From Roseomonas populi (GTDB lineage: Bacteria > Pseudomonadota > Alphaproteobacteria > Acetobacterales > Acetobacteraceae): a stretch of 64,000 bases of DNA. The stretch lies in contig NZ_JANJOU010000007.1 of assembly GCF_024594815.1 (NCBI RefSeq), forward strand, positions 124,001 to 188,000, read 5' to 3'. This document shows positions 1-64,000 of this stretch, one piece after another. The translations under genes were made by a program, and so were the position numbers. The notes under the pieces are model-generated. The model was not told the origin of the DNA and made no database searches. It worked only from the letters and a program-made list of their open reading frames with translations. Position 1 is the first letter of the stretch. The number at the start of each line of letters is the position of its first letter.

Positions 1-555
1 TTCGCCAATGCGGGTGCGGACACGCTGAACTGTGTGAAGCAGGCGGCCGAGTTCGGGCTGACGCGCGCCGGCATTCGCCCGGCGGCGCTCGTCGCCTTCA
101 TTCAGGACATCAAGGCGCTGGGCCTGGACGTGGCGCAGGGGCTGACGATCAGCGAGAGCTTCTACTGGGACCTGAACGACCGGACCCGCGCCTTCACGGA
201 GCGGCTGAAGCCGCGCCTGACGAATGGCGGCATGCCCAACATGGACCATGCCGCCGCCTACTCCTCGACGCTGCACTACCTGAAGGCGGTGTCGGACCTG
301 GGCGTGGCGCGCGCCAAGGCGGACGGACGCGCTGTGGTCGCCGCCATGAAGGCCATGCCGACGGATGACGACTGCTTCGGGCGAGGGAGCGTGCGCGCGG
401 ACGGGCGCAAGATCCACCCCATGTATCTCTTCGAGGCGAAGAAGCCGTCCGAGAGCACGGGGCCCTGGGATCTTCTCAAGCTCGTCGGCACCACGCCGGC
501 GGAGCAGGCCTTCCGGCCCCTGGCTGAGGGCGGCTGCTCGCTGGTGACGAACTAG
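1..555 (+). CDS. ABC transporter substrate-binding protein, 3' part only
   Basis: The frame is open from base 1 and ends at TAG 553-555, so the window cuts off the 5' part and only about 184 C-terminal residues are visible. The fragment (beginning FANAGADTLNCVKQA) resembles the second lobe of Peripla_BP_6 proteins that bind branched-chain amino acids or aromatic acids for HAAT-type importers: a Rossmann-like strand, then the late motifs SESFYWDLND and MPNMDHAAAYSSTLHYLKAV, where a substrate is met and the hinge closes. It would work in the periplasm. No other transporter gene is visible downstream, where a strong hairpin follows the stop. The family assignment is secure, the substrate is unknown. 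Confidence 0.8.
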   Translation, partial: FANAGADTLNCVKQAAEFGLTRAGIRPAALVAFIQDIKALGLDVAQGLTISESFYWDLNDRTRAFTERLKPRLTNGGMPNMDHAAAYSSTLHYLKAVSDLGVARAKADGRAVVAAMKAMPTDDDCFGRGSVRADGRKIHPMYLFEAKKPSESTGPWDLLKLVGTTPAEQAFRPLAEGGCSLVTN

Positions 556-563
556 GCATCGGG

Positions 564-593
564 CCGGCGGGGCGGCTCGCGCCGCCGCGCCGG
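564..593. terminator. GC-rich hairpin, likely bidirectional terminator
   Basis: Bases 564-569 (CCGGCG) pair with 588-593 and bases 571-576 (GGCGGC) pair with 581-586. Only one G:G mismatch separates the two 6-bp blocks, and the loop is TCGC. The hairpin lies 8 bp after the binding-protein stop and faces the minus-strand kinase ending at 796. There is no T-run, so a classical Rho-independent terminator is not proven. Confidence 0.55.
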
Positions 594-795
594 TCGTCGC
601 AGCTGGGGCGACGCCCGCCTTCATGGCGGGATCCGTTCTTCGCTGTCACAAACCTTCCTGCAGGTGCAAGGATCCGGAGCGCGGGTCGTGCCGCTCGGGA
701 GAACCGTGCCGGATGACGCGGGCCGCGCGGCCCGGTGCCGCGTCGGCACCCCAGGCCCGGCGCAGCTGGACCCGCACCGCCGTCAACGCCGCGCT

Positions 796-2154
796 TCAGC
801 GCCCGCCTGGACTGCCCCTGCCCGGTGCCAGGGGCAGTTCAAGGCGGGCCAGCGTTCCGCCGAATCGCTCGCTGCGGCCGAGGATCAGACGGCCGCCATG
901 CAGCCCGGCCAGGTCGGCCACGATGGCGAGGCCGAGCCCCGAGCCCGGGGCCGTCTCGTCCAGGCGGACGCCGCGCGCGATCGCCTCGGCCACGCCATCC
1001 GCGGGCAGGCCGGGCCCGTCATCCTCGACCAGGATGGCAGCGTCGCGCCCGGCCGCCCGGATCTCCACCGAGATCCGGGCCTGCGCCCACTTGCAGGCGT
1101 TCTCCATCACGTTGCCGATGATCTCGATTAGGTCCTGGCGGTCAGCCCCCACGCGGAGCCCGGCATCGCCGGAGACGGCGATGCTCAGGCCGCGATCGGC
1201 CTGCAGCCGCCGCAGCGCCCCCGCCACCTCCTTTGCCACGGCGAGCGGCGCGGCGTGGGCGGCCAGGCTCTGCGCGCCGGAGAGCGCGGCGGAGCGTGCG
1301 CGGGCCAGATGGTGCTGCACGATGCCTTCCAGCGCACGGGCCTGTGCCAGCGCGGCCTCCGGGTTCGGGGCCGGCCGGTCGAGCGCGTTGAGGATCACGG
1401 CGACAGGCGTCTTCAGCGCGTGGGCAAGGTTGCCGACATGGGCGCGCGCTCGCTCGAGCGTCTCCTGGTTCTGCGCGATGAGGGCGTCCACCTCCTCCAC
1501 CAGCGGCGCCACCTCTGCCGGGGCCGGGACGGCGAGCCGGTCGCGCGTGCCGGCCCGCACCTCGGCCAGGGCGCGGCGCACGGCGCGCAGCGGGGCCAGC
1601 TGCCAGACCACCTGCGCCACGACGCCGGCGACCAGCCCGAGGCCGAGCACGGCGAAGGCGAGACCGATGCCGCGATGCAGCCGCGCCAAATCGGCGTCGG
1701 TCGCGTCCCGCGCCACCGCGACCTGCACCGTCAGCGGGCCGGGCGAGCCGGGCAGCTCCACGCTCCGCTCCAGCAGCCGCATGTGCTCGCCCCGCGGGCC
1801 GGGCACGTCGAGGGCGCGGGTGGCCGAGAGGTCCGGCGGGCCGGGCGGCGGCAGATCGGCATCCCAGAGCGAGCGGGAGGAGGCGGTGCCGCCCGGGCCG
1901 GTGATGCGCCAGTACTGGCCGGAAAGCGGGCGGTCGAACTCGGCGCTTGCCCGGAAGCGCTCCAGCCGCGGCCGGCCGGCGTCGTCGGTGGCCGCCGCGG
2001 CCACCACCGCGTCCAGCAGGTCGGAGATGCGGGCATCCGCCGCGGCCTCGATCTGCCGCATGGCGATGTCGGAGACGAACCAGCCGGTGACGGCGAGCCC
2101 GGCGGCCACCCAGAGGGCGGTGAGCAGCGCGAGCCGAAGGGTGAGGGAGCGCAC
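796..2154 (-). CDS. Sensor histidine kinase, PhoQ-like, of PepSY-RR-HK operon
   Basis: 452 residues. A first membrane helix (about 7-27), a periplasmic domain (about 30-160) and a second helix (about 164-187) are followed by a HAMP-like linker, a HisKA helix with the phospho-acceptor His245 in NLAHALKTPVAV, and a HATPase domain with N box ENACKWA, G1 box VEDDGPGLP and G2 box GSGLGLAIV. It should phosphorylate the regulator encoded immediately upstream. The start is GTG directly abutting that gene's TGA, so the two are translationally coupled. The stimulus is unknown. A PepSY protein at the operon head suggests an envelope signal such as divalent cations or antimicrobial peptides, by analogy only. 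Confidence 0.93.
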   Translation of the reverse strand: MRSLTLRLALLTALWVAAGLAVTGWFVSDIAMRQIEAAADARISDLLDAVVAAAATDDAGRPRLERFRASAEFDRPLSGQYWRITGPGGTASSRSLWDADLPPPGPPDLSATRALDVPGPRGEHMRLLERSVELPGSPGPLTVQVAVARDATDADLARLHRGIGLAFAVLGLGLVAGVVAQVVWQLAPLRAVRRALAEVRAGTRDRLAVPAPAEVAPLVEEVDALIAQNQETLERARAHVGNLAHALKTPVAVILNALDRPAPNPEAALAQARALEGIVQHHLARARSAALSGAQSLAAHAAPLAVAKEVAGALRRLQADRGLSIAVSGDAGLRVGADRQDLIEIIGNVMENACKWAQARISVEIRAAGRDAAILVEDDGPGLPADGVAEAIARGVRLDETAPGSGLGLAIVADLAGLHGGRLILGRSERFGGTLARLELPLAPGRGSPGGR

Positions 2155-2820
2155 TCAGCCGCTGCCCGCCGCCATGCGGTAGCCCTGGCCGCGCACCGTC
2201 TCGATCACGCCTTCGGCCAGCTTGCGACGCAGGCGGCCGACCATCACCTCCAGCGTGTTGCTGTCCCGGTCGAAGTCCTGTGCGTAGAGGTGCTCCGTCA
2301 GCTCCGTCTTGGAGACGGGGCGGCCGGGGTGGTGGGCGAGATAGGCGAGCAGGCCGTATTCCAGCGCGGTCAGCCGAACCGGCGCGCCCTTCCAGGTCAC
2401 GGTCCTGGCCGTGGTGTCGATCCGCAGGTCGCCGAGCCGGATCTCCGGGCGCGCCAGGCCGTGGGCGCGGCGGATCAGCGCGCCCAGCCGTGCCACCAGC
2501 TCCGCCATGATGAAGGGCTTGGCCAGGTAGTCGTCCGCACCGGCGTTCAGCCCTTCCACCTTCTCCGTCCAGGCGTCGCGCGCGGTCAGCACCAGGACGG
2601 GCATCGTGCGCCCGGCGGCGCGCCAGCGGCGCAGCACCGTCAACCCGTCCAGGCGCGGCAGGCCAAGGTCCAGCACCACGGCGTCGTAGGGCTCGCTCCC
2701 GCCGAGGAAGAGGGCTTCCTCCCCGTCGGGCGCATGGTCTACGGCGAAGCCCGCCTCGGCCAGCGCGGCGCGGAGCTGGCCGGCCAGGGCCTCGCTGTCC
2801 TCCACCACCAGCACGCGCAT
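2155..2820 (-). CDS. OmpR/PhoB-family response regulator
   Basis: 221 residues from ATG 2820. The receiver domain (1-115) shows the acidic pocket VVEDS, phospho-acceptor Asp51 in VVLDLGLP and the conserved Lys in YLAKPF. A winged-helix DNA-binding domain (about 125-219) ends with DSNTLEVMVGRLRRKL and IETVRGQGYRM, typical of the OmpR/PhoP/QseB group. The start overlaps the PepSY stop (ATGA) and the kinase starts right after its stop, so all three are one operon. The GTTCAG-N5-GTTCAG repeat upstream of the PepSY gene has the 11-bp spacing expected for this regulator class and is the likely autoregulatory site. Confidence 0.95.
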   Translation of the reverse strand: MRVLVVEDSEALAGQLRAALAEAGFAVDHAPDGEEALFLGGSEPYDAVVLDLGLPRLDGLTVLRRWRAAGRTMPVLVLTARDAWTEKVEGLNAGADDYLAKPFIMAELVARLGALIRRAHGLARPEIRLGDLRIDTTARTVTWKGAPVRLTALEYGLLAYLAHHPGRPVSKTELTEHLYAQDFDRDSNTLEVMVGRLRRKLAEGVIETVRGQGYRMAAGSG

Positions 2821-3161
2821 CAGCGGCGCTCCTGGACGGGGCCTTTGGTCCGCAGCACGTTGCCGTTCGCCGCGTCCACCCTCAGCTCGAACATCCGGCC
2901 GGTGGGGGGCAGCAGCTTGAACTCGTAGATCCACCTGCCGTCGTCGCGGTCGAGGTCGGTCTCGATCACCCGGCCGACATAGCGCCGCTCCACCCCGGCC
3001 AGGATCTCCGTGAGGGGGCGGATCTCGCCGGCCGCCAGCGCGGCGCGGGCACGGTCGTGGTCGTCATCATCGTCGTCGTCGTCGCGGGCCAGCGCCGTTC
3101 CGGCCAGGGCGGGCAGGGCGAGGGCGGCTGCGATGGTCTGAAGGAGGAGCCGGCGCGTCAT
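2820..3161 (-). CDS. Exported PepSY-domain protein with aspartate run
   Basis: 113 residues. A Tat/Sec-like signal (MTRRLLLQ followed by a hydrophobic stretch ending ALPALAGTALA) precedes a mature start with eight consecutive Asp residues (27-34). The rest (about 45-113) is one PepSY domain: AGEIRPLTEILAGVERRY, GRVIETDLDRDDGRWIYEFKLL and a terminal VDAANGNVLRTKG, the alpha-beta pattern of this family. PepSY proteins are periplasmic and are thought to modulate peptidases or sensor kinases. As first gene of a regulator/kinase operon it is likely an accessory to the sensor. The acidic run may bind divalent metal, which is inference. Confidence 0.9.
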   Translation of the reverse strand: MTRRLLLQTIAAALALPALAGTALARDDDDDDDDHDRARAALAAGEIRPLTEILAGVERRYVGRVIETDLDRDDGRWIYEFKLLPPTGRMFELRVDAANGNVLRTKGPVQERR

Positions 3162-3186
3162 GGTCCCCGTGGGTTAGCACGCCAAG

Positions 3187-3226
3187 CTGAACGTCACCTG
3201 AACAGCCTGCTCAGGGAAGGTTCAGG
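3187..3226. promoter_or_regulatory. OmpR/PhoP-type direct repeat plus inverted copy
   Basis: Read on the minus strand, the region holds GTTCAG-GTGAC-GTTCAG (3203 down to 3187): two 6-bp half sites 11 bp apart, the classical arrangement for PhoP/OmpR dimers. It ends 26 bp upstream of the PepSY start. A third copy, GTTCAGG at 3220-3226, faces the other way and makes a 7-bp inverted pair with CCTGAAC 3197-3203. The adjacent OmpR-type regulator is the obvious candidate to bind it. Confidence 0.6.
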
Positions 3227-3287
3227 CTGGACGCGCGAAACACCGCCCCGTCGCCGGAGACGGCAACCAGACACGGAGCGGACGCGA

Positions 3288-3443
3288 ATGCCCGGCATCA
3301 ACGACCTGACGATCCTGTCCCTGCTCATCTCCCTCTGCGGCCTCGTCCCGGTCGGGATGGCTTTCGCCGAGGATCCATCGGCCCTGAACGGGGAGGGTGC
3401 GAGGCCGGGCAACAGGATCATCGGCTTCCTGGCGGGCCGGTAA
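3288..3443 (+). CDS. Possible 51-residue membrane/exported small protein
   Basis: An ATG at 3288 preceded by GGAGCGG opens a 51-residue frame (MPGINDLTILSLLISLCGLV at its start). It has one hydrophobic helix (about 7-26) ending in an AFAED site that could be a signal-peptidase cleavage region, then a short polar tail. It is divergent from the PepSY operon and lies about 60 bp past the inverted GTTCAGG copy, so it could be a second target of that regulator. I recognise no family, and short frames arise easily in DNA this rich in GC. The remaining intergenic DNA from 3444 to 3672 shows nothing I can name. Confidence 0.3.
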   Translation: MPGINDLTILSLLISLCGLVPVGMAFAEDPSALNGEGARPGNRIIGFLAGR

Positions 3444-3672
3444 CCAGGCTTACCCTTGAGGCTGCGGAACGGGACGGCCCGATGCTGCTCGCCGTGGCGG
3501 CCGACCTGTCGCGCTCGCTCGGTGGCCGGCATCCGGGCGCCGCGGCCCGCACCGGCTGCAATCCGCCAAGCGACAAGCCGTCGCGAAGCCATCGAGGGGC
3601 CCGGGTGCCACGATGCATACCCAGGGCAGGATCGTGCTCGCGGTCAGGTACGAGAAGGCCGGCATGCCACCG

Positions 3673-5145
3673 TCATTGCTGCTCCACGGTCGGCAGGACG
3701 AAGCGGAACACTGCCCCCCTGGGCGAGGCGTTCTCCGCCCAGAGGCGCCCGCCATGTGCCTCCACGCAATTCCGGCAGATCGCGAGGCCCATCCCCATTC
3801 CGTCGGGCTTGGTCGAGTAGAACGGCTCGAAAACGCGGGGAAGGTGGCTCGCGTCGATGCCCGGGCCGCCATCCCGCACCTCCACCTGCACGCCCTCGTC
3901 ACTCCGGGAAAGCCGCACCGTCAGGTCGTGCGGTCCGGGCTGCCCGATCATGGCCTGGGCGCCGTTCAGCATCAGGTTCACGACGACCTGCTGGATTTGC
4001 ACGGGATCGGCGGTCACGAGCGGCAGGCCACCTCCGGCATCGAAGTGGACGGAGGCGCCGCTGGCCCGGAGCTCCCGCTCGATCAGAAGGATGGCCTCGC
4101 GCGTGACCTGGACGAGATCGACGGCCTCGCTTCGCCGGGCGGCGTTCCCGATGAAGGAGCGAAGGCGCGTCACCACATCCCGCGCCCGGATGGAATCGCG
4201 TACGACATGCTCCAGGGCGTGCCGCGCCTCGGCAAGGTCCGGCTCGGCTCGCGCCAGCCAACGCCGGCATGCCTCGGCGTGGCCGACGATGGCCGCGAGA
4301 GGCGAGTTCACCTCATGCGCAATCGTCGCGGTGAGCGTGCCGGCGGTCGTGACGCGGGCGGCGCGCGCGATCTCGGCTTCGGCCTGGAGCAGGCGGGACT
4401 GCACCGCCTTGTAGGCCGTGATATCCACGGCGGTGACGACGATGTCCCGGAAGCCCTCCAGCGTGTCCGGCAGGTCCGCTGCGAAGAGACATTCAAGCTC
4501 GCTACCGTCAGGGCGGGTGATGTGTGCCTCCGAGCGGTAGAGCCTCTCCCCGGCGGAGATGGCGACCAGCCACTGCAGGAAGGTCTGGTCCGTGTTCGGG
4601 AGGATGCGGTCGAGCGGGCCGATGAAGGCTTCCTTCCCCGGCGCGCCCATCATCGTCACGGTGAAGCGGTTCACGTCCTTGATCCGTACCTGCCGGCGAA
4701 GCTGTCGCGCGCGGTCCGGATGGGTTGTGAAGTAGGCCTGCATGTCGTGAATGCCGGCCCGCCGCAGGGCCAGGATCGCCTCCGCCACGGGGAACCAGTC
4801 CTCGCGCCAGAGGGACACGCCGCTGCGCTCGAACAGCGCCTCGTAGCCCGTCCTGGCCTCCTGCAACCGCGCGCAGAGCTTGACACCTGCCAGGAGGGTG
4901 CCACCGCCGAGAAGCGCCGCGACCAGGCCCGCCCAGACACCGCCGTGCACGACTGCGATCGCGGCCGCCGCGCCCGCGAGCAGGGCGAGCAGGATCGGGA
5001 TCACCGCCAGCGCGACATGAGAGGGCAGGGAACTCGGCCATCCCGCGCGACGCGCCCGGTGCGCCCAGCGCGGCAGGGGGCCGGCATGTCCTGGCGGCGG
5101 CTCTTGCACCGATGGGGCTGGCCAGAGCGAGAAGACTTTCGTCAT
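3673..5145 (-). CDS. PAS-domain sensor histidine kinase, FixL/NtrB-like
   Basis: 490 residues from ATG 5145. Two closely spaced membrane helices (about 43-66 and 70-90) carry almost no periplasmic loop, so sensing is probably cytoplasmic or within the membrane. A PAS domain (about 100-245, ending VVTAVDITAYK) precedes HisKA with His277 in ATIAHEVNSPLAAIVGH and a HATPase domain with N box NLMLNGAQAM, G1 RDGGPGID and G2 GMGMGLAICRNCVEAHGG. The C-terminal half matches oxygen/redox-type kinases of the FixL group, but heme binding cannot be judged here. No response regulator is adjacent; the FixJ-like orphan at 18890 is one possible partner. The gene lies downstream of the MFS gene on the same strand after a 175-bp gap. 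Confidence 0.9.
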   Translation of the reverse strand: MTKVFSLWPAPSVQEPPPGHAGPLPRWAHRARRAGWPSSLPSHVALAVIPILLALLAGAAAAIAVVHGGVWAGLVAALLGGGTLLAGVKLCARLQEARTGYEALFERSGVSLWREDWFPVAEAILALRRAGIHDMQAYFTTHPDRARQLRRQVRIKDVNRFTVTMMGAPGKEAFIGPLDRILPNTDQTFLQWLVAISAGERLYRSEAHITRPDGSELECLFAADLPDTLEGFRDIVVTAVDITAYKAVQSRLLQAEAEIARAARVTTAGTLTATIAHEVNSPLAAIVGHAEACRRWLARAEPDLAEARHALEHVVRDSIRARDVVTRLRSFIGNAARRSEAVDLVQVTREAILLIERELRASGASVHFDAGGGLPLVTADPVQIQQVVVNLMLNGAQAMIGQPGPHDLTVRLSRSDEGVQVEVRDGGPGIDASHLPRVFEPFYSTKPDGMGMGLAICRNCVEAHGGRLWAENASPRGAVFRFVLPTVEQQ

Positions 5146-5320
5146 CGCCGTTCGCCCCAGCCAATGTCCTGCCCTTGCATCGCCATCCCCTGTGCGCGGG
5201 GAAAGTGCCAGCCGGGGAGGGGGGCCACAAGGCGCCGTCCGGGCGATCACCTTCGGCGCGGGCGCTAGCCGGGATCGGCCCCGAGGCGGCAGCTTCTGGC
5301 CATGGGCACCGCCGAGGGCG

Positions 5321-6526
5321 TCAAGGAACTCTCGTCCGTGCGCGGTCGGCCGTGAGCTCGAGCACAATGGCAAGCGCCGCCAGGAGCGCACCGAAGGCGC
5401 AGACCGCGCCCCATCCGCCGACCCGCCACGCCGCCATCGCGCCCGCGGATCCCGCTGCGCCGCCCAGGAACATGCCGGTCATGAAGACCGTGTTGATGCG
5501 GCTCCGCGCGTCGGGCTGCAGCGCGTAGATGACGTGCTGGTTGGAGACGAGGGAGCCCTGGACGCCGAAGTCGAGGATCACCACCCCCAGCACCAGCCCG
5601 GCGATCCCCGGCCAGGCGGCAAATATGGCCCAGGCCGCCAAGGTGAGGACGGCCCCGAGGCCGATGACAAGCCGCGGGCCGCGATGGTCGGCCAGCTTCC
5701 CCGCCAGCGGGGCGGCCGCGACACCGACCGCGCCGACGATGCCGAAAAGGCCCGCCACCTCCGCCCCCAGCTGGAACGAGGGCTGCTCCAGCCGGAGTGC
5801 CAGGATCGTCCAGAAGGTCGAGAAGGACGCGAAAAGTGCCGCCTGCATCAGGGTCGCCCTCCGCAGCGCGCGATGTGTGCGCCAGAGGCCGAGCAGCGAG
5901 CGCAGCGCCGCGCCATACCCGATCGTTGCAGCGGCAGGGCGGCGCGGAAGGGTAGCCGCCATCAGCGCCGCCGCCGCCAGAGCCATGGGTACGGCGAGCC
6001 AGAACATGGCGCGCCAACCAGCATGGGCCGAGACGAAGCCGCCCAGGGTCCGGCTGAGCAGGATCCCCGTCAGCACGCCGCCGGTGATCACCCCCACGGT
6101 CGCGCCGCGGCGTTCCGGCGCGGCGAGATGGGCGGCGAAGGGGACGATCTGCTGCGCCACTGTTGCGCAGAGGCCCACGGCAAGGGAGGCGAGCACCAAG
6201 ACCGGCGCGCTCGGCGCCAGCGCCGCCAGCGCCAGCGCGGCCGCGAGCACGCCGAACTGCGCGATGATCAGGCGCTTCTGGTCCAGCAGGTCGCCGAGGG
6301 GGAGCAGCAGGAAGAGGCTTGCTGCGTAGCCGAGCTGCGTGGCCGTGGGGATGAGGGCGGTGCTGGCAGAGCCGGCGAAATCAGCCTCGATGATCCCGAG
6401 CATCGGCTGGTTGTAGTAGATGTTCGCGACCGCGATGCCCGCCGCGGCGGCCATGGCGAAGGTCACTCCCCGTGTCAGCATCCCGGCGGAGGCTTGGGGC
6501 AGAGCATCCTGGATGCCGGTCGCCAT
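5321..6526 (-). CDS. MFS transporter, drug-efflux type
   Basis: 401 residues with about twelve hydrophobic segments. The early signature [18 protein letters not shown] and the loop [17 protein letters not shown] (a variant of the MFS A motif) belong to the DHA1-like group that includes uncharacterised AraJ/YnfM-type exporters. Later blocks [16 protein letters not shown] and [16 protein letters not shown] match motif C and helix 11. It should expel a small molecule across the inner membrane using the proton gradient. The AraC-type gene lies only 27 bp upstream on the same strand, so the two likely form an operon in which the regulator senses the exported compound. Substrate unknown. Confidence 0.92.
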
Positions 6527-6553
6527 GATCGTGTTCCCGTTCTACTTCGGCGG

Positions 6554-7096
6554 CTACTGGCGGGAGGGCGCGCCCTGGTGCTGCCGGCGCCAAGCAAGAG
6601 GCGTGCTGCCCGTGAGGCGGCGGAACACGCGGGAGAAATGGGCCTGGTCGGCCAGGCCACAGGACAGGGCGATGTCGCAGAGGGACGCCCGGGTTTCTAG
6701 CATCAGGACCTTCGCCCGCTCGATGCGGCGCTCCATCACGAAGCTATGCGGAGACTGGCCGAAGCTCTGCTTGAAGGAACGCGCGAAGTGGCCGCAGCTC
6801 AACCGCACCTCGGCGGCAAGGTGCTTCTGCAGGAGCTGGGAGCCGAGATTGGCTTCGACGTAGCGCGACACGCGGATAACCTGCCAGTGCGCCAGCCCGC
6901 CCGGGATCACGGGCCGGTCTGTCCCTCTCGTATCCAGCAGGCGGGAGGCACGGGCCAGGGTGACGACGGCGGCCCCGCGGTCGCGGTCGAGCAGGTCGAG
7001 CGCGTCCTGCAGCAGCCGATGGACCGGGCCCACGTTTCCGCTGCGGCAGACCTCCTCATGACCACTGGCCCGAGTGGCAATATGGCTGGAGATCAT
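6554..7096 (-). CDS. AraC-family transcriptional regulator
   Basis: 180 residues if it starts at ATG 7096, which has a good ribosome-binding site (GGAG, 7 bp spacing); a GTG at 7177 would add 27 residues. The C-terminal ~105 residues are a typical AraC/XylS double helix-turn-helix: LAAEVRLSCGHFARSFKQSF for the first and CDIALSCGLADQAHFSRVFR for the second. The N-terminal part (about 70 residues) is too short for a cupin sensor domain and resembles no ligand-binding fold I know, so it may act without a classical effector. It is the first gene ahead of the MFS exporter and probably regulates it. Confidence 0.9.
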   Translation of the reverse strand: MISSHIATRASGHEEVCRSGNVGPVHRLLQDALDLLDRDRGAAVVTLARASRLLDTRGTDRPVIPGGLAHWQVIRVSRYVEANLGSQLLQKHLAAEVRLSCGHFARSFKQSFGQSPHSFVMERRIERAKVLMLETRASLCDIALSCGLADQAHFSRVFRRLTGSTPLAWRRQHQGAPSRQ

Positions 7097-7295
7097 CGCC
7101 CTGCTCCGCTGTCCGTCATGTTCGCTGACGGGACAGTGGATGAGCGCCGTGACGATCTCCACCTGGCACTTGTCCACCCCGGTAAGCTCTTGGGGCCGCG
7201 GAAGCCATACTTCAGTATAGGGCCAACAGACCTAGATAGGGCGGCGACTCCGGTGCGGGCCCCGGCCGGGCAGCTTCCCGCGGGACCTGTCCTGC

Positions 7296-7817
7296 TCAGC
7301 CGTTCCCACGCCGACCGGTTTCGAACAGGAACCAGACGCGACCCTCGGCCTCGTCGATCCAGTTCTCGAGAAGGCTGGCCGTGGCGACGTCGCCGTGCTC
7401 GTCGCACATCGACCGCAGCGCGCGCATACGGGCCACCAGGGCGCCGTTGTCCTCGCGCAGTTCGGCCAGCATGTCCTGCGGGGCTACGAAATCCGCATCA
7501 TTGTCCAGCACGCGCTGCACCCGCGCGACATGGCCGATAGAGCGGATGGTGGCGCCGCCCAGCTTCCGCGCGCGCTCGGCGATCGGGTCCACCATCGCCA
7601 GCAGCTCGCCCGCCTGCTCGTCGAACATGAGGTGATAGTCGCGGAAATGCGGGCCGGATGCGTGCCAGTGGAAGTTCTTCGTCTTCAGGTACAGCGCGAG
7701 CACATCCGCCAGCAGCGCCGTCAAACCGGCCGGGATGTCGCGGACCGCCTCTGCCGAGAGACCTGTGGGCGTGAGCAGCGCGGCCAGGCGCCGGGTCTGC
7801 AGTGGGCTTTCGGTCAT
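7296..7817 (-). CDS. dps: Dps/ferritin-like DNA-protection protein
   Basis: 173 residues from ATG 7817. The ferroxidase ligands of E. coli Dps are all present with exact spacing: His50, His62 and Asp66 in NFHWHASGPHFRDYHLMFDE, then Asp77 and Glu81 in MVDPIAERARKLGG. The protein should form a dodecamer that oxidises and stores iron using peroxide and may coat DNA in stationary phase. It stands as a single gene between the AraC gene and the large kinase. A 7-bp hairpin (7833-7850) lies just ahead of the start, within the transcript leader if transcription begins upstream; its meaning is unknown. No OxyR or Fur site was recognisable. Confidence 0.95.
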   Translation of the reverse strand: MTESPLQTRRLAALLTPTGLSAEAVRDIPAGLTALLADVLALYLKTKNFHWHASGPHFRDYHLMFDEQAGELLAMVDPIAERARKLGGATIRSIGHVARVQRVLDNDADFVAPQDMLAELREDNGALVARMRALRSMCDEHGDVATASLLENWIDEAEGRVWFLFETGRRGNG

Positions 7818-8007
7818 GGCGTCAATCCTCGTGGCTGGCCTTCGCCGGCCGGGGATTGGCAGATTGGGGCAAGGGAGCGCCCCGATCTTGTCCCGGCGCG
7901 ACCGGAATGGAACGATCGTGCGGCGGCCGCGCGCCTGGTCCGCCAGATCGAGGCGGCTCCGCGCCGGCCTGCCGGTCCCTCGATCCCCGCGAACCCCGAT
8001 CGTTGCG

Positions 8008-11000
8008 CTAGGCGCCGGCAACGCCCGGCCGGGCGGGCAGCCTGACGACAAAGCGGCTTCCCTGCGGCCCGGTGGCGATGCATTCCAGCCACCCACCATG
8101 CGCTTCCATGATGGAGCGGCATATGGAGAGCCCCATGCCGAGGCCGGTGGGCTTCGTCGTGAAGAAGGGGTCGAAGATCCTGGCGAGGTTCGCCGCTTTG
8201 ATTCCGGGCCCGCTATCCTCCACCGTGACCTCGACCATCCCCGCCGCCACATCGTGGCTGGACGCGATGACGACCTGGCGCCGACGGCCCGGGACCGCCT
8301 CCATCGACTCGGAAGCATTGAAGATGAGGTTGAGGAAGACCTGTTCCAGCTGGACAGGGTCGGCGAGAACGGCGGCGTTTGGCGCGGCCAGGACCTGCTC
8401 GACCACCGCGCCCTTGAGCTCGACTTCGGCCGAGACGAGGCCAGCCACCTTCCGCACCATCGCATCGAGAGGGACCTCGCGTCGCTCGGGCGGCGTCTGG
8501 CGCGCCAGGGCACGGAGGGACCGGACGATGTCGCTGGCCCGCTGCCCGTCCCGTACGATGTCGGCCAGACCGGCCAGGGCCTCCCCAATTTCGGGAACGG
8601 GCCGATTGAGCCACCGCCCGGCGGCACCCGCCTGCGCGACGATGGTCGAGAGAGGCTGGTTGATCTCGTGCGCGATCGACGCGGCGAGCTCCCCCATGGT
8701 GGCCGCCTGCGCCGCCTGGGCCAGCTCCGTCCGCGCCCGGCGGAGCGCCGCTTCCGTCACGCGGCGCTCCGTCACGTCCGTGAGGACGCCGACGAACACC
8801 TCCGGCTCGGCCGGCCCGAGCAGCAGCTCGACGTGCCGAACCGCGCCTTCCGGTCCAGCCGGATCGAGGATGCGGAAGGCGTGCGGACCGGACACCTCCC
8901 CGCCCCAGCGATGCGCGAGCAGGGCATCGATGCGTGGCCGGTCCTCGGGATGGGTCCGCGCCCGCATGGCCGCGACCGGCAGCGGGCCGCCCGCCGGGTC
9001 GGCGCCCCAGATCGGGTACAGCCCCTCCGACCAGGCCTGCTCGTCCGTCACCCGGTTCCAGCGATAGCTGCCGGAACGGCTGATGCGCTGGCCGAGGGCG
9101 AGGGAGGCCTCGCTCGCCCGCAGCGCGGAGTAGAGGCGTGCATTCTCCAGCGAGATTGCCGCCTGGCTGGCGATGATCTCGAGCAGCACCTGCCGGGAGC
9201 TGTCGAACGCATGGGCGGCGACCTCGTTCTCCAGGTGCAGCACGCCGATGAGCGTGCCCTGCTTGATCAGCGGCAAGGTGAGGAGGGAGCGGGCGGGCCG
9301 GATGGCGAAGTAGCCGTCGAACCCATGCTCGTGCGGCTCCCGCAGATCGGGGATCGAGGCAGGCAGGCGGCGCTGGATGACCTCGTAGAGAACCGAGAGC
9401 GGCAGGTCCCGCGGGGAAGGCGCGGCGCGGGCGAAATGCACGGCGATCCGGCCCGCACCCGGCGGGCCGCCCGCCTGCGGGCCATCCTCAAGGGTGCCGA
9501 GCGCCTCCAGGACGGTGCGCCCCCCGCCTGTCAGGATCAGCGCGGCGCGGCTCGCGCCAGCCACGGTCATGGCCTGGCCGAGCAGCCGCTGGACGAGGAG
9601 GTCGGTGTCGATCTCGCCCGACAGGCTCTGCACGGCCGCCAGGGCCGCGCCGAGGTCGAGCCCGTCATGGCTTTGGGGGAGGAACGGGCCCTCGCGCCGG
9701 GCGGCGGCCGCCCGCTTGGCCGTGGGCAGGAAGGAGTGGCGTGCCGAGAGCTTCGCGGCCCGCCGCGTGGCGCCCCAGGCCTCGTACTGGGCGTGCGCGC
9801 CGCGCAGGTGGTGCCGTGCCGCGCCCTCCAGACTGTGGGCGGCGTAGCAGGCGGCGGCCCGCTCATGCGCGATCGCGCGCACCTGCGGGCGGTCCCCGGC
9901 CGTGGCAGCCGCGATGGCCTCCTCGTAGAGGGAGAGGGCCCGCAGCGTATGCCCGTCCAGGCGTGCCGCCTCCGCCTCCAGCAGGAGCGCCTTGTCCCGG
10001 AAGTTCCCGGCATTCAGCCCTGCCCATCCACGCAGCAGGGCAAGATGCGGTGCGAGGCCCGCCCGATCCCCCCGTGCCGCGCGCAGCAGGCCGGAGAAAA
10101 GGTGGATGCACATGACGTGGACATGCGCCGGCGTGGACCAGGCGAGCGCGCTGGCTTGGCCGAGGCACCTCTCCGCCTCATCCGCGTCGTCCTCCGTGTA
10201 GGCGACGATGCCGCGGAACATCCAGTACCAGCAGAGCAGCGGCGTCATCGCCGTGCGGGGCGGCTGCGCGGGGAGGGCGCCTGTATCCCGGAGCGCGTGC
10301 AAGAAAGCCTGCTGAACACCGAGAATGCCCTCGACGTCCTCGAAATGCGCGCCGCGCGCGAAGGCGAGCCCGCGATTGATCTCCTCCTCCACCCGAGGGA
10401 GAGGGACGCCCATGACGATCAGGTCGGAGACGATGTGGTTGCAGGCGTAGCAGGCCATGGCCACGTCGCCGGCGCCCTGGCTCTCGGCCAGCGCGGCGCG
10501 GGCGCATCCCAGGGCGAAGTCGAAGGGGCGGCTCCACGCGCTCACCTGATCCAGCGCGACGAGGGAGGCGCTTCGCGTCTCCGCGCTGCCATGGGCCTCG
10601 GCGATGCGAACGCCCGCCTCGGAGAACTCCAGCCCGCGTCCGTACTCGCCGAAGCGATGGGCGAGGGCAACGCCGAACCAGGCCACGCCCAGCGCCGAAG
10701 CCGGTGCGATCCCGTGCAGGACGGTGAGCCGCACCTGTTCGCAGAGCAGCACGAACATCAGCGCGTCATCGACGAAGTTGGCGGGGGCCACGAGGCTGGC
10801 GAGCAGCTCCATCCCCTCCCGCAGGAGCGGGTCGGCCATGGGTTCCAGCCCGGGCAGCGCGGCGGGGCCGTGCGTGCCCATCGCGGCCCGCAGGCGGCGA
10901 TAGGCGTCCTCCGTCTCGGCCGTGCCGGGAGAGGCCGGCAACTTGATGCCCAGGAGCGGCAGCGCCTCCGCCCCCACCTGGATCGCGCCGGCGAAGTCCG

Positions 11001-12099
11001 AGCGCAGGCTTCGCAGCCGGATGTCGAGCCGGAGCGCCGCCAGGCTCCCGGCCAGGTCCGCAGCCTCCCGCCGGAGGCGCGCGATCTCCGCGGCGGCCTC
11101 GGGGAAACGGCCCTCCAGGATCAGGCGCTCCGCTCGAGGCCGAACGGTGGCCTCCTCGGGCAACAGGGCCATCGGCTCGGCCATTGCGCCGGGCGCGCCC
11201 GGGACGGGGCCTTCGCCCGCTGCCCCATCCAGATCGAAGGGCGGGATGCATCGCCCGCGCTCCCATGCTGACAGGCAGCGCAGCAGATCGCGCTCAAGCG
11301 CTGCGGCCGAGCGGTAGCGCTGCGCGGGCTCCTTCTCGATGAGCTTCAGCAGGATGGCGTCCAGCATCGCCGGCACCTCCGCACGGAAGCGGCTCGGCGG
11401 CGGCGGCCGGCGGGCGGCGTGGGCGTGAATCCAGCCGAGCGCGTCCGCCGCCTCGAAGGGCAGGCGACCGGCTAGAACCCGGTAGAGCGCCATGCCGAGG
11501 GCGTAGAGGTCACCCCGGGTGTCGCTCACGGGATGGGTCCGCCGCGCGCGCTCGGGTGGAGTGAAGGCAGGATCGCCGAGGCCGCCATCCTCCGCAGCGA
11601 TCGCCTCGCTCCCGCGCATCGCGAGCCCGAAGCCCGCCAGCCGGACCGTGCCGTCCGCGCCTTCGAACAGGCTGGCCGGCGTGATGTCGCGATGAAGCAT
11701 CCCCAGGGCGTGCGCCCGGCCCAGGGCCCAGGCGGCGCCGGCCGCGAAGCGGAGAAAGCCGGCGATGTCGCGCCTCCCGGCGTCCGGCAACGGCCCGCCA
11801 CCGTCGTCGCGCGAGATCAGCACCGGTCCATCGAGGGTCGGGACGAGGTGCAGCGGCAGCACGGCCCAGTCCGCGGAGAGCGCATCGCGCATCGCGAAGC
11901 CCCGGCGCAGCCGGGCCGAGGCGCCCGGCTCCTCCGGCATCGCGGCCCGCGAGACCAGCCATGTCCCGTCGCTGGCGGGGGAGAGCGCGCGGAACGTCTC
12001 CACCCATCCATCCGCCACGACCGGCTCCATCACCAGTGCGGCCAGCCACTGCTCGTCCGGCGATGCTTCCGTTGCGGTGGGCAGCAGGTCCATGCTCAA
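8008..12099 (-). CDS. Pseudokinase-GAF-PAS hybrid sensor histidine kinase without AAA module
   Basis: 1,363 residues. Residues 1-290 are a Ser/Thr-kinase-like domain: HRD is present (136-138), but the catalytic Lys position is Thr140 and DFG is GFG (156-158), and no Gly-rich loop or VAIK lysine is evident. It is therefore probably a pseudokinase. Residues 300-770 are alpha-helical TPR-like repeats, about 790-955 a GAF domain, about 985-1090 a PAS domain, then HisKA with His1144 in SIAHEINQPL and a HATPase (EDSGPGI, GLGMGLSICRSIMEAHGG). Family members usually have an AAA/NTPase module with a Walker A motif after the kinase domain; here the sequence goes from AWERGRCIPPF straight to the repeats. 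Start: TTG 12099 has the better RBS spacing; ATG 12093 is the alternative. Confidence 0.9.
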   Translation of the reverse strand: MSMDLLPTATEASPDEQWLAALVMEPVVADGWVETFRALSPASDGTWLVSRAAMPEEPGASARLRRGFAMRDALSADWAVLPLHLVPTLDGPVLISRDDGGGPLPDAGRRDIAGFLRFAAGAAWALGRAHALGMLHRDITPASLFEGADGTVRLAGFGLAMRGSEAIAAEDGGLGDPAFTPPERARRTHPVSDTRGDLYALGMALYRVLAGRLPFEAADALGWIHAHAARRPPPPSRFRAEVPAMLDAILLKLIEKEPAQRYRSAAALERDLLRCLSAWERGRCIPPFDLDGAAGEGPVPGAPGAMAEPMALLPEEATVRPRAERLILEGRFPEAAAEIARLRREAADLAGSLAALRLDIRLRSLRSDFAGAIQVGAEALPLLGIKLPASPGTAETEDAYRRLRAAMGTHGPAALPGLEPMADPLLREGMELLASLVAPANFVDDALMFVLLCEQVRLTVLHGIAPASALGVAWFGVALAHRFGEYGRGLEFSEAGVRIAEAHGSAETRSASLVALDQVSAWSRPFDFALGCARAALAESQGAGDVAMACYACNHIVSDLIVMGVPLPRVEEEINRGLAFARGAHFEDVEGILGVQQAFLHALRDTGALPAQPPRTAMTPLLCWYWMFRGIVAYTEDDADEAERCLGQASALAWSTPAHVHVMCIHLFSGLLRAARGDRAGLAPHLALLRGWAGLNAGNFRDKALLLEAEAARLDGHTLRALSLYEEAIAAATAGDRPQVRAIAHERAAACYAAHSLEGAARHHLRGAHAQYEAWGATRRAAKLSARHSFLPTAKRAAAARREGPFLPQSHDGLDLGAALAAVQSLSGEIDTDLLVQRLLGQAMTVAGASRAALILTGGGRTVLEALGTLEDGPQAGGPPGAGRIAVHFARAAPSPRDLPLSVLYEVIQRRLPASIPDLREPHEHGFDGYFAIRPARSLLTLPLIKQGTLIGVLHLENEVAAHAFDSSRQVLLEIIASQAAISLENARLYSALRASEASLALGQRISRSGSYRWNRVTDEQAWSEGLYPIWGADPAGGPLPVAAMRARTHPEDRPRIDALLAHRWGGEVSGPHAFRILDPAGPEGAVRHVELLLGPAEPEVFVGVLTDVTERRVTEAALRRARTELAQAAQAATMGELAASIAHEINQPLSTIVAQAGAAGRWLNRPVPEIGEALAGLADIVRDGQRASDIVRSLRALARQTPPERREVPLDAMVRKVAGLVSAEVELKGAVVEQVLAAPNAAVLADPVQLEQVFLNLIFNASESMEAVPGRRRQVVIASSHDVAAGMVEVTVEDSGPGIKAANLARIFDPFFTTKPTGLGMGLSICRSIMEAHGGWLECIATGPQGSRFVVRLPARPGVAGA

Positions 12100-12497
12100 G
12101 GACCGCTCTCCTCCTCCATCGCATCCGTCAGGCGCGTGATGAGGACGTTGGGGTCGCAGGGCTTCTCGAGGAAGAAGCGCGCTCCTCCGCCCATCGCGCG
12201 TTGCCGGACGCGCTCGTCGGGAAAGGCGGTGATCAGGATCACCGGCAGCTCGGCGCGGCGCGACCGCACGGCGCGAAGCAGGTCGAAGCCGGACAACTCG
12301 GGCATCTGGATGTCGGAAACGACGCAGTCAAAGGGCGAGAGGTCCTCCGCCAGGAATGCGTTCGCGGAGGCGTAGGCCCTGGCCCTGAGCCCGGCGGAGC
12401 GCGCGAGGCTCGTCAGTGCCACCCTGACGCTGTCGTCATCGTCCACGATAGCGATCAGGTGATCTCGCAAGCGAACCGACCTCCCTTGGACCCTCAA
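12096..12497 (-). CDS. Single-domain response regulator (receiver only)
   Basis: 133 residues, one receiver domain: acidic pocket IVDDDDSVR, phospho-acceptor Asp in CVVSDIQMPELSGFDLL, Thr in VILITAF and Lys in RFFLEKPCDP. The sequence is closest to FixJ-type receivers but has no DNA-binding domain, so it likely acts by protein contact or as a phosphate sink. Its stop overlaps the start region of the large hybrid kinase, which strongly implies a cognate pair. The start is a TTG at 12497 without a clear ribosome-binding site, so the N-terminus is uncertain by about ten residues. Confidence 0.88.
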   Translation of the reverse strand: MRVQGRSVRLRDHLIAIVDDDDSVRVALTSLARSAGLRARAYASANAFLAEDLSPFDCVVSDIQMPELSGFDLLRAVRSRRAELPVILITAFPDERVRQRAMGGGARFFLEKPCDPNVLITRLTDAMEEESGP

Positions 12498-12749
12498 CGG
12501 GCTCGGCGGCCCACCACAGCTATACCGCGCCGCGCCTCACGGCGACACTATACGAAAGGTCAGAGCCCCAGGGCGGGGCACCCCGTTGGGGCCAACGGCC
12601 GTCGCCGCAGGAAGAGACGGCCGTGATGTCGGGATCGTCCAAATTCGTCGGCGCCCGACAAGAGGCCGGCCGGCCCGGCGCCTAACCTCGATCCTGTCCG
12701 AGCGAGAGCCCCGCGCGGCGCAGTGCCTGGACGCGGCAGGAGAACCGGC

Positions 12750-12892
12750 ATGACCGAGCGCCCACCCGCCGGAGCGGCATCCCGCCGCGACCTTGTCCTG
12801 GGGGCATCGGCACCGCGGCCCTTCCGGCCACCCCCGCCGGCGCGCAGCGCGCGCCGGATCATCAACCCCAACGGCATCCGGAACATCGCAGC
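12750..12892 (+). pseudogene. Tat signal peptide region out of frame with hydrolase
   Basis: ATG 12750 has a strong ribosome-binding site (AGGAGA) and opens [20 protein letters not shown], a typical Tat signal start with the twin Arg. The continuation in this frame turns into Pro/Arg-rich nonsense, while the next frame reads [10 protein letters not shown], a typical signal-peptide end, straight into the hydrolase at 12893. The two frames differ by one position (143 nt between the ATGs), so a single-base deletion around 12808-12815 appears to separate signal from enzyme. It may be a real mutation or an assembly error. The bases from 12498 to 12749 show no gene. Confidence 0.55.
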
Positions 12893-13714
12893 ATGGCCAC
12901 CTTCACCACGCGGGACGGCACCTCGATCTACTACAAGGACTGGGGCAGCGGCGCGCCCGTCGTGTTCAGCCACGGCTGGCCGCTGAGCAGCGACGCGTGG
13001 GAAGCGCAGATGATGCACCTCTCCTCCAACGGCTTCCGCTGCATCGCGCATGACCGCCGGGGCCATGGGCGCTCCTCGCAGCCCTTCGCGGGCAACGACA
13101 TGGACACCTACGCGGACGACCTCTACGCGCTGATGGAGCACCTGGACCTGCGCGGCGCGATGATGGTCGGCCATTCCACCGGCGGCGGCGAGGTGCTGCA
13201 CGTGGCCGGGCGGCACGGCACCACGCGCATCGCGAAGCTGGTGCTGGTCAGCGCGGTCGCGCCCTTGTTGGTGAAGAACGAGGCCAGCCCGGACGGCGTG
13301 CCGTTGGAGGTGCTGGACGGGCTGCGCGCGAGCATGCTGAAGGACCGCTCCCAGCTGTTCCAGGACTTCACCACCGTCTTCTTCGGCGCGAACCGCCCCG
13401 GCGCGCAGGTGACGCAAGGCATGCGCGACAGCTTCTGGCTGCAGGGCATGACCGGCGGGCTGAAGAATCAGTACGACTGCATCAAGGCCTTCTCCGAGAC
13501 GGACCTGACGGAGGACCTGGAGAAGCTGAACATCCCCGTGCTGGTGCTGCACGGCGATGACGACCAGGTGGTGCCGATCGCGGCCACCGGCATGCGTTCC
13601 GCGAAGCTCGCTCCGCGGGCGACGCTGAAGGTCTATCCGGGCGTCGCCCACGCGCTGCCCGACACGGCGCGCGACGAGCTGAACGCCGACCTGCTCGCCT
13701 TCGCCAGGTCCTGA
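12893..13714 (+). CDS. Alpha/beta hydrolase, non-heme chloroperoxidase/aryl-esterase type
   Basis: 273 residues with the complete catalytic triad of cofactor-free haloperoxidases/perhydrolases: nucleophile Ser95 in VGHSTGGGE, an acidic residue in [10 protein letters not shown] (about 222-224) and His253 in GVAHALPDT. The oxyanion-loop [10 protein letters not shown] follows strand 3. Such enzymes hydrolyse aryl esters and lactones and can form peracids. ATG 12893 has no ribosome-binding site; the better initiation signal lies at 12750, out of frame by one base (see the entry for that segment), so the intact protein was probably exported by Tat. It heads a co-directional set with a YcaC-like hydrolase, XapX and amidohydrolase. 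Confidence 0.88.
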
Positions 13715-13721
13715 TCGGGAC

Positions 13722-13743
13722 GGGTGCCCCTCAGCGGGTACCC
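13722..13743. terminator. Hairpin after chloroperoxidase-like gene
   Basis: GGGTGCCC (13722-13729) pairs with GGGTACCC (13736-13743) over 8 bp with one G:U pair and a CTCAGC loop, starting 8 bp after the hydrolase stop. It is followed by C- and T-containing DNA but no true T-run, so termination is likely but not certain. Confidence 0.45.
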
Positions 13744-13859
13744 CCCCTCTCAATGCTCGATTGCGTTGGTGCAATCTCGGCCTTGTAGTTCCCGCCATGG
13801 CCTTGCGTCGCGCTCGCCGTAATCATCCCGCCACACCAGCCACAACAGGAATGGCCATC

Positions 13860-14510
13860 ATGCCGACCGCGACCCCGACCCCTGGCAAGCTGCTGCTCAA
13901 CGCCTCCGACCACACGCTCATCATGATCGACTTCCAGTCGCAGATGGCCTTCGCGACGAAGTCAATCGACCCCGTGGCGCTGCGCAACAACGCCGCCCTC
14001 GTCTCTGCCGCCGCCGCCGGTTTCGGCGTCTCCACCATCCTCACCACGGTTGCGGAGAAGTCCTTCTCCGGCCCGATGTTCGAGGAGGTGACGGCGCCCT
14101 TCCCTGGCCAGAAGCTGCTGGACCGCACCTCCATGAACACCTGGGAGGACGCGGCGGTGATCGAGGAGGTGAACCGCATCGGGAAGCCGCGCATCGTCCT
14201 CGCCGGGCTCTGGACGGGCGTCTGCATCGTCGGCCCGGCGCTGTCCGCGCTGGACCAGGGCTTCGAGGTGTACTTCATCGCCGACGCCTGCGGCGACGTC
14301 TCGACCGAGGCGCATGAGCGCGCGGTGGAGCGCATGATCCAGGCCGGCGCGCGGCCGATGACCGCGCTGCAGTACCTGCTGGAGCTGCAGCGCGACTGGG
14401 CCCGCAGCGGGACCTACGAGATGACCACCGGCATCGCAAAGAAGTACGGCGGCGCCTACGGCATCGGCATCAACTACGCCAAGACGATGTTCAACGCCCA
14501 CGAGGGCTGA
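13860..14510 (+). CDS. Isochorismatase-family hydrolase, YcaC-like
   Basis: 216 residues from ATG 13860, chosen because AGGA sits 9 bp upstream; in-frame ATG 13851 and codons further upstream are alternatives. The fold shows Asp24 in LIMIDFQSQMAF and nucleophile Cys122 in AGLWTGVCIVGPAL with the preceding cis-peptide region, as in YcaC, a cysteine hydrolase of unknown substrate near isochorismatase and nicotinamidase. The expected active-site Lys is not obvious; Arg89 in DRTSMNTWED occupies roughly that place. The neighbours (chloroperoxidase-like hydrolase, XapX, amidohydrolase) form a cluster I recall from other proteobacteria without an assigned pathway. Cytoplasmic. Confidence 0.9.
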   Translation: MPTATPTPGKLLLNASDHTLIMIDFQSQMAFATKSIDPVALRNNAALVSAAAAGFGVSTILTTVAEKSFSGPMFEEVTAPFPGQKLLDRTSMNTWEDAAVIEEVNRIGKPRIVLAGLWTGVCIVGPALSALDQGFEVYFIADACGDVSTEAHERAVERMIQAGARPMTALQYLLELQRDWARSGTYEMTTGIAKKYGGAYGIGINYAKTMFNAHEG

Positions 14511-14520
14511 GCCCGCAAAC

Positions 14521-14548
14521 GCGCGCCGGGCCACGGCGCCCGGCGCGC
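14521..14548. terminator. Strong intercistronic hairpin
   Basis: GCGCGCCGGG (14521-14530) pairs perfectly over 10 bp with CCCGGCGCGC (14539-14548), 8-base loop. It lies between the YcaC-like gene and XapX, without a T-run, and could be an attenuating terminator or an mRNA-stabilising element separating the two cistrons. Confidence 0.5.
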
Positions 14549-14563
14549 CCATCGGAGGACGCG

Positions 14564-14824
14564 ATGAAGCCCTACCTGCTCTCCCTCTGCGCCGGCCTTC
14601 TCGTCGGCGTGGTGTACGGCCTGATCGGGGTCCGGTCGCCGGCGCCGCCGGTGATCGCGCTTATGGGACTGCTCGGCATCCTGCTGGGCGAGCAGGTCGT
14701 GCCCGTGATCAAGCGGATGCTGGACGGTCACTCGCCCATTTCGGCGATATGGCATCCCGGCTCCGCGCAGCACCTCTTCGGCCGGCTGCCCGGCCATGGC
14801 GCCACAGCAAGGGACCATGTGTGA
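14564..14824 (+). CDS. XapX-domain membrane protein
   Basis: 86 residues. Two short hydrophobic segments (about 4-22 and 29-50) with YLLSLCAGLLVGVVYGLIGV and APPVIALMGLLGILLGEQV are the diagnostic pattern of the XapX (DUF1427) family, whose function is not established. A good ribosome-binding site (GGAGGA) precedes the ATG. Its TGA overlaps the ATG of the amidohydrolase, so the two are translationally coupled and probably act together at the inner membrane. The C-terminal 30 residues are polar and unremarkable. Confidence 0.92.
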   Translation: MKPYLLSLCAGLLVGVVYGLIGVRSPAPPVIALMGLLGILLGEQVVPVIKRMLDGHSPISAIWHPGSAQHLFGRLPGHGATARDHV

Positions 14825-16779
14825 TGCCGAACCTCTCACGCCGCAGCATCGCCGGTGGGTTTACCGCCCTCGGCCTCTCCATCCTCGACCGGAGCCCCGC
14901 CATGGCCGCATCCGCGCCCGACATGATCCTGCACAATGGCGAGATCACCACGCTGGACCGGGGCAACCCGGCGCCGCAGGCGGTGGCGGTGACCGGCGGC
15001 CGCTTCTCCGCCGTCGGCGACGCCTCCGCCATCCTGCCCACGGCCGGGCCGGAGACGCGGGTGATCGACCTCAAGGGCCGCCGCCTCATCCCCGGGCTGA
15101 TCGACAACCACCTGCACGTGATCCGCGGCGGGCTGAACTTCAACATGGAGCTGCGCTGGGACGGCGTACGCAGCCTCGCCACCGCGATGGAGATGCTGCG
15201 GAACCAGGTGGCGATTACGCCCCCGCCGCAATGGGTCCGGATCGTCGGCGGCTTCACCGAGCACCAGTTCCAGGAGAAGCGCCTCCCGACGCTGGACGAG
15301 ATCAACGCCGTCGCGCCCGACACGCCGGTCTTCATCCTCCACCTCTACGACCGCGCGCTGCTGAACGGCGCCGCGCTGCGGGCGGCGGGCTATACGAAGG
15401 ACACGCCGAACCCGCCGGGCGGCGAGATCCAGCGCGCGCCGGACGGCACGCCGACCGGCCTGCTGCTGGCCAAGCCGAACGCCACGATCCTCTACGCCAC
15501 GCTGGCCAAGGGTCCTACGCTGCCCTTCGACTACCAGCTCAACTCCACCCGGCACTTCCTGCGCGACCTGAACCGCCTCGGCGTCACGGGCGCGATCGAC
15601 GCGGGCGGCGGGTACCAGAACTACCCGGACGACTACAAGGTGATCCAGAAGCTGGCCGATGATGGCGAGCTGACGGTGCGCATCGCCTACAACCTCTTCA
15701 CCCAGAAGCCGAAGCAGGAGAAGGAGGATTTCCTCCGCTGGACAGGCAGCGCGAAGTACCAGCAGGGCGACGACTACTTCCGCCTGAACGGTGCCGGCGA
15801 GATGCTGGTCTTCTCCGCCGCCGACTTCGAGGACTTCCGGGTGGAGCGCCCGGAGATGCCGCCGGAGATGGAGCCTGAGCTGGAGGCCGTGGTCCGCATC
15901 CTCGTCCAGAACCGCTGGCCCTGGCGGCTGCATGCCACCTACGACCAGACCATCGGCCGCGCCCTCGACGTGTTCGAGAAGGTGAACTCCGAGATGCCGA
16001 TCGGTGACCTGCACTGGATCTTCGATCATGCGGAGACGGTGACGGAGCGCAACCTGGAGCGTATCGCCCGCCTCGGCGGCGGCGTGGCCGTACAGCACCG
16101 CATGGCCTACCAGGGCGAGTACTTCGTGGAGCGCTACGGAAACCGCGCGGCGGAGGCGACGCCGCCGGTCGCGAAGATGCTGGAGATGGGCGTGAAGGTC
16201 TCGGCCGGCACGGATGCTACCCGCGTCGCCTCCTACAATCCCTGGGTCGCGCTCTACTGGCTCACCACCGGCAAGACCGTGGGCGGCCTCCGCATCACGC
16301 CGGAGCGCAACACGCTGGACCGCGAGACGGCGCTGCGGATGATGACCGAGAAGGTCACCTGGTTCTCCAACGAGGAGGGCAAGAAGGGGCTGATCGCGGA
16401 GGGCCAGCTCGCCGACCTCGCCGTACTCGACCGCGACTACTTCAAGGTGCCCGGCGACGAGGTGCAGGACATCACCTCGATCCTGACCGTCGTCGGTGGC
16501 AAGGTGGTGCACGGGGCAGGGGACTACGCCTCCCTCGCGCCGCCGCTGCCGCCCGCCATGCCGGACTGGTCCCCCGTGCGGCGCTTCGGCGGCTACCAGG
16601 ACCGCCGGGCGGAGAAGCCCGGCGCGGCGGGTGCCTTCGCCCGCGCCGTGGGCGGCTGCTGCGATGCCGCCTGCGGCGTGCACGGGCACGATCATGCCCG
16701 CGCCTGGGCGGCTCCCACCCCCGCCGGCGCCGACAAGGGCTTCTGGGGTGCCCTCGGGTGCTCATGCTGGGCCTTCTGA
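14824..16779 (+). CDS. Exported YtcJ/AepA-like amidohydrolase with Cys/His-rich tail
   Basis: 651 residues, ATG 14824 overlapping the XapX stop. A Tat-like signal (NLSRRSIAGGF, cleavage near AMAAS) precedes an Amidohydro_3 domain: metal-binding HxH in IDNHLHVIRGG (His96, His98), later HATYDQTI, HWIFDHAE and SAGTDATRV, consistent with a metal-dependent amidohydrolase acting in the periplasm. The C-terminus carries an extra ~42 residues (about 610-651) with two CC/C pairs, HGHDH and a final GCSCW, which is not part of the hydrolase fold and may bind metal or an anchor. The substrate is unknown. The gene is downstream of XapX and the YcaC-like hydrolase and is followed after 2 bp by a DoxX gene. 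Confidence 0.9.
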   Translation: MPNLSRRSIAGGFTALGLSILDRSPAMAASAPDMILHNGEITTLDRGNPAPQAVAVTGGRFSAVGDASAILPTAGPETRVIDLKGRRLIPGLIDNHLHVIRGGLNFNMELRWDGVRSLATAMEMLRNQVAITPPPQWVRIVGGFTEHQFQEKRLPTLDEINAVAPDTPVFILHLYDRALLNGAALRAAGYTKDTPNPPGGEIQRAPDGTPTGLLLAKPNATILYATLAKGPTLPFDYQLNSTRHFLRDLNRLGVTGAIDAGGGYQNYPDDYKVIQKLADDGELTVRIAYNLFTQKPKQEKEDFLRWTGSAKYQQGDDYFRLNGAGEMLVFSAADFEDFRVERPEMPPEMEPELEAVVRILVQNRWPWRLHATYDQTIGRALDVFEKVNSEMPIGDLHWIFDHAETVTERNLERIARLGGGVAVQHRMAYQGEYFVERYGNRAAEATPPVAKMLEMGVKVSAGTDATRVASYNPWVALYWLTTGKTVGGLRITPERNTLDRETALRMMTEKVTWFSNEEGKKGLIAEGQLADLAVLDRDYFKVPGDEVQDITSILTVVGGKVVHGAGDYASLAPPLPPAMPDWSPVRRFGGYQDRRAEKPGAAGAFARAVGGCCDAACGVHGHDHARAWAAPTPAGADKGFWGALGCSCWAF

Positions 16780-16781
16780 GC

Positions 16782-17171
16782 ATGAGCCCCACCGCGAGGC
16801 GTGCGCTGACCCTCATCGGCCTGCTCGGCCTCTGCGCGGCCTATCTTCAGGGCGGATTGAACAAGCTGGTCGACTATCCGGGGGCGGTGGCGGAGGCGGC
16901 CCATTTCGGGCTGCCGCTGCCGCCCGTGGTGGCCGCCCTCACCATCGCCCTGGAGCTTGGCGCCAGCGCGATGATCCTGTCGGGATGGTTCCGCAGGTTG
17001 GGCGCGCTGGGGCTTATGGCTTTCACCCTCGCCGCCACCCTCATCGCGAACCGCTACTGGGAACTGCCGGGCGGGATGGAACGCTTCATGATGGCGAACT
17101 CCTTCTACGAGCACCTTGGCCTCGCCGGCGCCTTCCTCCTGGTCGCGCTGCATGACCGGAGGGTGGCATGA
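16782..17171 (+). CDS. DoxX-family membrane protein
   Basis: 129 residues from ATG 16782, two bases after the amidohydrolase stop; an overlapping ATG at 16758 would add 8 residues. Four hydrophobic helices with LQGGLNKLVDYPGAVAEAAH, ALELGASAMILSGWFRRLGA and the final YEHLGLAGAFLLVALHDRR fit the DoxX/DoxD-like group of small inner-membrane proteins linked to redox or thiol stress in other bacteria. Its stop overlaps the next ATG (ATGA), so it is in an operon with the MFS exporter. Its specific role here is unknown. Confidence 0.88.
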   Translation: MSPTARRALTLIGLLGLCAAYLQGGLNKLVDYPGAVAEAAHFGLPLPPVVAALTIALELGASAMILSGWFRRLGALGLMAFTLAATLIANRYWELPGGMERFMMANSFYEHLGLAGAFLLVALHDRRVA

Positions 17172-18754
17172 GCGCCGCGCCCGGCCCCTTCGCGCCGCTG
17201 CGCCAGACCACCTTCGCGGTGATCTGGGCGGCCACCGTCCTAGGCAACACCGGCAGTTTCATGCGCGATGTCGCCAGCTCCTGGCTGGTGACGGATCTTG
17301 GCGCCGGTCCCGCCGCCGTCTCCCTCATCCAAGCGGCGGGAACCCTGCCGATCTTCCTGCTGGCGATCCCGGCCGGCGTGCTCTCCGACATCCTGGACCG
17401 CCGCCGCTTCCTCATCGCCGTGCAGCTGCTGCTGGCGGCGGTCAGCGCGGGGCTGATGGTGCTCTCCTGGCTCGGGCTGATGACGGTCACGGCGCTTGTC
17501 GCGCTCACCTTCGTCGGCGGCATCGGCGCGGCCCTGATGGCGCCCACCTGGCAGGCGATCGTACCGGAACTGGTGCCGGGGAAGGAGCTGAAGGGCGCGG
17601 TTGCGCTCAACTCCCTCGGCATCAACATCGCCCGCTCCATCGGGCCGGCCGCGGGGGGGCTGCTGCTCTCGGCGGCGGGCGCCGCCGTCACCTACGGTGC
17701 CGACGTGGCGAGCTACGCGCTGGTGATTCTCGCCCTGCTCTGGTGGAAGCGGCCCGCGCGGTCCGAGGATGCCCTCGCCGAGAATTTCGGCGGCGCCTTC
17801 CGTGCCGGGCTGCGCTACGCGCGCGCCAGTCGGGAGCTGCACGTGGTGCTGCTCCGGGCCGCGATCTTCTTCGCCTTCGCCAGCGCGGTATGGGCGCTGC
17901 TGCCGCTGGTCGCGCGCAACCTGCTGGGCGGCGATGCGGGCTTCTACGGGATCCTGCTCGGCGCCGTGGGGCTGGGTGCGATCGGCGGGGCGCTGCTGCT
18001 GCCGCGCCTGCGCGCGGTGCTGGATGCAGACGGGCTGATGCTGGCCGCCAGCATCACGGCGGCTGCCGTCATGGCTGTCCTCGCCCTGGCACCGCCGCGC
18101 TGGCTGGCGCTGCTAGTCCTACTGTTGCTCGGCACCGCCTGGATCATCGCGCTCACCACGCTGAACGGCGCGGCGCAGGCCATCCTGCCGAACTGGGTGC
18201 GCGGCCGGGCGCTGGCCGTCTATCTCACCGTGTTTAACGGGGCGATGGCGCTGGGCAGCCTCGGCTGGGGCCTGGTGGCGGAGGCGGTCGGGGTGCCGGC
18301 CGCGTTGCTGGCCGGGGCCGCCGGCCTTGTGCTCGTCGGCTTCATGCTGCACCGGGTGAAGCTGCCAGCGGGAGAGGCGGACCTTGTTCCCTCCAAGCAC
18401 TGGCCGGAGCCGCTGACGGCCGATCCGGTCCCGCATGACCGTGGCCCCGTGCTGATCCTCATCGAGTACCGGGTCAGGAAGGCCGATCGCGCGGCCTTCA
18501 TGCACGCCATCCAGGGCCTCTCCGTCGAGCGTCGGCGCGACGGCGCCTATGGCTGGGGCATCACCGAAGACGCGGCCGACCCGGAAGGGCTGGTGGAGTG
18601 GTTCATGGTCGAATCCTGGGCCGAGCACCTGCGCCAGCACCACCGCGTGTCCCGCGCCGACGCGGACGTGCAGGAGGCGGTGCGCCGCTTCCACACGGGG
18701 CCGGAGGCGCCGGTGGTGCGGCACTTCCTGACCGTCAGCCCCGGCCGGGGCTGA
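17168..18754 (+). CDS. MFS exporter (EntS-like) with C-terminal ABM-like domain
   Basis: 528 residues. Residues 1-400 form about twelve membrane helices of the MFS_3/EntS group, with FAVIWAATVLGNTGSFMRDV at the start, the A-motif-like loop GVLSDILDRRRFLIAVQ and GINIARSIGPAAGGLLL in helix 5. A soluble C-terminal region (about 425-528, VLILIEYRVRKADRAAFMHA to VVRHFLTVSP) resembles the antibiotic-biosynthesis-monooxygenase (ABM) ferredoxin-like fold, a fusion I recall as common in this subgroup. It is probably an inner-membrane exporter whose cytoplasmic tail binds substrate or a partner. It closes the amidohydrolase-DoxX operon and is followed by a hairpin. Confidence 0.9.
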   Translation: MSAAPGPFAPLRQTTFAVIWAATVLGNTGSFMRDVASSWLVTDLGAGPAAVSLIQAAGTLPIFLLAIPAGVLSDILDRRRFLIAVQLLLAAVSAGLMVLSWLGLMTVTALVALTFVGGIGAALMAPTWQAIVPELVPGKELKGAVALNSLGINIARSIGPAAGGLLLSAAGAAVTYGADVASYALVILALLWWKRPARSEDALAENFGGAFRAGLRYARASRELHVVLLRAAIFFAFASAVWALLPLVARNLLGGDAGFYGILLGAVGLGAIGGALLLPRLRAVLDADGLMLAASITAAAVMAVLALAPPRWLALLVLLLLGTAWIIALTTLNGAAQAILPNWVRGRALAVYLTVFNGAMALGSLGWGLVAEAVGVPAALLAGAAGLVLVGFMLHRVKLPAGEADLVPSKHWPEPLTADPVPHDRGPVLILIEYRVRKADRAAFMHAIQGLSVERRRDGAYGWGITEDAADPEGLVEWFMVESWAEHLRQHHRVSRADADVQEAVRRFHTGPEAPVVRHFLTVSPGRG

Positions 18755-18786
18755 GAGGAGGCGGCTGGCCAGGAGCAACCCTGCCC

Positions 18787-18806
18787 CTCGCCGGTCCTCC
18801 GGCGGG
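18787..18806. terminator. Hairpin after MFS exporter gene
   Basis: CCGG-centred stem: CTCGCCGG (18787-18794) pairs with CCGGCGGG (18799-18806) over 8 bp with one wobble pair and a TCCT tetraloop, 32 bp after the MFS stop. There is no T-run. Confidence 0.4.
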
Positions 18807-18889
18807 CCCGGCGCGCCACGCGGCATTCACATTGCCGTGGGGAAGGGGCGCCGCTATCAAGGCCCGAGGCGCTTCCGCCAGGAGGTTCA

Positions 18890-19543
18890 ATGGGGCAGGA
18901 GAGGGACCTGGACGATCAACAGGAGCCCCGGCCCCTCGTGCTTGTGGTGGACGACGATGCCAGGGTCCGCCACGCCATCGACGGCCTGCTCCGCTCGGTC
19001 GGTCACAGCACGCGCCTCTATGAGGTCGCGCACGAGATCCTCGATGGTCCGCTGCCTGACGACGTGGGCTGCATCATCATGGACGTCCGCATTCCCCGCA
19101 TGAGCGGGCTGGAGTTCCAGGCGCGCCTGGCCGAGCGCGGGGAGCACCCACCGATCATCTTCGTCACCGGCTACGGCGACGTCCCGATGAGCGTCCGCGC
19201 GATGAAGGCCGGGGCTGCTGACTTCCTCGTCAAGCCCTTCCGAGACCAGGACATGCTGGACGCGGTTGACGCCGCCTTGGAGAAGGACCGCGCGCGGCGG
19301 CGCGCCCAGGAGACCTCCGTCGCGGTGCGGTCGCGCTACGCCACGCTCACCCCGCGCGAGGCGCAGGTGATGGCGCTCGTCGTCTCCGGCCTTATGAACA
19401 AGCAGATCGCGGGCGAGCTGGGGCTGAGCGAGATCACCGTGAAGCTCCACCGCGCGAATGTCATGCGGAAGATGGACGTGCGGACGCTCGCCGACCTCGT
19501 GCGAACGGCGGAACTCGTCGGGCGGGACTCGCAGCAGGGCTAG
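18890..19543 (+). CDS. FixJ-family response regulator (receiver + LuxR HTH), orphan
   Basis: 217 residues after a perfect GGAGG site. The receiver (about 15-130) has VVDDDARVR, phospho-acceptor Asp65 in CIIMDVRIPRMSGLEFQ and Lys in DFLVKPFRDQDMLDAVDAAL, with a FixJ-type switch region. The LuxR-type helix-turn-helix (about 150-212) reads LTPREAQVMALVVSGLMNKQIAGELG then SEITVKLHRANVMRKM. No kinase is adjacent. The FixL-like kinase at 3673-5145 and the large hybrid kinase at 8008-12099 both lack a DNA-binding partner next to them and are candidates. The gene stands alone with its own hairpin after the stop. Confidence 0.94.
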   Translation: MGQERDLDDQQEPRPLVLVVDDDARVRHAIDGLLRSVGHSTRLYEVAHEILDGPLPDDVGCIIMDVRIPRMSGLEFQARLAERGEHPPIIFVTGYGDVPMSVRAMKAGAADFLVKPFRDQDMLDAVDAALEKDRARRRAQETSVAVRSRYATLTPREAQVMALVVSGLMNKQIAGELGLSEITVKLHRANVMRKMDVRTLADLVRTAELVGRDSQQG

Positions 19544-19554
19544 CGCGCGCCGGC

Positions 19555-19577
19555 TGCCCGCGCAGGCGGTGCGGGCA
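19555..19577 (+). terminator. Terminator after FixJ-like regulator
   Basis: TGCCCGC (19555-19561) pairs with GCGGGCA (19571-19577), 9-base loop, directly followed by TTT. It begins 12 bp after the regulator stop. It has a short stem with a short T-run and is the most canonical Rho-independent form in this window. Confidence 0.55.
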
Positions 19578-19675
19578 TTTGCCTCCTGGAACCCCGCCAT
19601 GCCGGCAGGGCGGCGCCTGTGCGTGGCGTGACGATCCCCATGGTCCTGGCGGAGCCGGCGCGGCATCGTGGCCGC

Positions 19676-20731
19676 ATGGACCCTCCCGATCCGTTGCTGC
19701 CCGGCCGAGCGCAGCGCTTGGCGGGGCTGTTCGCCGGGCTCCTTCTGTTCGTGCTCGGCGCCTGGATGATCCGGGGCTTCCTGCCGGCGTTGGGATGGGC
19801 CGTCATCCTCGCCGTCGCGACCTGGCCGCTCTACTGTCGCGCCCGGGCCGCCCGTCCGGCCGCTTCCCGGCTCGTCCTGCCTCTGCTGGCCACCGTGGGA
19901 ATGGCGCTCGTCTTCCTCTTGCCGCTCGGGGCCGCGGCGCTGGAACTGGGTGAGGAAGCCCGACAAGCGCTGCACTGGGCGCAGGAAGCTCACCTCCAGG
20001 GCGCGCCGGTACCGGGCTGGGTAGCTGGCCTGCCTCTGCTCGGCCCGCAGGCCTCGGCTTGGTGGGCGCAGACCCTGGCCGCACCGCAACTGGGCGCAGG
20101 CTTCCTGCACCGGCTCAGCGAGGGGGAGCTGATTGGGCTGGGCCGCAGCTTCGGCGGAGCGGTGGCGCACCGGGCCGTGCTGTTCGGCTTCACCCTGCTC
20201 GCCCTGTTCTTCCTCTTCCGGGACGGGGAGGCACTGGCGGCGCAGGTTCTCCGCGTGGCGGAACGCCTCTTCGGCCCGGGGATGGAGCGGGTAGGGCGGC
20301 AGGCGATCGCGTCCGTGCGCGGCACCGTCAGCGGCCTGGTGCTGGTCGGGTTGGGGGAGGGGGTGCTGCTCGGCATCGCCTACGCCGTGGCGAGAGTGCC
20401 GCATCCCCTGATGTTCGGCGCGCTGACCGCCGTGGCGGCCATGGTGCCCTTCGCGGCGCCGCTCGTCTTCGGAGCGGCGGCGCTGCTGCTGGTGGCGGAG
20501 GGCAGCCCCGGCGCGGCCGTCGGGGTCCTCGCCTTCGGCACGGTCGTGCTCTTCGTGGCGGATCACGCGGTCCGGCCCGCCCTGATCGGGGGTGCCACGC
20601 GGCTGCCCTTCCTCTGGGTGCTGCTCGGCATCCTCGGCGGGGTCGAGGCGTTCGGGCTGCTCGGCCTCTTCGTCGGGCCCGCCGTCATGGCGGTGCTGGT
20701 GCTGCTCTGGCGGGATGCGGCGGGAGGCTGA
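19676..20731 (+). CDS. AI-2E-family (PerM/YdiK-like) permease
   Basis: 351 residues if it starts at ATG 19676; GTG 19619 and ATG 19640 are in-frame alternatives and none has a clear ribosome-binding site. About seven or eight hydrophobic segments are present. The N-terminal pair (LAGLFAGLLLFVLGAWMIRG, FLPALGWAVILAVATWPLY) and the C-terminal block GTVSGLVLVGLGEGVLLGIAYAV, ADHAVRPALIGGATRLPFLWVLLGILGGVEAFGLLGLFVGPAVMAV identify the AI-2E family. Members export or exchange small molecules or act as Na+/H+ antiporters. The tie to autoinducer-2 is only historical, and no Lux gene is present. The DUF2254 gene follows after 82 bp. Confidence 0.88.
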   Translation: MDPPDPLLPGRAQRLAGLFAGLLLFVLGAWMIRGFLPALGWAVILAVATWPLYCRARAARPAASRLVLPLLATVGMALVFLLPLGAAALELGEEARQALHWAQEAHLQGAPVPGWVAGLPLLGPQASAWWAQTLAAPQLGAGFLHRLSEGELIGLGRSFGGAVAHRAVLFGFTLLALFFLFRDGEALAAQVLRVAERLFGPGMERVGRQAIASVRGTVSGLVLVGLGEGVLLGIAYAVARVPHPLMFGALTAVAAMVPFAAPLVFGAAALLLVAEGSPGAAVGVLAFGTVVLFVADHAVRPALIGGATRLPFLWVLLGILGGVEAFGLLGLFVGPAVMAVLVLLWRDAAGG

Positions 20732-20813
20732 ACCGCACCCGTCCGGCCTCTCGGGCGTTGGAGGAGGAATCCGTCCCGCCGGACTGCACGGAAACCCCAG
20801 CGTAGGAGCCGAA

Positions 20814-22067
20814 TTGAGCCGGACCGAACTGCTGCCGCGCTGGCGGCTGATCCTCTCGCGCACCATGCGCCAGGCCTGGGTGCGGGCGGCGCTCTACTGC
20901 ACCGGCGGCGTGCTTGCGGCGCTGCTCGCCTGGCGCTTTCAGTTCCTGGTGCCCGAGGACTTCGCCCTTCGCGTTGGCGCGGACGCGGTCGGCAACGTGC
21001 TGGGGATCCTCGCCTCCTCGATGCTGACGGTGACGACCTTCTCGCTCACCGTGCTCGTCAACGCGCTGGGCTCAGCCTCCTCGGGCGTAACGCCCCGCGC
21101 CACCACGCTCTGGAGCGAGGACCGGCGGGCGCACAACGCGCTCGCCACATTCCTGGGCGCCTTCATGTTCTCGATCGTGGGCATCATCGCCCTGTCCACC
21201 CGGATCTACGGCCCTGGCGGGCGCCTGGTCCTGCTCGGCGCGACGGTGGTGGTCATCGGCCTCATCGTCGTCACCCTGCTGAGGTGGATGCAGCAGCTCA
21301 CCCGCTTCGGCCGGGTCGGCGAGACGATCCGGCTGGTCGAGAAGGCGGCGGCCAGTGCGCTGCGCGCCCGGCGCGACCGGCCGCATCTCGGGGGCGCGCC
21401 GCCCGCCCCGGCCGGCCGCCAGCCCAGGCCGGTCTTCCCGGACCGGATCGGCTACGTCCAGCACGTGGACGTGTCCGCCCTCGCACGGGTGCTGGGCGAG
21501 GGTGACACGGTGCTGGACGTGGCGGTCCTGCCCGGAGCCTTCGTCCACCCAGCCACGCCGCTGGCCTGGGTCGGACTGGACATGGACGCCGCCTGCTTGG
21601 ACAGGGTGCGGGACGCCTTCCTGGTGGAGCACGACCGGTCCTGGGAGCAGGATCCTCGCTTCGGCCTCTCGGTCCTCGCCGAGATCGGGTCCAGGTCGCT
21701 CCCTCCGACGGCGGCGGATTACGGCACCGCTATCGCGGTGATCGGTGCCGGGCTGCGCGTGCTGTCGAACTGGGTGCCCGAGCCGGGCCAGGTGGCGCCC
21801 GAGCCCGAGTACCCGCGGATCCGCGTGCCCGCGCTGTCCTCCGGCGACCTGATCGAGGACTTCTTCCATCCGCTGGCGCGCGAGGGCGCCGGGATCGTGC
21901 AAGTGCCCGTGCGGCTGCAGAAGGCCCTCGCCGCCCTGGTCTCCCTGTCGCCGGAGCAGTTCGGCGGCCCGGCCCGTCGTGCCTCCGCCCATGTGGCCGA
22001 GCACGCGGCCCTGGCCCTCGCGGTGCCGTCCGAGCGGGCGCTGGTGGAGGCCCTGACCCTGCGGTGA
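20814..22067 (+). CDS. DUF2254 inner-membrane protein
   Basis: 417 residues from TTG 20814, chosen because AGGAG lies 5 bp upstream; no ATG fits. Four hydrophobic helices in the first 150 residues include a helix-loop with GNVLGILASSMLTVTTFSLTVLVNALGSASSGVTPR, the hallmark of DUF2254, and ATFLGAFMFSIVGIIALST. The C-terminal ~250 residues are soluble (IGYVQHVDVSALARVLGEGD, DYGTAIAVIGAGLRVLSNW) and match the usual cytoplasmic half. Family function is not established. It is probably co-transcribed with the AI-2E permease and closed by a strong hairpin. Confidence 0.88.
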   Translation: MSRTELLPRWRLILSRTMRQAWVRAALYCTGGVLAALLAWRFQFLVPEDFALRVGADAVGNVLGILASSMLTVTTFSLTVLVNALGSASSGVTPRATTLWSEDRRAHNALATFLGAFMFSIVGIIALSTRIYGPGGRLVLLGATVVVIGLIVVTLLRWMQQLTRFGRVGETIRLVEKAAASALRARRDRPHLGGAPPAPAGRQPRPVFPDRIGYVQHVDVSALARVLGEGDTVLDVAVLPGAFVHPATPLAWVGLDMDAACLDRVRDAFLVEHDRSWEQDPRFGLSVLAEIGSRSLPPTAADYGTAIAVIGAGLRVLSNWVPEPGQVAPEPEYPRIRVPALSSGDLIEDFFHPLAREGAGIVQVPVRLQKALAALVSLSPEQFGGPARRASAHVAEHAALALAVPSERALVEALTLR

Positions 22068-22078
22068 GGGGTGGTCCG

Positions 22079-22106
22079 CGCGGCGGAACCGGCTTGCTCC
22101 GCCGCG
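22079..22106. terminator. Bidirectional hairpin between convergent genes
   Basis: CGCGGCGGA (22079-22087) pairs perfectly with TCCGCCGCG (22098-22106) with a 10-base loop. It lies 12 bp after the DUF2254 stop and faces the end of the LysR gene at 22165, so it can serve both strands. Confidence 0.55.
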
Positions 22107-22164
22107 GCCCGGATCCCGCGAGGCGCGGCATCCCGCCCGATCCAACCCCGGACGGCGCGCCCGG

Positions 22165-23043
22165 CTAGAGGCGCTGCAGCAGGCCCTGAAGCGCCTGCAG
22201 GGCCGGATTCCCGTTATCCGCCCTCCAGACGCCGTAGAGTTCCACCGTCAGCCCGGGAGGGACGGTGATCGGCCGGGTCGTTACGTTCGGGAAGGCCATC
22301 CTGCGCGCATCCGATGGAACCAGCGCCACCCCCATCCCGACGCTCACCAGGGAGAGGATCGTCTGCGCCTGCGCGACGGATTGCACGATGCGCGGCGTCA
22401 CGCCCGCCACGCTCAGGGCCTGCGCGACGAGGGCGCGCATGTAGGGGCCCTCCTCCGAGTACCCGATGAAGTCCTGGTCCTGGAGGTCGCGGAGCACGAG
22501 GCGGCGGCGCGCGCCGAGCGGGTGGTCCAGCGGCAACGCCAGGACCAGCTCCTCCTTCGACACGCATCGGGAGGAGAGGGTCAGCATGTCCTGGGAGGGG
22601 CGGGCCAGGCCGATGTCCAGGCGCCCTACCCTGAGGGCCTCCAGCTGGGCCGCTCCGCTCATCTCCAGCAGCACGATCTCCGTGCCGGGCAGCTCCGCGC
22701 GCGCACGGGCGATGAGCCTGGGGAGGAAGGCGTAGGTGCTCGCGCTGAAGAAGCCCAGCTTCAGTACGCCGCCGGTGCGGTGCTCCCTCGCGCGCTGCGC
22801 GGCCTGGATCGCGCGCTCGCTGGCCGCCAGCACGGCGCGCGCCTCCGCCAGGAAGGCCTGGCCTGCAGCCGTGAGCGCGACGCCGTGGCGCGACCTGTCC
22901 AGCAGCACGGTCCCCAGCCTCGCTTCTAGCAGCTGGATCTGCCGGCTCAGCGGCGGCTGCGTCATGCCGAGCCGCCGCGCGGCGCGGCCGAAATGCAACT
23001 CCTCGGCCACGCAAACGAAGGAGCGGAGATGGCCGAGATCCAT
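22165..23043 (-). CDS. LysR-family regulator of the sugar-acid operon
   Basis: 292 residues from ATG 23043 (MDLGHLRSFVCVAEELHFG). An N-terminal winged HTH carries AARRLGMTQPPLSRQIQLLEARLG, followed by the linker helix and a two-lobe effector domain with LKLGFFSASTYAFLPRLIARARAELPGTEI, close to the CatR/CbbR-like branch with FGRAA and QPPLSRQI motifs. It is divergent from the dehydratase operon and a GGTGATA/TATCACC inverted repeat lies 15 bp ahead of its start. It most likely activates the operon in response to the sugar acid or an intermediate and represses itself. Confidence 0.95.
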   Translation of the reverse strand: MDLGHLRSFVCVAEELHFGRAARRLGMTQPPLSRQIQLLEARLGTVLLDRSRHGVALTAAGQAFLAEARAVLAASERAIQAAQRAREHRTGGVLKLGFFSASTYAFLPRLIARARAELPGTEIVLLEMSGAAQLEALRVGRLDIGLARPSQDMLTLSSRCVSKEELVLALPLDHPLGARRRLVLRDLQDQDFIGYSEEGPYMRALVAQALSVAGVTPRIVQSVAQAQTILSLVSVGMGVALVPSDARRMAFPNVTTRPITVPPGLTVELYGVWRADNGNPALQALQGLLQRL

Positions 23044-23057
23044 GAAACGTCCGGTTT

Positions 23058-23080
23058 GGTGATATGAGTTCGGTATCACC
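23058..23080. promoter_or_regulatory. Probable LysR operator
   Basis: GGTGATA (23058-23064) and TATCACC (23074-23080) form a perfect 7-bp inverted repeat around a 9-base spacer, containing the ATA-N9-TAT (T-N11-A) core typical of LysR recognition sites. It lies just ahead of the lysR start and about 100 bp ahead of the first dehydratase. A second, weaker pair, GATGCT/AGCATC (23083-23110), follows and could be the activation site. Confidence 0.55.
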
Positions 23081-23177
23081 GCGATGCTGTATCGGTGTTG
23101 GACAAGCATCAAGCCGAAAATAGAATGCCCGGGAAACGAGAGCCGGATCCCGATCGGGCGCCGGCCGGGAGGATAGG

Positions 23178-24701
23178 ATGTCCATGGGCCTTGCCGCCCC
23201 GCTGTCGCGGCCGACCACCATCCGCGCTGACCTGCGGGACAACACCGCCACTGCCCTGCGCCCGTTGCGGGCCGGTGCCGTTCTGGATGCCGGCGTTACC
23301 GCGCGCGAGGATGTGCCGCCCGGGCACAAGCTCGCCCTGCGCGACATCGGGCGCGGCGAGGCGGTGCTGAAGGCGGGCATTCCCATCGGCGTAGCGGCGG
23401 TGGACATCCCGGCCGGGGCGCGCGTGCACGGCGGCCTTCTGGCGCCGGCGACGGCCGCGCCGCTTCCCGTGGCAGGCCCGGCCCGCGCGACGGCGGCTGC
23501 GACCTTCCAGGGCTTCCTGCGGCAGGACGGGCGCGTGGGCACCCGCAACTTCATCGGCGTGGTCATCGCCAGCAACTGCGGCGCGACGGCGGCGCGGCAG
23601 GCCGCCGACTGGTTCGACGAGGAGCGCCTGGCGGATTTCCCCAACGTGGACGGGGTGGTTCCCCTGATCCATGCCATGGGGTGCGGCATGGAGATGACGG
23701 GGGAGCCGATGGACCTGCTCCGCCGCACTCTCTCGGGGGTGATCCGCAACCCCAACATGGCGGGCGCCGTCATCGTCGCCCTGGGCTGCGAGCGCAACAA
23801 CCTGAAGGTCTTCCTGGAGAAGGAAGGGCTGGAGGTTGGCGACCGCTTGCGGACGGTGACCTTGCAGGAGGTGGGCGGCACCAGGGCGGCGGTGGAAGCG
23901 GCGAAGGCGGGCGTGCAGGCCATGCTGCCGGCGGCGAACGCGGCGCGCCGGACGACGGTCCTGGCATCGCGGCTGGTGCTGGGCTTGCAGACGGGCGCCG
24001 CCGATGGGCTCTGCGGCCTTTCCGCCAACCCCGCGCTCGGCGTGGCGGTGGACATGCTCGTAGCCCAGGGCGGGACGGCCATCCTGTCGGAGACGCCGGA
24101 CATCCTTCTCTCCGGCGATGCCTTCGCTGGACGCGTGGCAAGCCCCGAGGTCGCTGCGGCCCTGCGGGAACGGCTGGGCTGGTGGCAGGAGTACGGCAGC
24201 GGGCGCGAGTCCCGGCTGGATGGCAACCTCGACCGGGGCGGTGAACGCGGCGGCTTTGCGAGCGGGCTGGAGAGGGCGCTCGATGGGCTGGGCAAGGCGG
24301 GCAGCACGCCGATCGCCGCAGTGCACCGCTACGCCGAGCGGGTGAGGGGGCCTGGCCTCGTCTTCATGGACAGCCCGGACCACGACCCCGTCTCCGTCAC
24401 CGGGCAGGCGGCGGCCGGCGCGACGCTGATCGCGATGACGACGGGCCTGGGCACCGATTTCGGCTCGCTGCCCGCGCCGACAGTGAAGATCGCTTCCAAC
24501 AGCGAGACCTACCGGCGCATGTCGGAGGCGATCGACCTCGATGCCGGCCCGGTTCTGGACGGCACGGAGACGGTGGAAGCCGCCGGGGAGCGGATCTTTC
24601 AGGCCATCCTGCGCCACGCATCCGGCGAGAAGACCAAGGGCGAGATCGAGGGCATGGGCGAGAGCGGCTTCGCGCCTTGGCCCATCGGCGTCTGCTCCTG
24701 A
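23178..24701 (+). CDS. UxaA/GarD-family dehydratase, subunit with intact Cys motifs but degenerate C-terminal motifs
   Basis: 507 residues, GGGAGG 5 bp before the ATG. A SAF-like domain (about 12-85, with DVPPGHKLALRDIGRGEAV) precedes a UxaA-type sugar-acid dehydratase core, which removes water from altronate, galactarate and similar substrates. The N-terminal half keeps the family cysteines: Cys134 in SNCGATAAR, Cys169 in HAMGCGMEM and Cys204 in GCERNN, probable metal ligands. The C-terminal half departs from family motifs: QTGAADGLCG (271-280) instead of QCGGSDGFSG, DRGGERGG instead of PGN-x-AGG, TTGLGT instead of TTGRGS and NSETY instead of NTPMY. These are exactly the motifs its neighbour retains. 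First gene of a co-directional operon behind the LysR operator. Confidence 0.92.
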   Translation: MSMGLAAPLSRPTTIRADLRDNTATALRPLRAGAVLDAGVTAREDVPPGHKLALRDIGRGEAVLKAGIPIGVAAVDIPAGARVHGGLLAPATAAPLPVAGPARATAAATFQGFLRQDGRVGTRNFIGVVIASNCGATAARQAADWFDEERLADFPNVDGVVPLIHAMGCGMEMTGEPMDLLRRTLSGVIRNPNMAGAVIVALGCERNNLKVFLEKEGLEVGDRLRTVTLQEVGGTRAAVEAAKAGVQAMLPAANAARRTTVLASRLVLGLQTGAADGLCGLSANPALGVAVDMLVAQGGTAILSETPDILLSGDAFAGRVASPEVAAALRERLGWWQEYGSGRESRLDGNLDRGGERGGFASGLERALDGLGKAGSTPIAAVHRYAERVRGPGLVFMDSPDHDPVSVTGQAAAGATLIAMTTGLGTDFGSLPAPTVKIASNSETYRRMSEAIDLDAGPVLDGTETVEAAGERIFQAILRHASGEKTKGEIEGMGESGFAPWPIGVCS

Positions 24702-24721
24702 ACGAGAGGGAGGGATTCATC

Positions 24722-26266
24722 ATGGATGGCGACATCATCCGCCCCAACTACAACCCGTTCATCCGCCTGGATCCCCGGGACAACGTGGTGGTCGCGCGCC
24801 TTGCCGTGGCGGCCGGCACGGCCGTGCCGGCAGAGGGCGTCGTCACGCTGCAGGACGTACCCGCGGGCCACAAGATCGCCACGCGCTTCATCGCGAAGGG
24901 CGAGGCTGTGCGGAAGTACGACACGGTGATCGGCTACGCGTCGGAGGACCTGGCGCCGGGCACCTGGATGCACAGCCACAACATCCTCTTCGATGATGTC
25001 GAGAAGGACTACGCCTACTCCCGCGACTACCGCCCCACGGAACTCGTTCCGGAGGCCCGGCGCGCCACCTTCCAGGGCATCCGCCGCGAAGATGGCCGGG
25101 TGGGCACGCGCAACTATGTCGGCGTCTTCGCCCTCGGCTCCGCGGGCGCCACGGCCGCGCGCCGGATCGCCGCCCATTTCACGCCCGACCGCCTCGCGGC
25201 TTTCCCGTTGGTGGACGGCGTGGCCCCGTTCGCGCATGAGGGCGGGGACGGGATGGAGCGCGGCGGCGAGCCCATGGCGCTACTACGGCGTACGATCGGC
25301 GGCACGCTGCGGAACCCGAACACCGCCGCCGCCCTCGTCATCGCCTCGGCCGCGGAGGCGAATGACCTCGATGGCTTCCTGGCAGGGCAGGGGCTGGAGC
25401 GCGGGCCGGCGCTGCGAACGCTGGTGATCGGCGAGGAGGGCGGGCTGCGCCGCACGGTGGAGGCCGGCATCGCGCTCGTGCGCGAGATGCTGCCAGTGGC
25501 GAATGCTGTGACGCGGGAGGCCGTCTCGGCGGAGCACCTGACGATCGGCATGCAGTGCGGCGGCTCGGACGGCTTCTCCGGCCTCTCGGCGAACCCCGCC
25601 CTCGGGATGGCGATGGACATCCTGATCCGCAATGGCGGCACCGCCATCCTTTCCGAGACCACCGAGATTTTCGGCGTGGAGCACACGTTGACGGCGCGGG
25701 CGGTGACGCCGGAGGTCGGGCAGAAGCTGGTGGAGCGGATGGACTGGTGGCTGCGCCACAGCGAGGGCCGGGACAGCCAGATCAACGGCAAGGTCGCGCC
25801 CGGCAACAACGCGGGCGGCCTTGCCAACATCCTGGAGAAGTCGCTCGGCGGCTCGAAGAAGGGCGGCAGCACCGGGCTGATGGCGGTGTACGAGTACGCC
25901 GAGCCGGTGACGGCGCGTGGCTTCGTTTTCATGGACACGCCGGGCTATGATCCCGTTGCTGCCACCGGCCAGATCGCCGGCGGCGCGAACATGGTGATCT
26001 TCACGACCGGCCGCGGCTCCTGCTTCGGCTCGCTGCCGGCGCCGACCATGAAGCTGGCCTCGAACACGCCGATGTACGAGCGGATGGAGGCGGACATGGA
26101 CGTGAACTGCGGCACGATCATCGACGGGGAGGAAACGCTGGAGCAGGTCGGACGGCGCATCTTCGAGCAGTTGCTGCGGCACGCCTCCGGCGAGAGGACG
26201 AAGAGCGAGCTGGCGGGCGTCGGCACCAATGAGTTCGTGCCCTGGCCGATCGGGATCACGGCGTGA
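24722..26266 (+). CDS. UxaA/GarD-family dehydratase, subunit lacking Cys motifs but with intact C-terminal motifs
   Basis: 514 residues from ATG 24722, 20 bp after the first paralogue. The N-terminal SAF domain (about 12-85) has the canonical DVPAGHKIATRFIAKGEAVRKY. In the dehydratase core the three family cysteines are gone: the position of Cys134 of the neighbour is Ala141 (GSAGATAAR), that of Cys169 is Asp176 (HEGGDGME) and that of Cys204 is Ala211 (ASAAEAND). The C-terminal half is canonical: MQCGGSDGFSGLSANPALG (278-296), APGNNAGGLANILEKSLGG, MDTPGYDPVAATGQIAGG, TTGRGSCFGSLPAP and NTPMY. Alone it would probably lack a metal site, so it likely works with the first subunit. Its stop overlaps the next gene's GTG. 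Confidence 0.92.
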   Translation: MDGDIIRPNYNPFIRLDPRDNVVVARLAVAAGTAVPAEGVVTLQDVPAGHKIATRFIAKGEAVRKYDTVIGYASEDLAPGTWMHSHNILFDDVEKDYAYSRDYRPTELVPEARRATFQGIRREDGRVGTRNYVGVFALGSAGATAARRIAAHFTPDRLAAFPLVDGVAPFAHEGGDGMERGGEPMALLRRTIGGTLRNPNTAAALVIASAAEANDLDGFLAGQGLERGPALRTLVIGEEGGLRRTVEAGIALVREMLPVANAVTREAVSAEHLTIGMQCGGSDGFSGLSANPALGMAMDILIRNGGTAILSETTEIFGVEHTLTARAVTPEVGQKLVERMDWWLRHSEGRDSQINGKVAPGNNAGGLANILEKSLGGSKKGGSTGLMAVYEYAEPVTARGFVFMDTPGYDPVAATGQIAGGANMVIFTTGRGSCFGSLPAPTMKLASNTPMYERMEADMDVNCGTIIDGEETLEQVGRRIFEQLLRHASGERTKSELAGVGTNEFVPWPIGITA

Positions 26267-27324
26267 GCGCGGTGGAAAGCCGGGCGGCCGCCGCCCGCTA
26301 CGATGCCGGTGCGTTGCGCCACTTCGCCGCCGAGCTCTTCGCCGGGGCCGGCCTTGATGGGCCCAAAGCTGAAGCGGTCGCGGACATCCTGGTCGAGGCT
26401 GACATGCTCGGCCATGACACGCACGGGCTGGAGCTTGCCGTGCGCTACCTCGGCGACATCGAGGCCGGTGGCATGACGACCTCCGGCGATCCGGAGGTGC
26501 TGTCCGACCGCGGGGCATGCCTGGCCTGGAACGGCCGGCGCCTGCCCGGCCCGTGGCTGATGACGCGCGCGATGGAGATCGCCTTCGAGCGCGTGGAGCA
26601 GTACGGCACCGTGAGCGTCGCCATCGGCAATGGCCACCACATCGGCTGCCTCGCCGCCTATCTGCGCCGTGCGGCGGAGCGCGGCCTGGTGCTGTCCATT
26701 CACTCCTCGGCGCCCGGGATCGCGACGGTCGCACCTTTCGGCGGGCTGCGCGCCGCCCTCTCGCCCGCGCCCTTCTCCATCGGCTTTCCCACCGGCAGCG
26801 ACCCGGTGATGATCGACGTCAGCGCCTCCATCACCACGAACAACATGGCGATGCGGCTCTCCCGCGAGGGGCGGCGCTACGAAAGGCCGTGGCTGATGAG
26901 CGCCGAGGGCGAAGCCAGCGACGATCCGGCCGTGCTCCAGCGCGGCGGAACGGTGCTGCCCGCGGGCGGGCAGGACCACGGGCAGAAGGGCTATGGCTGG
27001 GCGCTGACCGCGGAGGCGCTGAGCCAGGGGCTGTCCGGGCAGGGCAGGGCGGACGGGCCGAAGGGCATGGTGAACGCCGTCTTCCTGCAGGTGATCGATC
27101 CTGCCGCCTTCGCGGGCCTGGACGCCTTCACGCGGCAGACCGGCGCGATCGCCGATGGCTGCCGCGCCAGCCCGCCGCGCCCTGGCCTCGGCCCCGTGCG
27201 CCTGCCCGGCGAGGCCGGGCTGCGCCGCTACCGGGATGCGGAAGGGAATGGCGTGGCGCTGCGCGAGGGCATCCTCGACGCGCTGCGGCCCTGGGCCGGG
27301 AAGCTTGGGGTCGCCATGCCCTAG
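26263..27324 (+). CDS. Ldh-family (malate/L-lactate-type) NAD(P)-dependent oxidoreductase
   Basis: 353 residues from GTG 26263, which overlaps the upstream stop (GTGA). The Ldh_2 family signature is clear: AVADILVEADMLGHDTHGLELAVRYL near the N-terminus with the catalytic His, then NGHHIGCLAAYLRRAAERGL, FGGLRAALSPAPFSIGFPT and the dinucleotide-binding region around GGQDHGQKGYGWALTAEAL. Relatives reduce or oxidise 2-oxo/2-hydroxy acids such as diketogulonate, ureidoglycolate or sulfolactate. In this operon it would process the 2-keto-3-deoxy acid made by the dehydratase pair or supply its substrate. The exact reaction is open. Confidence 0.93.
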   Translation: MSAVESRAAAARYDAGALRHFAAELFAGAGLDGPKAEAVADILVEADMLGHDTHGLELAVRYLGDIEAGGMTTSGDPEVLSDRGACLAWNGRRLPGPWLMTRAMEIAFERVEQYGTVSVAIGNGHHIGCLAAYLRRAAERGLVLSIHSSAPGIATVAPFGGLRAALSPAPFSIGFPTGSDPVMIDVSASITTNNMAMRLSREGRRYERPWLMSAEGEASDDPAVLQRGGTVLPAGGQDHGQKGYGWALTAEALSQGLSGQGRADGPKGMVNAVFLQVIDPAAFAGLDAFTRQTGAIADGCRASPPRPGLGPVRLPGEAGLRRYRDAEGNGVALREGILDALRPWAGKLGVAMP

Positions 27325-27394
27325 CCCCGCCGCCCCGCGGCGAACAGCATTGGCGCCAAGGCGAAAATGCCGGCGCGACGGAGGAAGCGGAACA

Positions 27395-28384
27395 ATGACG
27401 ACACTCTCTCGGCGGGAGGCGCTCGGCGCCACGCTCGGCCTGGCAGGGGCGGCGCTCGCGGCGCCGGCCCTCGCGCAAGCGCAGGAATGGCGGCCGACGC
27501 GCCCCATGCGCTACATCGTGCCCTTCGCGCCGGCCGGAACGGCCGACATCCTCTCCCGCATGATGGCGGAGGCCATCTCCGCCCGCCTCGGGCAGCCCGT
27601 CATCGTCGAGAACCGGGCCGGGGCAGGCGGCACCATCGGAACGGATGTGCTGGCCAAGGCCGACCCGGACGGCCATACGATAGGGCTGGCCACCGTGGGC
27701 ACCGGCGCCATCAACTACGCCATCTACCGCAGCCTGGGCTATCGCCCGTCCGACATTGCCGCGGTGTCGAACATCTGCACTGTGCCGAACGTGATCATGG
27801 TGGCGAACCGCATTCCCGCGCGAACCCTGGCGGAGCTCGTCGAGCTGGCGCGCAAGGCTCCCGGAACCTTCAATTTCGGCTCTTCCGGCGTCGGCAGCAG
27901 CCTGCACCTGACGGGCGAGATGCTGAAGAGCGGCAACGGGCTGGACATGACCCACGTGCCCTTCCGGGGCGCCTCGCAGATGCTGATGGAAGCGGCGGCC
28001 GGGCGCGTCGAAATCCTCGTGGACAATCTTCCCTCCGCCCTGCCGCAGATCAAGGACGGACGCGTCCGCGCCCTGGCGGTGACGGACACGAGCCGCAATG
28101 CATCCCTGCCCGATGTGCCGACCACGGCCGAGGCGGGCTTCCCCGACGTGCAGGCCGTCGCCTGGTTCGGTACGGTGGCCCCCGGGCGCACGCCGCGCCC
28201 GGCGATCGAGGCCATTTCCGCCGCGCTGCAGGACGCGGTGCGCCAGCCAGCGTTCCAGGCCAAGCTTGTGGAGCAGGGGGCCGAGCCAGTCGGCAACTCG
28301 CCCGATGCTTTCGAAGCCTACATCAGGCAAGAGGTCACGAAATGGGGGGAAGTGGTCCGCAAGGCGAAGGTACAGATCGAGTGA
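27395..28384 (+). CDS. Bug/TctC-family periplasmic binding protein
   Basis: 329 residues from ATG 27395 with a GGAGG-like site upstream. The Tat/Sec signal LSRREALGATLGLAGAALAAPALAQA is followed by the Bug fold: RYIVPFAPAGTADILSRMM, VENRAGAGGTIGTDVLAKA, FGSSGVGSSLHLTGEML, VPFRGASQMLMEAAAGRVEI and AGFPDVQAVAWFGTVAP. Bug proteins capture carboxylates in the periplasm for tripartite tricarboxylate transporters, but no TctA or TctB gene lies nearby, so it is an orphan or uses a permease elsewhere. Its position as last gene of the dehydratase operon suggests it binds the sugar acid. Confidence 0.94.
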   Translation: MTTLSRREALGATLGLAGAALAAPALAQAQEWRPTRPMRYIVPFAPAGTADILSRMMAEAISARLGQPVIVENRAGAGGTIGTDVLAKADPDGHTIGLATVGTGAINYAIYRSLGYRPSDIAAVSNICTVPNVIMVANRIPARTLAELVELARKAPGTFNFGSSGVGSSLHLTGEMLKSGNGLDMTHVPFRGASQMLMEAAAGRVEILVDNLPSALPQIKDGRVRALAVTDTSRNASLPDVPTTAEAGFPDVQAVAWFGTVAPGRTPRPAIEAISAALQDAVRQPAFQAKLVEQGAEPVGNSPDAFEAYIRQEVTKWGEVVRKAKVQIE

Positions 28385-28412
28385 CGATCCGGCCCGGCAA
28401 CCGGCGGTGATC

Positions 28413-28874
28413 TCACTCCGATGCCGGGAAGCTCGCCCGCGCGCGGTTCAGGAGCGCCCGGAACATGGCCACCTCCGCCTCCGACATGTCCTGCGTGGCG
28501 ATCTCGTTCACCGCGTGGGCTTCGGGGAGTAGAGTCTGCCGGAGTGCGCGGCCCTCATCGGTCAGGAAGATGTGGACCTTGCGGCGGTCGGTGCCGGAGC
28601 GCTCGCGACGAAGCCAGCCCTGGGCCTCGATCCCGCGCAGGGCGATCACGGCGGTGGGCTCCATCATGCCCACGCGCCTCGCCAGGTCGCTCTGCGTGAT
28701 GCCGTCCTCCTCCCAGAGCACGCGCAGGAAGTACCAAGCGCCCGGCGCCACGCCGAAGGCCTGGAGCCGCGCCTGCAGATGCCGCTGGATGGCCCGGTTC
28801 AGGTCCCGGACGAGGAAACCGATGCTCCGGTCGAAGGGAAGTGGGTCGGCACGGGCCTCGGCTTGCGTCGTCAT
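28413..28874 (-). CDS. MarR-family regulator of the aromatic island
   Basis: 153 residues. Central winged helix: GITQSDLARRVGMMEPTAVIALRGIEAQGWLRRERSGTDRRKVH with the recognition helix and the Asp-Arg-Arg wing, flanked by dimerisation helices (FLVRDLNRAIQRHLQARLQAFG at the N-terminus). MarR proteins of this kind repress aromatic-acid catabolic genes and release DNA on ligand binding. It lies 43 bp downstream of the Rieske oxygenase on the same strand, so it is probably co-transcribed with it. The two 12-bp TTAG-N4-CTAA elements upstream are its likely operators. Confidence 0.94.
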   Translation of the reverse strand: MTTQAEARADPLPFDRSIGFLVRDLNRAIQRHLQARLQAFGVAPGAWYFLRVLWEEDGITQSDLARRVGMMEPTAVIALRGIEAQGWLRRERSGTDRRKVHIFLTDEGRALRQTLLPEAHAVNEIATQDMSEAEVAMFRALLNRARASFPASE

Positions 28875-28917
28875 GGCGTGAGCCTAGACGGGATCGGCCG
28901 AGGCCGGAATCCGTGCC

Positions 28918-30258
28918 TCAGGCCACCGCCGCCTGCGACATGGCGCGCTCGTCCTCCTCCTCCTCGATCCCACCGAGGGCGGCCGCTTCCTCCTCGGATG
29001 CCCCGAGGATCCGCCAGTTCTCCGTCTTCGGCACCACGCCCTGGTAGGAGCGCAGCTTCGCCATCGGCAGATGCGGCTCAGCCAGCCCGATCGGCTCAGC
29101 CCCCGCCTCGTGCCGCGCCACGGCGTCCAGCATGATCCGGCGGAACTGGATCACGGCGATGTCGCTCGCCCCCAGCCGCTCACTCGTGCGGTCGGCGATC
29201 GGCCCCATGCTCTCCCACATGGCAATGTCCTGGTTGGGGATGCCGGGTATGCCGGTGAAGCTGTCGCCCGACTTCATCCACTCCCGGTCCTGCAGGTAGT
29301 CGTTCCAGGCGTGCCGCTTCATCGGCCGGAACTCCGCGTCCACGTCCACGCCCACCTCGGCCACGCAGAACTTGCGCCAGGCCTCGGTGGTGATCGCCTC
29401 GCGCTCCGGATGCCAGGCGATGAAATGGAAGTAGCTGCTCGTGTCGTCCCTCGGGGTGATCACGCTCGCCACGTTGTAGGTGGCGTTGGGCGGGATCAGC
29501 GCGATGAAGGGCGCGACGAGCGTGGTGATCCGAACGTAGTCCTGCGTTGCCGCGTTCATGATCGGGCGGCGGATCGCGGCGTAGCGCATGCCGTAGTTCG
29601 TCACCTGCACCTGGATGCGCGGGTTCTTGTCCGTGGAGGGCCGCACCCAGTGGGTGTCCTTCGCCGCGGCCTCGCCGCGCGCCGGCCGCATGTCGGAGGA
29701 GTGCAGGGAGGAGGAGTGGGCGCTGTCGATCTGCCCCTCCATGATCTGCGCCCAGTTGCAGGGCAGCTCGATCCGCACGATTGCGGCATGCGCCTCCGGC
29801 GTCGGCGCCCAGGGCGGCGGCTCGAAGGCGGGCATCAGCGCCGGCTCGCCCATGTAGATCCACACGAAGCCGCCGGCCTCCCGTGCCGGATAGGCCTTGT
29901 GCTTCACCCGCTCCGCGAAGCCGCTCTCCTTCGGCTCGGAGGGCATGTCGACGACATTGCCCTCCACGTCCATTTTCCAGCCGTGATAGAGGCAGCGCAG
30001 CCCGCAATTCTCGTTGCGCCCGAAGGCGAGCGACGCCTTGCGGTGCGGGCACATCTCTCCCAGCACGCCCACGCGCCCTTCCGTGTCGCGATAGGCGACG
30101 AGCTTCTCGCCGAGGATGGTGACGCGCACGGGCTTCCCGTCCGGCTCCGCCACTTGCTCGGAGAGCAGGGCAGGGATCCAGTGGCGGCGCATCAGGCGGC
30201 CCATCGGCGCCTCGCCCTCCACGCGGCAAAGCGTCTCGTTTTCCTGGGCGGTGAGCAT
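28918..30258 (-). CDS. Rieske oxygenase, phthalate 4,5-dioxygenase oxygenase type
   Basis: 446 residues. The Rieske [2Fe-2S] ligands are Cys70, His72, Cys89 and His92 (CPHRK then RCLYHGW). The mononuclear iron site has Asp178, His181 and His186 in GQIDSAHSSSLHS, with the acidic third ligand further C-terminal. Domain order and length fit the phthalate 4,5-dioxygenase/vanillate demethylase branch of single-type oxygenases, which work with a one-component PDR-like reductase; such a gene is divergent at 30509. Expected reaction: cis-dihydroxylation or demethylation of an aromatic carboxylate. The neighbouring dehydrogenase and decarboxylase genes favour phthalate-like substrates. A Glu/Asp-rich tract lies near the C-terminus. 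Confidence 0.93.
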   Translation of the reverse strand: MLTAQENETLCRVEGEAPMGRLMRRHWIPALLSEQVAEPDGKPVRVTILGEKLVAYRDTEGRVGVLGEMCPHRKASLAFGRNENCGLRCLYHGWKMDVEGNVVDMPSEPKESGFAERVKHKAYPAREAGGFVWIYMGEPALMPAFEPPPWAPTPEAHAAIVRIELPCNWAQIMEGQIDSAHSSSLHSSDMRPARGEAAAKDTHWVRPSTDKNPRIQVQVTNYGMRYAAIRRPIMNAATQDYVRITTLVAPFIALIPPNATYNVASVITPRDDTSSYFHFIAWHPEREAITTEAWRKFCVAEVGVDVDAEFRPMKRHAWNDYLQDREWMKSGDSFTGIPGIPNQDIAMWESMGPIADRTSERLGASDIAVIQFRRIMLDAVARHEAGAEPIGLAEPHLPMAKLRSYQGVVPKTENWRILGASEEEAAALGGIEEEEDERAMSQAAVA

Positions 30259-30309
30259 GGGGCGATTCCTCCCGGCACCCGGGCAAGCATTGGTCCGGAT
30301 GAAAACTGC

Positions 30310-30451
30310 TTAGGCTTCTAACCTTATCTCGGGCAAGCGTGCCGTCAAGTGAAATCCTACAAGGCAGCGCTTGGTTGCGAGTTCTCGCAACATCTAGGAT
30401 TGCAGGGCCTTCATCATCCCGGGCCTTGCCAACGTAAACTTAGAAGCCTAA
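30310..30451. promoter_or_regulatory. Paired 12-bp operators in divergent promoter
   Basis: TTAGGCTTCTAA at 30310-30321 and its exact reverse complement TTAGAAGCCTAA at 30440-30451, each a TTAG-N4-CTAA palindrome, lie 52 bp ahead of the Rieske gene and 58 bp ahead of the reductase gene. Each reads TTAGAAGCCTAA toward its own gene. The 250-bp intergenic region is visibly more AT-rich than its surroundings. The adjacent MarR protein is the likely ligand. Confidence 0.65.
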
Positions 30452-30508
30452 CCATATTCCCGACGGTGAAACCCCGAGTGGGACCACCGGGAGGACAGGC
30501 CAAGAACG

Positions 30509-31471
30509 ATGCTGGACACGCCCGCCCCCGATGCGGAGCTGATGACGCTGCGCGTCGCCCGTGCCGAACCCGCGGCGGACGGCATCCAGCTCTTCGAGCT
30601 GCGCGACCCCAACGGCGCCCCGCTCCCGCCTTTCACCCCCGGCTCCCACCTTGCCGTGCGCGTCCCCTCGGGCGCGATGCGGAACTACTCCCTATGCAAC
30701 GATCCGCACGAGCGCGACCGCTACGTCATCGCCGTGAAGCGGGAGGAGAAGGGGCGCGGCGGCAGCGTCGGCCTCATCGACGCCACCCAGCAGGGCGACA
30801 CGCTGCAGGTCTCCACCCCGCGCAACTTGTTCGAACTGGACACGCGCGCGCCGGAATACATCTTCGTTGCCGGCGGCATCGGCATCACGCCGATCCTGGC
30901 GATGATCCACGCCGTGCAGGCCGCGGGGAAGCCCTTCCGCCTCTTCTACCTTACCCGCAGCGCCGCTGGCACGGCCTTCCGGGACCAGATCGCGGCGCTG
31001 GGCGACCACGTCACGATCCACCATGACGAGGGGGTGCCGGACGATGCCTACGACCTCTGGCCCGTCTTCGAGGAGCCCAGCAAGGCGCAGATCTACTGCT
31101 GCGGCCCGCGCCCCCTGATGGACGCCGTGCGCGACATGACCGGCCACTGGCCGGAGAACGCCGTCCACTTCGAGGATTTCGGCTCCGATCTTGTCCGCCC
31201 GCGCGAGGACGACCAGCCCTTCACCGTGCAGGTCGGTCCAAGCGGCGCCCCACTCGAAGTCCCGGTAGGCAGCACGATCCTCGAGGTCCTGCGCGCCCAC
31301 GGCCGCCCGCAGCCCTCCTCCTGCGAGAGCGGCACCTGCGGCACGTGCCGGACCCGCTATCTCTCCGGCGAGGTGGACCATCGCGACATGGTCCTCACGG
31401 ATGCCGAGCGCCGCGACGCCGTGATGATCTGCGTCTCCCGCGCCAAGGGCACGCTGGTGCTGGACCTCTAG
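30509..31471 (+). CDS. PDR/VanB-family oxygenase reductase
   Basis: 320 residues. An FMN/FAD-binding reductase domain (PPFTPGSHLAVRVPSG, MRNYSLCNDP), an NAD-binding domain (VAGGIGITPILAMI, YCCGPRPLMDAV) and a C-terminal plant-type [2Fe-2S] ferredoxin domain with Cys272, Cys277, Cys280 and Cys308 (CESGTCGTC, MICVSRA) are arranged as in phthalate dioxygenase reductase. It passes electrons from NADH to the Rieske oxygenase encoded divergently. The Gfo/Idh dehydrogenase gene starts 2 bp after its stop. Start ATG 30509 follows a GGGAGGA site. Confidence 0.95.
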   Translation: MLDTPAPDAELMTLRVARAEPAADGIQLFELRDPNGAPLPPFTPGSHLAVRVPSGAMRNYSLCNDPHERDRYVIAVKREEKGRGGSVGLIDATQQGDTLQVSTPRNLFELDTRAPEYIFVAGGIGITPILAMIHAVQAAGKPFRLFYLTRSAAGTAFRDQIAALGDHVTIHHDEGVPDDAYDLWPVFEEPSKAQIYCCGPRPLMDAVRDMTGHWPENAVHFEDFGSDLVRPREDDQPFTVQVGPSGAPLEVPVGSTILEVLRAHGRPQPSSCESGTCGTCRTRYLSGEVDHRDMVLTDAERRDAVMICVSRAKGTLVLDL

Positions 31472-31473
31472 CG

Positions 31474-32667
31474 GTGGCGGGCGACCCCATCCGGCTTGGT
31501 GTTGCCGGCCTCGGCCGCGCCTTCATGCTGATGCTGCCGACGCTGGCACGCGACCCGCGCCTGGCCGTCCTCGCCTGCGCCGACCCGCGCGCGGAGGCCC
31601 GCACCCGCTTCACCTTGGATTTCCCCGACGCCCGCGCGCACGAGACGGTGGAAGCCCTCTGCGCCGACCCGTCGATCGAGGCGATCTACATCGCCACCCC
31701 TCACCAGTTCCACGTCGCCAACGTCCGGGCCGCCGCCGCCGCTGGGAAGCACGTCCTCGTCGAGAAGCCCATGGCCCTCGCTCTCGCGGACTGCCAGGCC
31801 ATGGTCGATGCCGCGCGGGAAGCCGGCATCCACCTTATCGTCGGCCACAGCCACTCCTTCGACGCCCCCTATCTCCGTGCCCGCGCGATGATCCAGGGCG
31901 GCGAGCACGGCGCGGTCCGCATGATCACCGCCGTGAACTTCACCGACTATCTCTACCGCCCCCGCCGCCCCGAGGAACTGGATACCTCGCAGGGCGGCGG
32001 CGCCATCTTCTCCCAGGCGCCGCACCAGATCGAGGTGGTCCGCCTCCTCGCCGGCCGGCCCGCCCGCAGCATCCGCGCCACCGCCTCCGTCTGGGACCGC
32101 GCCCGCGGCACAGAGGGCGCCTACAACGCCCTGATCGACTTCGGCGACGGCCTCTCCGCCACGCTCACCTATAACGGCCACGCTCACTTCGACACGGACG
32201 AGTTCCAGGACTGGACCGGCGAGATGGGCACCCCGCGCGAACCTGCAGTCTACGGCACCGCCCGCGCCGCGCTCCGGCACGTCACCACGCGCGAGGAGGA
32301 GGCCGCGCTGAAGGAGCGCCGCGCCTACGGCCGAGGCCCGGGCGCCACGGAGGCACGCGCCGCCCCGCCTCCGCCTGCCTACAACCACTTCGGCCTCGTT
32401 CTCGCCTCGTGCGAGCGCGCCGACCTTCGCCCCACCCCGCGCGGCGTGGCGATCTATGCCGATGACGAGCGCCGCTTCGAGCCCCTGCCACCGCCCGATG
32501 TGCCCCGCGCCGAAGTGATCGACGAGCTGGAAGCTGCCCTGCGCCACGGCGTGCCCCCGCTGCACTCCGGCAGTTGGGGAACCGCCACCGCCGAGATCTG
32601 CCTCGCCTTGCTCGAATCCGCTCGCAACGGCCGGGAAGTTCAACTGCACCATCAAGGCGCCGCATGA
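31474..32667 (+). CDS. Gfo/Idh/MocA oxidoreductase, probable dihydrodiol dehydrogenase
   Basis: 397 residues from GTG 31474. A Rossmann NAD(P) fold (IRLGVAGLGRAFMLMLP) and the family's EKPMALALADCQAM Lys-Pro loop are followed by the mixed alpha/beta substrate domain with GHSHSFDAPYLRAR and GGGAIFSQAPHQIEVVRLL. In phthalate 4,5-dioxygenase clusters a protein of this family oxidises the cis-dihydrodiol to 4,5-dihydroxyphthalate (Pht4-type), and the position directly after the reductase fits that role. The loop GRGPGATEARAAPPPPAY is unusual, Ala/Pro-rich and likely disordered. Substrate assignment rests on context. Confidence 0.9.
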   Translation: MAGDPIRLGVAGLGRAFMLMLPTLARDPRLAVLACADPRAEARTRFTLDFPDARAHETVEALCADPSIEAIYIATPHQFHVANVRAAAAAGKHVLVEKPMALALADCQAMVDAAREAGIHLIVGHSHSFDAPYLRARAMIQGGEHGAVRMITAVNFTDYLYRPRRPEELDTSQGGGAIFSQAPHQIEVVRLLAGRPARSIRATASVWDRARGTEGAYNALIDFGDGLSATLTYNGHAHFDTDEFQDWTGEMGTPREPAVYGTARAALRHVTTREEEAALKERRAYGRGPGATEARAAPPPPAYNHFGLVLASCERADLRPTPRGVAIYADDERRFEPLPPPDVPRAEVIDELEAALRHGVPPLHSGSWGTATAEICLALLESARNGREVQLHHQGAA

Positions 32668-32687
32668 CGCGCCACGGGAGAGAAGCG

Positions 32688-33668
32688 ATGACCAAGCAGC
32701 CCTGGAAGCGCCGGGACGCGCTCCGCCTCGCCCTCCTCGGCGCCGCGGTTCCCACCCTGGCGCGTGCCCAGCCTGGCCGCGGCCCCGTCCGCCTCGTCGT
32801 GCCCTACGCGCCCGGCGGCACCAACGACGTCACCGCCCGCCTCCTCTCCGCCAGGCTGGGCGAAGGACTCGGCAGCACCTGCGTCATCGAGAACCGCTCC
32901 GGCGCCAGCGGCGCCATCGGCGCGCAGGAGGTCTCCCGCTCCACCCCGGACGGCCTCACGCTGCTCTACTCCAACGAGGTCCATCCCATCCTGAAGCTGG
33001 TGCAGCGCGGCGTGCCCTTCGACGCGCTGGCGGACTTCACCCCCGTCATCCGCACCGTCAGCATCCCCTACGTCCTCGTCGGCGGCGCCCGCTCCGACCG
33101 GCCGACGGACCCGCGCGCCCTGATCGAGGACGTGAAGCGCGCGCCCGCGCGCTACACCTTCGCCTGCTCCTCCCTCGGCTCCGTCGGCCACCTCGGTGCC
33201 GCGGCGCTCGGCCAGAAGCTCGGCATCGAGGCCACCACCGTCATCTATCGCGGCACCGGGCCCGCGGTGAACGACGTCATCTCCGGCGCCGTGCCCCTGA
33301 TGTTCGCCCCTGTCGGCGCCGTACTGCCGATGATCCAGGGCGGCCAGCTTCGCGCCTACGCGGTCACCGCTCCGAAGCGCCTCTCCTCCATGCCCGACAC
33401 CCCCGCCATGCCGGAGGTCGGCCAGCCCGACATGCTGTTCGAGGGCTGGTGCGGCATCTGGGGCCCGCGCGGCCTGCCGGAGGAGCGTGTCACGGCCGTG
33501 CACGCCGCCGCCCTCGGTGCCCTGAAGGACGCGGAGATCATCGCCCGCCTCGCCGCCATCGGCTGCGCGCCCATCGAGGAGAGCACGGCGGATTTCACGA
33601 AGCTCCTGGCCGCCGAGCAGGCGCGCGGCGCGGCCATCATCAAGGCCGCCGGCATCACCCCGGAGTGA
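32688..33668 (+). CDS. Bug/TctC-family binding protein of the aromatic island
   Basis: 326 residues from ATG 32688, preceded by GGGAGAG; ATG 32664, overlapping the upstream stop, is the alternative. The signal RRDALRLALLGAAVPTLARA is followed by Bug motifs VRLVVPYAPGGTNDVTARLL, IENRSGASGAIGAQEVSRS, TFACSSLGSVGHLGAAALG, VIYRGTGPAVNDVISGAV and FEGWCGIWGPRGLPEE. It should bind an aromatic or related carboxylate in the periplasm. No tripartite permease genes are in the cluster. The location between dehydrogenase and decarboxylase genes ties it to the same pathway. Confidence 0.93.
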   Translation: MTKQPWKRRDALRLALLGAAVPTLARAQPGRGPVRLVVPYAPGGTNDVTARLLSARLGEGLGSTCVIENRSGASGAIGAQEVSRSTPDGLTLLYSNEVHPILKLVQRGVPFDALADFTPVIRTVSIPYVLVGGARSDRPTDPRALIEDVKRAPARYTFACSSLGSVGHLGAAALGQKLGIEATTVIYRGTGPAVNDVISGAVPLMFAPVGAVLPMIQGGQLRAYAVTAPKRLSSMPDTPAMPEVGQPDMLFEGWCGIWGPRGLPEERVTAVHAAALGALKDAEIIARLAAIGCAPIEESTADFTKLLAAEQARGAAIIKAAGITPE

Positions 33669-33679
33669 GGGAGGCCACC

Positions 33680-33862
33680 ATGGCCCTGATCCGCATCGAA
33701 CCCGTGCGCGACGAGCGCACCGGCCTGTACTTCCTGGAAATCTACAACCCGCACGACGCACCCGCGCCCTTCGTCACCACGCAGCCGCGCTACGCCTCCG
33801 CAACCGCCGCGGAAACCGACCTGGTGGCCATCCTCGCCGCCGCCGCCAGCAGCGCACGCTAG
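33680..33862 (+). CDS. Unrecognised 60-residue protein in aromatic operon
   Basis: 60 residues from ATG 33680 with GGGAGG at good spacing, 11 bp after the Bug gene and 9 bp before the decarboxylase-like gene, so it is almost certainly translated. It starts MALIRIEPVRDERTGLYFLE, continues with IYNPHDAPAPFVTTQPRY and ends in an Ala/Ser-rich helix. The pattern of beta strands then helix suggests a small soluble alpha/beta protein. I recognise no family. It could be an assembly or regulatory partner of an enzyme in the operon. Confidence 0.7.
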   Translation: MALIRIEPVRDERTGLYFLEIYNPHDAPAPFVTTQPRYASATAAETDLVAILAAAASSAR

Positions 33863-33871
33863 GAGAACGTC

Positions 33872-34861
33872 TTGAACCCCCTCCGCCTCTCCCTCGCCAT
33901 CGGTGACTACGATCGAATCCGCCCGATCGCCGACGGCACCGTGCGCATCGACGGGGTGGATCCCGTCATGTCCATCCTCGACCCGGAGGAGATCTTCTTC
34001 CGCGCCTTCAAGTACGCCGATTTCGACATCTGCGAGCTCTCCCTGTCCTCGTACACGGTGAAGACCGCGAAGGGCGAAAGCCCCTACATCGCCGTTCCCG
34101 TCTTTCCCTCCCGCGCGTTCCGGCACACCTCCGTCTACATCCGCACGGATCGTGGCATCACGAAGCCGGAGGACCTGAGGGGCTGCCGGGTCGGCTTGCC
34201 CGAATACCAGCTCACCGCGAATGTCTGGGTGCGCGTCATCCTCGAGGAGTACGGCGTCCGCCCCGCCGACATCACCTGGGTCCGCGGCGGCTACGAGCAC
34301 CCCGGCCGCGAGGAGAAGATCGCCCTTCAGCTCCCCGCCGATGTTCGCCTGGAAAGCCTTCCCCCTGGCGCCACCATCTCCTCCGCGCTCGCCGATGGCA
34401 CCATCGACGCGGTGATCGGGCCCCGTGCCCCCTCCTGCTTCGAGCGTGGCGCACCGAATGTCGGCCGCCTCTGGTCCGACCCCGTCGCCGCCGCCTCCGA
34501 GTGGTACGGGAAGCACCGGATCTTCCCCATCATGCACGTCCTCGGGATCCGCAAGGACATCGCGGAAAGCCACCGCTACCTCCCCGGCGCCCTGGTGAAG
34601 GCGTTCGAGGAGGCGAAGTCCGTCGCCCTCGCCAAGCTGACCAACACTGCCGCCACGAAGGTCACGCTGCCCTTCGTGGAAGAGCGCCTGCAGCACGCCC
34701 GCTCGCTGATGGGCGACGATTTCTGGTCCTACGGGCTGGAGCCGAACCGCCACGGGCTGGACGTCTTCCTGGAGGCGCACCACGCCCAGGGCCTCTCCTC
34801 CCGCCGTCTGCGGCCGGAAGAGCTGTTCCACCCCGCCTCCCTCGAAGCCTTCCGCCTGTAG
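33872..34861 (+). CDS. 4,5-dihydroxyphthalate decarboxylase-like protein
   Basis: 329 residues from TTG 33872, with AGGAGA 5 bp upstream. Sequence blocks LSLAIGDYDRIRPIADGTVRI, FDICELSLSSYTVKTAKGESPYIAVPVFPSRAFRHTSVYIR, EDLRGCRVGLPEYQLTANVWVRVIL and GAPNVGRLWSDPVAAASEWY are those of the family annotated as 4,5-dihydroxyphthalate decarboxylase, which has a periplasmic-binding-protein-like fold but no signal peptide. It would convert 4,5-dihydroxyphthalate to protocatechuate, the last step before ring cleavage. Ring-cleavage genes are not in the window. A hairpin follows the stop. Confidence 0.9.
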   Translation: MNPLRLSLAIGDYDRIRPIADGTVRIDGVDPVMSILDPEEIFFRAFKYADFDICELSLSSYTVKTAKGESPYIAVPVFPSRAFRHTSVYIRTDRGITKPEDLRGCRVGLPEYQLTANVWVRVILEEYGVRPADITWVRGGYEHPGREEKIALQLPADVRLESLPPGATISSALADGTIDAVIGPRAPSCFERGAPNVGRLWSDPVAAASEWYGKHRIFPIMHVLGIRKDIAESHRYLPGALVKAFEEAKSVALAKLTNTAATKVTLPFVEERLQHARSLMGDDFWSYGLEPNRHGLDVFLEAHHAQGLSSRRLRPEELFHPASLEAFRL

Positions 34862-34870
34862 AACAGGCCG

Positions 34871-34899
34871 CTTGGCCCGGGCACGGGAGACGGGCCAAG
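34871..34899 (+). terminator. Terminator of the aromatic operon
   Basis: CTTGGCCCG (34871-34879) pairs perfectly over 9 bp with CGGGCCAAG (34891-34899), 11-base loop, starting 10 bp after the decarboxylase stop. There is no T-run. Confidence 0.5.
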
Positions 34900-35017
34900 A
34901 TCCGGGAAGCCCCCGCATCGCCGCCCTGCAAGCGGCGGACGGCGTGCGGATCGCGCAACGACCCGGCCGGAAGCAGGGCGAGGCGCTGCGGAACGGATGA
35001 GAACGGAGGAAACAGGG

Positions 35018-36103
35018 ATGAGAAGGACCTTCCTGCGCGGCGCCGCGCTGACCGCGGCGGTGGCGGCGCTGCCGGACGCTGCTCCGGCCCAGGGCACCGC
35101 GGCGCCGGCCGGCGCGCCCATGGCCGGCCCGGCCCCGGGGAAGGCGCCCATCACTCTCTCCGATTTCGGCTCCTTCCACGTCGGCGGGCGCGACTTCGTC
35201 ATCTCTGGCCAGCCGGCGCGGGAAGTCCTTTTCTCCCCCGGCGGCCAGCCCGCGCGCGTCGATCCCAACGGCACCTACGTGATCGGCGGCATGTACGCCG
35301 GCTACATGATCCCCTCGCCACAGCGCGGCCGCTTCCCACTGCTGATGTGGCACGGCGGCGGCCTGACGGGCGTCACCTGGGAGACGACGCCCGACGGGCG
35401 CGAGGGCTGGCAGCACTTCTTCCTGCGCCGCGGCTGGCCCGTCTACGTGTCCGACGCGACGGAACGCGGACGCTCGGGCTGGACGATGATCCCGGAGGCG
35501 ACTGGCGGCCAGCCTGTCTTCCTAACCGAGAACAACCCCTGGGAGCGCTTCCGCATCGGTGACGGCCCCGGCTCGCTCGCGCGGGGCACCACCCTGCCGG
35601 GTAACCAGTTCCCGGCAGATAAGGACAGCTACCGCAACTTCATGCGCCAGAACGTGCCGCGCTTCACCACGACCGACGAGCTGACCCTGGAATCCTACGG
35701 CGCCCTGCTGGACCGCGTGGGCCCGAGCGTGGTGCTGGTGCACAGCCAAGGTGGCTTCTTCGGCTGGCGCGCGGCACAGGAGAGGCCGGACAAGGTCCGC
35801 GCCCTCGTGCTGGTGGAACCGGCGGCGACCGGCGACATGGCGAAGGCCGCCGCGCTGAAGGACGTACCGATGCTCGTCCTCTACGGCGACTACATCGACG
35901 GCGACGCGCGCTGGCCGACCATCCGCGCCAACGGGGTGCGCTTTGCCGAGGCGATCCGCGCCGCCGGCGGCAGCGTGGATGTGGTGAACCTGCCGGAGCG
36001 CGGCATCCGCGGGAACAGCCACATGATCATGATGGACCGCAACAGCGATCAGGTCGCGGCCCTCGTCCAGGACTGGCTCGTGGCGAAGGGGCTGTGGGCC
36101 TGA
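35018..36103 (+). CDS. Exported alpha/beta hydrolase (esterase-like)
   Basis: 361 residues from ATG 35018 with GGAGG 8 bp upstream; ATG 34997 is an alternative. The signal MRRTFLRGAALTAAVAAL, cleaved near PAQG, sends it to the periplasm. The mature part has the alpha/beta-hydrolase core: oxyanion loop MWHGGGLTGVTWETTPDGREGWQ, nucleophile Ser in LVHSQGGFFGWRAAQERPDKV, and late His in GIRGNSHMIMMDRN. It resembles bacterial esterases of unassigned substrate. Lying just after the phthalate-type operon but behind a terminator, it might free the aromatic acid from an ester. That role is inference from location alone. Confidence 0.85.
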   Translation: MRRTFLRGAALTAAVAALPDAAPAQGTAAPAGAPMAGPAPGKAPITLSDFGSFHVGGRDFVISGQPAREVLFSPGGQPARVDPNGTYVIGGMYAGYMIPSPQRGRFPLLMWHGGGLTGVTWETTPDGREGWQHFFLRRGWPVYVSDATERGRSGWTMIPEATGGQPVFLTENNPWERFRIGDGPGSLARGTTLPGNQFPADKDSYRNFMRQNVPRFTTTDELTLESYGALLDRVGPSVVLVHSQGGFFGWRAAQERPDKVRALVLVEPAATGDMAKAAALKDVPMLVLYGDYIDGDARWPTIRANGVRFAEAIRAAGGSVDVVNLPERGIRGNSHMIMMDRNSDQVAALVQDWLVAKGLWA

Positions 36104-36375
36104 TCCGGAGCATCACCCGGCGACGGCTCCTCGCGGGCGGCGGGATGGGCGCGGTCCGGAGGAGGGTAGGGCGGGGGGCCTGAAGAGGTGGCGGGCGGCC
36201 CTCGCCCTTTCATGCCCCGTCCTCGGCCGAAGGACCCCAGGCCCTGCACCAGGCCCGCTGCCGTCCGACGGGCTGGCCGGGTTGCGCTGCAGCAGATGCC
36301 TCGCCTGATGCGTTGGCCCCTGGAAGGCCGGGCGGTCGTTCCGGTCGTTGGTGATACGCCAAACAGGGGACAGCA

Positions 36376-37347
36376 ATGAACCTCCTCCGTCGTTCATCCC
36401 GGCCAGCCCTGGCAGGCCGATCCCTGGCCTGGGCCGCCGGTGCCCTGGGCGCCCTTGCTCTCGTCAATCACCTCTTCGCGCGCAGGGCGGAGCGTCGGCA
36501 CCCACCGGGAGGCACCTTCATTGAGGTGGATGGCGTACGCCTGCACTACAGCGACCGGGGCACGGGGACCCCTGTCGTCTTGATCCACGGCAACATGGTG
36601 ACCGGGGATGACTACAACACCAGCGGCCTCGCCGAGCTCCTGCTCAAATCCCATCGTGTCATCATCTTCGACCGCCCGGGCTTCGGGTACAGCGAACGCC
36701 CCCGCGGGCGCGTGTGGGCGGCAGCCGAGCAGGCCGAGTTGCTCCACGGGGCCCTCCGCCAGCTCGGCATCGAGCGGCCCATCGTGGTCGGCCATTCCTG
36801 GGGGGCCATCGTCGCCCTCGCCCTTGCCGATCGCCACCCGGCCGATACCGCCGGCCTCGTGCTGCTGTCCGGGTACTACTTCTGGACCCTTCGACCGGAC
36901 GTATGGATGGTCAGCCTCGGCGCGGTTCCGGTTCTCGGGGATATCCTGCGCTACACCGTCTCGCCCATCTTCGGCTGGCTCACCATGCCGCTGGTGAAGC
37001 GGGCGCTGTTCTCGCCCGCAAGGATCACCAGGAGATTCGCGGGAGAGTTCTCGCCCGCCATGGCGCTGCGGCCATCCCAGATCCGCGCGACGGCGGCCGA
37101 CGGCGCCCTGATGATCCCCAGCGTCCTGGATCTTCGGCATCGCTACCCGATGCTCTCGATGCCGGTCACGATTATCGCCGGCGATGGCGATAAGGTGGTG
37201 TTCAAGCGGTCTGCGGAGCGGCTTCACCGCAGCATCAAGGGGAGCAATCTGCGGGTCGTGAAAGGCGCGGGGCACATGCTCCATCACCTTGAGCCTCGGC
37301 TCGTGGCAGGCGCCGTCGAGGCGATAGCCAAGCCTGACCAGATCTGA
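36376..37347 (+). CDS. Membrane-anchored alpha/beta hydrolase
   Basis: 323 residues. An N-terminal hydrophobic helix (about 12-32, LAGRSLAWAAGALGALALVN) probably anchors it in the inner membrane. Core motifs: HGNMVTGDDYNTSGLAELL oxyanion loop, DRPGFGYSERPRGRVW, nucleophile Ser in VVGHSWGAIVALALADRHP, acidic residue in IIAGDGDKVVF and His in KGAGHMLHHLEP. It belongs to the broad group with epoxide/ester hydrolases and C-C hydrolases. The 272 bp before it (36104-36375) show no gene. Substrate unknown; it need not belong to the aromatic island. Confidence 0.88.
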   Translation: MNLLRRSSRPALAGRSLAWAAGALGALALVNHLFARRAERRHPPGGTFIEVDGVRLHYSDRGTGTPVVLIHGNMVTGDDYNTSGLAELLLKSHRVIIFDRPGFGYSERPRGRVWAAAEQAELLHGALRQLGIERPIVVGHSWGAIVALALADRHPADTAGLVLLSGYYFWTLRPDVWMVSLGAVPVLGDILRYTVSPIFGWLTMPLVKRALFSPARITRRFAGEFSPAMALRPSQIRATAADGALMIPSVLDLRHRYPMLSMPVTIIAGDGDKVVFKRSAERLHRSIKGSNLRVVKGAGHMLHHLEPRLVAGAVEAIAKPDQI

Positions 37348-37571
37348 AACCGGGAGGGAAAGAAGCGACGAAGGCGTGTGAAACCTTCCTGAAGACCAAC
37401 CCGCACATGGGGATGGGGCTGCACAATCGCGTCGTGCAGCAGACCTTCCTCCTTTATGTCTGGGAGTTCGGCGGCAGCGGGGTGGAGGTGGCCCACGCCG
37501 GCACACGGCTGATCCCTAAGCTCGACTGGAATGCGATCACGTGGACGCGGGCGGGGGAGGGCCGGGCCTAA
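37338..37571 (+). pseudogene. Orphan coding remnant (C-terminal fragment?)
   Basis: A frame open from 37338 to TAA 37569-37571 has strongly G/C-biased third positions and a natural composition with phrases such as ETFLKTNPHMGMGLHNRVVQ and TFLLYVWEFGGSGVEVAHAG, ending LIPKLDWNAITWTRAGEGRA. Start candidates ATG 37407 and 37413 have no ribosome-binding site, and the upstream in-frame stop at 37335 overlaps the hydrolase end. It looks like the tail of a larger protein left by deletion, or a 54-residue gene. I do not recognise the family. Confidence 0.45.
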
Positions 37572-37594
37572 GGGCTCAAGACTATTGAGAGCCC
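37572..37594. terminator. Hairpin between remnant and CoA-ligase gene
   Basis: GGGCTC (37572-37577) pairs with GAGCCC (37589-37594), 11-base loop, directly after the TAA of the remnant and 50 bp from the end of the convergent ligase gene. It is a weak but well-placed terminator candidate. Confidence 0.4.
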
Positions 37595-37643
37595 CCACCC
37601 CCTCGGCGCGCCGCCGCTGCCCGGTCCCCTTCGTGGGTGTCCT

Positions 37644-38879
37644 TCAAGCCGGGACCGGGCGCGTGTCGTCCACCATGCGCCCGTCATTCGGCAGGGATCC
37701 CGGCGCGACCAGCACCACCTCCCCGCGCAACCCGGTGACGCTGCGGACCGCGTCGGCCAGCATCTCCCGCAACGCGGCGTCCTCCCGCGCCTCCGCGCGC
37801 AACTCCAGCCGATCCCCGGCCTCATCCGCCGAGACGACGAGGCGCAGGCGACCGATTGTGGGAAACTGCCGCGCCAGCGCCGCCACCATCTCCGGGCGCA
37901 CGAACAGGCCGCGAACCTTCGCCGCCTGATCGGCGCGGCCCATCCAGCCGCGGATGCGGGTATTGGTCCGGCCGCAAGGGCTGGTCCCCGGCATGATCGC
38001 CGAGAGATCGCCCGTGGCGAAGCGGATAAGCGGGTAGGCTTCGCCCAGGACGGTCACCACCACCTCGCCCACCTCGCCATCCGGCAGGGGATCACCAGTT
38101 CCCGGCCGGACGATCTCGACGATCACCTCCTCGTCCAGGATCAGGCCCTCGCGCGCCTCACTCTCATAGGCGATCATGCCGCACTCCGCGGTGGCGTAGG
38201 ACTGCAGCACCGTCAGTCCGCGGTCCCCGTACCACTGCCGCAGGGCGGGCAGGTAGGCGCCGCCGGAAACATGGCCGAAGCGCAGGGAGGACGTGTCCAG
38301 CCCCAGCGCGTCCGCCCGCTCCAGGATGATCCGCAGGAAATCCGGCGTGCCGCACCAGGCGCGCGGTCGCAGGCGGGCCATCGCCCCAGCCTGCGCATCC
38401 GTGTTTCCGGTGCCGGCGGGAATGACGGGGCAGCCCAGCGCTATCGCGCCGCCCTCCAGCATGAAGCCGGCAGGGGTGAAGTGGTAGGCGAAGCAGTTCT
38501 GCACCACGTTGCCAGCCCGCAGCCCCGTGGCATGCAGGGCGCGGGCGAAGCGGAAGGTGTCCGCCCCGCGCCCCTGCGGCTCATGGATCGGCCCGGGCGA
38601 GACGAAGATGCGAGCGAGCGAGCCCACCGGAACGCCGTTCAGCCCCGCGAAGGGCGGGTCCGCCGTCTGCGCCGCGATGAGGTCCGACTTGCGGGTTACG
38701 GGCAGCCTCGCCAGCGCCTCCCGCGACACCACGTCCTCCGGCGCCGTGCCTGAGAGACTGCGCGCGGCATGGGCCGATCCCGCGGCCGCACGAGCCAGCA
38801 GGAACGGAAGGCTCTCCATCAACTCCGCCTCGCGCCTTTCCGGCGAGCGGGTCTCCAGGTCGTCGAAGTGTCCGGTCAC
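37644..38879 (-). CDS. PaaK-like phenylacetate-CoA-ligase-family protein
   Basis: 411 residues from GTG 38879, which overlaps the LivF stop (GTGA). AMP-forming ligase core as in PaaK: SLARIFVSPGPIHEPQG (the P-loop-like segment is atypical), VVQNCFAYHFTPAGFMLEGG, PAGTGNTDAQAGAMARLRP, SYATAECGMIAYESE, a C-terminal GRADQAAKVRGLFVRPEMVAAL and the AMP-binding C domain. It probably activates an aryl or alkyl carboxylate as its CoA thioester in the cytoplasm. It is the last gene of the transporter operon, whose binding protein presumably delivers its substrate. Confidence 0.9.
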   Translation of the reverse strand: MTGHFDDLETRSPERREAELMESLPFLLARAAAGSAHAARSLSGTAPEDVVSREALARLPVTRKSDLIAAQTADPPFAGLNGVPVGSLARIFVSPGPIHEPQGRGADTFRFARALHATGLRAGNVVQNCFAYHFTPAGFMLEGGAIALGCPVIPAGTGNTDAQAGAMARLRPRAWCGTPDFLRIILERADALGLDTSSLRFGHVSGGAYLPALRQWYGDRGLTVLQSYATAECGMIAYESEAREGLILDEEVIVEIVRPGTGDPLPDGEVGEVVVTVLGEAYPLIRFATGDLSAIMPGTSPCGRTNTRIRGWMGRADQAAKVRGLFVRPEMVAALARQFPTIGRLRLVVSADEAGDRLELRAEAREDAALREMLADAVRSVTGLRGEVVLVAPGSLPNDGRMVDDTRPVPA

Positions 38880-39718
38880 AGCCAGCGCTTCCGCCGCTTG
38901 TAGGATTTAAGCCCGCGGAAGGATCGCCGGTCCGTCCCGTGCCCGCCGAGGTAGAATTCCTTCACGTCCTCATTCGAGGCGAGGTCCGCCGCCGTGCCGT
39001 CCAGCACCACCTTGCCTCCCTCCATGACGTAGCCGTAGTCCGCGACGGAGAGCGCCATGCGGGCGTTCTGCTCCACCAGCAGGATCGTCACGCCCAACTC
39101 CGCGTTGATGCGTCGAACGATGCTGAAAACCTCCTTCACCAGAAGCGGCGAGAGGCCCATCGAGGGCTCGTCCATGAGGATAAGCCTGGGCCGTGCCATC
39201 AGCGCGCGGCCGATCGCCAGCATCTGCTGTTCCCCGCCCGAAAGATAGCCAGCCAGCCCCGTGCGCTCCTTCAGGCGTGGGAAGAACTCGTAGACCATCT
39301 CGATGTCGCGTCGCACCTCGGCGTCCCGCCGCGTAAAGGCGCCGAGACGGAGGTTCTCCAGGCAGGTCATGTCGGAAATGATCCGGCGCCCCTCCATGAC
39401 CTGGAAGATGCCGCGCCGGACGATCTCGTGCGGGTCGATCCCGTCGATCCGTTCGCCCGCGAAGCGAACCTCGCCGCGCGTGACCTCGCCCTCCTCCGTC
39501 TTCAGCAGGCCGCTGATGGCCTTCAACGTGGTGGACTTGCCGGCGCCGTTGGCCCCGAGGAGAGCCACGATCTTCCCCTGCGGCACCGCGAGCGAGAGGC
39601 CGCGCAGCACCAGGATGACGTCGTTGTACACGACCTCGACGTTCGCCACCTCCAGCAGCGGTGGCGCGACCGCCGCGGCAGGGGAAGACGCGGGTTGCTG
39701 CGCGGCGTCCAACATCAC
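38876..39718 (-). CDS. HAAT ABC transporter ATPase, LivF type
   Basis: 280 residues; GTG 39718 overlaps the upstream stop, ATG 39715 is one codon later. Walker A GANGAGKSTTL, signature LSGGEQQMLAIGRAL, Walker B LILMDEPSMGLSPLL and switch His-region LLVEQNARMAL define an ABC ATPase, and the short ~235-residue core with FQVMEGRRIISDMTCLENLRLG is LivF-like. Beyond the core it has an N-terminal Ala/Pro extension and a basic tail (RSFRGLKSYKRRKRW). It pairs with the LivG-type ATPase encoded at the operon head to power import through the LivH/LivM pore. Confidence 0.95.
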   Translation of the reverse strand: MMLDAAQQPASSPAAAVAPPLLEVANVEVVYNDVILVLRGLSLAVPQGKIVALLGANGAGKSTTLKAISGLLKTEEGEVTRGEVRFAGERIDGIDPHEIVRRGIFQVMEGRRIISDMTCLENLRLGAFTRRDAEVRRDIEMVYEFFPRLKERTGLAGYLSGGEQQMLAIGRALMARPRLILMDEPSMGLSPLLVKEVFSIVRRINAELGVTILLVEQNARMALSVADYGYVMEGGKVVLDGTAADLASNEDVKEFYLGGHGTDRRSFRGLKSYKRRKRWL

Positions 39719-40998
39719 CAGCCCAGCAGCTCGCGCTTGCGCTCGAGCTCCACGGTGGTGACCGGCTCCAGCCGCATCGTGCCGGCTCGGATCAGGTCAC
39801 CGACGCTCCCCTGGGCGGTATCGCCCGTGACGACGGCGCGGTAGATAGCCACGCGCATCGTGCCGCGATGGTCGTCGGCGGTGAAGGTTGAAGGAGTGCA
39901 GACGCCCTCGAACCCTTTCGGCACCCAGTTGGCGCGCTCGTAGAAGCCCTTCTGGATGCGCTCGCCCGTCACCTGGCCACCATTGGCGGCGGCGGTGTCC
40001 ATCGCCTCCACCATCAGCATCGCCGCGCAGGCGCCGGCCAGGTAGTGCACGGGCCGGTAGGTGTTGCCGGCCGGGTCGGAGATGCGGCTGATCGCGCGGA
40101 TCGCCTCCATCCCCGGCGCGTCCTGGCCCGTGACGACCTGCGTGCGAACCGGGAAGACCACGCCGTTGGCGGCGGTGCCCGCGGCCTTCATCGCGTTCTC
40201 GTCCATGCCCCAGACATTGCCCATGAACTGCACCTGCACCCCCGCCGCCTGGCAGGCCCGCAGCACGGAGATGTTGGAGCCCGCCGTATTGCCGAGATAG
40301 GCGTAGTTCACGCCCTGCTGCTTCAGCGTCAGGCACTGCGCCGTGTAGTCGCCGGGGGCGAGGGCGAACTGGATGGCCGGCACCACGTCGAAGCCCAGCT
40401 CCCGCGCCATGGCCTCCCCCGCCTCCTTCGGCGAGTTCGGGTAGGGATGGTTGCCGCCCATATGGACGTATTTCGGCCGGCCCTGGCTGCCCTTCGCCTT
40501 CCAGTCATCGGCCGCCCAGCGCAGCATTCCCCGCAGCGCGTCGGAGTAGGAGGGGCCGAAGAAGAAGTTGTAGGGCGAGGCCTCCACGCCCGCGCGGCCC
40601 GACTTGCCGCCCGCATCGGTCAGCGCGGCGGAGTAGGAGCCGGAGATGAAGGGGATCTTGTCGCGATTGACGAAGCGCACCAGCGCCTCCGTGTCCGCCG
40701 TGCCCCAACCCTGGATGGCCACCACCCGCTCCCGGCCCGTCCAGGCCTGGTACTGGGAGACGGCGCGGGGTGCCTGGTAGCCGTAGTCGAAGCCCAGCAC
40801 GTTCAACTGCCGGCCGGCGATGCCCTGCCGGGTCTGGTTCACCCAGGCCAGCGTGTCCGCCACTCCCTGGCCATAGGGTACGCCGACATCCGAGGTGGCG
40901 CCGGAATTGTCCATCAGGTGCCCGACGGGGATGCGCTGCTGCGCGATTGCCGGCGCCGCCACCGCGATCGTCGCCGCCAGGGCGAGGAGTGCCTTCAT
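39715..40998 (-). CDS. HAAT ABC transporter substrate-binding protein
   Basis: 427 residues with a Sec signal (MKALLALAATIAVAAPAIAQ). The Peripla_BP_6 fold shows IPVGHLMDNSGATSDVGVPYGQGVADTLAWVN, QYQAWTGRERVVAIQGWGTADTEALVRFVN, KIPFISGSYSAALTDAGGK and QCLTLKQQGVNYAYLGNTAGSNISVL. This branch usually serves aromatic or fatty carboxylates rather than amino acids, in line with the two CoA-ligase genes of the operon. Periplasmic. Gene order places it between the LivM and LivF genes. Confidence 0.94.
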   Translation of the reverse strand: MKALLALAATIAVAAPAIAQQRIPVGHLMDNSGATSDVGVPYGQGVADTLAWVNQTRQGIAGRQLNVLGFDYGYQAPRAVSQYQAWTGRERVVAIQGWGTADTEALVRFVNRDKIPFISGSYSAALTDAGGKSGRAGVEASPYNFFFGPSYSDALRGMLRWAADDWKAKGSQGRPKYVHMGGNHPYPNSPKEAGEAMARELGFDVVPAIQFALAPGDYTAQCLTLKQQGVNYAYLGNTAGSNISVLRACQAAGVQVQFMGNVWGMDENAMKAAGTAANGVVFPVRTQVVTGQDAPGMEAIRAISRISDPAGNTYRPVHYLAGACAAMLMVEAMDTAAANGGQVTGERIQKGFYERANWVPKGFEGVCTPSTFTADDHRGTMRVAIYRAVVTGDTAQGSVGDLIRAGTMRLEPVTTVELERKRELLGW

Positions 40999-41059
40999 GC
41001 GTCCGTTTCCCTCTGTTGTTGCCGGCCGCTTTCCGCGGCTCGTGCCAATGCGTGTGGGC

Positions 41060-42127
41060 TCAGTGCGAGTAGGGGTAGAGCTTCCAGTAGGCCTTGATCA
41101 GCTTCCAGCGATGGGCCAGCCCATCCGGCTCGAAGATGAGGAAGAGGATGATCGCCGCGCCGATCGCCATCTCCCGCAGGAAGGAGATGTTGCCGCCGAT
41201 CTTCAGTGTGCGGTCCAGCGCGCCGCCCGCGACGAGGTCCGCCCCTGTTTGCACAACCTCCGGCAGCGCCACCATGAAGGCCGCGCCCATGAGGCTGCCC
41301 ATGATGGAGCCCAGCCCGCCGATGATCACCATCCCCAGGAACTGGATGGAGAAGAGGATGTTGAACGCCTCCACGCTGACGAAAAGAAGGTGGTGCGCGT
41401 AGAGTGCGCCGCCGACCCCCGCGTAGAAGCTGGCGATCCCGAAGGAGAGCGTACGGTAGTAGGCGAGGTTGATGCCCATGATCTCGGCGGAAAGATAGTG
41501 GTCCCGCACCGCGACCAGGGCGCGCCCGTCCCGGGTCCGCATGAGGTTCGCGGCGCCGATGAACATCACGATGACGAAGGCGAGGACGAGGTAGAAGTAG
41601 CTCTCCTCCCGGTCGAAGGCGAAGCCGCCGATAGCCGGGGATTCCGTGATCCGGCCGGAGACGCCGCCGGTGAACCACTGCGCGCGGGCGAAGAAGTCCT
41701 CCAGGATGAATTGCGCGGCCAGCGTCGCGATCGCGAGATAGAGGCCCTTCAACCGCGCGGCCGGCGCGCCGAAGACCAGCCCCACCACCGCAGTCATCAC
41801 TCCCGCGATCGGGATGCAGAGCAGGACGGGGATCCCGAAGCGCTCGTGCAGCCAGGCGGAGGCGAAGGCGCCGAAGCCGAAGAAGGCCGCGTGTCCGATG
41901 CTGATCTGCCCGCTGAACCCGACGAGAATGTTCAGCCCCAGCGCCGCGATGCCGAGCGTGCCGACGTTGATCAGCAGGCCGAGGAAGTAGCGGTCCAGCA
42001 CGAGGGGGGCGCAGCACAGCAGGGCCAGCCCCGCCCAGAGGCCGATGCGGCTGCCCAAGGTCGGGAAGATGGTGATGTCGGCCCGGTAGCTGGTGCGGAA
42101 GTCGCCGGTCGGCGTCAGCACGGACAT
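41060..42127 (-). CDS. HAAT ABC transporter permease, LivM type
   Basis: 355 residues, about eight to ten membrane helices. Diagnostic blocks: LLINVGTLGIAALGLNILVGFSGQISIGHAAFFGFGAF (the LivM signature), GLYLAIATLAAQFILEDFF, TRDGRALVAVRDHYLSAEIMGINLAYYRTLSFGIASFYAGVGGALYAH and GGLGSIMGSLMGAAFMVALPE. It forms the pore with the LivH protein encoded 4 bp upstream. A 61-bp gap separates it from the binding-protein gene. Confidence 0.95.
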   Translation of the reverse strand: MSVLTPTGDFRTSYRADITIFPTLGSRIGLWAGLALLCCAPLVLDRYFLGLLINVGTLGIAALGLNILVGFSGQISIGHAAFFGFGAFASAWLHERFGIPVLLCIPIAGVMTAVVGLVFGAPAARLKGLYLAIATLAAQFILEDFFARAQWFTGGVSGRITESPAIGGFAFDREESYFYLVLAFVIVMFIGAANLMRTRDGRALVAVRDHYLSAEIMGINLAYYRTLSFGIASFYAGVGGALYAHHLLFVSVEAFNILFSIQFLGMVIIGGLGSIMGSLMGAAFMVALPEVVQTGADLVAGGALDRTLKIGGNISFLREMAIGAAIILFLIFEPDGLAHRWKLIKAYWKLYPYSH

Positions 42128-42131
42128 GGCG

Positions 42132-43025
42132 TCAGATCCGCTCGATGTTCTTCGTGCCGAACAAGCCGTAAGGCTTGATCAGCAGGATCACCAGCAGGGC
42201 GTAGAAGGGCGCCACTTGATACATGTTGCCGATGTTCAGCCACTCGCTGTCCACGTACTGCGCCAGGTTCTCCAGCACGCCGACGATCAGCCCACCCAGG
42301 ACCGCGCCAACCACAGAATCCAGCCCGCCGAGGATGACGGCCGGGAAAACCTTGATCCCGTAAACCGAGAGCGCGGCCGAGACACCGTTCACCATGCCCA
42401 CCGTGACCCCCGCCACCGCCGAAACGGCCGCAGAGATCGCCCAGGCCATGGCGAAGACGCGCGGGACGGAGATGCCGAGCGACTGCGCCACCTGCTGGTC
42501 GAAAGCCGTGGCGCGCATGGCCAGCCCGTGGCGGGAGTAGCGGAAGAACCACCCGAACCCCGCCATGATGGCGAGCGAGATGCCAAGCGAGAGCAGATAG
42601 GCCGACTGCACCTCCAGCCCCAGCACCGAGACGCGCTCAGCCCCGAACACAGCCGGGAAGGGCTTCGCGAAGACACCGAAGATCCACTTCATCAGCGCCT
42701 GGAAGAAGATGCCCAGCCCGATCGTGGCCATGATCACGCTGATCACGGGCTCCCCGATCAGCGGCCGCAGCACCACCGCCTGCAGGATGATGCCGAACAG
42801 CGTCATGAAGACCAGGGTGAAGACGAACCCCACGGCGAAGGGTAGCTGCCACTCGGTCAGGAACCACCAGCAAACCCAGGCGCCGACGAGGAGGAACTCC
42901 CCCTGGGCGAAGTTCACCACCTGCGATGCCTTGTAGATCAGCACGAAGGACATGGCGACGACGCCGTATAGCGCGCCGACGATCAGCCCGTTGATGAGGA
43001 GCTGGAGAAGGAAGGACCCGCCCAT
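42132..43025 (-). CDS. HAAT ABC transporter permease, LivH type
   Basis: 297 residues with about eight membrane helices: LLINGLIVGALYGVVAMSFVLIYKASQVVNFAQGEFLLVGAW is the LivH N-terminal signature, followed by RYSRHGLAMRATAFDQQVAQSLGISVPRVFAMAWAISAAVSAVAG and FPAVILGGLDSVVGAVLGGLIVGVLENLA. It forms the translocation pore with the LivM protein. It sits 2 bp downstream of the acyl-CoA synthetase gene, so transport and activation genes are interleaved in one transcript. Confidence 0.95.
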   Translation of the reverse strand: MGGSFLLQLLINGLIVGALYGVVAMSFVLIYKASQVVNFAQGEFLLVGAWVCWWFLTEWQLPFAVGFVFTLVFMTLFGIILQAVVLRPLIGEPVISVIMATIGLGIFFQALMKWIFGVFAKPFPAVFGAERVSVLGLEVQSAYLLSLGISLAIMAGFGWFFRYSRHGLAMRATAFDQQVAQSLGISVPRVFAMAWAISAAVSAVAGVTVGMVNGVSAALSVYGIKVFPAVILGGLDSVVGAVLGGLIVGVLENLAQYVDSEWLNIGNMYQVAPFYALLVILLIKPYGLFGTKNIERI

Positions 43026-43027
43026 GC

Positions 43028-44932
43028 TCAGGCCGCCTCCATCGCGCGGTCCATCGAGGCGACGCGAAGGGTGGTCCGCACGCGCTGCTTCGTGCCGTCC
43101 TGGAAGGTGATGGTGGTGTCCACGGGGATCTGCTCCTCGCCGGCGTAGATCGCATCGATAATCGCGCCGTAGTTCCGGTTGATCACGCCGCGCCGAACCT
43201 TGCGCGTGCGGGTCAGCTCCTCGTCATCGGCGTCCAGCTCCTTGTAGAGCAGCACGAACTCGCGGATTCGCTGCGCAGGCGGCAGGGTGGCGTTCACCTT
43301 CTCCACCTCGGCCCGCAGCAGATCCAGCACCTGCGGGCGTGCGGAGAGGTCGGAGTAGGTGGTGAAGGAGATCCGGCTGCGCTCCGCCCACTTGGAAACG
43401 ATCGGGAAGCGGATGCAGATCAGGGCCGCCAGATGCGGCCGCCCATCGCCCAGCACCACGGCCTCCGCGACATAGGGGCTGAACTTCAGCTTGTTCTCGA
43501 TGAACTGCGGGCTGAATCTCTCGCCGCGCTGCGTGGTGGCGATGTCCTTCACGCGGTCGATGACGACAAGCTGCCCGTCCTTGTCGAAGTATCCGGCATC
43601 CCCGGTGTGCAGCCAGCCGTCCCGGACGTCAGAATTCTCCACCACGCCGTGATAGCCGCTGAACATGTTGCCGTGGCGGGTCACGATCTCGCCCACGCCG
43701 TTGGCGTCGGGATCCAGCACCCGCAGCTCCACGCCCTCAAAGGCAACGCCCACCGTGTCCAGGCTCACCGCCTCCGGTCGGTGCAGCGTATAGGCGCCGA
43801 GCAGCTCGGTCTGGCCGTAGAGCTGGCGCAGCGGCACGCCCATGGCCTGGAAGAAGCGGAAGGTGTCCGGCCCCATGGCCGCGCCGCCGGTGGCCGCGGA
43901 GGTCAGGCGGGTGAAGCCCAGCCTGTCCCGCAGCGCGCGGAACAGCAGCAGGTTCGCCAGCCGGGATCGCCGCCCCTTCGCCTGTGCGGCCAGCCCGAGC
44001 TTCAGCCCCAGCTCGAAGGCGCGGCGCTTGAGCGGGGAGGCGTCCATCACCTTCGCCCGCACCTCGGCCGCGATCGTCTCCCACACGCGGGGCGCCAGCA
44101 GCACGAAGCTCGGCCCGATCTCCCGCAGGTCGGCCATCGTCGTCTCCGGCTCCTCCACGAAGGAGACGCGCATCCGCGCGACCAGCCCGAAGCCGAGGAC
44201 GTACATCTGCTCCATGATCCAGGGCAGCGGCAGGACGGAGACGTACTCGTCCGCCGGGCCCTTCGGATCGGCCGTCAGATAGGTCTCTGCGTGCCGCACC
44301 AGCGCGCGCCCGCAGAGCATCGCGAGCTTCGGGCGCGAGGTGGTGCCGGAGGTTGTGCAGAGGATCGCGCAGCGCTCGCCGTCGGTTGCGTCCACCAGTC
44401 GGTCCCACGCCGCCGGATCCGCTGCGTGCGCCGCCTCGCCGGAGGCAACCAGATCCGCCATCGGCAGGAGGCGGGCATCCCCGTACTTCCGCATCCCACG
44501 CGGGTCGGAATAGATGATGTGCCGCAGCCCAGGCACGGAATCCGCGACGTTGAGGAGCTTGTCCACCTGCTCCTCGTCCTCCGCGATCACCACCGTCGCG
44601 CCGGCGCGGGAGAGAAGGTCGGCGACCTCGTCCTCCAGCCCGTCGCGGTAGAGGCCGAGGGAGCGGGCGCCGAGCGCGTGGGCGGCGATCTCACCCATTA
44701 CCCAGTCCGGCCGGTTGTCGCCGATCAGGGCGATCACCGCCTCATCCCCGATGCCCATCCTGCGCAGGCCGAGCGCGATGGCGCGGGTGCGTGCCTCGTA
44801 CTCGGCCCAGGTGAAGCAGCGCCAAATGCCGAATGCCTTCTCGCGCAGCGCCACCTCGCCGCCATGGTCGCGCGCGTTGCGGCGGAGAAGGCGTGGCAGC
44901 GTGTCCTCGGGCGCCCGGGCAGGGGCGCTCAT
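43028..44932 (-). CDS. AMP-dependent long-chain acyl/aryl-CoA synthetase (FadD15-like)
   Basis: 634 residues from ATG 44932, overlapping the LivG stop by 4 bp. Adenylate-forming motifs: CTTSGTTSRPKLAMLCGR (phosphate loop), YGQTELLGAYTLHRPEA, DGWLHTGDAGYFDKDGQLVVIDR and the hinge after VKDIATTQRGERFSPQFIENKL, the pattern of the large FAA1/FadD15 long-chain ligases. Such genes lie inside HAAT operons in many proteobacteria and probably trap the imported carboxylate as a CoA ester. Substrate length or aromaticity cannot be told from sequence. A second, PaaK-like ligase closes the same operon. Confidence 0.93.
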   Translation of the reverse strand: MSAPARAPEDTLPRLLRRNARDHGGEVALREKAFGIWRCFTWAEYEARTRAIALGLRRMGIGDEAVIALIGDNRPDWVMGEIAAHALGARSLGLYRDGLEDEVADLLSRAGATVVIAEDEEQVDKLLNVADSVPGLRHIIYSDPRGMRKYGDARLLPMADLVASGEAAHAADPAAWDRLVDATDGERCAILCTTSGTTSRPKLAMLCGRALVRHAETYLTADPKGPADEYVSVLPLPWIMEQMYVLGFGLVARMRVSFVEEPETTMADLREIGPSFVLLAPRVWETIAAEVRAKVMDASPLKRRAFELGLKLGLAAQAKGRRSRLANLLLFRALRDRLGFTRLTSAATGGAAMGPDTFRFFQAMGVPLRQLYGQTELLGAYTLHRPEAVSLDTVGVAFEGVELRVLDPDANGVGEIVTRHGNMFSGYHGVVENSDVRDGWLHTGDAGYFDKDGQLVVIDRVKDIATTQRGERFSPQFIENKLKFSPYVAEAVVLGDGRPHLAALICIRFPIVSKWAERSRISFTTYSDLSARPQVLDLLRAEVEKVNATLPPAQRIREFVLLYKELDADDEELTRTRKVRRGVINRNYGAIIDAIYAGEEQIPVDTTITFQDGTKQRVRTTLRVASMDRAMEAA

Positions 44933-45732
44933 GCGGCCACCGGCTCCGGCATCGCGTCGTCCTCGCCGAGATAGGCGCGGCGCACCTCCGGATGGGCCAG
45001 CACGTCTTCCGGCCGCCCTTCCGTCAGCTTGCGGCCGAAATCGAGCACCATGACACGGTGCGAGATGTCCATCACCACGTCCATGTCGTGCTCGATCATC
45101 ATCACGGTCATGCCCCACTCCTCGTTGAGGTCGAGGATGGTGCGGGCCATGTCCTCCTTCTCCTCGAGGTTCATGCCCGCCATCGGCTCGTCGAGGAGGA
45201 GCAGCTTGGGCCGCAACGCGACGGCCCGGGCCAGCTCCACCTGCTTCCGAAGCCCGTAGGAAAGCGTGCCGGCCTGCGCCTTGCGGATGTGCTGGATGCC
45301 CAGGAAGTCGATGATCTCCTCGACCTCACGCCGGTGCGCCAACTCCTCCTTCTGCGCTCCGCCGAACCAGTAGGCCATGCCCGAGAGGAACCCGGAGCGC
45401 AGCAGGTGGTGCCGGCCGACCATGATGTTGTCCAGCACGCTCATGTGCCCGAACAGCGCGAGATTCTGGAAGGTGCGGCCGATGCCGATCGCGGCGCGGC
45501 GGTTGGGGCGCATCCGCGTGATGTCGTGCCCGTCGAACAGGATGCGACCTTCCGTCGGGCGATAGCGGCCGGAGACGAGATTCAGCATAGACGTTTTGCC
45601 CGCGCCGTTCGGGCCGATCACGGAGAAGACCTCGCCCTGCCGAACGGCGAAGGACACGTCCGTCAACGCCCTGATGCCGCCGAAGCGCAGGGACACGGAA
45701 TCCGCCTGCAGGATCGGCGCGTGCTCGCCCAC
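44929..45732 (-). CDS. HAAT ABC transporter ATPase, LivG type
   Basis: 267 residues from GTG 45732, with GAGGGAG 7 bp upstream. Walker A GPNGAGKTSMLNLVSG, signature LSYGLRKQVELARAVAL, Walker B LLLLDEPMAGMN and switch His in MMIEHDMDVVM are present. The signature's second Gly is replaced as is usual in LivG proteins, and the insertion NIMVGRHHLLRSGFLSGMAYWFGGAQKEEL is typical. First gene of the minus-strand operon of ATPase, ligase, permeases, binding protein, ATPase and PaaK-like ligase. A 12-bp palindrome lies 41 bp ahead of the start. Confidence 0.95.
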   Translation of the reverse strand: MGEHAPILQADSVSLRFGGIRALTDVSFAVRQGEVFSVIGPNGAGKTSMLNLVSGRYRPTEGRILFDGHDITRMRPNRRAAIGIGRTFQNLALFGHMSVLDNIMVGRHHLLRSGFLSGMAYWFGGAQKEELAHRREVEEIIDFLGIQHIRKAQAGTLSYGLRKQVELARAVALRPKLLLLDEPMAGMNLEEKEDMARTILDLNEEWGMTVMMIEHDMDVVMDISHRVMVLDFGRKLTEGRPEDVLAHPEVRRAYLGEDDAMPEPVAA

Positions 45733-45772
45733 CCGAACGCTCCCTCAGCTTATTTCTTGTCGTTAACATGGC

Positions 45773-45784
45773 GGGTGATCACCC
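45773..45784. promoter_or_regulatory. Perfect 12-bp palindrome ahead of transporter operon
   Basis: GGGTGATCACCC, 41 bp upstream of the LivG start and the only perfect palindrome of this length noticed in that leader. A palindrome of this size occurs by chance several times in 64 kb, so operator function rests on position alone. Confidence 0.3.
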
Positions 45785-45832
45785 CCGAAGGCAAGAGGGA
45801 TGGTCGCCGCGCCACGGTGAGGAACGCGTTGC

Positions 45833-46348
45833 TCAGGCGCCGGACGCCGCCGGCAAGTGGCCTGCCACCGACTGTCGTGCGGCTCCCTCATCTGCCTCCG
45901 CGATAGGGTCCGCGATGCGGGCGTACTCCTGCGCGATCTCCGGCAGTCGATCGCCCTTCACCCGCCACGCAAGGTCGCGCGCCAGGTAATTGCCGGAAAT
46001 CATCTGCTTCCTAAGTCGCGCGGGGATCTTCCCGAGCCCAGCAGGTCCAAGAGGTGGTCGTACGCTTCATCGCTGGGAGGACATTGCGAAGCTCGATCCA
46101 GGGATGGTGTGCCGAACTTATAGAAGTTGTCAAATCTGTCCTGCGAAGGAGAAATATGGAACCTCGATTGGACAGGTTGGCCGAAGAGCCAGGGCTAGGA
46201 GGGCGAAGTGATCGTGGAGTCGAAAAGGCACGTCGCGCCAGGCGGCCTGCCTGAACAAACGCGACGCGCAGTGCCCGACCGCACCGGCAACGGTGCCCAT
46301 GGTGCTGCCGAACTTCCCCTTCTCCGCGCGGGTGATCATGTCCTCCAT
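45833..46348 (-). pseudogene. Decayed gene remnant with frame changes
   Basis: Three overlapping minus-strand segments read as one protein if two frame changes are allowed. ATG 46348 or 46339 (GGGAGG upstream) gives MITRAEKGKFGSTMGTVAGA and runs to a stop at 46130; a second frame, about 46140 to 46030, gives DRFDNFYKFGTPSLDRASQ and DEAYDHLLDLLGSG; a third gives KIPARLRKQMISGNYLARDL and RLPEIAQEYARIADPIAEAD, ending TGA 45833. Third positions are mostly G/C in the outer segments, weaker in the middle, as in a gene losing selection. Roughly 170 residues in total. I do not recognise the family. It lies directly upstream of the transporter operon, so a lost regulator is conceivable. Confidence 0.4.
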
Positions 46349-46392
46349 CCTCCCACCGACCGAGCGCCGCCCTCGAATCTGGGCGTTAGAGC

Positions 46393-46800
46393 ATGAAGAT
46401 ATCCCGCGTCCGGCCAAATCCTCCCCACATGCGGGCCGGTCAGGATAGGCGCGTCGCTATCCACACCGAAAGCAACTCGCTCTGCCCACTGCCGGAGCTG
46501 GACCCTTGCGCGGACGGCCGCATGGCCGGCTCCTCACACCCGAAGGTGCTCTCCCACGTCTATCGCCTGCACGCGGCGCGGTACGTCCTCGGCACATCTC
46601 TGCCGCTGCTGAACCACGAGGACCAGGGCTTCTGGGGCGTGGCGGCCCGCAAGCAGCCGCCGCGCCGCCGGGCGCCAGCCCAACCTTTGGCTGACGCGCG
46701 ATCACCCGCGCGAGGTCGATACACTTCTAGCCCGTTTGCAGCGTAGGCTGGCGGAAGGCGGGGAACGGGCCGGCGGCCCGACGCCCTGCCCTGACAAGAA
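46393..46800 (+). pseudogene. Second decayed or frameshifted coding remnant
   Basis: A plus-strand frame from 46393 contains a stretch with very high third-position GC, ESNSLCPLPELDPCADGRMA, SSHPKVLSHVYRLHAARYVL and GTSLPLLNHEDQGFWGVAAR. It then degrades, while an adjacent frame from about 46685 continues naturally as QPNLWLTRDHPREVDTLLAR and LQRRLAEGGERAGGPTPCPD. A single frame change near 46670-46690 would join them. No start with a ribosome-binding site is visible. Family not recognised. Together with the minus-strand remnant it makes 45.8-46.8 kb a small gene graveyard with lower GC than its surroundings. Confidence 0.35.
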
Positions 46801-46820
46801 CGAGAGTGAGGACACCGAGG

Positions 46821-47807
46821 ATGCAACGTCGAACCCTTCTCCAGGCCGCGCTCGGCGGCGCCGCCCTTTCGCCCCTGGCCGCGCCCGCCGTTCGCGCCCA
46901 GGGCAGCGGCGCCGGATTTGATCACGTGATCCGCTTGATCATCCCGAACGCCCCGGGCGGTACCAGCGACATCCTGGCCCGCCTGATGGCGCCGGAGATG
47001 ACGAAGGCGCTGGGTCAGAACGTGGTCGTGGAGAACCGCGCCGGCGCCGGCGGCAACATCGGGGCCGAGCTGGTCGCGAAGAGCCCGCCGGATGCCCACA
47101 CCGTCCTGCTGATGGACCTGACGACGCTGGCGACCAACCCCGCGCTTTTCCCGCGTCTGGGCTTCAAGAACACGGAGCTGGCGCCGGTCAGCATGCTGAT
47201 CTACGCGCCCTACATCCTGGGCGTCGCCAACAACCTGAACATCCGCACGGCGCAGGAACTGGCCGCCTACGCCAAGGCGAACCCGGGCAAGCTGAACGCG
47301 GCGAATGCCGGCACCGGCACCTCCACCCACCTGACCCTCGTGCAGCTGGAAGATGCCTTCGGCACGCCGATGACGCACGTGCCCTATCGCGGCGGTGCGC
47401 CGGCCCTGCTGGCGGTCAGCACCGGAGAGGCCAGCATCACCGCGCAGGGCGCCACCCAGTCCCAGACCTTCGCGCTGAGCGGCCAGATGCGGGCCGTCGC
47501 CGTCACCGGGCCGGAGCGCATGGCGAGCCTGCCGGACGTACCCACCTTTAAGGAGCTGAACTGGCCCGCGGCGGAGGCCGGCACCTGGCAGGGCATGATG
47601 GTCCAGGCCAACTCCCCGCCGGCCCTAATCGCGAAGCTGCACGAGAGCGCGCGCGAGGCTCTGCGTGCGCCGCCCGTCGCGGCGAAGCTGCGTGAGCTCG
47701 GCGCCACCCAGCGCACGGACGGCCCGCAGCAGCTTGCGGCCTGGCTGGCGAGTTCCACCGAGACCTACACGAAGCTCATCCGGGACCACAGCATCCAGGC
47801 GGATTAG
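46821..47807 (+). CDS. Bug/TctC-family binding protein, orphan
   Basis: 328 residues from ATG 46821; GTG 46806 is an in-frame alternative. The Tat-like signal QRRTLLQAALGGAALSPLAAPAVRAQ precedes Bug motifs VIRLIIPNAPGGTSDILARLM, VENRAGAGGNIGAELVAKS, NAGTGTSTHLTLVQLEDAFG, THVPYRGGAPALLAVSTGEA and LPDVPTFKELNWPAAEAGTW. Periplasmic carboxylate binder. No TctAB genes are near. The convergent dehydrogenase at 47932 acts on an organic-acid semialdehyde, so the ligand could be a related sugar acid or dicarboxylate, a guess from neighbourhood. Confidence 0.93.
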   Translation: MQRRTLLQAALGGAALSPLAAPAVRAQGSGAGFDHVIRLIIPNAPGGTSDILARLMAPEMTKALGQNVVVENRAGAGGNIGAELVAKSPPDAHTVLLMDLTTLATNPALFPRLGFKNTELAPVSMLIYAPYILGVANNLNIRTAQELAAYAKANPGKLNAANAGTGTSTHLTLVQLEDAFGTPMTHVPYRGGAPALLAVSTGEASITAQGATQSQTFALSGQMRAVAVTGPERMASLPDVPTFKELNWPAAEAGTWQGMMVQANSPPALIAKLHESAREALRAPPVAAKLRELGATQRTDGPQQLAAWLASSTETYTKLIRDHSIQAD

Positions 47808-47823
47808 CCGGCGCGCGAATGCC

Positions 47824-47853
47824 GCACCGCCGGGGCACGGTTCCCGGCGGTGC
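47824..47853. terminator. Strong bidirectional hairpin
   Basis: GCACCGCCGGG (47824-47834) pairs perfectly over 11 bp with CCCGGCGGTGC (47843-47853), 8-base loop. It lies 16 bp after the Bug gene and 78 bp from the stop of the convergent dehydrogenase, the best stem in the window. There is no T-run. Confidence 0.6.
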
Positions 47854-47931
47854 AGACGGTCCCGCCATATCCCCGCCTGGGCTGGGGAGGCGCCGTGCCC
47901 GGGTCAGGCGCGGCACCCCTCTCCGGACCGT

Positions 47932-49515
47932 TCAGGCCTGGCCGAGCACCCCGTCCACGCGGCGGAACAGGCCCATCGGGTTGCCATCGCGCAGCGCGGG
48001 CGGCAGCAGGGCGTCCGGCATGTCCTGATAGCAGACGGGCCGCAGGAACCGGGTGATGGCGAGCGTGCCGACGGAGGTGGAGCGGCCATCGGCGGTGGAG
48101 GGGTAGGGCCCGCCATGCACCATGGCGTGGCTCACCTCCACGCCCGTGGGGTAGCCGTTGACGAGGATGCGCCCCACACGCCGCTCCAGCACCGGCAGCA
48201 GCAGCCTTGCCATCTCCACGTCGCCCTCCTCCATCTGGATGGTCGCGGTCAGCTGCCCTTCCAGTCCCTCGGCCAGGCGCAGCATCGTCTCCGTGTCCGG
48301 GCAGCGGATGACCAGGGAGGCTGCGCCGAAGACCTCTTCGGCCAGCGCCGGATCCTCCATGAAGTGGGCAGCCGTGGTCTCGAACAGCGCCGCCTCGCCC
48401 TGGGTGGAGGCGGTGGCGAGCTGGCCGGAAGCCACCTTGCGCACCCGATTGTTGCCCGCGAGGTGAGACACACCGGTCTGGTAGGCCGAGAGGATGCCGG
48501 GTGTCAGCATGGTCTGGGCCGGCGCGCCGCCCAGCGCCTCCGTGGCGGAGGAGAGGAAGGTGTCGAGCTCCGGGCCCTCAAGGGCCAGGACGAGGCCGGG
48601 GTTGGTGCAGAACTGGCCGGCGCCGAGGGTGAGCGAGCCCACGAAGCCCTTGCCGATCGCCGCCGCCCGCTTCGCCATGGCCTGGGGCAGCAGGAAGACT
48701 GGGTTGATGCTGCTCATCTCCGCGTAGACCGGGATGGGCTCGGGGCGGGCGGCCGCGGTCTTCATCAGCGCGGTGCCGCCGGCGCGTGAGCCGGTGAAGC
48801 CCACGGCCTTGATGCGCGCATCGGCCACCAGCCCCTGGCCGACCACCTGGCCGGAGCCGAAGAGCACGGAGAAGACGCCCTCCGGCAGGCCGCAGGCGCG
48901 CACCGCCGCCTGGATCGCCCGCCCGACCAGCTCGGAGGTGCCGGGATGGGCGGAATGGGCCTTCACCACCACCGGGCAGCCGGCGGCGAGCGCCGAGGCG
49001 GTGTCGCCGCCGCCCACCGAGAAGGCGAGCGGGAAGTTGGACGCCCCGAACACCGCCACGGGCCCGAGCGGGATCATGCGCAGCCGAAGATCCGGGCGGG
49101 GCAGGGGGGCGCGCTCCGGGAGGGCCGGGTCGATCCGTGCGGTGAGGTAGGTGCCGTCCCGCACCTCGGAGGCGAAGAGGCGGAGCTGGCCGACGGTGCG
49201 GCCGCGCTCGCCCTCCAGCCGCCCGCGCGGCAGGCCGCTCTCGGCCATGGCGCGGGTGATCAGCTCGTCGCCGATATCCAGGATGTTCTGGGCACAGGTT
49301 TCCAGGAAGGCGGCGCGCGCCTCGGGCGTGGTCTCACGGTAGGTGTCGAAGGCCGCCCAGGCGAGCGCGCAGGCGCGCTCCACATCCGCCGAGGTGCCGC
49401 CGCCATAGGCGGGCTCCATCGGCTGCCCGCTGGCCGCCTCGATTGCACGAACCGGCTTGTCGGTGCCGCGCACCGCAGCCCCGCCGATCAGCATCTCGCC
49501 GGTGATCGTGGTCAT
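47932..49515 (-). CDS. NADP-type aldehyde dehydrogenase, 2-oxoglutarate-semialdehyde class
   Basis: 527 residues from ATG 49515. The active-site Cys lies in [14 protein letters not shown], the general-base Glu in [15 protein letters not shown], and the cofactor region is [40 protein letters not shown]. This exact motif set marks the NADP-dependent class that includes 2,5-dioxovalerate (2-oxoglutarate semialdehyde) dehydrogenase, the last step in non-phosphorylated catabolism of pentoses, hexarates and hydroxyproline. It would link to the hexarate-type dehydratase operon at 23-28 kb, though the genes are 20 kb apart. Divergent from the decarboxylase gene; 49516-49765 shows no gene. Confidence 0.93.
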
Positions 49516-49765
49516 GGATGGCTCCTCCTTCGATCTCTTCCCGCCTGCGGCCGCTCTGGCACCCGGGAACGTTCCGCGTGTGTAGGGCGGCCCATCCGCC
49601 TTGGCGAGAAGCAACCTGCCACGGGCGGGGAGGCTGCGCGGGATGGCGGCACCGGCCGGGGTCCGCTCGACTCGGCTATCGAATCGTCATGGAGGCGCGA
49701 TTGACGCCTTTCGGCACCTTCGGCAAGGCGGCTCGCCCCAGTGGGCCGGGAAGGGATACGCTGCC

Positions 49766-52126
49766 ATGGAATACGCGCGCCGCTTCAAGTTCCTGGTCTG
49801 TGCGCCGAATTTCGACGAAACCGACCTCGAGGGCGCGCGCCTGCAGGAGATCGTGGCCCGGATCGAGCGGGCCGGCTACTCCGCCCTCCGCGCCCGGCGC
49901 GACGACGATGCCGAGCTGGTGGTCCGGACCGACGCGGCGATCGGCTGCGTGATCGTGGACTGGGGCAAGAAGGGCCTGCAGGGCCGTTCCGCCGCCCTGA
50001 TCTCGCTGGTCCGCAAGCGCGGGCTGGATGTGCCGATCATCGTGCTGGTCCGCCGCCACCGGCTGGAGGACATCCCGGTCGAGGTGCTGGACGACGTGGA
50101 CGGCTTCGTCTTCCTGGCCGAGGAGACGCCGGACTTCATTGCCCGCAACCTCATCTCGCGCCTGCGCCAGTACGCGGACACGCTGAAGACCCCCTTCTTC
50201 GGCGCCCTGGTGGACTATGCGGAGCAAGGGAACCAGCTCTGGACCTGCCCGGGCCACAATGGCGGCCAGTTCTACAGCCGCTCGCCGATCGGGCGCATTT
50301 TCGTCGAGCATCTCGGCCACGCCGTGTTCCGGGACGACCTGGACAACTCCGTCCTCCAGCTCGGCGACCTGCTGACGCATGAGGGGCCCGCCCTCCGCGC
50401 CCAGAAGGAGGCCGCGGCGATATTCGGGGCGGAGAAGACCTACTTCGTCCTCAACGGCACCTCCACCTCGAACAAGGTGGTCCTCACTGCCCTGTTGGCG
50501 GAGGGTGACCTCGTGCTGTTCGACCGCAACAACCACAAAGCCGCGCATCACGGCGCGCTGATCCTGGGCGAGGCGACACCGATCTTCGTCGAAACGGCGC
50601 GCAACGCGCACGGCATGATCGGGCCGGTCCTGCCGGACGCGCTGGACGAGGCGAGGCTGCGCGAGAGCATCCGCACCAACCCCCTGGTCAAGGATCCGGA
50701 TGCCTGGCAACGGCCGCGCCCCTTCCGCGCGGCGGTCATCGAACAGTGCACCTATGACGGCACTATCCACTCGGCCGAGATGATCATCGCGAAGATCGGC
50801 CATCTCTGCGACTACATCCTCTTCGACGAGGCCTGGGCGGGCTTCATGAAGTTCCACCCCCTTTTCGCCGGCCGCTTCGGCATGGGGCTGCAGGGGTTGG
50901 GGCCGGACTCGCCGGGCATCATGGTGACGCAGAGCACGCACAAGCAGCTCGCCAGCTTCTCCCAGGCTTCTCAGATCCATGTGAAGGACGCTCATATCCG
51001 CGGCCAGGAACGGCGCGTGGAGCACAAGCGGCTGAACGAGATGTTCCTCGTCCACGCCTCCACCAGCCCCTTCTACCCGCTCTTTGCCTCGCTGGACGTG
51101 GGCGCGCAGATGATGAAGGGCCGCTCCGGCGAGGTGCTGTGGGACGACACCGTCCGACTGGGCATCGAGACCCGCAAGAAGCTGCGCCTCAGCCGCCGCG
51201 AGTTCGAGGAAAAGGAGGCCGACCCGGCCCGGCGCTGGTTCTTCGATCCCTTCGTGCCCGATGTCGTGACGCTGGACGAAGCGAATGGCGCCCCCATCCC
51301 GTGGGAGGATGTGCCGACCGACCGCCTGGCCTCGGACGCGCGCCTCTGGAGCCTTGCGCGCGGGGCGCGCTGGCACGGCTTTCCGGACGTGCCGGAGGGT
51401 TGGGCGATGACGGACCCGAACAAGCTGATGCTGCTGACGCCGGGCTTCGACCGCACCACCGGCGAATATGCGGACCACGGCATCCCTGCGCCGGTGGTGG
51501 CGGAGTACCTGCGCCAGAACCGGATCGTGCCGGAGAAGAACGACCTCAACAGCCTTCTCTTCCTGCTGACGCCCGGGGTGGAGAGCAGCAAGGCCGGCAC
51601 GCTGCTATCCCACCTCGTCACCTTCAAGAAGCTGCACGACGCCAACGCGCCGCTAGAGGAGGTGATCCCCGACTTCGTCGCGCGCCGCCGCTGGCGCTAC
51701 GCAAGGATGCGGCTCCGCGACCTCTGCGCGGAGATGCACGCCTTCTACCGCGATGCAGCGGTGAGCACGCTGCAGACGGCGCAGTTCCAGGCGGGCCACA
51801 TCCCGGAGATGGCGATGCTGCCGCACCGCGCGGTGAAGGAGCTGGTCCGCAACAGGGTGGACTACCTGCCGCTGGACGAGCTGCACGACCGCATCGCGAC
51901 AACCCTCTGGGTGGTCTATCCGCCAGGCATCGCCACCATCATACCGGGTGAGCGGCTGGGCGAGCGGGCGCGGCCGATGATCGACTACCTGAAGGTGTTC
52001 GAGCGCGCCGCCAACCGCTTCCCGGGCTTCGAGAGCGAAATCCAGGGCGTGTACCGGGAGGCGAAGGGCGAGCGCGAGGTCAGGCTGCACACCTACGTGG
52101 TGCGCGAGGGCGCTGCGCGGGTGTAG
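49766..52126 (+). CDS. PLP-dependent Orn/Lys/Arg decarboxylase (group III)
   Basis: 786 residues from ATG 49766. An N-terminal receiver-like wing domain (about 1-135, MEYARRFKFLVCAPNFDETD then IGCVIVDWGKKG) precedes the fold-type-I core: CPGHNGGQFY at the substrate channel, NGTSTSNKVVL, HKAAHHGALI, Asp354 in LFDEAWAGF and the PLP Lys393 in TQSTHKQLASFSQ. The C-terminal domain follows from about 640. It decarboxylates ornithine, lysine or arginine to a polyamine or diamine in the cytoplasm, for polyamine supply or acid resistance. The exact amino acid cannot be decided from sequence alone. No antiporter gene is adjacent. Confidence 0.93.
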   Translation: MEYARRFKFLVCAPNFDETDLEGARLQEIVARIERAGYSALRARRDDDAELVVRTDAAIGCVIVDWGKKGLQGRSAALISLVRKRGLDVPIIVLVRRHRLEDIPVEVLDDVDGFVFLAEETPDFIARNLISRLRQYADTLKTPFFGALVDYAEQGNQLWTCPGHNGGQFYSRSPIGRIFVEHLGHAVFRDDLDNSVLQLGDLLTHEGPALRAQKEAAAIFGAEKTYFVLNGTSTSNKVVLTALLAEGDLVLFDRNNHKAAHHGALILGEATPIFVETARNAHGMIGPVLPDALDEARLRESIRTNPLVKDPDAWQRPRPFRAAVIEQCTYDGTIHSAEMIIAKIGHLCDYILFDEAWAGFMKFHPLFAGRFGMGLQGLGPDSPGIMVTQSTHKQLASFSQASQIHVKDAHIRGQERRVEHKRLNEMFLVHASTSPFYPLFASLDVGAQMMKGRSGEVLWDDTVRLGIETRKKLRLSRREFEEKEADPARRWFFDPFVPDVVTLDEANGAPIPWEDVPTDRLASDARLWSLARGARWHGFPDVPEGWAMTDPNKLMLLTPGFDRTTGEYADHGIPAPVVAEYLRQNRIVPEKNDLNSLLFLLTPGVESSKAGTLLSHLVTFKKLHDANAPLEEVIPDFVARRRWRYARMRLRDLCAEMHAFYRDAAVSTLQTAQFQAGHIPEMAMLPHRAVKELVRNRVDYLPLDELHDRIATTLWVVYPPGIATIIPGERLGERARPMIDYLKVFERAANRFPGFESEIQGVYREAKGEREVRLHTYVVREGAARV

Positions 52127-52135
52127 GGCAGCGCG

Positions 52136-53380
52136 TCAGGCGAAGCGCTCCGGCCGGTACGCCACCGGGTCGATGAAGGGGGCTTCGCCGCCCATCATCT
52201 CCGCAAGCAGGCGCCCGGTTGTCGGCCCGAGCGTCAGCCCCTGGTGGGCGTGACCGAAGGCGCCCCAGAGCCCCTCCTGCCCGGGAATACGGCCGATCAC
52301 GGGCAGCATGTCCGGGGTGCAGGGGCGGGTGCCCATCCAGGGCCGCCCTTCCACCTTCTCGTCCAACGGCAGGAGGGTGCGGGCCACCGGCTCGGCGCGC
52401 TCGATCTGGATCGGGGTCTCCGGCGCGTCCGGGCGGGCAAACTCCGCGCCCGTGGTGAGGCGGATTCCCGCGCGCATGGGCACAAGGCAGAAGCCGCTGG
52501 CCTCGTCGATGAAGGGGTGGTTCAGCACCGCATTGCCCTTCATGCCGTAGTGCAGGTGGTAGCCGCGCTTCCCGAACAGGGGAGGGGCATAGCCGAAGCG
52601 CCGCGTTACGTCCCCCGCCGCGGCGCCGAGCGCGATCACCGCCTGTCCGGCCTCCACGGGGCCTTCCGCCGTCTGCACCCGCCAGCCCGCGCCGGCCCGG
52701 GCCAGCGTGGCCGCGTCGCCCGTCGCCATCCGGCCGCCTTTCGTCTGGAACAGCCGGGCGTAAGAGGTGGTGAGCGCGTGGGGGTCGCTGACGGAATAGG
52801 GATCGGTCCAGTGGACCGCCCCGGCGCGGCGCACGAGGAGATGCGGCTCCGCCTCCGCCAGCGCCTGCCCGTCCAGGATGCGATAGCCCACATTGTGGTC
52901 GCGATGGGCCGCCTCCGCCTCCCGCCGGGCCGCCTCCAGCTGCGCCTCCGTGCTGAACAGGCGCATCCAGCCGATCGGGCGGAGCAGGTCAGTGGAACCG
53001 GCCTCGCGCGCCACGGCCATGTGCTCGTCCAGGCAGGTGACGATGAGCTGCGCATAGGCCCGCGCCATCGCCTCGTAGCGCTCCGGCGCCGAGTTCCACC
53101 AATAGCGGAGCAGGGGAAAGGCGAGGCTCGGCAGGGCGTTCGCGTGGTACACCGCGTCAACGGAGCGGTTCTTCGCGATGCGCGCGATCTCGGACACGCT
53201 GCGCGGGAACGGATGGGGGAACACCGCCTCGCGCTGGATCAGCCCGGCATTGCCGAAGGAGGCGCCCTCGCCCGGGGCGCGCCGGTCCACCAGCACCACG
53301 TCCCACCCGCGCTGCCGCAGGTGTAGGGCGGTGGAAACGCCCACCATCCCCGCGCCCAGCACGATCACCGATTGCACCAT
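52136..53380 (-). CDS. DadA-like FAD-dependent D-amino-acid dehydrogenase
   Basis: 414 residues from ATG 53380. N-terminal dinucleotide fold VIVLGAGMVGVSTALHLRQRGWDVVLVDRR, then GEGASFGNAGLIQREAVFPHPFP, a DAO-type substrate domain with GKRGYHLHYG and LTTGAEFARPDAPETP, and the C-terminal PDMLPVIGRIPGQEGLWGAFGHAHQGLTLGPTTGRLLAEM. These are hallmarks of the small subunit-type D-amino-acid dehydrogenases that feed electrons to the quinone pool. Substrates may be D-amino acids, hydroxyproline or related amines. Convergent with the decarboxylase, with only 9 bp between the genes. Confidence 0.93.
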   Translation of the reverse strand: MVQSVIVLGAGMVGVSTALHLRQRGWDVVLVDRRAPGEGASFGNAGLIQREAVFPHPFPRSVSEIARIAKNRSVDAVYHANALPSLAFPLLRYWWNSAPERYEAMARAYAQLIVTCLDEHMAVAREAGSTDLLRPIGWMRLFSTEAQLEAARREAEAAHRDHNVGYRILDGQALAEAEPHLLVRRAGAVHWTDPYSVSDPHALTTSYARLFQTKGGRMATGDAATLARAGAGWRVQTAEGPVEAGQAVIALGAAAGDVTRRFGYAPPLFGKRGYHLHYGMKGNAVLNHPFIDEASGFCLVPMRAGIRLTTGAEFARPDAPETPIQIERAEPVARTLLPLDEKVEGRPWMGTRPCTPDMLPVIGRIPGQEGLWGAFGHAHQGLTLGPTTGRLLAEMMGGEAPFIDPVAYRPERFA

Positions 53381-53564
53381 GCCCTGTCCCTCAGCCGCCC
53401 CGGCGCGGGGCCGATCTCGCGTGGTTCCGGTGTGCCGCGCCGTCAGCGGTACGCCGCGCCCCACCCCTTGCCGGGCTGAGTGGCGGCGCGCGCGTTCCTC
53501 GTGAGGTCTGGATTAAAGCCGCGCCGTGCGGCTGTCGAGGCCGGGGCCGCGCCGCCGAAGGGGC

Positions 53565-54200
53565 TCAGCGCGGGCCGGTGGGATCCGCCGGCCCGTCGAG
53601 CCAGGCCCAGGGGCAGCGGGCATGGTCCGCCTCCATGAAGGCCTCGATCGCCGGGGCGTGGCTGAGGGTGAGGTCTAGGTCGGTCCAGCCGTTCAGCAGC
53701 TTCGTGCGCCAGACCGGATCGATGGCGAAATCCCAGCGCGCCCCGCCGGCGGCGACGCTGCGGGCCTCGAGATCGACCGTGACCTCTGTGTTGCCCGCCT
53801 CCAGCCAGGCCAGAAGGGCTTCCACCGCCTCCTCCTCCATTCGCGCGGGAAGCAGGCCGTTGTTCACGGCGTTGCTGCTGAAGATGTCGCCGAAGCTTGG
53901 CGCCAGCACGCAGCGAATTCCGTGGTCCAGCAGCGCATAGGCCGCCGCCTCACGCGAGGAGCCGCTGCCGAAGTTGCGGCGGGCGACGAGCACGGCGCTG
54001 CCCGCGCGATCCGGCCGGTTCAGCGGGAAGTCCGGGCGGGGCGTGCCGTCAGGCCCGAAGCGCAGGTCATAGAGCAGAACGTCGCCGTAACCGGCGCTGC
54101 GCGGGCGGCTCATGAAGCGGGCAGGAATAAGCTGGTCCGTGTCCACGTTGCTCATCGGCAGGGGGCAGGCGGTGGCGGTGACGACGCGGAGAGGTTCCAT
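53565..54200 (-). CDS. leuD: LeuD-type hydro-lyase small subunit
   Basis: 211 residues from ATG 54200, overlapping the large-subunit stop (ATGA). The swivel domain of the aconitase superfamily is complete: SNVDTDQLIPARFM, NFGSGSSREAAAYALLDHGIRCVLAPSFGDIFSSNAVNNGLLP and the family end LNGWTDLDLTLSHAPAIEAF. With LeuC it would isomerise 2- and 3-isopropylmalate, but no other leucine gene is near. The location opposite a GntR-led catabolic operon makes a catabolic hydro-lyase (maleate-, citraconate- or dimethylmaleate-hydratase type) as likely. Sequence alone does not separate these. Confidence 0.88.
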   Translation of the reverse strand: MEPLRVVTATACPLPMSNVDTDQLIPARFMSRPRSAGYGDVLLYDLRFGPDGTPRPDFPLNRPDRAGSAVLVARRNFGSGSSREAAAYALLDHGIRCVLAPSFGDIFSSNAVNNGLLPARMEEEAVEALLAWLEAGNTEVTVDLEARSVAAGGARWDFAIDPVWRTKLLNGWTDLDLTLSHAPAIEAFMEADHARCPWAWLDGPADPTGPR

Positions 54201-55615
54201 CACGCGCGGCCCTCCAGCAGGGGGCGCACATCCGTCAGGTGGCCCGTCACGGCCGCGGCGGCGGCCATGGCCGGGGACATGAGGTGCGTGCGCGCGCCCT
54301 TGCCCTGCCGGCCCTTGAAGTTGCGGTTGGTGGTGGAGGCGCAGCGCTCCCCGGCGCCGACGAGGTCGCCATTCATGCCGACGCACATGGAGCAGCCGGA
54401 TTCCGCCCATTCCAACCCCGCCTCGGTGAAGATGCGGTCCAGCCCCTCCTCCTCTGCCTGCCGCTTCACCAGGGTGGAGCCCGGCGAGACAAGGCCGGGG
54501 ATGCGGGCGCGGCGGCCGGCGAGGACCGCCGCGGCGGCGCGCAGGTCCTCGATCCGGCTATTCGTACAGGAGCCGATGAAGACGCGGTCCACGACGATGT
54601 CCGACAGCCTCTGCCCCGCGCGCAGGCCCATGTAGTCCAGCCCGTCCCGGATCTGCGCGGCGCGGGCGGGATCGGCGGCGCGCTCCGGGTCCGGCAGCGT
54701 CGCGGTGACGGGCAGCGCATCCTCGGGGCTCACGCCCCAGGTGACGACAGGGGCGATTTCCGAGCCGTCGAGCACCACCTCGCGATCGAACTCCGCCCCG
54801 GTATCGCCCGGAAGGGCGAGCCAGGCCTCGGCGGCCCGGTCGAAGGCGTCTCCCTTCGGGGCGAAAGGACGGCCGCGCAGGAAATCCAGCGTCGTCCCGT
54901 CCGGCGCCACCATGCCGCAGCGCGCGCCGGACTCGATGGAGAGGTTGCAGAGGGTGAGGCGCCCCTCGACCGAAAGCGCGCGGATGGCGGAACCCGCATA
55001 CTCCACCGCGTGGCCCTGCGCGCCATCCGTCCCGATGCGGGCGATGATGGAGAGAGCAATGTCCTTCGCGGCGATACCGGGGCCGGTGCTCCCCTCCACC
55101 GCGATCCGCATCCGGCGCGGGCGGCGCTGCCACAGCGTCTGCGTCATCAGGACGTGCGCGACCTCCGAGGCGCCGATGCCGAAAGCCAGCGCCCCAAGGG
55201 CGCCATGCGTGGAAGTATGGCTGTCGCCGCACACCACCGTCAGGCCGGGGAGGGTGAGCCCCTGCTCCGGACCGACGACGTGGACGATGCCCTGCGCCGG
55301 GCTGTCCAGCCCGAAGAGGCGGAGCCCGTGCTGCACGGCATTGTCCGAGAGCTGCTGCACCATGCGGCGGATCGTGTCGTCCGCGATCGGAGCGCCGCGG
55401 CCGCGCGTGGGCACGTAATGGTCGGCCACGCCGATGTTCTGCGAGGGGCGGGCGACCCGCGCTCCGCGAGCACGGAGCTGGTTGAAGGCGTGGTGGGAGC
55501 CCTCGTGGAAGAAGTGCCGGTCGATCTGCAACAGCGCCTGCCCGTCCTCCCGCGTCAGGATGACGTGCGCGTCCCAGACCTTATCGAAGAGCGTGCGCGG
55601 CCCATTCCCCGCCAT
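54200..55615 (-). CDS. leuC: LeuC-type hydro-lyase large subunit
   Basis: 471 residues. Aconitase-superfamily features: HEGSHHAFNQLRARGARV, GDSHTSTHGALGALAFGIGASEVAHVL, and the three [4Fe-4S] Cys in GSCTNSRIEDLRAA and SGCSMCVGMNGD. Length and the RNFKGRQGKGARTHLMSP block fit bacterial LeuC. It forms the catalytic subunit with the LeuD-type protein encoded downstream with overlap. Transcribed away from the GntR gene across tandem inverted repeats, hence probably under GntR control. Biosynthetic leuC would normally neighbour leuB or leuA, which are absent here. Confidence 0.9.
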   Translation of the reverse strand: MAGNGPRTLFDKVWDAHVILTREDGQALLQIDRHFFHEGSHHAFNQLRARGARVARPSQNIGVADHYVPTRGRGAPIADDTIRRMVQQLSDNAVQHGLRLFGLDSPAQGIVHVVGPEQGLTLPGLTVVCGDSHTSTHGALGALAFGIGASEVAHVLMTQTLWQRRPRRMRIAVEGSTGPGIAAKDIALSIIARIGTDGAQGHAVEYAGSAIRALSVEGRLTLCNLSIESGARCGMVAPDGTTLDFLRGRPFAPKGDAFDRAAEAWLALPGDTGAEFDREVVLDGSEIAPVVTWGVSPEDALPVTATLPDPERAADPARAAQIRDGLDYMGLRAGQRLSDIVVDRVFIGSCTNSRIEDLRAAAAVLAGRRARIPGLVSPGSTLVKRQAEEEGLDRIFTEAGLEWAESGCSMCVGMNGDLVGAGERCASTTNRNFKGRQGKGARTHLMSPAMAAAAAVTGHLTDVRPLLEGRA

Positions 55616-55674
55616 GCCCGGTCTCCCTCTTGCTTCCCGAGAGATAGGATCTTGGCGGGGCCGAATGCAATGGC

Positions 55675-55720
55675 CCTGTCCTTGGCCCTAGACAGGATGC
55701 TGTCCCGGTCATAGGACAGC
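55675..55720. promoter_or_regulatory. Tandem inverted repeats, probable GntR operators
   Basis: Two 22-bp inverted repeats lie 24 bp centre to centre in the 132-bp divergent region. The first is CCTGTC (55675-55680) with GACAGG (55691-55696); the second is GCTGTCC (55699-55705) with GGACAGC (55714-55720). Both share the CTGTC/GACAG core. They separate the leuCD arm from the GntR-led arm and could control both. Confidence 0.65.
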
Positions 55721-55747
55721 AGCAGGACGAAAGAGAGGGGGCTGGCG

Positions 55748-56587
55748 TTGAGCGCGGCGGTGGAACCCTTCAAGTCGCGTCGGGTCTATCTGGTGCTGCG
55801 GGACCGCATCGCGGGCGGCGCCCTGCCGGCGGGCGCGCGCCTGCCCGGAGAGCCCGACCTGGCCGCCGAGCACGGTGTGGCACGGGTCACGGTCCGCCGC
55901 GCCCTGGACCAACTGGCGCAGGACGGGCTGGTGGAGCGCCGCCCTGGCGTGGGCACCTTCGTCCTCGGCGGCACGGCCCTGCCACCGGCCACCGCCGATT
56001 TCGCCGATGTCTTCACGCACCTGAAGGAGATGGGGCGGCGCACCGAGGTGCGCCTGCTCTCCTTTGGCTACGCCGTGCCGCCGCCCCCGGTGGCCCAGGC
56101 CCTGGAGCTCCTGCCGGGCGAGGCGGCGCAGCGCGCCGTGCGCGTCCGCCGCACCGCCGACGGGCCCTTCTCGTACCTCACCACCCATGTGCCCGCGCGG
56201 ATCGGGCAGACCTACTCGGAGGCCGAACTGGCCAGCCAGCCCCTGCTGGCGTTGCTGGAGCGATCCGGCCTGCGGATCGGCCGTGCGCGGCAGAGCATCG
56301 GCGCCACCCTGGCGGGGCCGGACGTGGCGGAGGTGCTGGAGGTGGGGATCGGCGCCCCGCTGATCGCGCTGACACGGCTGGTGCAGGACGAGGCGGGGCG
56401 GCCGGTGGAGCACCTGCACGCCCTGTACCGGCCGGACCGCTTCTCCTTCGAGATGCAGATGCAGCGCACGGGCGCCGAGGGCGAGCGGCGCTGGAGCCCG
56501 ATGGTGCCGGCGGGCGCGGAACCGGCCAACGCGAATGGCACAGGGCGGGAGCCGAGCCCGCGGGACGAGGAGAGAACAGGTTCATGA
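55748..56587 (+). CDS. GntR-family (HutC-type) transcriptional regulator
   Basis: 279 residues from TTG 55748 behind a purine-rich site. N-terminal winged helix RVYLVLRDRIAGGALPAGARLPGEPDLAAEHGVARVTVRRALDQLAQDGLVERRPGVGTFV is the GntR signature, and the C-terminal part (about 85-250, VRVRRTADGPFSYLTTHVPA and ALYRPDRFSFEMQMQ) is a UTRA ligand domain. The last 30 residues are low-complexity. Its stop overlaps the binding-protein ATG, so it heads the transporter/lyase operon. It probably represses both arms until a substrate or intermediate binds UTRA. Confidence 0.94.
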   Translation: MSAAVEPFKSRRVYLVLRDRIAGGALPAGARLPGEPDLAAEHGVARVTVRRALDQLAQDGLVERRPGVGTFVLGGTALPPATADFADVFTHLKEMGRRTEVRLLSFGYAVPPPPVAQALELLPGEAAQRAVRVRRTADGPFSYLTTHVPARIGQTYSEAELASQPLLALLERSGLRIGRARQSIGATLAGPDVAEVLEVGIGAPLIALTRLVQDEAGRPVEHLHALYRPDRFSFEMQMQRTGAEGERRWSPMVPAGAEPANANGTGREPSPRDEERTGS

Positions 56588-57801
56588 CCACGCATCCCAC
56601 GACCACCCGCCGCGCGCTGCTCGGCACCGCCGCCGCGGGCACGGCGCTGCTCGCGATGCCCGGGCTGCTGCGGGCGCAACCCGCGCCCGTGAAGATCGGC
56701 CTGTTGCAGCCGCTGACGGGCGCGCTGGCGCAGGATGGCGACCTCGGCCGCATCGGGGCGGAGGCCGCCGTGGCGAAGATCAACGGCGATGGCGGCCTGC
56801 CCGCGCTCGGCGGGGCGAAAATCGAGCTGGTCGTGGCCGATGCGCGCTCGAACCCCGAGGCCGGGGTGCAGGAGGTGGAGAAGCTGCAGGGCGAGGGCGT
56901 GGTGGCGATCGTGGGCGGCTTCGCCAGCCCGATCTGCCTTGCCGCCAGCCAGGCCGTGGCCCGCTATGATCTGCCCTATGTGGTCGATGTCGGCGTGGCA
57001 GACCAGATCGTCTCCCGCGGCCTGTCCAACACCTTCCGCCTGGCGCCGGGCTTCGGCAACGTGACCTCGGCAGCGGTTGAGAACCTGATCCGGCTGAACG
57101 ACGCCGCCGGGAAGCCGTGTAAGACGGTGGTGCTGGTGCACGAGGACGGCCTGTTCGGCTCCGGCCTCGCGAAGCTGATGCAGGCGGAGCTGCCGAAGCA
57201 CGGCTTCGAGGTGCTGGAGACAATTGCCCATCCCACCCCCGCGCGCGACATGAACAACATCGCGCTGCGCCTGCGTTCGCTGCGGCCGGACCTGCTGATC
57301 CCGTCCTCCTACTACAGCGAGTTCGTGCTGCTCTCCCGCACCATGCGGCAGCAGCGCATCCGCCCGAAGGGGGTCTATGCCGTGCTGAACGGCGCCGCAT
57401 CCAACTACCGCTTCGTGAAGGAGTTCCCGGACGCGGCGCTGGGCGTGATGGACTGCAACCACTGGCACGACCCGAAGAACGCGGAGGCGATCGCGCTGAA
57501 GCGCCAGGTGGACGCCTCCGGCAAGTTCTGGGGCTACAACATCCCCCTGAACTACTCCTGCGTGAAGCTGGTGGCGGATGCGGTGAACCGCGCCGGCGCC
57601 GCGGACCGGGCGAAGGTGCTGCAGGCGCTCGCCGCCTCCGACTACTCCGGCCACATCATGCCCTACGGCCCCACGCGCTTCGTCAACGGCCAGAACGGGG
57701 GCGCGCGCCCGGTGAACACGCAGGTGCAGGACGGCGACATCAAGGTGATCTTCCCTAACGAGGTCGCGGACTCCCGGCCCGTCTTCCCGATCCAGGGCTG
57801 A
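56584..57801 (+). CDS. HAAT ABC transporter substrate-binding protein
   Basis: 405 residues from ATG 56584, overlapping the regulator stop. Tat-type signal TTRRALLGTAAAGTALLAMPGLLRAQ, then the Peripla_BP_6 fold: VKIGLLQPLTGALAQDGDLGRIGAEAAVAKING, VGGFASPICLAASQAVARYDLPYVVDVGVADQIVSRGLSNTFRLAPGF, and VVLVHEDGLFGSGLAKLMQAELPKHGFEVL. It captures the operon's substrate in the periplasm and hands it to the LivHM pore. The ligand is unknown; the downstream lyase and hydantoinase genes point to a carboxylate or cyclic amide. Confidence 0.94.
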   Translation: MTTHPTTTRRALLGTAAAGTALLAMPGLLRAQPAPVKIGLLQPLTGALAQDGDLGRIGAEAAVAKINGDGGLPALGGAKIELVVADARSNPEAGVQEVEKLQGEGVVAIVGGFASPICLAASQAVARYDLPYVVDVGVADQIVSRGLSNTFRLAPGFGNVTSAAVENLIRLNDAAGKPCKTVVLVHEDGLFGSGLAKLMQAELPKHGFEVLETIAHPTPARDMNNIALRLRSLRPDLLIPSSYYSEFVLLSRTMRQQRIRPKGVYAVLNGAASNYRFVKEFPDAALGVMDCNHWHDPKNAEAIALKRQVDASGKFWGYNIPLNYSCVKLVADAVNRAGAADRAKVLQALAASDYSGHIMPYGPTRFVNGQNGGARPVNTQVQDGDIKVIFPNEVADSRPVFPIQG

Positions 57802-57803
57802 AC

Positions 57804-58673
57804 GTGCCGATCGAGCTGATGGCGGAGGCCGTTGCGAACGGCCTGCTGGCGGGGGCGGCCTACGCGTTGGTGGCGCTGGGCCTCACCCTCGTCTACGGCG
57901 TGCTGCACATCGTGAACTTCGCGCACGGCGCGCTGCTGACCCTGGCGATGTTCGCGGCCTGGGGGCTGCACGCCGCATTCGGGCTGGATCCCTACCTGGC
58001 GATCCTGCCCATGGCCGCGGGCTTCATGGCGCTGGGATACGGGTTGCAGCGATGGGTGATCGGCCCCGCCAGCCACGGGGATGACGGGAACACGCTTCTC
58101 GTCACCCTCGGCCTCTCCATCGTGATCGAGAACGCGCTGCTGGCCCTGTTCCGGTCCGACACTCGCACGCTCGGCGCCGATTCCGGCTTCGACGTGGTGG
58201 AGCTGGGGCCGATGCTGCTCTCCCGCCCGCGCCTGATCGGCTTCGGCGTCTCGCTCCTCGCCGCCGCGCTGCTCTGGGCGGTGCTCTCGGCCACCGACAC
58301 GGGCAAGGCGATCCGCGCCGTGGCGAAGGAGAAGCTCGGCGCACAGCTCTGCGGGATCGACCCGCGCCACGTATATGCCGTGACCTTCGGGCTGGGCTGC
58401 GCCTGCCTGGCCGTCGCGGCCTGCCTGCTCCTCCCAACCTTCTATGTGAATCCGCGCGTCGGCAATGCCTTCGTGCTGGTGGCCTTCACCATCGTCGTGC
58501 TCGGCGGCATGGGCTCCATCCCCGGCGCCCTCGTAGGCGGCCTCTTCGTGGGCGTGGTGGAGAGCCTGGGCGGGCTGCTGCTGGGGGAGAGTCTCGGGCA
58601 GCTCGGCATCTTCGTGATCTTCATCCTCGTGCTGCTGCTGCGGCCCACCGGCCTCTTCGGGGCGCGGGCATGA
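57804..58673 (+). CDS. HAAT ABC transporter permease, LivH type
   Basis: 289 residues from GTG 57804, 2 bp after the binding protein. LivH signatures: ANGLLAGAAYALVALGLTLVYGVLHIVNFAHGALLTLAMF, TDTGKAIRAVAKEKLGAQLCGIDPRHVYAVTFGLGCACLAVAACLL and VLGGMGSIPGALVGGLFVGVVESLGG. Eight or so membrane helices. Its stop overlaps the start of the LivM gene (ATGA), so the two pore subunits are made in step. Confidence 0.95.
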   Translation: MPIELMAEAVANGLLAGAAYALVALGLTLVYGVLHIVNFAHGALLTLAMFAAWGLHAAFGLDPYLAILPMAAGFMALGYGLQRWVIGPASHGDDGNTLLVTLGLSIVIENALLALFRSDTRTLGADSGFDVVELGPMLLSRPRLIGFGVSLLAAALLWAVLSATDTGKAIRAVAKEKLGAQLCGIDPRHVYAVTFGLGCACLAVAACLLLPTFYVNPRVGNAFVLVAFTIVVLGGMGSIPGALVGGLFVGVVESLGGLLLGESLGQLGIFVIFILVLLLRPTGLFGARA

Positions 58674-59635
58674 GCGCGCGCGACCTCTGGCCGGGGCTGG
58701 CGCTGCTGGCCCTCATCGCCCTGATGCCCTTCGTGGCATCCAACACCGTCCTCAATTTCCTGCTCTCCGCGCTGATCGTCGCGCTGGCGGCGCAGGGATG
58801 GAACATCCTCGGCGGCTATGCCGGGCAGCTCTCTTTCGGCCACGCGGCTTTCTTCGGCATGGGCGCCTACGCCACCGCCATCCTGCAGATCCGCTACGGG
58901 GTGAATGCCTGGGCGGGGCTGGCGGCCGGCATCGCGCTCGGCGCCGTGGTGGGGTGGGTGATCGGCGCGCTCTCCTTCCGCGCGCGGCTGCGCGGCTCCT
59001 ACTTCGCCCTCGTCACCCTGGCCTTCGCCGAGGTGCTGCGGATCCTCGCGAATGCGGCGGACTTCACGGGCGGCGCCGCGGGGCTGCTGATCCGCCTCTC
59101 CCCGGGGGTGGAGAACCTGCAGTTCCCCTCGCGCGCCGTCTTCCTCTGGCTCGTGGCCGGCACCGTCGCGGCGGTGCTGCTGCTCACCGCCTGGATCGCC
59201 CGCGGGCGCTTCGGCGCGCGGCTGGTCGCGGTGCGGGAGAACGAGGACGCCGCCCGTGCCCTCGGCGTGGACGTGCTGGCGGTGAAGCTGCGCGCCATCG
59301 CGCTCTCCGGTGCTGTCACGGCGGCGGCCGGGTGCCTTTACGCGCAGAACTTCCTCTACCTGGATGCCAGCATCGCCTACGGGACCTGGATCTCGGTGGA
59401 AGTGCTGATCGCCTGCGTGCTGGGCGGTGCCGGAACCGTGCTGGGGCCCGTCCTCGGCGCGCTGGCGCTGCACGGCGTGGGGGAGGTCGCGAAGATCGTC
59501 CTGGGCCAGGTCGCGGGCCCGGTGCCGGGGGTGGACCTCGTGGTCTTCGGCGCCCTGCTGGTGGTCGGCATCGCCTTCCTGCCGCGCGGCGTGATGGGCG
59601 GGCTGCGGCGGCTGGTACAGAGGTTTCCGCGATGA
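58670..59635 (+). CDS. HAAT ABC transporter permease, LivM type
   Basis: 321 residues. LivM signature LIVALAAQGWNILGGYAGQLSFGHAAFFGMGAYATAIL, then LRGSYFALVTLAFAEVLRILANA, GARLVAVRENEDAARALGVDVLAVKLRAIALSGAVTAAAGCLYAQNF and VLGGAGTVLGPVLGALALHGVGE. Inner-membrane pore partner of the LivH protein. It overlaps the preceding and following genes by 4 bp each. Confidence 0.95.
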   Translation: MSARDLWPGLALLALIALMPFVASNTVLNFLLSALIVALAAQGWNILGGYAGQLSFGHAAFFGMGAYATAILQIRYGVNAWAGLAAGIALGAVVGWVIGALSFRARLRGSYFALVTLAFAEVLRILANAADFTGGAAGLLIRLSPGVENLQFPSRAVFLWLVAGTVAAVLLLTAWIARGRFGARLVAVRENEDAARALGVDVLAVKLRAIALSGAVTAAAGCLYAQNFLYLDASIAYGTWISVEVLIACVLGGAGTVLGPVLGALALHGVGEVAKIVLGQVAGPVPGVDLVVFGALLVVGIAFLPRGVMGGLRRLVQRFPR

Positions 59636-60393
59636 GCCTGCTGCGGGCGGAAAGCCTCTCGCGCCGCTTCGGCGGGCTCCTCGCCGTGGACGGGGCCTCC
59701 CTGGAGGTGCCGGAGGGCGGCCTGATTGGCCTCATCGGTCCGAACGGGGCGGGGAAGACAACCCTCTTCGCGCTGGTCTCCGGCTTCCTGGCCCCCAGTG
59801 GCGGGCGCGTGCACTTCCTCGGCGAGGACGTGACGCGCGAGCCGCCGCACCGGCGCGCGGCACTTGGCATGGCTCGTACCTTCCAGATCGTGCAGCCCTT
59901 CGCGGGGCTGAGCGTGCGGGAGAACATCCTCGTCGGCGCCTATCTCCGCCATCCCGGGCGGGAGGAGGCCGTGCGCGTCGCCGAGGCCGTGGCGACCGAG
60001 GTGGGGCTGGGGCCGATGCTGGACCAGCAGGCCTCCGCGCTGACGGTGGCCGGGCGCAAGCGGCTGGAACTGGCGCGAGCGCTGGCGACGGAACCGAAGT
60101 TACTCTTGCTGGACGAGGTCCTCGCCGGGCTCAACCCTTCGGAGGTGCGGGACATCATCCCTGTCATCCGCGCTATCCGAGACCGCGGCGTCTCGATCCT
60201 GATGATCGAGCACGTGATGCAGGCGGTGATGAACCTGTGCGACCACGTCCACGTGCTGGCGAGCGGGCGCATGATCGCTTCCGGCCCGCCGCGCGAGGTG
60301 ACGGCCGATCCGCGGGTGATCGAGGCCTATCTCGGCCATGGCGCCGCAGCGCGCATCGCGGCCCAGGGCGCGGAAGGCGGTGCCCATGCTTGA
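59632..60393 (+). CDS. HAAT ABC transporter ATPase, LivG type
   Basis: 253 residues. Walker A GPNGAGKTTLFALVSG, a degenerate LivG-style signature LTVAGRKRLELARALA, Walker B LLLLDEVLAGLNPSEV (Glu-Val instead of the usual Glu-Pro) and switch MIEHVMQAVM. It energises import together with the LivF protein. The start ATG 59632 overlaps the LivM stop and the stop overlaps the LivF gene by 8 bp. Confidence 0.95.
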   Translation: MSLLRAESLSRRFGGLLAVDGASLEVPEGGLIGLIGPNGAGKTTLFALVSGFLAPSGGRVHFLGEDVTREPPHRRAALGMARTFQIVQPFAGLSVRENILVGAYLRHPGREEAVRVAEAVATEVGLGPMLDQQASALTVAGRKRLELARALATEPKLLLLDEVLAGLNPSEVRDIIPVIRAIRDRGVSILMIEHVMQAVMNLCDHVHVLASGRMIASGPPREVTADPRVIEAYLGHGAAARIAAQGAEGGAHA

Positions 60394-61087
60394 GGTGAAA
60401 GGCCTGCGCGCCGGCTACGGGCCGGTGGAGGTGCTGCGCGGCCTCGACATGGCGGTCTCCGCCGGAGAGATCGTGGCGGTGCTCGGCGCCAACGGCGTGG
60501 GCAAGACGACGCTGAACAAGGTGCTCTCCGGCGTGGTCCCGGCGCGGGCCGGCGAGATTCGCTTCGACGGCGCGCGGCTGGACGGCATGGACCCCGCCGC
60601 CATCGTGGAGGCCGGACTGATCCACGTGCCGGAAGGGCGGCGCATCTTCCCGAACATGAACGTGCGGGAGAACCTGGAGTTCGGCTCCTACCGCCGCGCG
60701 CGCCGCCGGCGGGCGTCCAATCTGGAGCGCGTCTTCGAGACCTTCCCCCGCCTGCGCGAGCGGGCGCGGCAGGCGGCCGGCACCCTGTCCGGCGGCGAGC
60801 AGCAGATGCTCGCCATCGGCCGCGGGATGATGGCCGAGCCGCGCCTCCTGATCCTGGACGAGCCCTCCCTGGGCCTCTCCCCGCTGCTGGTGGAGGAGAT
60901 GTTCGCGCTGATCCTCCGCCTGAACGCGGGTGGGCTACCCATCCTGCTCGTGGAGCAGAACGTCGTGCAATCGCTGGAGATCGCCTCGCGCGGCTTCATC
61001 CTGGAAAACGGCACCTTCGCCATGAGCGGACCCGCCGCCGCCCTGCGCGACGACCCGGAGCTGCGCCGCGTCTATCTCGGCCTGTGA
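60386..61087 (+). CDS. HAAT ABC transporter ATPase, LivF type
   Basis: 233 residues from ATG 60386. Walker A GANGVGKTTLNKVLSG, signature LSGGEQQMLAIGRGMM, Walker B LLILDEPSLGLSPLLVEEM and LLVEQNVVQSLEIA, with LivF-type VPEGRRIFPNMNVRENLEFGSY. The Arg-rich stretch YRRARRRRASNLERV is unusual but lies in a surface helix. Completes the five-component importer of this operon; the lyase gene starts 7 bp later. Confidence 0.95.
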   Translation: MLEVKGLRAGYGPVEVLRGLDMAVSAGEIVAVLGANGVGKTTLNKVLSGVVPARAGEIRFDGARLDGMDPAAIVEAGLIHVPEGRRIFPNMNVRENLEFGSYRRARRRRASNLERVFETFPRLRERARQAAGTLSGGEQQMLAIGRGMMAEPRLLILDEPSLGLSPLLVEEMFALILRLNAGGLPILLVEQNVVQSLEIASRGFILENGTFAMSGPAAALRDDPELRRVYLGL

Positions 61088-61094
61088 GGAACCC

Positions 61095-61976
61095 ATGACC
61101 ACCAATTCCCTCAAGCGGCGCCTGGCCGGGCCGAGGCCCGTGACCGCCCCCGGCGTCTACGACGCGCTAACGGGCCACCTGGCCGAGGAGGCGGGTTTCG
61201 AGGCCGCCTACGTCTCTGGCGCCGCCATCGCCTACACGCGGCTGGGGCGGCCCGATATCGGCCTCGTCTCCATGGCGGAGGTCGCGGAGACGGTCTCGCT
61301 GATCCGCGACCGCGTCTCCATCCCGCTAGTCGTCGACGCCGACAATGGCCACGGTAACGCGCTGAACGTGCAGCGCACGGTGCGCATGTACGAGCGCGCC
61401 GGGGCGAACGCCCTGCAGCTCGAGGACCAGACGCTGCCCAAGCGCTGCGGCCACCTGCAGGGCAAGTCGATCGTCTCCGCGTCCGAGATGGTCGGGAAGA
61501 TCCGCGCCGCGGTGGATGCGCGGGCGAGCGATGAGACGCTGATCATTGCCCGCACTGACGCCGTTGCGGTGGAGGGGATCGAGGCCGCGCTGGACCGCGC
61601 CGCGCTCTATGCCGAGGCGGGTGCGGACGTGCTCTTCGTGGAGGCACCGCGCGACGCCACGCAGATGGCGGCGGTGGTCGCGCGCCTGGGTGGGCTGCGG
61701 CCGCTGATGGCGAACATGGTGGAGGGCGGAGACACGCCCATCTCCACCGGCGAGGAGCTAGGGCGCCTGGGCTTCCGCCTCGTCATCTTCCCGGGCGGCA
61801 TCGTGCGCGCTCTCGCGCTGACCGCGCAGGCCTATTACCGCTCCCTCGCGGCGCACGGCTCCAACCAGCCCTTCGCGGACCGCATGCTGGACTTCAAGGG
61901 GCTGAATGCCCTGATCGGCACGCCCGAGATGCTTGAGCTCGGCGCGCGCTACGACGCCCGGGACGCCGCCGAATGA
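61095..61976 (+). CDS. Isocitrate-lyase/PEP-mutase superfamily lyase
   Basis: 293 residues. (beta/alpha)8 barrel motifs: YDALTGHLAEEAGFEAAYVSGAAIA, metal-binding VDADNGHG (Asp81, Asp83), LEDQTLPKRCGHLQGK with the lyase-type KRCGH (Cys118 as the general acid of C-C-lyase members) and IIARTDAVAVEGIEAALDRAALYAEAGADVLFVEAP. Cys118 argues for a C-C lyase such as 2-methylisocitrate, 2,3-dimethylmalate or a related malate lyase rather than a mutase. Co-operonic with the importer and divergent from LeuCD-type hydro-lyase genes, so hydration followed by cleavage to pyruvate plus a carboxylate is a natural reading. Confidence 0.9.
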   Translation: MTTNSLKRRLAGPRPVTAPGVYDALTGHLAEEAGFEAAYVSGAAIAYTRLGRPDIGLVSMAEVAETVSLIRDRVSIPLVVDADNGHGNALNVQRTVRMYERAGANALQLEDQTLPKRCGHLQGKSIVSASEMVGKIRAAVDARASDETLIIARTDAVAVEGIEAALDRAALYAEAGADVLFVEAPRDATQMAAVVARLGGLRPLMANMVEGGDTPISTGEELGRLGFRLVIFPGGIVRALALTAQAYYRSLAAHGSNQPFADRMLDFKGLNALIGTPEMLELGARYDARDAAE

Positions 61977-63637
61977 CACCTGATCCCGCCACACCCGATC
62001 CCGTGACCCTGGCCATCCTGAAGGGCCGGCTGGAGGGCATCGCGGACGAGATGGACGCGACCCTCTTCCGCTCCGCCTTCAACCCCATCATCGCGGAGGC
62101 GAAGGACGCCTGCCACGGCCTGTACCACGCCGCCACCGGCGAAACCCTGGTGCAGGGCACGAGCGGGCTGCCGATCTTCGTCGGCGCCATGGCCTTCGCC
62201 GTGAAGGTCGTGATCGACAAGACGGCGCGGGAGGGCGATCTGCGCCCCGGCGACACCTTCCTGTTCAACGATCCGTATGACGGTGGAACGCACCTCAACG
62301 ACTTCCGCCTGGTGCGCCCTGTGTTCCGCCAAGGCGAGCTGTTCTGCTGGATCGCATCCGTCGGCCACTGGCTCGACGTCGGCGGCAACGTGCCCGGCGG
62401 CTACAACCCGAAGGCGGTGGAGAGCTTCCAGGAGGGCTTCCGCCTGCCGCCCGTCCGCCTGATGCGCGACGGTGCCGTGAACCAGGACATCGTGGACATC
62501 CTGGCCGCCAATTCCCGCGTTCCCGCCTCCAACTGGGGCGACCTGAACGGCCAGATCAACGCGCTGGACCTCGGGGAGCGCCGGCTTGGCGCGCTGATCG
62601 ACGAGCACGGGGAGGAGGTGGTGCAGGGCGCCTTCACCGCCTTCTCCGCACGCGCCGAGGCGCTGATGCGTTCCTCTATCGCCGGCCTGCCGGACGGCAC
62701 CTACGCCTTCGAGGATGTGCTGGACAATGACGGCATCACCGACGAGGTGTTGACCATCGCGCTGGATCTCACGATCCAGGGCGAGGAGATGGTGCTGGAC
62801 TTCTCACGCTCATCCCCGCCCGCGCAGGGGCCGGTGAGCATCAGCCGCGCCACGACCATCGCCGGCTGCTACGTGGCGCTGAAGCACGTTTTCACCGAGG
62901 TCCCGGCCAATGCCGGTTGCCTGCGCCCGATCCGCTTCGTGGTGCCGGAGACCACGCTGCTCGGTGCCGGCCCGCCGCACCCGGTGGCGGGCTATACGGA
63001 AACGGTGCTCCGGCTGATCGGCGTGATCTTCGGTGCGCTGGCGAAGGCCGATCCCTCCCGCGCCACGGCGGCACCCTTTGGCACGATCAACGCGCTCTCC
63101 ATGGCCGGGCACCGCAAGGATGGCTCGCGCTGGGTGATGTTCTCCTTCTTCGGCGGCGGGCTGGGCGGCAATCCGGAGAGTGATGGGCTGAACCACGCGA
63201 ACAACCCGATCTCCACCGCCACCATCCCGCCGGTGGAGATCCTGGAGGCCGCGTACCCCGTGATGTTCAAGCAATGGGCGCTGCGGCCGGACTCCGCGGG
63301 CGCCGGGCAGCATCGCGGCGGCCTGGGCGCGGTGTACGAGATCGAGGCGCTGGTGCCCGCCAGCGTCTCCCTGCTGGGCGAGCGCGGCAAGGTGGCACCC
63401 TTCGGCGTCGGCGGCGGTGGCGCGGCCGCGCCGAACCGCTTCCACTGGGAAACGGAGGACGGGATGCGTTCCCCGCCCATGGTCTCGAAGGTGACGGACA
63501 TCCGCATCGCGGCGGGCCAGCGCGTGCGCCTGGAAACGCCGGGCGGCGGCGGCTGGGGCGATCCCGCCTCGCGCGATCCGGCGGCAGCGGAACGGGATCG
63601 TCGGATGGGCTACGTGACGGACGGGGCGGCGGAATGA
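61973..63637 (+). CDS. Hydantoinase B/oxoprolinase-family subunit (HyuB)
   Basis: 554 residues, overlapping the lyase stop by 4 bp. Family blocks: LAILKGRLEGIADEMDATLFRSAFNPIIAEAKDACHGLY, GDTFLFNDPYDGGTHLNDFRLVRPVF, SVGHWLDVGGNVPGGYNPKAVESFQEGFRLPPVRL, and a Gly-rich end GVGGGGAAAPNRF and TPGGGGWGDPASRDPAA. HyuB with HyuA hydrolyses N-methylhydantoin, 5-oxoproline or other cyclic amides at the cost of ATP, or carboxylates ketones in acetone-carboxylase relatives. Here it would open or activate the imported compound before the hydro-lyase and lyase steps. Confidence 0.93.
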   Translation: MTPDPATPDPVTLAILKGRLEGIADEMDATLFRSAFNPIIAEAKDACHGLYHAATGETLVQGTSGLPIFVGAMAFAVKVVIDKTAREGDLRPGDTFLFNDPYDGGTHLNDFRLVRPVFRQGELFCWIASVGHWLDVGGNVPGGYNPKAVESFQEGFRLPPVRLMRDGAVNQDIVDILAANSRVPASNWGDLNGQINALDLGERRLGALIDEHGEEVVQGAFTAFSARAEALMRSSIAGLPDGTYAFEDVLDNDGITDEVLTIALDLTIQGEEMVLDFSRSSPPAQGPVSISRATTIAGCYVALKHVFTEVPANAGCLRPIRFVVPETTLLGAGPPHPVAGYTETVLRLIGVIFGALAKADPSRATAAPFGTINALSMAGHRKDGSRWVMFSFFGGGLGGNPESDGLNHANNPISTATIPPVEILEAAYPVMFKQWALRPDSAGAGQHRGGLGAVYEIEALVPASVSLLGERGKVAPFGVGGGGAAAPNRFHWETEDGMRSPPMVSKVTDIRIAAGQRVRLETPGGGGWGDPASRDPAAAERDRRMGYVTDGAAE

Positions 63638-64000
63638 GCGGGGCAGCCAAGATCGTCGGCGTGGATGTCGGCGGAACCTTCACGGACCTCTTCCTCTTCG
63701 ACGAGACGGCGAAGAGCTTCCGCACCGCCAAGGTGCCATCCAACCGCGGCGACGAAGCGGTGGGCTTCCTGAACGGGCTGCGGCAGTTCGGGGCAGTGGA
63801 CGAGCTGACCTCGGTCGTGCACGGCACCACCGTCGGCACCAACGCGCTGCTGGAGCGCAAGGGCGCGAAGGTCGGCCTTATCACCACGCGTGGCTTCCGT
63901 GACGTGATCGAGATGCGCCGCCGCGACCGCCTGCGCACCTGGGGTCTCTGGGGCGACTTCGTCCCGGTGGTGGACCGCGACATGCGGCTGGAGGTGACGG
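63634..64000 (+). CDS. Hydantoinase A/oxoprolinase-family subunit (HyuA), 5' part only
   Basis: About 122 N-terminal residues are visible before the window ends, roughly one sixth of a typical 680-700-residue HyuA. The ATP-binding actin-like start IVGVDVGGTFTDLFLFDET, the block VVHGTTVGTNALLERKGAKVGLITTRGFRDVIEMRRRDR and TWGLWGDFVPVVDRDMRLEV are diagnostic. ATG 63634 overlaps the HyuB stop (ATGA). Order HyuB before HyuA with translational coupling suggests an equimolar complex. Confidence 0.93.
   Translation, partial: MSGAAKIVGVDVGGTFTDLFLFDETAKSFRTAKVPSNRGDEAVGFLNGLRQFGAVDELTSVVHGTTVGTNALLERKGAKVGLITTRGFRDVIEMRRRDRLRTWGLWGDFVPVVDRDMRLEVT

Follow-up and report, generated by a model that had tools for sequence, protein, structure and literature searches.

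In this study, we report a large sensor histidine kinase encoded in a stretch of 64,000 nucleotides from Roseomonas populi (hereafter, the window), from which the AAA module carried by nearly all the relatives examined has been removed by one clean deletion, in a single lineage within the window's genus, while the rest of the protein has been conserved. The best overall explanation, to which we give a probability of about 0.6, is that the protein is a cytoplasmic sensor kinase of hybrid ancestry belonging to the HstK/CHK1 type, that its AAA module was deleted once and that the remainder signals to a lone receiver/FixJ-type output. The kinase gene and its domains are organized as follows:

8008..12099, minus strand: gene of the AAA-less sensor histidine kinase, 1,363 codons from TTG
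11254..12057, minus strand: pseudokinase domain, residues 15-282 (Pfam, fold match, motif columns)
11146..11223, minus strand: disordered linker, residues 293-318 (pLDDT, low identity, BLASTP boundaries)
9730..11145, minus strand: helical repeat domain, TPR_CHK1-like in relatives, residues 319-790 (all-helical model, PF25503)
9148..9606, minus strand: GAF domain, residues 832-984 (Pfam)
8773..9075, minus strand: PAS-like domain, residues ~1009-1109 (weak profile match and predicted strand-helix order)
8497..8697, minus strand: HisKA domain, residues 1135-1201 (Pfam; phospho-acceptor H1144 in HEINQP)
8029..8361, minus strand: HATPase_c domain, residues 1247-1357 (N, G1 and G2 boxes NASES, SGPGI and GMGLSI)

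The coordinates, length and domain order that an initial annotation had given for this protein were right. An in-frame ATG lies two codons 3' of the TTG start. Pfam identified Pkinase at residues 125-270 (E = 1.1e-10) and GAF (E = 1.4e-10), together with HisKA and HATPase_c at the residues listed above, and the motifs of the last two domains are intact. The PAS_3 match was under the Pfam cut-off (E = 0.014, compared with 4.9e-11 in one relative, L056) and the predicted order of strands and helices at residues ~1009-1108 reads as PAS. The structural model of residues 1-830 (mean pLDDT 84.5, pTM 0.61) showed a kinase fold at ~15-282, disorder at 293-319 (pLDDT below 50) and then only helices from 319 to ~790, and the model of residues 800-1363 (mean pLDDT 75.5) showed GAF, the PAS-like unit, HisKA and HATPase. 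In the fold search, the kinase domain was PknB-like (Z 27.9 over model residues 15-277), with kinase matches filling the list of the N-terminal model, which therefore gives no information on the repeats; LOV/PAS-histidine kinases were high in the list of the C-terminal model, but with large rmsd. TPR_CHK1 (PF25503) reached only E = 0.13 in the window kinase and passed 0.01 in one of the four AAA-less orthologues described below (alignment A2), versus 16 of the 22 members of a mixed family alignment (A5).

The AAA_16-type module that lies between kinase and repeats in the AAA-bearing kinases (PGAP-style "trifunctional") is absent from the window kinase, as the initial annotation had noticed by inspection. 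Pfam detected no AAA or other P-loop family in it at E up to 10, a limit at which the HMMER filters already discard most matches above ~0.1, and no P-loop family in any of the four AAA-less orthologues. An AAA profile built from the paralogue HK17, G183 and G215, whose own matches are therefore trivial, scored -5.4 bits against the window kinase, compared with 243-515 bits in complete named relatives outside its building set. A P-loop NTPase between residues 290 and 770 was looked for by profile, by profile-profile comparison and by structure prediction, and none was found: the profile-profile search of this region against five AAA stretches gave a probability of 0.1% with a shallow query (Neff 1.3), and no strand as long as three residues occurs beyond residue 154 of the 1-830 model. 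Between residues 280 and 400, where the initial annotation had asked for a structure prediction, the model shows a disordered linker followed by helices and no NTPase fold. It must be noted that MAFFT put some linker residues in AAA columns of alignment A5; the model still shows the linker as disordered.

The position and extent of the deletion can be read from a paralogue in the same genome (HK17, on contig 17; L001, 3338-9094), in which AAA_16 was found with E = 1.8e-34. In BLASTP, residues 63-300 of the window kinase correspond to 47-282 of HK17 and residues 323-989 to 776-1442, and ~490 residues of the paralogue are thus represented by ~22. The linker at 293-318 takes the place of these ~490 residues, which in relatives include AAA and winged-helix-like parts, and the region 286-321 is only 28-33% identical among the AAA-less orthologues. 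Of the 15 genomes of the genus, four, among them that of the window, contain an orthologue, and all four orthologues are AAA-less, with 78-82% identity to the window kinase over repeats and GAF and 74-76% over the whole protein; the other 11 genomes gave no match to the repeat-GAF region. The orthologue of Belnapia rosea (L055, the same contig as G183) is 64-66% identical and has the AAA module, Walker A included. In a tree of 35 repeat-GAF sequences, obtained by a quick method from seven rows and 28 of the 78 named loci that remained, the four AAA-less proteins formed one clade (SH-aLRT 100) which Belnapia adjoins, and one change of state suffices for the loss of AAA. L054 and L055 were omitted from the tree and from the motif table, being on the same contigs as G006 and G183.

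Other accounts of the missing module have to be weighed against a deletion. An assembly error was rejected, since the same form recurs in four of 15 congeneric genomes. That an AAA domain is present but diverged beyond detection can be practically discarded: Pfam, the AAA profile, the profile-profile comparison and the model are all negative, and the ~490 residues missing relative to the paralogue leave no room for it. It is also very improbable that the module was split off and acts in trans as a separate protein. The genome is indeed rich in generic AAA_16 proteins, with 51 matches at E up to 0.001, but the Belnapia module, searched against five genomes, retrieved only Belnapia's own copy and the paralogue of the window genome; gene fission was rejected because the three remaining AAA-less genomes yielded no separate copy of the module (E up to 0.001).

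A further alternative is that the kinase is a decaying remnant on its way to being lost, the deletion of AAA having been the first step. The absence of any repeat-GAF match from 11 of the 15 genomes would agree with this, as would pseudokinase motifs more degraded than in most relatives. Selective constraint was estimated by an approximate home-made Nei-Gojobori count of pN/pS for all but one of the six AAA-less pairs and for one pair with Belnapia. Among the AAA-less orthologues (five of six pairs), the values were lowest in HisKA (0.08-0.15), intermediate in the repeats (0.16-0.25), GAF (0.17-0.22), HATPase (0.18-0.27) and the kinase C-lobe (0.24-0.35), and highest in the N-lobe (0.29-0.50) and the linker (0.35-1.03). 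With the ratios of all folded domains clearly under 1, the AAA-less protein is, by this sign, functional; the N-lobe is its least constrained folded part, as a decaying vestige would also show. Against decay there are, in addition, the frames open in all four genomes, the identity kept over the whole protein and the intact motifs of HisKA, HATPase and receiver. Decay is consequently improbable to our judgement, and a single deletion followed by conservation of the rest is the reading retained here.

The initial annotation had stated that the larger family carries AAA, and this agrees with our survey of named relatives, which covered the best 80 of 513 confirmed relatives. Leaving uncounted 14 frames that run off a contig end, 64 of the 66 complete ones have kinase and AAA, one has the kinase only and one has neither. 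The kinase-only relative belongs to the window's genus (L054, Pararoseomonas indoligenes, on the same contig as G006) and the other is from Bradyrhizobium erythrophlei (L124, 8521-12081, plus strand), where no other frame of the locus matched the kinase or the AAA profile at E up to 1. AAA_16 was likewise present in 20 of the 22 members of A5. The genome surveys scored three to four candidates per genome, so that further copies may be missed, and the AAA module itself was examined in part of the full-span matches; beyond the four AAA-less proteins, no full-span match inspected had an open frame shorter than 1,663 aa, with the exception of G1029. This frame of 1,396 aa (L220, 4968-9155, minus strand) was rejected as a second independent AAA-less case: it keeps AAA, repeats, GAF and HisKA and lacks the kinase, a mirror-image truncation. 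G648, a frame of 1,403 aa at a contig edge, was rejected as an AAA-less candidate, as it has both kinase and AAA. The family is modular, since the opposite losses are seen, with AAA but no kinase in G1029 and neither in L124. In L222 (G1147), a relative is split by at least one in-frame stop into frames of 250, 1,000 and 710 aa and is probably a broken gene.

With respect to the kinase domain, which had been described as a pseudokinase, the motif columns support this view: the window protein has HRDITP, GFG and no Lys in the beta-3 stretch. All four AAA-less rows lack the beta-3 Lys and have Thr at the K140 position and Gly at the DFG Asp. The initial annotation was correct in reporting GFG and Thr, but GFG is no peculiarity of this protein, given that Gly replaces the DFG Asp in 49 of the 71 other rows of the family, nearly all of them carrying the AAA module, and Asp is kept in eight. 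Lys in the beta-3 stretch was found in 10 of 67 readable rows, and only one row, L107 from Polyangium, has every kinase motif. Thr for the catalytic-loop Lys is, by contrast, lineage-specific, occurring in the four AAA-less rows and in one of the 71 others, that of Belnapia. This change preceded the loss of AAA, because it is common to the AAA-less rows and AAA-bearing Belnapia. As judged from these columns, the pseudokinase is mostly inherited.

The genes upstream of the kinase that are considered as its possible output are the following:

12096..12497, minus strand: lone receiver gene, 133 aa (Response_reg 15-123; acidic cluster, D62, T90, K112)
12498..12892, no strand: divergent promoter region between the receiver and the hydrolase operon (blocks conserved in 4/4 genomes by alignment)
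12893..18754, plus strand: divergent gene run, candidate regulon (Pfam; conserved neighbours)
18890..19543, plus strand: FixJ-type response regulator with receiver and LuxR/GerE helix-turn-helix (Pfam), candidate DNA-binding output

By its sequence motifs, the receiver corresponds to a single-domain response regulator, stand-alone and with an intact phosphorylation site. Its gene overlaps the kinase start, as had been noted, by 4 bp (TTGA), and an NTGA overlap was found in all five orthologous gene pairs read. The initial annotation had treated this lone receiver as part of the stripping-down, which is contradicted by Belnapia, where a full-length AAA-bearing kinase is accompanied by a lone receiver with an ATGA overlap. 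Among the named loci (from the best 80 of 513), a lone receiver lies directly upstream in 10 of the 65 with sufficient upstream DNA, including loci of Paraburkholderia, Pseudomonas and Noviherbaspirillum. The receiver is thus an old arrangement, older than the loss of AAA, albeit not the rule.

The proposal of a DNA-free output was half right: the receiver does stand alone, but a FixJ-type regulator with a LuxR helix-turn-helix is conserved nearby in all four AAA-less genomes. The copies in the other three are 86-91% identical to that at 18890-19543, which is 76% identical to Belnapia's, and are separated from the receiver by 6-10 kb. The Belnapia genes run FixJ-type regulator, receiver, kinase, according to the home-made codon-position score used for some gene calls at these loci. 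In NCBIfam, the HisKA/HATPase part matched FixL best (157.5 bits, cut-off 850) and the receiver FixJ (95.6, cut-off 255), both scores falling below those of an equivalog. A second histidine kinase at 3673-5391 (minus strand; HisKA 351-412, HATPase) is a possible partner of the FixJ-type regulator, and similar genes were seen near the G001, G006 and Belnapia loci.

These data allow another arrangement, in which the lone receiver is a phosphate sink or feedback element and the real target of the kinase is the FixJ-type regulator. The Belnapia gene order, the best matches to FixL and FixJ and the retention of the FixJ-type gene in the four AAA-less genomes speak for it, and Alphaproteobacteria are reported to have single-domain regulators in which kinase input is integrated. 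It is nevertheless the receiver, and not the FixJ-type gene, that translationally overlaps the kinase in the five pairs, and, of the 10 named loci where a lone receiver adjoins the kinase, only three show a FixJ-type gene within the available DNA, some of these loci being too short to tell. We consider this arrangement rather unlikely, although clearly less so than decay of the kinase.

The divergent run at 12893-18754 comprises genes for an alpha/beta hydrolase, an isochorismatase-fold hydrolase (YcaC-like), an XapX-like protein, an amidohydrolase, DoxX and an MFS protein. This hydrolase cluster is conserved with the kinase in the window's genus, and at least two of its four genes are present at 10 of the 65 named loci (from the best 80 of 513). 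As a guess from position, these genes may be the best candidates for the regulon, because they are conserved neighbours and because the promoter region has conserved blocks in the four genomes. Two blocks of 12498-12892 are well conserved in the four genomes, one with a TATAGT-like element and the other with, in the window, an imperfect inverted repeat (TTGTCGG...CCGACAT). On the other side of the kinase, a Dps/ferritin-like gene (7296-7817, minus strand) lies just downstream; a Dps gene is also found beside the AAA-bearing paralogue on contig 17, and there was one match in L043. Also downstream is an AraC-family regulator (6554-7177, minus strand), and matches to it with high scores lie next to the three other AAA-less kinases as well as next to the paralogue.

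Taking the protein as a once-deleted HstK/CHK1-type kinase, its sequence and predicted structure give a protein with no NTPase and with an intact histidine kinase core, next to a phosphorylatable, translationally overlapping receiver and a conserved FixJ-type gene; its partners and its signal are inferred. A binding platform for a ligand or partner may be formed by the helical repeats and the pseudokinase attached to them, and its occupancy, together with GAF and PAS, would set the HisKA-HATPase activity directly, with no nucleotide-driven switch. H1144 would then be phosphorylated and act as phosphate donor to D62 in the lone receiver, which would relay or buffer the signal, and the FixJ-type regulator, directly or via cross-phosphorylation, may alter transcription of the divergent hydrolase genes. 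Against this explanation, the FixJ-type gene is 6-10 kb off and not adjacent, the histidine kinase at 3673-5391 is a competing partner, the lone receiver is directly upstream in a minority of the named loci (10 of 65, from the best 80 of 513) and the Belnapia locus has none of these hydrolase genes within the DNA examined. The stripped-down signalling scaffold initially proposed, in which the pseudokinase would sense, is thus retained as an AAA-less derivative, but not in its receiver acquired with the stripping nor in its DNA-free output. It is conceivable, somewhat short of an even chance, that pseudokinase and repeats couple straight to the histidine kinase and that AAA is an add-on outside the core signalling path, such as a device that depends on ATP for assembly or for setting a threshold, which could be removed without killing the kinase. 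If so, this lineage would serve as a naturally simplified but working model for the CHK1/HstK class.

Comparison with known systems places the protein among kinases with an N-terminal Ser/Thr-kinase-like part. The HstK of cyanobacteria carry an AAA module. With them the window kinase shares the N-terminal Ser/Thr-kinase fold, the GAF domain between the kinase parts and the C-terminal HisKA and HATPase_c; it differs in having no AAA, in its lost kinase motifs, the catalytic Lys, HRD-x-K and DFG of HstK/cbSTKIII being absent from the motif columns, and in a receiver encoded by a separate gene, a comparison made at the level of architecture. For the HstK/cbSTKIII "dual protein kinases" this architecture is described as Ser/Thr-kinase-like domain, GAF, HisKA and HATPase (PMC2176072, PMC1262709). 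The fungal CHK1, Mak2 and Mak3 have an S_TKc-like domain, helical repeats, GAF, HisKA and HATPase (PMC9069115, PMC5383687), an order repeated in the window kinase. CHK1 has AAA_16 and a fused receiver, whereas the window kinase has neither: AAA is absent, Pfam found no receiver at its C-terminus, and a separate gene that overlaps it encodes the receiver. In the accessible part of the study of C. albicans CHK1, S_TKc and AAA_16 were deleted together, never AAA alone (PMC9069115).

Closer comparisons are offered by HK17 and Belnapia. The paralogue HK17 is 33-43% identical over pseudokinase, repeats and GAF and has GFG in common with the window kinase; it differs in keeping AAA and in its HisKA_2/HWE-like C-terminal kinase (MHHRVKNN, a motif assigned by eye), and no lone receiver gene was seen beside it. 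The Belnapia rosea orthologue resembles the window kinase in its lone receiver upstream and in the same Thr for Lys, and differs in having AAA, a FixJ-type gene directly upstream and HRA in place of HRD, with the loss of the Asp. The window kinase is therefore best regarded as a derivative of the HstK/CHK1 class that lacks AAA, and not as a new kind. Its interest lies in the natural removal of AAA alone, with the rest under constraint and a close full-length comparator in Belnapia: the loss in one small lineage is a natural test of whether signalling needs the module, and the pair makes the role of AAA directly testable by comparison and by chimeras.
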